From positions 1-22,435 of the IMG/VR virus record IMGVR_UViG_3300025674_000440: a stretch of DNA of 22,435 nt. The stretch is one strand, 5' to 3'. This document shows, one piece after another, positions 1-22,435 of this stretch. Within the stretch, counting starts at the first letter, position 1, and each line of letters opens with the position of its first letter. This DNA is from a virus. The notes beneath the pieces are model-generated. The model was not told the DNA's origin, did not search any database, and saw only the letters and a list, made by a program, of their open reading frames with translations. A program made the position numbers and the translations under genes.

Positions 1-576
1 CCTAAGAACAAACAATTTGGCCCTGAACAACAAGATGTTGCAGCTTTATATTTGGCTCGTCAACGTTTACTTCATTTAGGTGGTTTATCTGCTTTAAATA
101 AAGCTGGTATTACACCAGAAATATCAAATGCTTTAGCTCCTGAATGGGCTTCTTTCCCTACTACTTCTGGAAATAGTTTCTATTCTGATCAATCAGTCAA
201 GAAGTTATCTGCTATCCAAGCTGCTTTTGGTGGAGCAGAACCTTTAACCGGACCACCTCCTCTAGCACCAACAACAGCTTCTGCAGCTGAACAGTTTGAA
301 GCAGCAAGAAAAAGGCAAGAGTATTTAGATAATTATGCACGTTATGCTTATCAAGCTCCGTTAATAGATCCAGAAGATTACAGACAAATAGGTGCACCAA
401 GACTTAGACAATCAGTACAAAAAGGAAACCAGTTTGCTGGTGAAGTGGTTGATGCCATTAAAGCCAGTATTCTTGGTTCTGTACTATCTGGAACTCCTAT
501 AAACCCTATGTCTTCGATTAACGCAGGAATTAACTACGCATTACCCCGTACCGCATTGAGAGGATTATTGCCATGA
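1..576 (+). CDS. Partial gene, probable virion-associated protein (3' part)
   Basis: The frame is open from the first base of the window, so the true start lies upstream and 191 C-terminal residues are visible. A TTG at 52 is in frame but has no special claim to be the start. The visible part has a Pro/Ala/Thr stretch, then a charged helical segment (EAARKRQEYLDNYARYAY), then a Gly/Ala/Ser-rich tail containing SILGSVLSGTPINPMSSINAG. I recognise no family. The stop overlaps the next start as ATGA, so the two are probably translationally coupled. Being first in a run of tightly packed genes before likely structural proteins suggests a virion or assembly role, but that is inferred from context only. 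Confidence 0.7.
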   Translation, partial: PKNKQFGPEQQDVAALYLARQRLLHLGGLSALNKAGITPEISNALAPEWASFPTTSGNSFYSDQSVKKLSAIQAAFGGAEPLTGPPPLAPTTASAAEQFEAARKRQEYLDNYARYAYQAPLIDPEDYRQIGAPRLRQSVQKGNQFAGEVVDAIKASILGSVLSGTPINPMSSINAGINYALPRTALRGLLP

Positions 577-884
577 AGTTAGGTGGATCAAGACGTTATT
601 TAGACTATATGACACCTGTTGAGCAAAGCGCTCGAGGTTCATTGAATGAAGGTTATTTACCGGGAGACATTTACTCCGTTTATGGTAGTCCAGTCGAAAA
701 ACCTCAAAAACAGTTTCCTATTAACATAGACACAAAAGCTGATTTAGCACCTGGACCACAAGCATTTGAAAATCTTTTAAACAATATAGATCCTTCTCGT
801 TCAGTAGAAAATCGTATCTTTAATGACAACCCTGGCTTCCTTAAATTAATTTCTGGAATGGGTGGAATGGGAATGATGGGCTAA
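573..884 (+). CDS. Small protein of unknown function with Gly/Met-rich tail
   Basis: This 103-residue protein starts at an ATG that overlaps the previous stop (ATGA). The N-terminus is basic (MKLGGSRRYLDYM). The middle is Pro-rich and ends in a helical segment around FENLLNNIDPSRSVENRIF. The last ten residues are almost only Gly and Met (GMGGMGMMG). There are no membrane segments, cysteines or recognisable motifs. The codon use and overlap architecture match the neighbours, so it is very likely a real gene. Function unknown; context suggests a minor virion or head-completion type protein, which is inference. Confidence 0.75.
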   Translation: MKLGGSRRYLDYMTPVEQSARGSLNEGYLPGDIYSVYGSPVEKPQKQFPINIDTKADLAPGPQAFENLLNNIDPSRSVENRIFNDNPGFLKLISGMGGMGMMG

Positions 885-886
885 AA

Positions 887-892
887 TATAAT
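887..892 (+). promoter_or_regulatory. Candidate -10 box (TATAAT) before the 917 gene
   Basis: A perfect TATAAT lies in the 32-bp gap between the 103-aa and 256-aa genes, 24 nt before the GTG at 917. No convincing -35 is visible. The spacing is nearly the same as for the TATAAT boxes before the two fibre genes (27 and 25 nt), which supports a shared late-type promoter. In AT-rich DNA a TATAAT can arise by chance. Confidence 0.4.
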
Positions 893-916
893 TAACTTAA
901 AAGTATTGTAAAAGAC

Positions 917-1687
917 GTGGCATCTACCTCAACCAATAAGCAGCCTTTACTTGTTGATAGGCCTCTATTTGATTCTGTACGAGTTACAACTCAAACTGCA
1001 GGAAGTCAAGCTAATAATACTGTGTTTGTTCAAGGTGGTCAAGCACCGGCCATCCTTGTTGACATGGATGCTGAATTAACGGACGATACCAATAACGGCG
1101 GAATCGTAGATGCAATTCAGATTACTCGTGATGATTTCTATCGCGCCCCAGATCAATCTTTAACTTCGGCAACTACTGGCAGCGTTGTTTCGTTAACTAG
1201 TGGTGAAGTTATTCTTGTTTCCGATTCAACTTGGATTGGAACCGGTACCAGCTCTGGTTACGGTTATTATACTTACACAGGTTCAACCTTAACGGGTACG
1301 TTAGGCAGTTTTACATATACTGCTGCCTCTGGATTTAACTATGAAGGAGTTGAATATGATAACCGCAAAGCAGTAACTTTTGTTTTTTATGCCACTCGCG
1401 GCACTACTACACCAATTCCGGCATCTGGCGACTACAAAGTTTTATTTTCCAAGACAGTTCCAGCTGGTACAAATACCGTCGACTGTAGCGACATCATGCC
1501 TGAAGTGGCAGTTCCAGCTGTACATGTTGGCAATACAAACGGCTTAGAAAATAAAGCCCCTTTGCGTAATAAAGGAATTTATTTAGAAAAAGGTGATCGT
1601 ATTTACGTTGGCGTGTTTCCTGATGGCCCCAATATTTCTGGATACACAAATGGTGCTCACGTAACTGCTCAAGGCGGATTCTTCTAA
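917..1687 (+). CDS. Probable virion structural protein, 256 aa
   Basis: The gene starts at GTG (917); no other start gives a sensible N-terminus after the gap. The protein is rich in Thr, Gly, Ser and Val with few Lys or Arg, a beta-rich composition typical of phage decoration, neck or tail proteins. The middle has a Gly/Tyr/Thr stretch (GYGYYTYTGSTLTG). The C-terminal half has a beta-sandwich-like alternation (AVTFVFYATRG, GDYKVLFSKTVPAG, IYLEKGDRIYVGVFPDG). The stop overlaps the next ATG by one base (TAATG). I cannot name the family; the structural role is inferred from composition and position. Confidence 0.7.
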   Translation: MASTSTNKQPLLVDRPLFDSVRVTTQTAGSQANNTVFVQGGQAPAILVDMDAELTDDTNNGGIVDAIQITRDDFYRAPDQSLTSATTGSVVSLTSGEVILVSDSTWIGTGTSSGYGYYTYTGSTLTGTLGSFTYTAASGFNYEGVEYDNRKAVTFVFYATRGTTTPIPASGDYKVLFSKTVPAGTNTVDCSDIMPEVAVPAVHVGNTNGLENKAPLRNKGIYLEKGDRIYVGVFPDGPNISGYTNGAHVTAQGGFF

Positions 1688-3270
1688 TGGCTAAAAAGAG
1701 TGGAAGCTCTTTTGGTAATTTTAGTGAATTAAAAAAATTCCAAACCAAAGGAGTCCAACCAATCAGAACTGAATTTTCAAAAGGCTCTGTTCCTGATTCT
1801 ATCTACTCTTCAAATAGAGAAGCAGCCTGGTCCAGATGGAGGAGAGGCTATGAGATATATGCCAATTCAACTGTTGGCGAAGTTTATAGCTACCCCTTTA
1901 ATTACACAGTACCTTTACCCCCTGGTACAGTTCTCCCTCCTGGTGTTAATCCACCTCAAATTCCTGGCATCTTCCAAGGTTTTCCTACAAAAAATAAAGA
2001 ATTTGGAATGCACTGGTCTGGCGTTCGAGTTGCTGGAAGTCTAAGGTTTGATAATTTAAGAGGAGCAGGAGGAATCCCTGCTGCAATTAAATCAGTTACA
2101 GAAGATGAAAATTATTGGTATATATCTTTAGAAGGTGGCTGGAATGCACAGAATCCTTTACCTCCTCCTTTATTTATTCCTCCAGTAATTATTGGAGGCA
2201 AGGAAATTATTCCTAAACAATATCCTATTAATGGAGAAATTTTAGAAGATCGTGTTATTACAGTAGGCGGTGATGTAATTACATCAGACACAATTGATCC
2301 TACAACTCAAAAACGCTACGGTTACTTACAAGCAGTTCTTGTTTCTACAGATGAAATTAACGGAGTTTTGACTTTACAAAAACAAGGGTCTGTTGAATCT
2401 ACTCCTGACGCTGTATTTAGAACTCCAGCAGTCGACGATTTTCATGTAGGACGCTATTTAATCACAGGAACAAGATACTGTTGTTCTTGTCAAGATTTTA
2501 CACGTAGAGATTATTCTTACATGATGAATCTTGGCAAAGGAAATCAAAAGGTATTCCCTAGAACCAGACCAGCTGTTATCAAGCCTGGTCGAAAAGAAAT
2601 TATGACGTTAAGCGGAAAAGTAAATAACAATGCAATGACTAGCGCAACTGTTAATAGAGGAATGGAAGTTATTGCGCCAAGTCCTGAATATAATATTCCT
2701 CCAACTGTAACGCCTAATTCATCTATTGATTCAAAAGCACTTAGAGATAATCCCGGCGTGTTTAGAGATTTTGGTAAAACATATACAAGGAATACTCCTT
2801 TACCTTCTCTTCAAGGCGGTGTAGCAGAAGGACCTCCTAATTATGAAGACTATAGTACGAAACAAAATCCTGATGGCTCTTATACATTAGAATCATTAGG
2901 TGATTTCTGGACACCGTTACTTGATGAATTAAGATACTGCAAACATATTTATGCAATGAAATTCATGGAAAAGGTTTTTCCTCCGGAGCCTTCCGATTAC
3001 CCTGTTGAGACCGGTAGCATAACACAATGGGAAAAGGATTTAGTAGATAAACAGAACAAAGATAACGAAGAAGCAGCATATAAGTTATCAAGACAAGGGT
3101 TATCGCGGATGGACGTGCCTCCTTACAACTGCCAGGCACCGATGATGATGCCAATGATGCAAAAACTGTTTAATGTGCCATCTACATTTGTTTTGATGTC
3201 AGGTTTTACTATGTACGATAAAAACGGCAAGCCATATGAACCAGCAAAGAATGAATCCCCTGGAACATAA
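1687..3270 (+). CDS. 527-aa probable virion protein with a split SWIM-like zinc signature
   Basis: The ATG overlaps the previous stop by one base, with AAGGCGG about 10 nt upstream as a ribosome site. Residues 1-120 are Pro/Gly/Tyr-rich. Residues 266-271 read CSCQDF, preceded by the strand-like GRYLITGTRYC. Residues 418-423 read CKHIYA, followed by MKFMEKVF. Together these give CxC...CxH, the zinc-ligand order of the SWIM domain, with the same flanking residues (C-x-C-x-D-F and C-K-H-I) that SWIM domains show. The gap is 149 residues instead of the usual short one. The gap is basic and Pro-rich at first and ends near DFWTPLLDELRYC. The C-terminus has a Met-rich run (PMMMPMMQ). The operon context suggests a virion component; zinc binding is inferred. 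Confidence 0.7.
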   Translation: MAKKSGSSFGNFSELKKFQTKGVQPIRTEFSKGSVPDSIYSSNREAAWSRWRRGYEIYANSTVGEVYSYPFNYTVPLPPGTVLPPGVNPPQIPGIFQGFPTKNKEFGMHWSGVRVAGSLRFDNLRGAGGIPAAIKSVTEDENYWYISLEGGWNAQNPLPPPLFIPPVIIGGKEIIPKQYPINGEILEDRVITVGGDVITSDTIDPTTQKRYGYLQAVLVSTDEINGVLTLQKQGSVESTPDAVFRTPAVDDFHVGRYLITGTRYCCSCQDFTRRDYSYMMNLGKGNQKVFPRTRPAVIKPGRKEIMTLSGKVNNNAMTSATVNRGMEVIAPSPEYNIPPTVTPNSSIDSKALRDNPGVFRDFGKTYTRNTPLPSLQGGVAEGPPNYEDYSTKQNPDGSYTLESLGDFWTPLLDELRYCKHIYAMKFMEKVFPPEPSDYPVETGSITQWEKDLVDKQNKDNEEAAYKLSRQGLSRMDVPPYNCQAPMMMPMMQKLFNVPSTFVLMSGFTMYDKNGKPYEPAKNESPGT

Positions 3271-3491
3271 TGGCTGACTTTAACGAAATTGTTGACGGTA
3301 CATTTGTATTATCAGAAGAGCAGATTTCCATTAGAAAATATGGGTTTAGTCCAATCAAAGCATCGGGAACACCGACGGTTTATCACCCGGGTGATGTTGT
3401 GAACTTACCCTACACGACAGGAGAAATTTCAACAATCGAAGCTATTGGTCTAGCCTGGAATGCATTTGCCAGTGGTATTACTCCAGAATAA
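3270..3491 (+). CDS. Small protein of unknown function, 73 aa
   Basis: The ATG overlaps the stop of the 527-aa gene by one base (TAATG), the same junction as at 1687 and 4711, so translation is probably coupled. The protein is acidic to neutral and begins MADFNEIVDGTFVLSEEQISIRKYGF. It has short beta-like segments, a HPGDVVNLPY turn and a helical C-terminus. No motif is recognised. It is the last gene before the recombinase-like module and closes the first structural run. Confidence 0.7.
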   Translation: MADFNEIVDGTFVLSEEQISIRKYGFSPIKASGTPTVYHPGDVVNLPYTTGEISTIEAIGLAWNAFASGITPE

Positions 3492-3537
3492 TACAAAGTG
3501 TTAAGAGTTTATACTTATATTACAGATGCAACGTTTC

Positions 3538-3563
3538 ATAGGGAATTCCTATAGGGAATTCCT
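3538..3563 (+). repeat. Two perfect 13-bp direct repeats, each carrying GGAATTCC
   Basis: The unit ATAGGGAATTCCT occurs twice without a gap (3538-3550 and 3551-3563) and is followed by AT. Each unit contains the palindrome GGAATTCC, and the array also forms ATAGG...CCTAT arms. It lies in the 130-bp gap between the 73-aa gene and the recombinase-like gene. Such paired palindromic direct repeats are typical of protein-binding sites: an operator, or an arm or accessory site for a recombinase or excisionase. The function is inferred from position. Confidence 0.6.
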
Positions 3564-3621
3564 ATTAGACGCTGCCTTTGTCAGATTTTTTGCTTAACCT
3601 GCAGTTACTGGCTCATGTATT

Positions 3622-4035
3622 ATGGATTCCACCAAACCGGTTGACCAGCAGATCCTCGACGAGTTTTTTCGTCTGAGTAAAGAAAACCACGAAGTCGCTT
3701 GGCTTTTTGGTATGATCGCTACTTATGGGATCAAACCAGACCATTTAAAAGATTTTCAATGGGTAGGGCAGTCCATCCAAATTAAAAACAGAAAAAAACC
3801 ATTACACCCACTACATCCACAGTGGGTTATTTTGTTTGAACTCCAATCAAAAGAGCCCAGAAATTTTCTAGGCTCATGGGAAAAGACCTGTGTGAATTTG
3901 TATAGGATGATGGCACTACAACAAATCAGCATGAACATTACTGATCTTTTGTTGGCCTACAACACCCGCAAAAAATGCCCGTTGTACACTAAGCAGCGGC
4001 AAACTCCTCGTGTAAAACGTTTAAGTCTCGTTTGA
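3622..4035 (+). CDS. Degenerate tyrosine-recombinase-like protein, catalytic residues lost
   Basis: Residues 24-50 (EVAWLFGMIATYGIKPDHLKDF) match the first conserved box of cyanobacterial-type tyrosine recombinases (ATYGxRPxE), but the catalytic Arg is Lys38. Residues 108-116 read DLLLAYNTR where the family has DLRHAWAxR, so the second-box Arg and His are both replaced by Leu. The protein ends 21 residues later, before the region that would carry the nucleophilic Tyr. At 137 aa it is also short for an integrase and has no N-terminal arm-binding domain. It therefore cannot be an active recombinase, but the uninterrupted frame suggests it is still expressed. The 3' end overlaps the convergent excisionase-like gene by 47 bp. 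The family call rests on my recall of motifs. Confidence 0.5.
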   Translation: MDSTKPVDQQILDEFFRLSKENHEVAWLFGMIATYGIKPDHLKDFQWVGQSIQIKNRKKPLHPLHPQWVILFELQSKEPRNFLGSWEKTCVNLYRMMALQQISMNITDLLLAYNTRKKCPLYTKQRQTPRVKRLSLV

Positions 4036-4216
4036 TCCGTGGCACGCACCATAGATAGCTATCACGAGAATACGTGATACCATCAAAGGAAGCGAAATGC
4101 GGTCCCAGCTTTAAGGTACCGTCGTCTCTGTATTTCAAGAGAGTTTCCTTTTCGATGCCAAGTTGTTCGGCAGCTTGGGCGACATAATGCCAGCCACCTG
4201 GTTTGCGAGCAGTCAT
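3989..4216 (-). CDS. Excisionase-like HTH DNA-binding protein, 75 aa
   Basis: The protein begins MTARKPGGWHYVAQAAEQLG, followed by IEKETLLKYRDDGTLKLGPHF. This is the helix-turn-helix plus wing arrangement of excisionase or MerR-like small DNA-binding proteins (xVAQAAEQLGIxxxTLLKYRDDGxL). The C-terminal part (YSRDSYLWCVPRIKRDL) resembles the recognition wing and tail. It is convergent with the recombinase-like gene and overlaps its 3' end, a typical int/xis pairing. An inverted repeat TATCACG/CGTGATA (4060-4079) lies inside the coding region and is probably incidental. The role may be excision, or control of the divergent HNH/giant-gene promoter region. HTH fair, excisionase role tentative. 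Confidence 0.6.
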   Translation of the reverse strand: MTARKPGGWHYVAQAAEQLGIEKETLLKYRDDGTLKLGPHFASFDGITYSRDSYLWCVPRIKRDLNVLHEEFAAA

Positions 4217-4238
4217 AAGGCTCTTTCTGGACTCTTTT

Positions 4239-4266
4239 AAAGTATCGAGAGAAATAGCTTTTTCAA
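4239..4266 (-). promoter_or_regulatory. Candidate sigma70-type promoter for the excisionase-like gene
   Basis: On the minus strand TTGAAA (4266-4261) is followed, after 16 bp, by TACTTT (4244-4239), about 20 bp before the ATG at 4216. The remainder of the 144-bp divergent spacer 4217-4360 holds no clear dyad. The HNH start at 4361 has only a weak ribosome site (AAAGAG). The -10 match is imperfect. Confidence 0.35.
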
Positions 4267-4360
4267 GTCGGTATAGAATTTTTTCGGGTTTCTGTGAAGT
4301 TGGGTAAAGCGTGATTTAATATTTAGTTCATTTAAAATGAGATAACGGCAATCAAAGAGT

Positions 4361-4711
4361 ATGTTCAATTGTGAGCAGGATCCCCTTTCCCTCCTCATTG
4401 AATTAACTCCGAAATTAGCGAAGAAACGTTATCGACAATCTATTTATGACGCTTGGGATGGTTTATGTGGTTATTGCGGAGCAACTGCTACATCTTTGGA
4501 TCACATTATTCCAAGATTTAAATCCGGTTCTTCTAGTAGAAATAACCTAGTACCGGCCTGCCAACGCTGTAACTCTAATAAAGCAAGCACTGATATGGAA
4601 GCTTGGTACATGATACAAGATTTTTACGAAGAAGAAAAATTAGAACGCCTACAAGATTGGATGAATCAAGAAATTATTGATATATTTAGTTATACAAAAG
4701 GAGCAGCATAA
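4361..4711 (+). CDS. HNH homing-type endonuclease
   Basis: This 116-aa protein has a complete HNH fold signature. There is a zinc knuckle C36-x2-C39 (CGYCG), the DHI catalytic motif (D47-H48), Asn62 in NNLVPAC, a second knuckle C67-x2-C70, and N71/K74 (CNSNK). The N-terminal leader is helical (LLIELTPKLAKKRYRQSIYDAW), and I recall similar leaders in free-standing HNH proteins of marine cyanophages. It probably nicks or cuts DNA as a homing or packaging-associated nuclease. Its stop overlaps the start of the giant gene by one base, and AAGGAG at 4698-4703 serves that next gene. The position just after the recombinase remnant is consistent with an inserted mobile module. Confidence 0.85.
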   Translation: MFNCEQDPLSLLIELTPKLAKKRYRQSIYDAWDGLCGYCGATATSLDHIIPRFKSGSSSRNNLVPACQRCNSNKASTDMEAWYMIQDFYEEEKLERLQDWMNQEIIDIFSYTKGAA

Positions 4712-7700
4712 TGGGTTACCTCAGAAAAGATGACAATCCAAATGTTTCGGCGCTCCAGACCAGATACAGTGGTGTCATTAACATAGCGTGTTACTTAAAA
4801 AAGGATGGAACTTGCGACGCAACCGAATCTATAAAACAACTGGACGACTTAATAAAAACACAGAAGGAAAAGTTTGCAGCAGGTATTCCCACACTCCAAG
4901 TAAGACAACCCACTGCTGAAGACCCTAACTCTAGAACTTTTGACGAAAATTTTAAAAATCCTTTTGAAGGCTGGGGGTCGTATAAGGATACAGGTTTAAT
5001 TAAGGCTGACCAGATAGGAAATATGGTTGCGCCAAGTGAGTCTGACAAAGTAAAAGGAGTACTTGATGGGTTTTTTGTAAGTTATGTTGGACACGACAAC
5101 GGGCAATATCCGGATTACGAAAAAGTCAATGAAAAAGTTACAGAGTTAAAGAATGCACTATCTTCGATGGAGAAATTTTATAGTGTATATACCGGTAAAA
5201 ATTCAAGTATAAAGCCTGGTCAAGATAACTATAAAAAGTTAATTGAAGAACTAGATAATCTAGTGCTAAAAACCGAAAGATATCCAGAAGGTAAGCTTGC
5301 TGGTTTAGGAAAAGAATTAGCAGATAAAGTTTTAAACATTGCAGAAGATAATATTGAACAGTATCACATTTACAACCATATTCCACAAGACGAAGAGGTA
5401 CAAGCTTACATAAAAGAAAGAAAAAATAAAGGGTTTTTGCAACCTCCGGTTGGTAGTTTTAATACAGATTACTATTTTAGGAATTCAGAGGAGGCTACAA
5501 GAGAAGGTCTTGCAATGTTAGGAAGGGAACTAGAAAAAGATGAAGAAGGGAATCCAGTTTTAGATGCAAATGGAAATGTAAAAACATTTAGTGCAAACGT
5601 AAAAGATTTATATAAAATTGCTCGATACGCAGACAGTATAGAAGACTATGCCGGTGGTGCAGACCGAATGCAATCGTCAGCCGCAACTAATTTTGCAAAT
5701 GATCATTACATTTCAAGAGTTACGGATAGCAATGGAAATCTTACTAATGATTATTACAATATAAGAGTTAATGAGCCTGTTGCAGATAAAAATCAAATGC
5801 TTTACAGAGGGGTAGGAAATAAACTAGATACTCGACAGAAACAAGAACTTGCAAAAGGTTTTTTTGACATTAGTGCTTTACCTGAATATGAAACTAAAGA
5901 AGTTTTTGATAATGAAGGTAATTTAATTTCTGTTAAAACAGACACCCAACTTGATCCGGGTTTTGATGCAAGAGAATACTATATAAACCGTGGAGTAGAT
6001 GAAGAAGTAATCGATGATTTGTTAATAACAGACGAAGCAGAGACTACAGTTTCTGCAGCTGAAAATATAGTTGCTGAAAATGTAGGAAATGTAGTAGGGA
6101 AGTACCTGGGACAATTTGAAGCGTTAACAAGAGATTCTTTGCAAAAAACAATTGAAGCAATGAAACTGCAAAGCCAAAAAGAAGCAGCAACGGCTATGCT
6201 CGGTGGTATTGGCACAATTAAAGGACTGCAAACTTTTGGAGCAGATATTGCTGAGCAAATTGTAGGAGGATTTAATATTGGCGGATTTAATCCCTTGCAA
6301 GGTGCATTTGATGAGTTAGAAGATAGATTAAAAACAGATTTTGAAAAGTTTTCACCTTTTAGCCAAAGTAAGAACAATGTTATTTATAACTGGCAAAAAT
6401 GGTTTGGAGAAACTTTTAATGATGCTTATGACTCTCAATATTCTTTTAATGAGCTTCTTGATCAAGCAATAACCGATGACAGCTACCTTTTGGATGAACA
6501 GTCTGTTTTTCAAAGAAAAATAATAGAGAGTGTAGGCAATCATTTTCAAAATAAAAAATCTACATTATTTGGAAGCCCCAGAGATGTTTTAAATGACAGT
6601 GAGTTATCCAATGTAGAAAGAGAAGAAAAAGATATTTTACAAGATGCTTTTTATCAAAAAGGTTCTCCAGAGAGCAATGAAGAAAAAGCATTAAGGACTA
6701 TCGCATTACTTTCTGTTGAGGGAAAATTAATCTCTGAAGAGCTAGGAGAAAAAACCTTTGAAGAAATTGTTGATGAAAAATTAACGAACTCTACAAAAGA
6801 TGAAATCCTAAAAAGTATTTTTTTAAAAACAAACGAAAACCAGGATTTAACTGAGATGGGCATGGGAGGCATCGCCAAGACCCATACTGGAACAACAAGT
6901 CCCGAACAACTTTTAAATAAGCTTGGCTTATCACAGCAAAAATTTGATGCAGCTAATTTAGAAAATAAATTTTTACATTTAACATTAAAAAATAAATTAA
7001 ACAACAACGCATATAAACTTACCCAACCATCTTCTACCTACAAAGGTGCAGAAAATTGGTTTGGTGAATCAAATATTGATGATAATTTAAAGAAAATTTT
7101 ACAAGTAGTTTTTAAAGGTAATAAACCTGAAGGAACGAATGTAAATAGCTTTACATTTAGCACTTATGAAGCCCCTGTTCAAAACTGGTCTTTTTATAAA
7201 ATGACCATAGATCCAGCTTCTAGCGAATATGGACCTCTTACTTATGGCAATAATTCTAGTGCCAATTGGTATGTTCAACTACCGAAAGATACGCAAGTTT
7301 CAAATGCAATAGGTCAATTTTATGAACCGGCAAAAATAACCACGGGAACTTCTAACGAAATTACATTTAATCTAAAAGACGAATTTAGGTTTAAAGAAAT
7401 TGAGGCGTTAAACAACCTTCAACTGCCCGTTTTTCTAAAAGTTAACAGGCCAGATATTGCAAAATCATTATCAAGAGACGAAAAGGAAGCGCTTGGAGTT
7501 GAATGGGGAGAAAAAATTTTTAATAATAACATTCTTAACGAATTAGGATATGACACATCTACTCAGCAAGCCATTGTTAATTCCAGTCGTGCATTAAGCG
7601 CTGAAATTAGAAAACTTGGTTCTGGTCGAAATATGAGTGGAGATATTTTGCATGACGTTATTACAGGAGAAACAATTGATTATCTTACCAAAAGAAAGTA

Positions 7701-10557
7701 TGGATTTAGCGGTGGCCTTGCGAGGGATGCAATTGAAAATTTACAAATACTCTTTAACAAAGTTGAAGGAGGTAATTTAGGTACGCTTGGGAAACCTACA
7801 TATCAATACATAGATCCTAATGTATTAAGTGACTTAGGCTATGGTTCATTTGAGGACAAAAAAGATCTAGAAATAGCAACGAACAATCTTCTTAAAGATT
7901 TAAAGGACCAAGGAGGTAATTTAGATTTAATTGAATCTATTGAAGAACAAGGTGATTTTAATATCCAAAATATAATTAACCTTATTGATCCTCTGTATAT
8001 TGAAAATGGAGACTATGAAAAACTAATAAATGAAATTAATGCTTATCAGTCTTTTGGAAACACTGTCACCTATTCACCTAAAGCCCTGGAAACATTAGGC
8101 TTTGATGTAGCAACTTATGGAGATTACACACAATCTTTATCTGCATTAAAAGAAGTAAGTGAGGCAGCAGACAGCCTTTTAAAAGCTGAATTTGGAAATC
8201 TTAATGCAGAGCGTTTAAAAAATATATTCGGAATAACATCACTGAATGGAAAAATTCCTAATTTTTCTCCAGAAGAAATGCAAGACCGGATAAACGATGT
8301 TTTTAATTTAAACATTGATTTTGATGATCGGCCTAAAACTATATATAATCCAGAAATTTTAAAAGCTGCAGGATTTACTGAAGATGTTTATGGAGATTTT
8401 AACGATGAAAATAATTTGTATACAGCTAGCGAAGCTTTTAAAAATTCACTAAAAAACACAACAGACGGGAAAAAAATTAAATTAAAAGACTTATTAGATA
8501 AAATTCAAAAAGATCCTATTGAGGGAAACGGAGAACTAGATATTAACGATGTAAAAGATATATTGAACAGTTCTGAATATGGATATCGAATTGATTTATT
8601 AGATAAAGGATATGAAATGTACAACCCAGACTTCTTAATTGATATGGGATATCTTGTTGTACCTGAAGACCAAACTGAAGACTATAGTTTTACTCCGGAA
8701 GAGATTTATCAAGCAAGTTTAATTTTTGAAGAAGATATATATCAAACACTAGGAAGCGATAAAGCAAATGAATTGTTCAACATTATCGATAACACTGATG
8801 CAAAAAAAGGTGTTCGAGAAGCTATTAACTACACAAACAATGTGTTCGGTACAGATATAAACCCTTTAACCCTGGAACAATTTATAATCGGTGACACCGC
8901 TATTGATTATGAATTTGCACAAAATTTTATTCAAGAATTTTTAGAACCTCGTTTTGATTATTCTGAAAGTATGGATGAATTTATGAGTTATATGGAAGTA
9001 GATGAAGCAAATAAAAACATTTTACAAAAAATTGATACGCTTACGCTAGCAAGAGAAAAAACAGCAAGTTTACTTATTGATTACACAGAAAAATTAAAAA
9101 CTTATGGTGAATTAGCTAAAGAATTCAATTATGAATTTTATATGGATCCTTTAGCAACTGATAAAGGATACCCTTTAATAAACGAGGACAGCAAAAGTAT
9201 TCTTGAAGATCAAGCAAGAAAAATACAAGAAGACTATGAAAGTTTTAAAGAAAGTTTTGCAAACACACCTGAAGAAACACCTAACATTAGCTGGGGTGAT
9301 ATTGCCTATCAATTTGGAATTAATCCATATGAAGCTTTAAACAACCCAGAAATTTTTGCACAATTGCATTATCAAGCTATTGGACAAAAAAGAGGTTATT
9401 TGGGCACATCTTTTGCAGCAACAGAAGTAGATATTAAAAATTATCTAGAAACAGAGTTAAAAAATGAACTAAATAAAATTTTAACGGACCAGGGGTCATT
9501 GCCTTTTGGTCGTTTTGAAAGAGTAGAAGACTATGTTGATGATTACTTAGACTCTATCGTTTTAAATGAAGCTGCTTATGAGCAAATCCTAAAAGCATTA
9601 GGCTTTTTAGAAGAAAATCAAACACTCGAAGACGCTGACGAAATTCTTTTAGGAGATGTAAGAAATGAATTTATTGAACTTTTAAGAACCGTACCAGCTT
9701 CTAGTATTCGTGCTCAGATCGAGCAATTAGAAAAAGTTAAAGATGACCCCACCCAGGCTAATCTAGGTGTTTTTTATATTCCTCGTGAAGACGTTTTTAA
9801 TGATTATGTAACATTAGATGAGAATGGAGAACCAATAGAGCTTTCTGGTGAAGAAAATTATCTTTCTGAAGTTCTTTCTAAGATAGGTGGAGACGAAAGA
9901 GACAGGCTCGTTCAACATTTGGGGTATGAAGAAACTCCGGACAATGAACAATTAAAAGCAGATTTATTAAAAGTTTTGCAGATGCAAAACAATTGGGAAA
10001 CCAGGGAATTAAAACGTGATCTTGACGATTTAGCTCAAAAAACAAATACACTTTTAAGTGACAAACTTGTTGTTCCAACTGACAAAGAATTACAAGATTA
10101 TTTAAACCGAACAAAAGAAAAAGAGGAAGGGCCAAAATCTGTATTTTATGAGATGTTTAAAAATGCAGGATATGCAGGAGATGAAGATACTTTTTATGAA
10201 GAACTTTTTCCTGATGCTGACCGCTCTGAAATGGATTTATTTTCTAAAATTCTTCGAGGAGAAGAAGACGGAGGCGGATTTAAATTAGACTTAGTTAGTA
10301 AAATGCAGAACCCTTGGAGCGCAATAAGCTTTGCGGAAAGTTTAGCGTCTGATGACTATGCAGATGATGAAAGCACTCCAAGCCCTTTTAGTTTTTTAGA
10401 TAAGTATTCATCCGGCTATTCAATTATGGATGAAGAAAAAGATCAGAAAACAGGCTTTGAGGGTTTGTTTGATTTAGACTTAGATGACGAAGATAATAAA
10501 GAAAGCACGTCTACAAGAGATCCGTTTATTGATAACTTTATGTCTTTATTTTCATGA
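4711..10557 (+). CDS. Giant probable virion protein, 1948 aa, with ~90-residue internal repeats
   Basis: The start is firm: ATG overlapping the HNH stop with a strong AAGGAG 7 nt upstream. The protein is hydrophilic, acidic and mostly helical. Residues 450-530 hold an Ala/Gly-rich, moderately hydrophobic segment (ATAMLGGIGTIKGLQTFG, IVGGFNIGGFNPL) that could insert in a membrane or line a channel. Residues about 935-1395 contain four clear units and one weaker unit, each starting with Y-x-P-x-x-L-x-x-x-G (prolines at 1036, 1123, 1214 and 1306, weaker at 939), followed by a helix such as YTASEAFKNSLK. The C-terminus is very acidic. There is no peptidase, lysozyme or nuclease motif I can see. 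Size and position before the endolysin suggest a tape-measure or ejected internal virion protein, by context only. Confidence 0.8.
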   Translation: MGYLRKDDNPNVSALQTRYSGVINIACYLKKDGTCDATESIKQLDDLIKTQKEKFAAGIPTLQVRQPTAEDPNSRTFDENFKNPFEGWGSYKDTGLIKADQIGNMVAPSESDKVKGVLDGFFVSYVGHDNGQYPDYEKVNEKVTELKNALSSMEKFYSVYTGKNSSIKPGQDNYKKLIEELDNLVLKTERYPEGKLAGLGKELADKVLNIAEDNIEQYHIYNHIPQDEEVQAYIKERKNKGFLQPPVGSFNTDYYFRNSEEATREGLAMLGRELEKDEEGNPVLDANGNVKTFSANVKDLYKIARYADSIEDYAGGADRMQSSAATNFANDHYISRVTDSNGNLTNDYYNIRVNEPVADKNQMLYRGVGNKLDTRQKQELAKGFFDISALPEYETKEVFDNEGNLISVKTDTQLDPGFDAREYYINRGVDEEVIDDLLITDEAETTVSAAENIVAENVGNVVGKYLGQFEALTRDSLQKTIEAMKLQSQKEAATAMLGGIGTIKGLQTFGADIAEQIVGGFNIGGFNPLQGAFDELEDRLKTDFEKFSPFSQSKNNVIYNWQKWFGETFNDAYDSQYSFNELLDQAITDDSYLLDEQSVFQRKIIESVGNHFQNKKSTLFGSPRDVLNDSELSNVEREEKDILQDAFYQKGSPESNEEKALRTIALLSVEGKLISEELGEKTFEEIVDEKLTNSTKDEILKSIFLKTNENQDLTEMGMGGIAKTHTGTTSPEQLLNKLGLSQQKFDAANLENKFLHLTLKNKLNNNAYKLTQPSSTYKGAENWFGESNIDDNLKKILQVVFKGNKPEGTNVNSFTFSTYEAPVQNWSFYKMTIDPASSEYGPLTYGNNSSANWYVQLPKDTQVSNAIGQFYEPAKITTGTSNEITFNLKDEFRFKEIEALNNLQLPVFLKVNRPDIAKSLSRDEKEALGVEWGEKIFNNNILNELGYDTSTQQAIVNSSRALSAEIRKLGSGRNMSGDILHDVITGETIDYLTKRKYGFSGGLARDAIENLQILFNKVEGGNLGTLGKPTYQYIDPNVLSDLGYGSFEDKKDLEIATNNLLKDLKDQGGNLDLIESIEEQGDFNIQNIINLIDPLYIENGDYEKLINEINAYQSFGNTVTYSPKALETLGFDVATYGDYTQSLSALKEVSEAADSLLKAEFGNLNAERLKNIFGITSLNGKIPNFSPEEMQDRINDVFNLNIDFDDRPKTIYNPEILKAAGFTEDVYGDFNDENNLYTASEAFKNSLKNTTDGKKIKLKDLLDKIQKDPIEGNGELDINDVKDILNSSEYGYRIDLLDKGYEMYNPDFLIDMGYLVVPEDQTEDYSFTPEEIYQASLIFEEDIYQTLGSDKANELFNIIDNTDAKKGVREAINYTNNVFGTDINPLTLEQFIIGDTAIDYEFAQNFIQEFLEPRFDYSESMDEFMSYMEVDEANKNILQKIDTLTLAREKTASLLIDYTEKLKTYGELAKEFNYEFYMDPLATDKGYPLINEDSKSILEDQARKIQEDYESFKESFANTPEETPNISWGDIAYQFGINPYEALNNPEIFAQLHYQAIGQKRGYLGTSFAATEVDIKNYLETELKNELNKILTDQGSLPFGRFERVEDYVDDYLDSIVLNEAAYEQILKALGFLEENQTLEDADEILLGDVRNEFIELLRTVPASSIRAQIEQLEKVKDDPTQANLGVFYIPREDVFNDYVTLDENGEPIELSGEENYLSEVLSKIGGDERDRLVQHLGYEETPDNEQLKADLLKVLQMQNNWETRELKRDLDDLAQKTNTLLSDKLVVPTDKELQDYLNRTKEKEEGPKSVFYEMFKNAGYAGDEDTFYEELFPDADRSEMDLFSKILRGEEDGGGFKLDLVSKMQNPWSAISFAESLASDDYADDESTPSPFSFLDKYSSGYSIMDEEKDQKTGFEGLFDLDLDDEDNKESTSTRDPFIDNFMSLFS
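7519..8895 (+). repeat. Protein-level repeats inside the giant gene (period ~90 aa)
   Basis: The anchors YIDPNVLSDLG, YSPKALETLG, YNPEILKAAG and YNPDFLIDMG are spaced 87, 91 and 92 residues apart. A weaker copy (NNNILNELG) lies 97 residues before the first. Each anchor is followed by an acidic/aromatic stretch (for example VYGDF), a helix of the type (L/I)YxASxxFxxxL, and often a second helix such as DINDVKDIL. The repeats are diverged at DNA level, so the duplications are old. Confidence 0.5.
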
Positions 10558-10853
10558 GTGATAAACCTAAAAAAGCAGCCAAAGCAGCTAAATTAGCCAA
10601 AGATAAAATGGCCTGTAACAAGCCTAGAACTACGCCAGGTCATCCTACAAAATCTCATGTGGTAAAAGCTTGCAAAGACGGTGAAGAAAAGATTGTGCGG
10701 TTCGGTCAGCAAGGGGTAAAAGGCGCTGGCAAAAATCCAAAAACAGCTAAAGACAAAGCAAGGAAAAAATCTTATTATGCAAGGCATAATGCACAAGATG
10801 CAAACCCAGATAAATTCTCAGCACGTTATTGGTCACATAAAGTTAAATGGTAA
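10554..10853 (+). CDS. Small basic conserved phage protein, 99 aa
   Basis: The start overlaps the stop of the giant gene (ATGA). The protein is very Lys/Arg-rich, with a Lys/Ala N-terminal run. The conserved-looking core is CNKPRTTPGHPTKSHVVKAC, then KIVRFGQQGVKGAG, then KARKKSYYARH, ending ARYWSHKVKW. I recall this core from small proteins in marine phages and some algal viruses, without an established function. Two cysteines (residues 21 and 41) could coordinate metal or form a bond. The charge suggests binding to nucleic acid or a role in DNA packing, which is inference. Confidence 0.8.
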   Translation: MSDKPKKAAKAAKLAKDKMACNKPRTTPGHPTKSHVVKACKDGEEKIVRFGQQGVKGAGKNPKTAKDKARKKSYYARHNAQDANPDKFSARYWSHKVKW

Positions 10854-10856
10854 GTA

Positions 10857-10886
10857 TTGAGATAAAGACATCGCTTTCAGTATAAT
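10857..10886 (+). promoter_or_regulatory. Strong sigma70-type promoter
   Basis: TTGAGA (10857-10862) and a perfect TATAAT (10881-10886) are separated by 18 bp, just after the stop of the 99-aa gene. The predicted start of transcription is near 10893, about 15 nt before the 41-aa gene. It is the best-matched host-type promoter I found in the window. It would drive the 41-aa peptide and, by read-through, the endolysin and NblA-like genes. Confidence 0.65.
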
Positions 10887-10907
10887 GTGTGAAGCTTCCC
10901 TCGATTA

Positions 10908-11033
10908 ATGGCAAAGAGTTCTTCACGCACCGTTAAGTTTTCTTCAAAGCCTCCTAAAAAAACAAATCAAGGACAAGGCAAACATTCCCGTCCTAATCAC
11001 GGAAGGAAAAAAACCCGAGGGCAGGGTAAATAG
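10908..11033 (+). CDS. 41-aa highly basic peptide
   Basis: An ATG at 10908 opens a 42-codon frame ending in TAG at 11031-11033. The product begins MAKSSSRTVKFSSKPPKKTN and then has QGQGKHSRPNHGRKKTRGQGK: about one third Lys/Arg, no acidic residues, and a GQGKH...RGQGK pair. I recall peptides with this GQGKHSxPxxGxKKxRGQG pattern in marine cyanophage genomes. The strong promoter directly upstream supports expression. Nucleic-acid binding is likely from charge alone; the function is unknown. Confidence 0.65.
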   Translation: MAKSSSRTVKFSSKPPKKTNQGQGKHSRPNHGRKKTRGQGK

Positions 11034-11043
11034 TAATTAAAAC

Positions 11044-11078
11044 TGTGTAAGATTAACTATATTAGTTAGTCTTACACA
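11044..11078 (+). promoter_or_regulatory. Start-site hairpin of the endolysin gene
   Basis: GTGTAAGATTAACTA (11045-11059) pairs with TAGTTAGTCTTACAC (11063-11077), giving 15 pairs with one G-U and a 3-nt loop. T11044 can also pair with A11078, the first base of the start codon. There is no run of T after the stem, so it is not a standard terminator. A -10-like TATATT (11058-11063) sits at the loop; transcripts starting near 11070 would lack the 5' arm. The structure is seen in the sequence; its effect on translation is inferred. Confidence 0.6.
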
Positions 11079-11740
11079 TGTCTGAATTTTCTAATGCTAT
11101 TCGTATTATTAAAAAATACGAAGGCTATCACGAAAAGGCTTACACTGATCCGCGAACAGAAGATGAGGTGTACTCTATCGGATATGGTACACAATTCTAT
11201 CCAGATGGCTCACCCGTAAAACAAGGACAGTGCTGCACTAAACAAAAAGCCATGGAGTATTTATTCCATGAAATTTTTGTTATTGATCAAGAAATCGATA
11301 AACTAGATATCCAAATTGATCCTGCGATGCGCCAGGCTTTGATTTCATTTGTGCATTCTGTTGGATGGGAACCTTTTTTATACAGCGGCATTATTGATGC
11401 AATTGAAAGGGAAACCTGGTCTGAAGTTGTCGAAGACATGAATCGATGGATCTTTGACTGTGACAATAAAGTAATTGGCGGTCTTTTAGAAAGGAGAAAA
11501 GAAGAAGCCATTTTATTTCTTTCAGAAATCAATGCAAACCCCTGGCGCTCTACAGAGATTTTAATGACGGCATTCCGAAATTATTCTGCCGCAGCACACC
11601 AAATTAGAGCCATTAGAAAATTGGAAGACAGTATTAACCCTTACGTGTTAACCGAATTTGCCAATGAGTTTTGTCCTTTTGATGCGTTTCCCGTGTTCTC
11701 TTCTACAGAATATGATCAGATATTTGACATTTCCGATTAG
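11078..11740 (+). CDS. Endolysin, GH24 (T4-type) lysozyme
   Basis: This cell-wall muramidase cuts the MurNAc-GlcNAc bond of peptidoglycan to release progeny. Residues 12-38 carry the GH24 catalytic region: KYEGYHEKAYTD gives the catalytic Glu15 and Asp24 with the same spacing as Glu11 and Asp20 of T4 lysozyme, followed by SIGYGT (33-38). The Thr of T4 (Thr26) is replaced here by Ser33 after a small insertion. Later helices (AMRQALISFVHSVGWEPF, residues about 88-105) match the GH24 helical domain (xQALxSFxxNxG). About 60 extra C-terminal residues (from NPWRSTEIL) are not in T4 lysozyme and could bind the wall. There is no signal peptide, so it needs a holin, which I did not find. The start is fixed by a hairpin abutting the ATG. 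Confidence 0.88.
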   Translation: MSEFSNAIRIIKKYEGYHEKAYTDPRTEDEVYSIGYGTQFYPDGSPVKQGQCCTKQKAMEYLFHEIFVIDQEIDKLDIQIDPAMRQALISFVHSVGWEPFLYSGIIDAIERETWSEVVEDMNRWIFDCDNKVIGGLLERRKEEAILFLSEINANPWRSTEILMTAFRNYSAAAHQIRAIRKLEDSINPYVLTEFANEFCPFDAFPVFSSTEYDQIFDISD

Positions 11741-11764
11741 AATAAATTCAGTAGAAACAAATGA

Positions 11765-12052
11765 ATGGAAGACCGAAGCGATTTTGAAGTACCTTTAGAA
11801 CTTCAGTTTTCTGTTCGAAAAGCTGAACTGGCAGCCAAGGAAATGACATGGGAGCAACTGTATTCTGCTCTTATGAATTTGTATCAGCAACGCCTTATGG
11901 AATGGCATGCTGTCCAATGTTTGTTGCAAGATGAAGATATTGAATTAAATTTTGACGTACCAACCGACATGGAAATGATGCAACTAGCTTCGTCTTTTCA
12001 AGCAGACGGGTTAGAGTTCGATGATGATGATGATTTAATTTCGCCTTTTTGA
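11765..12052 (+). CDS. NblA-like protein (phycobilisome degradation adaptor family)
   Basis: Residues 14-57 (QFSVRKAELAAKEMTWEQLY, then LMNLYQQRLMEWH) align without gaps to the cyanobacterial NblA core as I recall it (EFSLR...QQMSREQAQ...LVMLYKQMML). They share F-S-x-R, M-[S/T]-x-E-Q and L-Y-x-Q. NblA is a small helical adaptor that targets phycobilisomes to the Clp protease, and phage-encoded NblA is known in cyanophages. This protein is longer (95 versus about 60 residues) because of an acidic C-terminal extension (FDDDDD, residues 85-90). It follows the endolysin by 24 nt, so late expression is likely. It would mark a host with phycobilisomes, such as Synechococcus. The match is short and helical, so confirmation is needed before using the name. 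Confidence 0.5.
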   Translation: MEDRSDFEVPLELQFSVRKAELAAKEMTWEQLYSALMNLYQQRLMEWHAVQCLLQDEDIELNFDVPTDMEMMQLASSFQADGLEFDDDDDLISPF

Positions 12053-12070
12053 TTTTTATAGGACAAATAT

Positions 12071-12388
12071 ATGCTGTCAACCGAGTATCGACTTCGTCTT
12101 GAGTTTGTTTGCGATCGAATTGCAAAAGGAGAAGAAGTAAAACTAGAAGATATGATTTGGGCAGATAAACTTGCAAAAGCAAACAGGTCTGCAGCGGAAA
12201 TTTTAAGGAAAGCACGCAGGCGTGCACGCAATCCAGAAATGACTGAAGACAGTTTAGATGGTTTTATGAACGCCTTGGATCTAGGAGACCCAGACCCCAC
12301 AAATCATCGGGCTACTTTTAAAAGCGCCGATGACATTGTAGAATGGTTTTCTCAAGAAAAAACGGACGACTGGCGTCAACGAGATTAA
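12071..12388 (+). CDS. Conserved phage protein of unknown function, 105 aa
   Basis: The ATG is preceded by TAGGAC as a ribosome site. The protein is helical and charged: MLSTEYRLRLEFVCDRIAKG, then an LEDMIWADKLAKANRSAAEI segment, then an Arg-rich helix (LRKARRRARN), and an acidic C-terminus ending DDWRQRD. I recall proteins with this DMIWAxKxAxxNRSA...RxARRRA pattern and WxxRD ending as hypothetical proteins in marine cyanophages. The basic helix suggests nucleic-acid contact or a small terminase-like role, but there is no firm basis. Its stop overlaps that of the convergent DUF3310 gene as TTAA. Confidence 0.75.
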   Translation: MLSTEYRLRLEFVCDRIAKGEEVKLEDMIWADKLAKANRSAAEILRKARRRARNPEMTEDSLDGFMNALDLGDPDPTNHRATFKSADDIVEWFSQEKTDDWRQRD

Positions 12389-12960
12389 TTCAAATCAATT
12401 AAACGATTTAAATACCACTGGGCTTTTAACAGTGACTCAGTACCCCCTTTCTGTTTTTCTCTCCACAAATATTTGGCGACGTTACCTTTTAAGTACCCTT
12501 TATATTCTTCTGTGGTTAATTGCGCTTCAATGGCTTCAATGCACTCAATACTTCCAGCGGTGTAATGAGAAGGATGATTAACCGTATCAGACTCTTCCCA
12601 AATTTCTGCGTGTTTTTTGAGATAAGTATCCCAAAGAGTCTGTCGTTTTTCTTTGGCAGTAAATTGCTTTTCTTCTTTTTTTTCTTCTAAATCTTTAGCC
12701 CAGGGAACAGGACAAATCCCCCCTGGGCAATCGCTAACAGCACCTTCGCTATCTTCTTCTATCGGGCTAAACCACGGCGCTTGGCGGACTGGCGTTTCAT
12801 CTCCTCCGAGGGACCTTCCAGCATCACAATTAGATCCTTGCCCATCGGTTTGCCGCCCATTGCTACCGACTGCTCCATCGATGGAATGTAACCCGTCATC
12901 CCCGGACGTTCCGAGCCGCCTTCCAGATTTAAGGGATTCCTCTCCAGCCCTTGTTCGCAT
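12385..12960 (-). CDS. DUF3310-family protein; true start unresolved
   Basis: Residues 125-188 are a clear DUF3310 domain: VNHPSHYTAGSIECIEAIEA, then GYLKGNVAKYLWREKQKGG, then KAQWYLNRLI. The family is common in phages near nucleotide-metabolism genes and is sometimes described as nucleotide-kinase related. The only ATG/GTG/TTG in frame is at 12960, but the first 65 residues (Arg/Gly/Ser-rich) look like an out-of-frame reading of the overlapping gene at 12759-13112. Believable protein sequence begins near residue 64 (FSPIEEDSEG), exactly where that gene stops. So the real product may come from a -1 frameshift off the upstream gene, from an unusual ATA or ATT start, or from a gene whose frame is broken by a sequence error. 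The linker (residues 91-124) is charged and helical. Confidence 0.75.
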   Translation of the reverse strand: MRTRAGEESLKSGRRLGTSGDDGLHSIDGAVGSNGRQTDGQGSNCDAGRSLGGDETPVRQAPWFSPIEEDSEGAVSDCPGGICPVPWAKDLEEKKEEKQFTAKEKRQTLWDTYLKKHAEIWEESDTVNHPSHYTAGSIECIEAIEAQLTTEEYKGYLKGNVAKYLWREKQKGGTESLLKAQWYLNRLIDLN

Positions 12961-13112
12961 GCTACTAATCCACGGTTGTAATTATCATATAAGGGTACAT
13001 CATTTTCTTCATTTGCGATAGGTTGTCCAAAATCTGAAAGATCTAAACAACGACACTCGACTTCATCTTTAACGAAAGCATCTAAAAAGTATGCAGGGTT
13101 GTTATGAGACAT
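12759..13112 (-). CDS. Protein of unknown function, 117 aa, GC-rich 3' half
   Basis: The ATG at 13112 faces the plus-strand gene at 13153 across a 40-bp divergent spacer. The N-terminal half is acidic with two close cysteines (VECRCLDLSDFG). The C-terminal half is Met/Gly-rich and then basic (KDLIVMLEGPSEEMKRQSAK, ending RRGLAR). From 12781 to 12960 the DNA is about 56 percent GC by my count, against about 33 percent in the next 60 bases upstream, and codons switch to CTG, GGC, TCG and CCG. This suggests a mosaic gene with a host-like or transferred 3' half. The open frame overlaps the DUF3310 frame by 202 bp. No domain recognised. Confidence 0.65.
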   Translation of the reverse strand: MSHNNPAYFLDAFVKDEVECRCLDLSDFGQPIANEENDVPLYDNYNRGLVACEQGLERNPLNLEGGSERPGMTGYIPSMEQSVAMGGKPMGKDLIVMLEGPSEEMKRQSAKRRGLAR

Positions 13113-13152
13113 TGTATTAAAACTTTTGGTTTGGCCCTATTACAATAATACT

Positions 13153-13539
13153 ATGGCAAATTTATTTAGTCCCACAGAAGACGAAAGACGTTTACCGGGT
13201 AGTTCTGGGGCGGACTACAATGATTTAAATCCAGAACAAGCATATGACACTGATTTAAGACGTGTCGACGAAGAAGATCGCATTTATGCTAAACGGGGTG
13301 GGTTAAATACTAAACAGATACTTGGAAAACGCATTAAGGCGGCAAGAACAGCAGGACGATATAGAGGACAAAAAGCGATACAAGAATTCGAAAATAACGG
13401 AGAAATTCCAATTAGTGCAAGGCAAATTAACGGAACGATCATTCCTGGTTTAAAGTTCCCCGGATATGGAGACCCTGGAGCTGGGGGAACCAACTACGCA
13501 AGAAAACCCAAAGTTAATTTCGGAAGACCTTTTGGTTAA
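13153..13539 (+). CDS. Small basic protein of unknown function, 128 aa
   Basis: I chose ATG 13153 (MANLFSPTEDERRLPG) over the TTG at 13126, because the extra nine residues look like promoter DNA and contain TACAAT (13141-13146). The N-terminal part is acidic (NPEQAYDTDLRRVDEEDRIY). The middle is strongly basic and helical (KQILGKRIKAARTAGRYRGQ). The C-terminus is Gly/Pro-rich (GLKFPGYGDPGAGGTNYARK). It is the only plus-strand gene inside the minus-strand block and is divergent from the 117-aa gene. Its stop overlaps the dcd stop as TTAA. The basic helix suggests binding to nucleic acid; the function is unknown. Confidence 0.65.
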   Translation: MANLFSPTEDERRLPGSSGADYNDLNPEQAYDTDLRRVDEEDRIYAKRGGLNTKQILGKRIKAARTAGRYRGQKAIQEFENNGEIPISARQINGTIIPGLKFPGYGDPGAGGTNYARKPKVNFGRPFG

Positions 13540-14123
13540 ACTTTAGGGAACACAACTTCTTTCGGTTGTGATTGGTATTTACCGTTACGATCGTTGTAAC
13601 TGGTGGAACACGTAGCACCTTCATAAAATAAAAGCTGTGTAATTCCCTCGTTAGCATAAATACGATTAAACAAACCAGTACAATTACTAATTTCCAAAGT
13701 TAGGTAGCCTTCCCAGCCAGCCTCTGCTGGTGTAATGTTTACCAGGATACCGGAACGTGCATAGCTTGATTTGCCAACAGCAACAACAGTAACGTTACGA
13801 GGAAGCTTTAAACGTTCCTGAGCAACTCCCAGACAATAACCATAAGGAGGTAGAAGAAAATATTTACCTCGCTCATCCTCTAAGAGTCCTGCAGGATGAA
13901 GGATGTCTGGGTCAAAATTTTTAGGGTCACAGTCACCAGCCTGGATCCGACCAAAAATAAGACATTGCTCCGGAGATAGACGAATATCATACCCATAGGA
14001 ACCAAGACCATAACTTAAAATCTTGCGTCCTTCTTCTTCACGAACGACTGATTCAGTAAAAGGAGAAATCATCTCCTGATTTACCGCGAGATCTCTAATC
14101 TGCCAGTCCGCAAGAATCGACAT
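13536..14123 (-). CDS. dcd: dCTP deaminase
   Basis: This enzyme converts dCTP to dUTP (and ammonia) to feed dTTP synthesis, often useful to phages with AT-rich genomes. The 195-aa length is typical. Conserved parts are LSYGLGSYGYDIRLS (residues 36-50, trimer fold), GKSSYARSG (117-125, triphosphate and subunit contact) and TPAEAGWEGYLTLEISN (131-147). In the last, Glu144 aligns with the catalytic Glu of the VLEFYN motif in the E. coli enzyme. The C-terminal GKYQ (181-184) is the usual lid sequence. The start (MSILADWQIR) is typical. It lies in the minus-strand block, 24 bp after the methyltransferase-like gene. Confidence 0.92.
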   Translation of the reverse strand: MSILADWQIRDLAVNQEMISPFTESVVREEEGRKILSYGLGSYGYDIRLSPEQCLIFGRIQAGDCDPKNFDPDILHPAGLLEDERGKYFLLPPYGYCLGVAQERLKLPRNVTVVAVGKSSYARSGILVNITPAEAGWEGYLTLEISNCTGLFNRIYANEGITQLLFYEGATCSTSYNDRNGKYQSQPKEVVFPKV

Positions 14124-14147
14124 ATTGTTTTTGTTGGTCCTAAAAAT

Positions 14148-14726
14148 CTAACAGATAACTCGACCTTTTTCAGAATAAATGTCGACAAAATCCTGTACTC
14201 GATCGCCATCCTCTGGCAAATAAACGACAAGAGATGTGCATGTCTTGTGTTCTTGAATTCCTGTGCTACTGTGACGCATCAAAATAGGAGCTGTACGCAA
14301 AATACAAACTGGAAAATCAAAAATTTTTTGTTCGTACCGGATCATATCGGGACAGTTTGAAAAGAAAAGACCCTGTTTTATTTCTTTATTCCACCAAGCT
14401 TTATATAGTTTACGAAACCAAACAGCATGAGATGATGTAAGAGTTGGAGATGACGCCCGTGTCATTTTCCATTTCTCATTTGTTTTATCCCAGAAATAGG
14501 TACCACTGGGAGGAAAAAGATAGACGCTTCCATACCATTCCTGTGCATTTAAACCGTCATCTGTAGGCGTGTAAAAATTAGATGCTTCGACATATGAATT
14601 AGCAACTTTTGAGCTAGCAACGTCAAGATCTATCTCCCCCATCAAAGCATGAGCAGAGGAAACCAAATCATAATTTGTAATTAATTCAAAGTCTTCTCTA
14701 TGCTTACCAGCACCTACCTGGGACAT
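14148..14726 (-). CDS. Dam-family (phage N6-adenine) methyltransferase-like protein with altered catalytic motif
   Basis: The architecture follows phage DNA N6-adenine methyltransferases: EIDLDVASSK (31-40, cofactor region), FYTPTDDGLNAQEWYGSVYL (51-70), then the place of the D/N-P-P-Y motif. Here that motif is F71-P72-P73-S74: the catalytic Asp/Asn is Phe and the Tyr is Ser. The following KLYKAWWNKEIKQGLFFSNC and the region around residues 132-165 match the late strands of the family. Loss of both end residues suggests that methyl transfer is lost or changed, for example to a DNA-binding or anti-restriction role. The gene starts at the last base of the upstream 127-aa gene, so it is coupled to it. 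Confidence 0.6.
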   Translation of the reverse strand: MSQVGAGKHREDFELITNYDLVSSAHALMGEIDLDVASSKVANSYVEASNFYTPTDDGLNAQEWYGSVYLFPPSGTYFWDKTNEKWKMTRASSPTLTSSHAVWFRKLYKAWWNKEIKQGLFFSNCPDMIRYEQKIFDFPVCILRTAPILMRHSSTGIQEHKTCTSLVVYLPEDGDRVQDFVDIYSEKGRVIC

Positions 14727-15109
14727 TACGAGTCAGACATTTGATTGTAATCAATTTCAATATAGCGAATTCCAGATTCATCGTTAATGATGTAACCTGC
14801 TTTTTCTTTTGGATTAATTTTTTGAGCAGCTTCTATGATTGTGTTCATAGTTTCTGCAAGGTCTTTATCACCATCAGATTCGCTTGCACGTTGAGCTGCA
14901 TGTAGCTCCGGAATTGTCAAATAGAAAACAGCTCGGTCAGCTTGAGGTTGAAAACAAAGAACACCAGGACCTTCAGCATCCCAGAATTTAACATATTGCT
15001 CTCCCATATCACCAAGAATTAAACGCAAAGTAGCGTCTAGCATTTTGACTTTGGTGTCATCCATCTCAGGTCCGATAACAGAACTGATAAGTTTTTCTCT
15101 ACGTCCCAT
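14726..15109 (-). CDS. Protein of unknown function, 127 aa
   Basis: An alpha/beta protein with a basic start (MGRREKLISSVIG), a helical segment (MLDATLRLILGDMGEQYVKF), a beta-like GPGVLCFQPQADRAVFYLTI, a long helix (LAETMNTIIEAAQKI) and an acidic C-terminus (YIEIDYNQMSDS). It overlaps the upstream 154-aa gene by 11 bp and the downstream methyltransferase-like gene by one base, so the three are one translation unit. No family recognised. Confidence 0.75.
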   Translation of the reverse strand: MGRREKLISSVIGPEMDDTKVKMLDATLRLILGDMGEQYVKFWDAEGPGVLCFQPQADRAVFYLTIPELHAAQRASESDGDKDLAETMNTIIEAAQKINPKEKAGYIINDESGIRYIEIDYNQMSDS

Positions 15110-15563
15110 GGTTTAATAAATCTTGTTTACTTAAAGATTGAAGCATTTTAGGTAATGGTTTATAAATTACAACCATTTTTCCTAATATACCTTTTTTCTT
15201 TACAAGTTTTCCCTGTTCGTTTTTTACTTTATCAAATTCTCCAGAACGTATCAAGTATTCAGCAACGCAACGCAAGCGACGCTTAAGTGGTAGCTCAGCA
15301 TTGGGAAACTTGCCACAAATTGTATCTGGCTGCATATCTTTAAATGCTAATCTTAAACGATTTGCCAAAGTCATATTAGAATTTTCGTCCTCTTCTTCGT
15401 ATTGACGAACAATTTCTAAATATCGTTTTAAGCAGCTATCGTCAAAAGAACCTTCAGGAGGTAAAAACATTTCTACCTGTTTAGCCAAAGACGCAGGCAA
15501 AAACTCTTGATAATTACTTAAAGTAATAATGTGAATATTCACTTTAGCGAATCTGTACGACAT
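15099..15563 (-). CDS. Protein of unknown function, 154 aa, possible winged-helix tail
   Basis: The N-terminal part is helical and acidic (LEIVRQYEEEDENSNMTLAN). The C-terminal 60 residues are basic (ELPLKRRLRCVAEYLIRSGE, then KNEQGKLVKKKGILGKMVVI) and could form a winged helix. The start is two bases after the stop of the HTH gene, so it is co-transcribed and probably coupled with it. No family recognised; a replication or transcription accessory role is only a guess from charge and neighbours. Confidence 0.7.
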   Translation of the reverse strand: MSYRFAKVNIHIITLSNYQEFLPASLAKQVEMFLPPEGSFDDSCLKRYLEIVRQYEEEDENSNMTLANRLRLAFKDMQPDTICGKFPNAELPLKRRLRCVAEYLIRSGEFDKVKNEQGKLVKKKGILGKMVVIYKPLPKMLQSLSKQDLLNHGT

Positions 15564-15565
15564 TA

Positions 15566-15976
15566 TTATTCCAGCACATCAAAAGCTTTTTTCTGATACA
15601 TTGTGCTCTTATCTTTTCTATAATCTGAAAGCTGAAGAGGTTTGTTTCGCGAAAACGACTGAACGAGGTGGTTCCAAGGAATACGTATTACTGCTTTCCT
15701 GCCTTCGTCTGGACAAACGTTGACATAATGCAAACCTTCTTTCCAACCACGGGTAGGATCTTTTCTGCCAACAGCCATCCAATTTCTAATTGTTTGATCA
15801 GAAACACCTAAACGCCTAGCACATTCTTCAGTAGAAATGTATTCATCAGAAAAAGCCTGGGGGTTTAAGGAAGAATTAACATCTTGTTGACTTTGCCAAA
15901 AAGAAGCCAAAATGTTTTTAATACCTTTAAGCTCCCATGCAATATCTTCTAAACCTTTACGAATTCCGTGACTCAT
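15566..15976 (-). CDS. HTH DNA-binding regulator, first gene of the minus-strand block
   Basis: I chose ATG 15976 rather than the TTG one codon upstream. After a helical N-terminus (GLEDIAWELKGIKNILASF) there is an excisionase/MerR-like helix-turn-helix at residues 46-66 (YISTEECARRLGVSDQTIRN), then a wing (GWKEGLHYVNVCPDEGRKAV), IRIPWNHLVQSF and a basic tail. It heads the minus-strand block and is divergent from the membrane protein gene at 16020. A perfect dyad 6 bp upstream of the start (15983-15993) is a candidate binding site for self-control. The same HTH type as the 75-aa protein at 3989-4216, though clearly a different gene. Confidence 0.75.
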   Translation of the reverse strand: MSHGIRKGLEDIAWELKGIKNILASFWQSQQDVNSSLNPQAFSDEYISTEECARRLGVSDQTIRNWMAVGRKDPTRGWKEGLHYVNVCPDEGRKAVIRIPWNHLVQSFSRNKPLQLSDYRKDKSTMYQKKAFDVLE

Positions 15977-15982
15977 CAAATT

Positions 15983-15993
15983 GTTTAGTAAAC
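15983..15993. promoter_or_regulatory. Dyad GTTTAGTAAAC in the divergent spacer, candidate operator
   Basis: A perfect inverted repeat, GTTTA-G-TAAAC, sits in the 43-bp spacer between the HTH gene (minus) and the membrane protein gene (plus). Binding here could control both directions. An 11-bp dyad of this kind is not rare in AT-rich DNA, so support comes mainly from its position next to an HTH gene. Confidence 0.35.
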
Positions 15994-16019
15994 TGCTAAT
16001 GTAGAAAAAAAGTCATTTT

Positions 16020-16442
16020 ATGGACTCTGCTGCTCAAGACCCACAAAAAACACAACTTCAAAACCCTGGCCTTGAAATGAGGCCGCCTCAGGTTCCTATG
16101 CAAGAAGCTCCACCTTTTGCTGGAGTAGATATTGAGTCCTTAAAACGACAAGCAAGAGAACTTGCTATTCATCAAACTTTAGCGCAAAATCAATATCAAA
16201 TGCAACAAACTCCACCACAAAGATCTGCTTCGCAATTACCAACACTCCCTAATTTTGCACCGCAACCTGTACAGCAATTTGTACAAGAATCGGCACCAGA
16301 AGTTATTTATGTACGAAGAAATCTTACTATTGCAGAAATGATTGTAGTTTTTGCAATCAGTTTAATCTTGGTTTCAGGTGGACAATTTGTATTTAGCGCA
16401 TTGTCTAATCACTTGCCAAGATTAGAAATTAAAGTAAAATAA
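16020..16442 (+). CDS. Single-pass membrane protein with Pro/Gln-rich N-terminal domain, 140 aa
   Basis: Residues 1-90 are Pro/Gln-rich and probably disordered, with one helix (IESLKRQARELAIHQTLAQ). Residues about 104-126 (IAEMIVVFAISLILVSGGQF) form one membrane segment, preceded by VRR and followed by a short tail ending IKVK. The inner-face basic residues before the segment suggest the long N-terminal part is in the cytoplasm. I have a memory of similar single-pass proteins near fibre genes in marine cyanophages, with no known role. A holin- or spanin-like part in lysis is possible, but one membrane segment at the C-terminus fits no standard holin class well. Confidence 0.75.
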   Translation: MDSAAQDPQKTQLQNPGLEMRPPQVPMQEAPPFAGVDIESLKRQARELAIHQTLAQNQYQMQQTPPQRSASQLPTLPNFAPQPVQQFVQESAPEVIYVRRNLTIAEMIVVFAISLILVSGGQFVFSALSNHLPRLEIKVK

Positions 16443-16451
16443 GCAAATTTA

Positions 16452-16497
16452 GGCCACCTATAATTCAATATATAGGTATGGGATCTTATAGGTGGCC
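16452..16497 (+). promoter_or_regulatory. Inverted repeat hiding the start codon of the 767-aa fibre gene
   Basis: GGCCACCTATAA (16452-16463) is a perfect inverted match to TTATAGGTGGCC (16486-16497), with a 22-nt loop. The 3' arm contains the GTG start (16492-16494). The 5' arm can instead pair with a nearer TATAGGT (16471-16477) through ACCTATA (16456-16462), which would leave the GTG open. So two exclusive hairpins share one arm. The structures are seen in sequence; the switching is inferred. Confidence 0.6.
16459..16464 (+). promoter_or_regulatory. Candidate -10 box (TATAAT) before the 767-aa fibre gene
   Basis: CCTATAAT (16457-16464) matches CCTATAAT (18797-18804) before the next fibre gene, at nearly the same distance from the start codon. 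Transcription from it would begin near 16471, after the 5' arm of the inverted repeat, giving a messenger with the start codon unpaired. No clear -35 is visible. Confidence 0.45.
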
Positions 16498-18795
16498 AAC
16501 AGAAAAATTACAGATTTACCAGCGTTAGGCCCGGAGCAGATTGCCGATGCCGATCTGTTAACTATCGTTGACGTAGGAGAAGTTGATCCAGGTTTAAAAA
16601 ATAAAAAATTAACAATTAATAGTACTAAGCAGTACTTTAACGGATATTACTATTCTGTAACAGGAGGAACCTTAAGCGGATCTGTCACCATTACAGGTGA
16701 CTTAAGCGTGGAAGGAGATTTCACTCCGACAAATATTACCGCTTCTGGAACAGGTACTTTTGGCACTGTTTTTGTATCTGGAGCAAGCACTTTTAGTGGC
16801 TCTGTCGTATTTGAATCTACCGTTTCAGGCGGTACAATTACGGCAACAAATATTAATGCGTCAAGCGGTAGCTATTCAAACTTAACTGTTACAACTTTAA
16901 GTCAGCTTGATTCGGGCAACATTTTAGACCTTAGTGGTAATACAGCGACAATTGGAACGGGTACTTTTACCAAAGTAATCGGTAATACGGTTACAGGTAC
17001 AACCATTCAAGGAACTACTGTAACTGGAACTACTGCTCAATTCGCAACAGGTGTATTTACATTAGTTAGTGGAGCTACTGTATCAGGTCCAGTAGGAAGT
17101 TTTACAACTGTTACAGGAACGACTGGAAACTTTGCGGCTTTATCGGGCACAACAATTACTGGTGGAGCAATAACGACACCTTTACTTACAGCAGATTCAG
17201 GTGTATTTACTACTAGTCTTTCAGGAGCTGTTGTTACTGGAGATGCTATTAGAGCTACTTCAATTACAGGTGCTTCTGGTGTTTTTACTTCAAATTTATC
17301 TGGAGCTACAGTAACAGGTAACTTTATAAAAGGCACTACATTTAGTGGGGTTTCAGGTGTATTTACTACAGTTTTATCAGGTGCAACTGTAACCGGACAA
17401 AACGGAAATTTTTCAAACGTTAATGTAGGCAGTGGAAACTTTGGAACAGGTACGGCTACATATTTTAGTGGCACTACTCTCGTTGGCGGAGATATCACGG
17501 GTGTTTCTGGTGTTTATACAGCTCAACTGTCTGGGGCTACCATCACAGGCAATGTGGGTAGCTTTACATCAATTACAGCTGAAACAGGCACGTTTACAAA
17601 CACTCTTGCACTTCCTTCTTTTAGCACAACAGGTAACATTGAATCATCGGGCGATTTACTTGTTAGGCAAAACGCAACAATCAATGGGAATTTAACGGTT
17701 CCTAGTGGAGTTGTTTCTGGCATTTCTGGAAACTTTACCAACATAGCTGGAACAGACAGTACTTTTATCGGTACTGTTTCAGGCGCGACAATAACAGGAG
17801 ATATTGTCAATGCAACCAGAGTTAACGCAGTCACTGGTACGTTTGTTTTACTTTCTGGAACAACCGTTACAGGATCAACTGGTGTATTTACTCAAAGTGT
17901 TTCTGGTACAAGGGTATTAGGTACTACTGGAATATTTGCAACCGGCACAATTACTGGTTTAACTGCAACCACTATTACAGGTGTTTCTAATATTTATGCA
18001 ACAGGGGGTACGTTTACTAACCTTACCGGTACAGCAATTAGCGGAACCACAATTACAGGTGCAACAGGTCAGTTTGCCAATTTAAATGGGACTTCAGGGA
18101 CATTTACGACGCTATCTGGCACTACTTTAAATGTTGTAACAGGTAACTTTACAACCGGTACCTTTACAAGTTTAAGTGGGGCTGTAATCACAGGCGGAAC
18201 AGGACAATTTGCTATTGTTGACGCTACTTCAGGAGCATTCGATACATTTACAACAACTACATTTACAGCTGTTACCGGTGCATTCACAACAATTACTGGA
18301 GCTACTGGTTTATTTACAGGACAAAACTCATTAATTTCTGGTCAGAATGTCAGCGGTGAACGCGCTGGTTTTCAATACGTAACTGCAGATACCAAGGTTG
18401 AATCAACTGTAATCGAAGCAACAGGCACAACCGGAACGATTAGTGGTCCAATTCATTTAGGTGCCAGCGGGACATTTACGTCAAGAGTTTCTGGTGCTTT
18501 TATTACAGGAACAACTATTGAATGCGTAACAGTTACTGCTGTTACCGGTAACTTTGACATAGCCAACTTTACCGAAACAACGACAGGTAATGTTGAGGCC
18601 TCTGGATATGTATCTGGCGTGTCAGGTATGTTCACAGAACAAATGGCCGGAGCCGCAATTTTTGAAAATAAATATCAATTATCAGAAAGTTTAACAATTA
18701 AATCAGGTTTTAACGGACTTTCCATGGGGCCAGTAGACATTAACCCTGGGGTTGTAATTACAATTCCAAGTGGTTCTGTGTGGGGAATATTATAG
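16492..18795 (+). CDS. Tail-fibre-like protein, Thr/Gly-rich repeat, 767 aa
   Basis: The start is GTG; MANRKITDLPALGPEQIADA is the fibre-type N-terminus (ITDLPAL...DADLLTIVDVG...KKLT) I associate with cyanophage tail fibres. Residues about 60-720 are a degenerate repeat of short units such as SGVFTTxLSGATVTG and TGNFxxLSGTTITG, nearly free of charge, expected to form a beta-rod or beta-helix trimer. The last 27 residues (NGLSMGPVDI, then GVVITIPSGSVWGIL) match a C-terminal end common to cyanophage structural proteins. Likely role: a long fibre or appendage for host contact. The repeats differ in DNA sequence, unlike those of the next gene. Confidence 0.75.
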   Translation: MANRKITDLPALGPEQIADADLLTIVDVGEVDPGLKNKKLTINSTKQYFNGYYYSVTGGTLSGSVTITGDLSVEGDFTPTNITASGTGTFGTVFVSGASTFSGSVVFESTVSGGTITATNINASSGSYSNLTVTTLSQLDSGNILDLSGNTATIGTGTFTKVIGNTVTGTTIQGTTVTGTTAQFATGVFTLVSGATVSGPVGSFTTVTGTTGNFAALSGTTITGGAITTPLLTADSGVFTTSLSGAVVTGDAIRATSITGASGVFTSNLSGATVTGNFIKGTTFSGVSGVFTTVLSGATVTGQNGNFSNVNVGSGNFGTGTATYFSGTTLVGGDITGVSGVYTAQLSGATITGNVGSFTSITAETGTFTNTLALPSFSTTGNIESSGDLLVRQNATINGNLTVPSGVVSGISGNFTNIAGTDSTFIGTVSGATITGDIVNATRVNAVTGTFVLLSGTTVTGSTGVFTQSVSGTRVLGTTGIFATGTITGLTATTITGVSNIYATGGTFTNLTGTAISGTTITGATGQFANLNGTSGTFTTLSGTTLNVVTGNFTTGTFTSLSGAVITGGTGQFAIVDATSGAFDTFTTTTFTAVTGAFTTITGATGLFTGQNSLISGQNVSGERAGFQYVTADTKVESTVIEATGTTGTISGPIHLGASGTFTSRVSGAFITGTTIECVTVTAVTGNFDIANFTETTTGNVEASGYVSGVSGMFTEQMAGAAIFENKYQLSESLTIKSGFNGLSMGPVDINPGVVITIPSGSVWGIL

Positions 18796-18805
18796 TCCTA
18801 TAATA
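18788..18805. promoter_or_regulatory. Perfect dyad over the -10-like box before the second fibre gene
   Basis: TATTATAGTCCTATAATA is an 8-bp inverted repeat around TC. It contains the TAG stop of the 767-aa gene (18793-18795) and the -10-like TATAAT (18799-18804), 25 nt before the ATG at 18830. The shared CCTATAAT with 16457-16464 supports promoter use. The dyad could form a small hairpin or bind a dimeric factor. There is no T-run after it, so it is not a plain terminator. Confidence 0.45.
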
Positions 18806-18829
18806 AGAAAATAAAAAAGACGTGTAAAA

Positions 18830-21800
18830 ATGGCCTACGGTAAGGTAAAAGCCAATCAGATTGTTTATGATACCGGTGCAGGAGATGTAACGGTAGAAAT
18901 CTCGTCTATTCCAGACACTTCTTCTGGCATTGCAACAACTGGAGAAGTATCTGGAGGAAGCTTAAATACTACGGGAAGCATTAGCGGAAATACATTAGCG
19001 ATTACTAGCGGCGCTAGCGCAGCAACCTTTACTGGTACTGCAGGAAATTTTGTTACAGCAACGTGTGACACTGGCGTTTTTACTTATTTATCTGGCACAA
19101 CAACTACCGGAACAACTGTTAATTTTACAAGCGGTACAGTAGGCAGTTTTTACGCATCGACTATTAATAAACCAACAGGAGCAGGAACATCATTATTAAT
19201 TACAGGTGATCGCGTTAACGCTGCAACGGGTATCTTTGGAACAGGTACAGTTACTGGTTTAGCTGCTACGACAATCGCAGCAATTGAAGCAACTGATTTA
19301 ACAATTACTGCAACAACTGGTATCTATACTTTGCTTAGTGGCGCCACCGTTACAGGTGGAGTATTTAATGGAGTATCAGGTAACTTCGGAACCTTAGGTG
19401 TTACTGGAACTGCAAGTTTAACGACAATCAGTGGAAATACTGTTACTGGCAATAACTTACATGTAACTACCACCGCACAATTTGCTAGTGGTGTAAATGT
19501 TGCCGCAACAGGAACCTTAGGAGTTTATGACGGGGCAGGCGGCTACATGCGTTTTAAAACGCCAGTCGCCTTAGGACAAGGAAATAGTCAAGAATTTACT
19601 ACCCCATCTGGTGACGGAACAAGTGGTCAACTACTTGCTACAGATGGCGCAGGTATTCTTTACTGGAAAACAGATAGTGCAGCACCCGGTAGTGGCGAAG
19701 CTTTAACTGGAGTCAACCTACAAAGTTTTAGTTTTGTTTCTGGTATTCATGATACTCAGGGTAATGTTTACTCACATGTTTATGCCACGAGCGGTACTTT
19801 TGTTAGCGGTTTAAGTTCTAACAGCTTTACCGCATCAACAGGAACCATTACAGGGCTAGCTACAAATAATATTAGCGCTACTGAGGGAGGTGCTTTAACT
19901 CTTACTGCAGCAACCGGTACCTTTACTACGGGTACAATTACTGGTTTAACTTCGACCAATGCTGACATCGCTACTGGTACGTTAAGTACGGGTACGATTA
20001 CTGGTTTAGCTGCTACAACTGGTACTATTACATCTTTATTTAGTTCAACCGGAACAATTACTGGTTTAACTTCAACAACAGCAACAGCAACTACATTTAC
20101 GTACACCACCGGAAATGTTGAAGAGGCAGGTGTACAAAATTTCCGTTACCCCGCAAATGAAAACAGCACAGGATTAGTTAGTTTAAGCGCAGGAACAAGT
20201 ACTGGGGGAACAATAGCTCCTTCGGTTACTTATTATTTACCGCGTACAGACGGTACGTCTGGATATGTACTTTCAACTGATGCAGCTGGACAATTAAGTT
20301 GGGTAGACAATGGAACTGTAGCTGCTAACGCAACACTAACTGGTTTAAACGTAGTTACTAATGCAACAGCTAACTCATTAGCTGCAAACACTGGCACCTT
20401 TACATCGTTAACAGGCACTACAACTACAGGTGTTACCGCAACTTTTACTACTGGTGTTTTTACAAACACAGTTAGCGGATCAACTGTAACCGGATTATTT
20501 ATTTATGCATCACAAACCGTTCAGGCTAGCAATGGAAGCACTGGGGCATCGTTGACGACAGCTGGACTTGGCATCAAAAATGGAAAAGATCTTACAATTG
20601 CAGTAGCAAACGTTGGCAATAACTTTACGCTTACACTACCGGGTTCTGCGCCAACATCAGGTTATATTTTAAAAGCTTCTACTGGTGGTGTCCTTGAATG
20701 GGCGGCTGAAAGCTCGATTGGGAACGACGCAACACTAACCGGTTTAAACGTAGTTACTAGTGAAACAGCTAACTCATTAGCCGCAACAACCGGTACGTTT
20801 ACCTCCTTAACAGGTACTACAACTGTCGGCACTACCGCAGCGTTCACTACAGTTAGCGGAGCAACTGTTACTGGTGGCAATATCTATGCAACAGGTACCA
20901 TTAGTGGCGGAACAGTTTATGCAGAAAGTACTATTAGTGGCGGAACAGTTTATGCAACAGGTACTATTAGTGGCAATTCAGTTTCTACAGCTGCTGTCGA
21001 ATTAACTGCAGAACAACTGAGTATTAAACAAAATGCTACACAAGGATTCCAATATCCCGCAGCTGAAAGCAGCACAGGAACAGTTAGTTTAAGCGTCGGA
21101 ACTACTACTGGAGGAACAGTAGCTCCTTCCGTTACTTACTACCTGCCTCGTGCTGATGGCACCTCTGGATATGTACTTTCAACCAACGCAGCCGGACAGT
21201 TAAGTTGGGTAGACAATGGAGCCATAGGTGATAATGCAACGTTAAGTGGTTTAAACGTAGTTACTACTCAAACAGCTAACTCATTAGCTGCTACAACCGG
21301 TACGTTTACTTCCTTAACAGGTACTACAACTGTCGGCACTACCGCAGCGTTCACTACAGTTAGCGGAACAACTGTTACTGGATCATTTGTTTATGCATCA
21401 CAAACCGTTCAGGGCGGATCAGCATCGGCCTTCAGTCAGTTAAGCAGCACTGGAGTTACGATTAAAAACGGCAAAGATTTTACAATTGCAGTAGCAAACG
21501 TTGGCGGTAACTTTACGCTTACGTTCCCAGGTTCTTCACCAACATCAGGTTATATTTTAAAAGCTTCTAGCGGTGGTGCCCTCGAATGGGCAGCTGAGAG
21601 CACACTTGGTGATAATGCAACACTAAGCGGTTTAAACGTAGTTACTACTCAAACAGCTAACTCATTAGCTGCAACAACCGGTACGTTTACTTCCTTAACA
21701 GGTACTACAACCGTCGGCACTACTGCAGCATTCACTACAGTTAGCGGAGCAACTGTTACTGGTGGCAATATCTATGCAACAGGTATCATTAGTGGCGCAA

Positions 21801-22435
21801 ATGTTTATGCAACAAGTACTATTAGTGGCGGAACAGTTTCTACAGCTTCTACCGAATTAACGCCAGAACAACTGCTTGTTAAACAAAATGCTACACAAGG
21901 ATTCCAGTATCCCGCAGACGAAAACAGCACAGGAATAATTAGTTTAAGCGCCGGAACTACTACTGGAGGAACAATAGCTCCTTCCGTTACTTACTACCTG
22001 CCTCGTGCTGATGGCACCTCTGGATATGTACTTTCAACCAACGCAGCCGGACAGTTAAGCTGGGTAGACAATGGAGCCATAGGTGATAATGCAACACTAA
22101 CCGGTTTAAACGTAGTTACTGGTCAAACAATTAATTCATTAGCAGCAACAACCGGTGCATTCACAACAGTTACTGCAACCACTGGTGTTTTTACAAGCTC
22201 ACTTAGTGGAACTAGTATAACTGGAGGTACCATAAGAGGAACATCTGAGGTTGGTGCGATAGGCGGCCCAACTTTAACACCAACTGGACTGAAATTTACA
22301 AACGCTAAAAACCTTACGATTACCGTCGCAACTGTTCCCTCTAACTTTACGCTTACACTACCGGGTTCTACACCAACATCAGGTTATATTTTAAAAGCTT
22401 CTACTGGTGGTGTCCTTCAGTGGGCAGCTGAAAGC
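18830..22435 (+). CDS. Second tail-fibre-like protein, partial (runs off the window), at least 1202 aa
   Basis: The ATG at 18830 opens a frame that stays open to the window edge. The N-terminus (MAYGKVKANQIVYDTGAGDV) is a form I know from cyanophage fibre proteins (AYGKVKxxxIxYD). Residues about 40-430 are Thr/Gly-rich short repeats (TGTITGLTSTTATATT, SGNTVTG). From about residue 438 the protein has large modules: a TYYLPRxDGTSGYVLSTxAAGQLSWVDNG segment, NATLTGLNVVT...ANSLAATTGTFTSLTG, a short knob-like strand, then TLPGSxPTSGYILKAS. These modules recur three times, the last cut by the window. Likely a host-recognition fibre. The end and any chaperone or lectin domain lie outside the window. 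Confidence 0.75.
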   Translation, partial: MAYGKVKANQIVYDTGAGDVTVEISSIPDTSSGIATTGEVSGGSLNTTGSISGNTLAITSGASAATFTGTAGNFVTATCDTGVFTYLSGTTTTGTTVNFTSGTVGSFYASTINKPTGAGTSLLITGDRVNAATGIFGTGTVTGLAATTIAAIEATDLTITATTGIYTLLSGATVTGGVFNGVSGNFGTLGVTGTASLTTISGNTVTGNNLHVTTTAQFASGVNVAATGTLGVYDGAGGYMRFKTPVALGQGNSQEFTTPSGDGTSGQLLATDGAGILYWKTDSAAPGSGEALTGVNLQSFSFVSGIHDTQGNVYSHVYATSGTFVSGLSSNSFTASTGTITGLATNNISATEGGALTLTAATGTFTTGTITGLTSTNADIATGTLSTGTITGLAATTGTITSLFSSTGTITGLTSTTATATTFTYTTGNVEEAGVQNFRYPANENSTGLVSLSAGTSTGGTIAPSVTYYLPRTDGTSGYVLSTDAAGQLSWVDNGTVAANATLTGLNVVTNATANSLAANTGTFTSLTGTTTTGVTATFTTGVFTNTVSGSTVTGLFIYASQTVQASNGSTGASLTTAGLGIKNGKDLTIAVANVGNNFTLTLPGSAPTSGYILKASTGGVLEWAAESSIGNDATLTGLNVVTSETANSLAATTGTFTSLTGTTTVGTTAAFTTVSGATVTGGNIYATGTISGGTVYAESTISGGTVYATGTISGNSVSTAAVELTAEQLSIKQNATQGFQYPAAESSTGTVSLSVGTTTGGTVAPSVTYYLPRADGTSGYVLSTNAAGQLSWVDNGAIGDNATLSGLNVVTTQTANSLAATTGTFTSLTGTTTVGTTAAFTTVSGTTVTGSFVYASQTVQGGSASAFSQLSSTGVTIKNGKDFTIAVANVGGNFTLTFPGSSPTSGYILKASSGGALEWAAESTLGDNATLSGLNVVTTQTANSLAATTGTFTSLTGTTTVGTTAAFTTVSGATVTGGNIYATGIISGANVYATSTISGGTVSTASTELTPEQLLVKQNATQGFQYPADENSTGIISLSAGTTTGGTIAPSVTYYLPRADGTSGYVLSTNAAGQLSWVDNGAIGDNATLTGLNVVTGQTINSLAATTGAFTTVTATTGVFTSSLSGTSITGGTIRGTSEVGAIGGPTLTPTGLKFTNAKNLTITVATVPSNFTLTLPGSTPTSGYILKASTGGVLQWAAES
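20141..22435 (+). repeat. Large near-identical tandem modules in the second fibre gene
   Basis: Units begin at 20141, 21047 and 21902 (lengths 906, 855 and partial), each opening with FQYPA- or FRYPA-type codons. Within them a sub-repeat beginning NATL/DATL starts at 20327, 20726, 21233, 21614 and 22088 (spacings 399, 507, 381 and 474). Stretches of over 100 bp, for example 21236-21350 against 21617-21731, differ at only a few positions, so the copies are recent or kept alike by recombination. All copies stay in the same frame. Confidence 0.8.

Follow-up and report, generated by a model that had tools for sequence, protein, structure and literature searches.

Probable promoter and lineage-specific hairpin at a cyanophage fiber gene start, and conserved start-abutting hairpins on lysis genes of related phages

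The region from 16452 to 16497 of the window (by which we mean the whole 22,435-base stretch analyzed here, an IMG/VR virus record) probably combines the promoter of a fiber-like gene with a hairpin specific to one lineage, while the conserved use of this architecture in the phage family lies on its lysis genes. An arrangement resembling the translational lock of phage T4 gene e is, as judged from alignments, conserved with compensatory changes on the lysozyme leader found in the same window. If this is correct, the safety lock known from T4 lysozyme also exists outside coliphages, and compensatory changes maintain the lock arrangement on two unrelated endolysins in a cyanophage family that is widespread and for the most part uncultured. 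It would also yield a testable rule for lysis timing, derived from sequence alone, and a conserved placement of promoters consisting only of a -10 box, about 30 nt before starts, that predicts the 5' ends of RNAs for many genes.

Source phage and comparison sets

Among the named phages of the collection searched, Synechococcus phage S-EIV1 (KJ410740) stands nearest to the window. The two share gene order around the dCTP deaminase, which is 72% identical, and they match at 56% identity in the lysozyme and 44% in the N terminus of the fiber protein; Megablast against phages gave no match. Sets of leaders were compared. The fiber set comprised 158 leaders of the same fiber gene in related phages, falling into 41 clusters at 88% identity, and the lysozyme set comprised 81 leaders in 26 clusters of relatives. 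Whole-genome scans covered six S-EIV1-like genomes (440,849 nt). A helix-turn-helix (HTH) protein of excisionase/MerR-like type, a candidate regulator, is encoded on the minus strand of the window (15566 to 15979), and such a protein is also encoded near the fiber region of relatives. The features discussed below are collected in Table 1.

Table 1. Positions of the features in the window, with the basis for each
Feature	Position	Strand	Basis or remark
TATAAT box	887..892	+	30 nt before GTG of gene at 917
TATAAT box	10881..10886	+	27 nt before ATG of small gene at 10908
Lysozyme-leader hairpin of 16 bp with 3-nt loop and one G-U pair; its last base is the A of the ATG	11044..11078	+	Fold z -5.31
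TAAGAT, -10-like box in 5' arm of lysozyme hairpin	11048..11053	+	30 nt before lysozyme ATG
Lysozyme, Phage_lysozyme PF00959	11078..11740	+	E 6.1e-19; PHROG endolysin 1.4e-26
Membrane-protein gene, 140 aa, one apparent membrane segment	16020..16442	+	ORF; upstream and in the same direction in relatives
5' arm of 12-bp inverted repeat	16452..16463	+	Expected in read-through RNA only
Smaller alternative hairpin, ACCTATA/TATAGGT, around -10 box	16456..16478	+	About -4.5 kcal/mol, 6-7 bp
TATAAT, -10 box of fiber promoter, no recognizable -35	16459..16464	+	Invariant in 41/41 clusters
Predicted 5' end of fiber RNA	16471	+	Promoter geometry, ~12 nt past first base of TATAAT
3' arm of 12-bp inverted repeat, holding GTG start (16492-16494)	16486..16497	+	
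Fiber-like protein, 767 aa, repetitive, GTG start	16492..18795	+	ORF; N terminus conserved in 80 loci
TATAAT box	18799..18804	+	31 nt before ATG of second fiber-like gene at 18830

Hairpins at the fiber start

The initial annotation of this DNA described a perfect 12-bp inverted repeat with the GTG start in its 3' arm, a smaller alternative hairpin, and a TATAAT inside the 5' arm, and all of these are present. The arms of the repeat, GGCCACCTATAA and TTATAGGTGGCC, are separated by a 22-nt spacer. There is no other perfect inverted repeat of at least 12 bp with a loop of 3 to 40 nt in the window, and when the whole window was dinucleotide-shuffled 100 times, 6 of the shuffled versions held such a repeat somewhere. 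When start-abutting stems were scored at 584 gene starts, the one at the window's fiber gene came fourth. The two hairpins had been called exclusive. They do compete for one arm, but hardly as equals, for the 12-bp helix alone is worth -17.3 kcal/mol and is far more stable than the smaller hairpin.

Folding predicts a helix over the fiber start in the read-through RNA of the window lineage only (-22.9 kcal/mol, z -3.15), whereas RNA starting near the predicted 5' end is nearly unstructured, with an open centroid (z +1.36). Part of the match between the arms is forced, as TATA and GGCC are each self-complementary and reasons other than pairing account for the conservation of TATAAT and GTGGC; shuffled upstream sequence hides the window's start equally well in 7% of cases. 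Rfam yielded no match. An intrinsic terminator at this leader was considered and ruled out, as no T-run follows the 3' arm.

The fiber promoter

An internal promoter for the fiber gene, also part of the initial annotation, is strongly supported by the relatives. A perfect TATAAT lies 31 to 38 nt 5' of the start in every fiber cluster (33 nt in S-EIV1), and neither inspection by eye nor a promoter scan revealed a consensus -35 ahead of it. The window has four TATAATs that are intergenic and in the sense direction, and each falls 27 to 33 nt 5' of a gene start. In the six phage genomes this hexamer peaks 26 to 35 nt before ORF starts, with 19 occurrences against 0 to 4 in any other 10-nt bin, and TAAACT, TAAAAT, and TAGAAT are enriched 24 to 40 nt before starts. 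Because the invariant TATAAT follows a promoter placement seen throughout the phage, the internal promoter is well supported, and the comparison argues strongly that the fiber gene carries the ordinary promoter of the group, of a type set about 30 nt before genes throughout these phages. The start codon itself is GTG in all 41 clusters, a universality that is unusual; L147, a locus that belongs to none of these clusters, seems to have ATG.

Conservation of the fiber pairing

Pairing conserved with compensating changes had been expected at the fiber start, and this expectation was not borne out. A search of viral contigs for the exact hairpin pattern gave a single match, in a near-identical contig, which tests nothing because it is identical across the pairing. 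Stems ending at the start exceeded shuffles at p≤0.05 in 4 of the 41 fiber clusters (those of the window, L018, L070, and L031), where about 2 would be expected; leaving aside the window and its near-identical contig, about 3 of 40 clusters have a start-covering stem above chance. The register of the window's pairing is the highest of 25 offsets in the relatives, and its covariation is not significant (0.585 versus 0.574 after the 3' sides were dealt out anew; permutation p 0.07). Since the re-dealt sides give nearly the same value, the excess at this register reflects constrained columns and not compensation. Hiding of the start by the long RNA is not general across the fiber family either (mean z 0.26 with the window left out).

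What the other relatives have instead is a TATAAT box whose 5' flank differs from that of the window. Their 3' arm usually belongs to a smaller dyad that surrounds the box and stops 15 to 16 nt before the GTG, or else no dyad is found. In 33 of 52 distinct relatives a similar second arm stands at a fixed distance around TATAAT, with some covariation, and stops short of the GTG. A separate stem of 9 bp, which ends at the base before the GTG, is found in the L070 lineage (20 loci), and the S-EIV1 fiber start is without the 12-bp pairing. Across the family, then, the pairing is lost while the gene is kept, which tells against a general fiber switch. The T4 gene e logic proposed for this site is thermodynamically possible in the window lineage but is not conserved, the 12-bp pairing being, on the evidence of these alignments, private to that lineage. 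A lock on the fiber gene could still work there and, separately, in the L070 lineage.

The lysozyme leader

A further inverted repeat, also among the longest in the window, lies 5 kb upstream of the fiber gene, at the start of the lysozyme gene. The lysozyme belongs to PF00959, the Pfam family of T4 gene e. No start-abutting stem at the 584 gene starts outscores its hairpin, and one other equals it. Nearly all relatives have a hairpin abutting the lysozyme ATG (81 leaders in 26 clusters; L194 to L273), and the stems exceed shuffles at p≤0.05 in 24 of the 26 clusters. In an alignment of 21 sequences, 97.4% of the pair cells in the helix are standard, a figure that drops to 39 to 65% when the register is slid. 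Twenty-one cells are changed on both sides, compared with 6.0 after shuffling, the counts being of related sequences and not of independent events. RNAalifold recovers the same helix unprompted. A covariance model of the leader, run over the 440,849 nt of the six genomes, returned four strong matches, all of them lysozyme leaders, and scored the window's own leader weakly (E 1.3) because its hairpin has a different shape. The S-EIV1 lysozyme leader also has a hairpin, of a sequence different from the window's.

When several hexamers are allowed, a -10-like box is found at -28 to -30 in all 26 lysozyme clusters. It reads TATGAT in 16 of them and TATATT, TATTAT, TACAAT, or TAAGAT in the rest. 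Because the box adjoins the 5' arm or lies inside it, a transcript begun from it should be missing much or all of that arm. Around the start, bases are unpaired with a mean probability of 0.21 in the long RNA and 0.51 in the short RNA, although in several clusters the long-RNA control with shuffled upstream sequence gives similar values, part of the arm being retained.

Start-abutting stems on other genes

The scan of 584 starts found 15 stems with a score of at least 24, against 0.8 in shuffles and 6.7 in windows shifted into nearby sequence. In addition to lysozyme, the genes with strong stems include a glucosaminidase endolysin and a gene for a helix-hairpin-helix (HHH) protein. The glucosaminidase endolysin (PF01832) has start-abutting stems at p≤0.05 in 29 of 41 clusters. 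In an alignment of 26 of its leaders, chosen for showing a hairpin, the helix is 94.4% paired, and 18 cells are changed on both sides versus 4.8 after shuffling. Of the 15 clusters sampled for the HHH gene, L295 alone shows no hairpin and was probably read from the wrong start; in the leaders of this gene TAAACT stands just 5' of the hairpin.

Two of these leaders deserve description in their own right. In L354 to L433, a compensated GACCTAGAGT/GCTCTAGGTC hairpin sits beside the ATG of the glucosaminidase endolysin. At the HHH gene (L274 to L353; 62875 in S-EIV1), a GACCAG/CTGGTC hairpin abuts the ATG after TAAACT; the very sequence of this stem is conserved, which raises the possibility of protein binding.

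Comparison with phage T4

Long transcripts of T4 gene e fold in such a way that lysozyme synthesis drops 100-fold, and RNAs from two late promoters are without the 5' part of the structure responsible; soc, gene 49, and I-TevI have structures like that of gene e, and some T4-type phages keep e without it (PMC3014915). The lysozyme leader at 11078 resembles that of gene e in having a predicted helix at the start in the long RNA; its candidate promoter, with the -10-like box beside or inside the 5' arm, would give an RNA without the arm, as in T4. It differs in that repression was measured in T4 and is predicted here. On sequence comparison, the lysozyme leader has the features of gene e that can be tested in sequence, the promoter being a candidate, while the fiber leader fails in conservation. 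The T4 soc, gene 49, and I-TevI leaders also offer a parallel to what is proposed for the fiber gene, a hairpin that sequesters the initiation region of a nonlysozyme gene, but they concern other genes and other phages and were shown experimentally in T4. The promoters differ as well. The T4 late promoter is TATAAATA, with gp55, and TATAAT/TATGAT-like boxes stand in its place here; a search for sigma-factor regions in five relatives gave no Sigma70_r2 match, and region-4 matches in two of them that fell below the cutoff. A T4-type sigma was thus not found by these searches, and late timing is conjectural. We did not find such leaders reported in cyanophages, a claim of novelty that rests on limited searches of the literature.

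Proposed mechanism and alternatives

The fiber promoter would consist of the TATAAT some 30 nt 5' of the start with no consensus -35, an arrangement shared with many genes of S-EIV1-like cyanophages. RNA begun at about 16471 would have a leader of some 20 nt without the 5' arm, leaving the GTG accessible. Read-through RNA from the membrane-protein gene would, in the window lineage, fold its 12-bp hairpin over the GTG and probably be translated poorly. Because the coding sequence of the membrane protein runs to 16442, within 9 nt of the 5' arm, ribosomes completing it could disturb the hairpin. For the lysozyme and the glucosaminidase endolysin, a compensated hairpin abutting the ATG, its 5' arm overlapping the -10/discriminator region, would leave only the RNA from the gene's own promoter freely translated, as in T4 gene e. 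Transcription start sites, timing, and translation effects at the fiber and lysozyme leaders are what we infer from these arrangements.

The promoter may be all that matters at the fiber gene, the 12-bp pairing being a neutral coincidence between two motifs under constraint, TATAAT and GTGGCC, that hardly affects translation. The self-complementarity of TATA and GGCC, the lack of conservation among relatives, and an excess at the window's register that comes only from column composition (the permutation test above) would all be expected of a coincidence. A perfect 12-bp repeat is nevertheless rare in shuffled windows, this one is placed exactly on a start, and the L070 lineage has its separate stem ending at the GTG; we regard coincidence as a real possibility, if somewhat doubtful. 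The dyad around the -10 box could also be a DNA element, either an operator for a phage regulator such as the HTH protein at 15566 to 15979 or a symmetric promoter. The fixed distance of the second arm in 33 of the 52 distinct relatives, short of the GTG, fits this idea, as does the nearby HTH gene in the window and relatives. It nonetheless seems unlikely, as the arms vary between clusters yet stay complementary, unlike a fixed operator, and many relatives have the box without a dyad. In certain relatives, such as L003/L019 (GCCTATAA..TTATAGGCTTTTTGG), T-runs come after a stem, as would suit a weak terminator or 3'-end stabilizer of the membrane-protein mRNA with the promoter nested inside it. 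But the window is without the T-run, the stems are weak and AT-rich, and the site is absent from the terminator-like list of the scan, which makes this role for the relatives' small hairpin quite improbable.

We favor the reading of a promoter with a lineage-specific hairpin, in which the window's fiber stem looks, from the comparisons made, like a private addition to a device used mainly on lysis genes. There is perhaps an even chance that a 5' arm in the gene's own -10/discriminator region with a 3' arm abutting the start is a general device of S-EIV1-like cyanophages, by which the translation of read-through RNA from selected genes (the two endolysins, the HHH protein, and sometimes the fiber) is locked.

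Some smaller observations concern the same signals. The -10-only boxes TAAACT, TAAAAT, TATAAT, and TAGAAT in the six S-EIV1-like genomes may represent distinct promoter classes. Before the second fiber-like gene, positions 18788 to 18805 of the window form a perfect dyad, TATTATAG-TC-CTATAATA, each strand of which carries a -10-like box. Finally, a 77-aa gene (MSYVIATWK...) has a hairpin of 15 to 17 bp located 3 to 4 nt before its ATG (G002 74693, G003 50042, G004 53634 [minus strand]).
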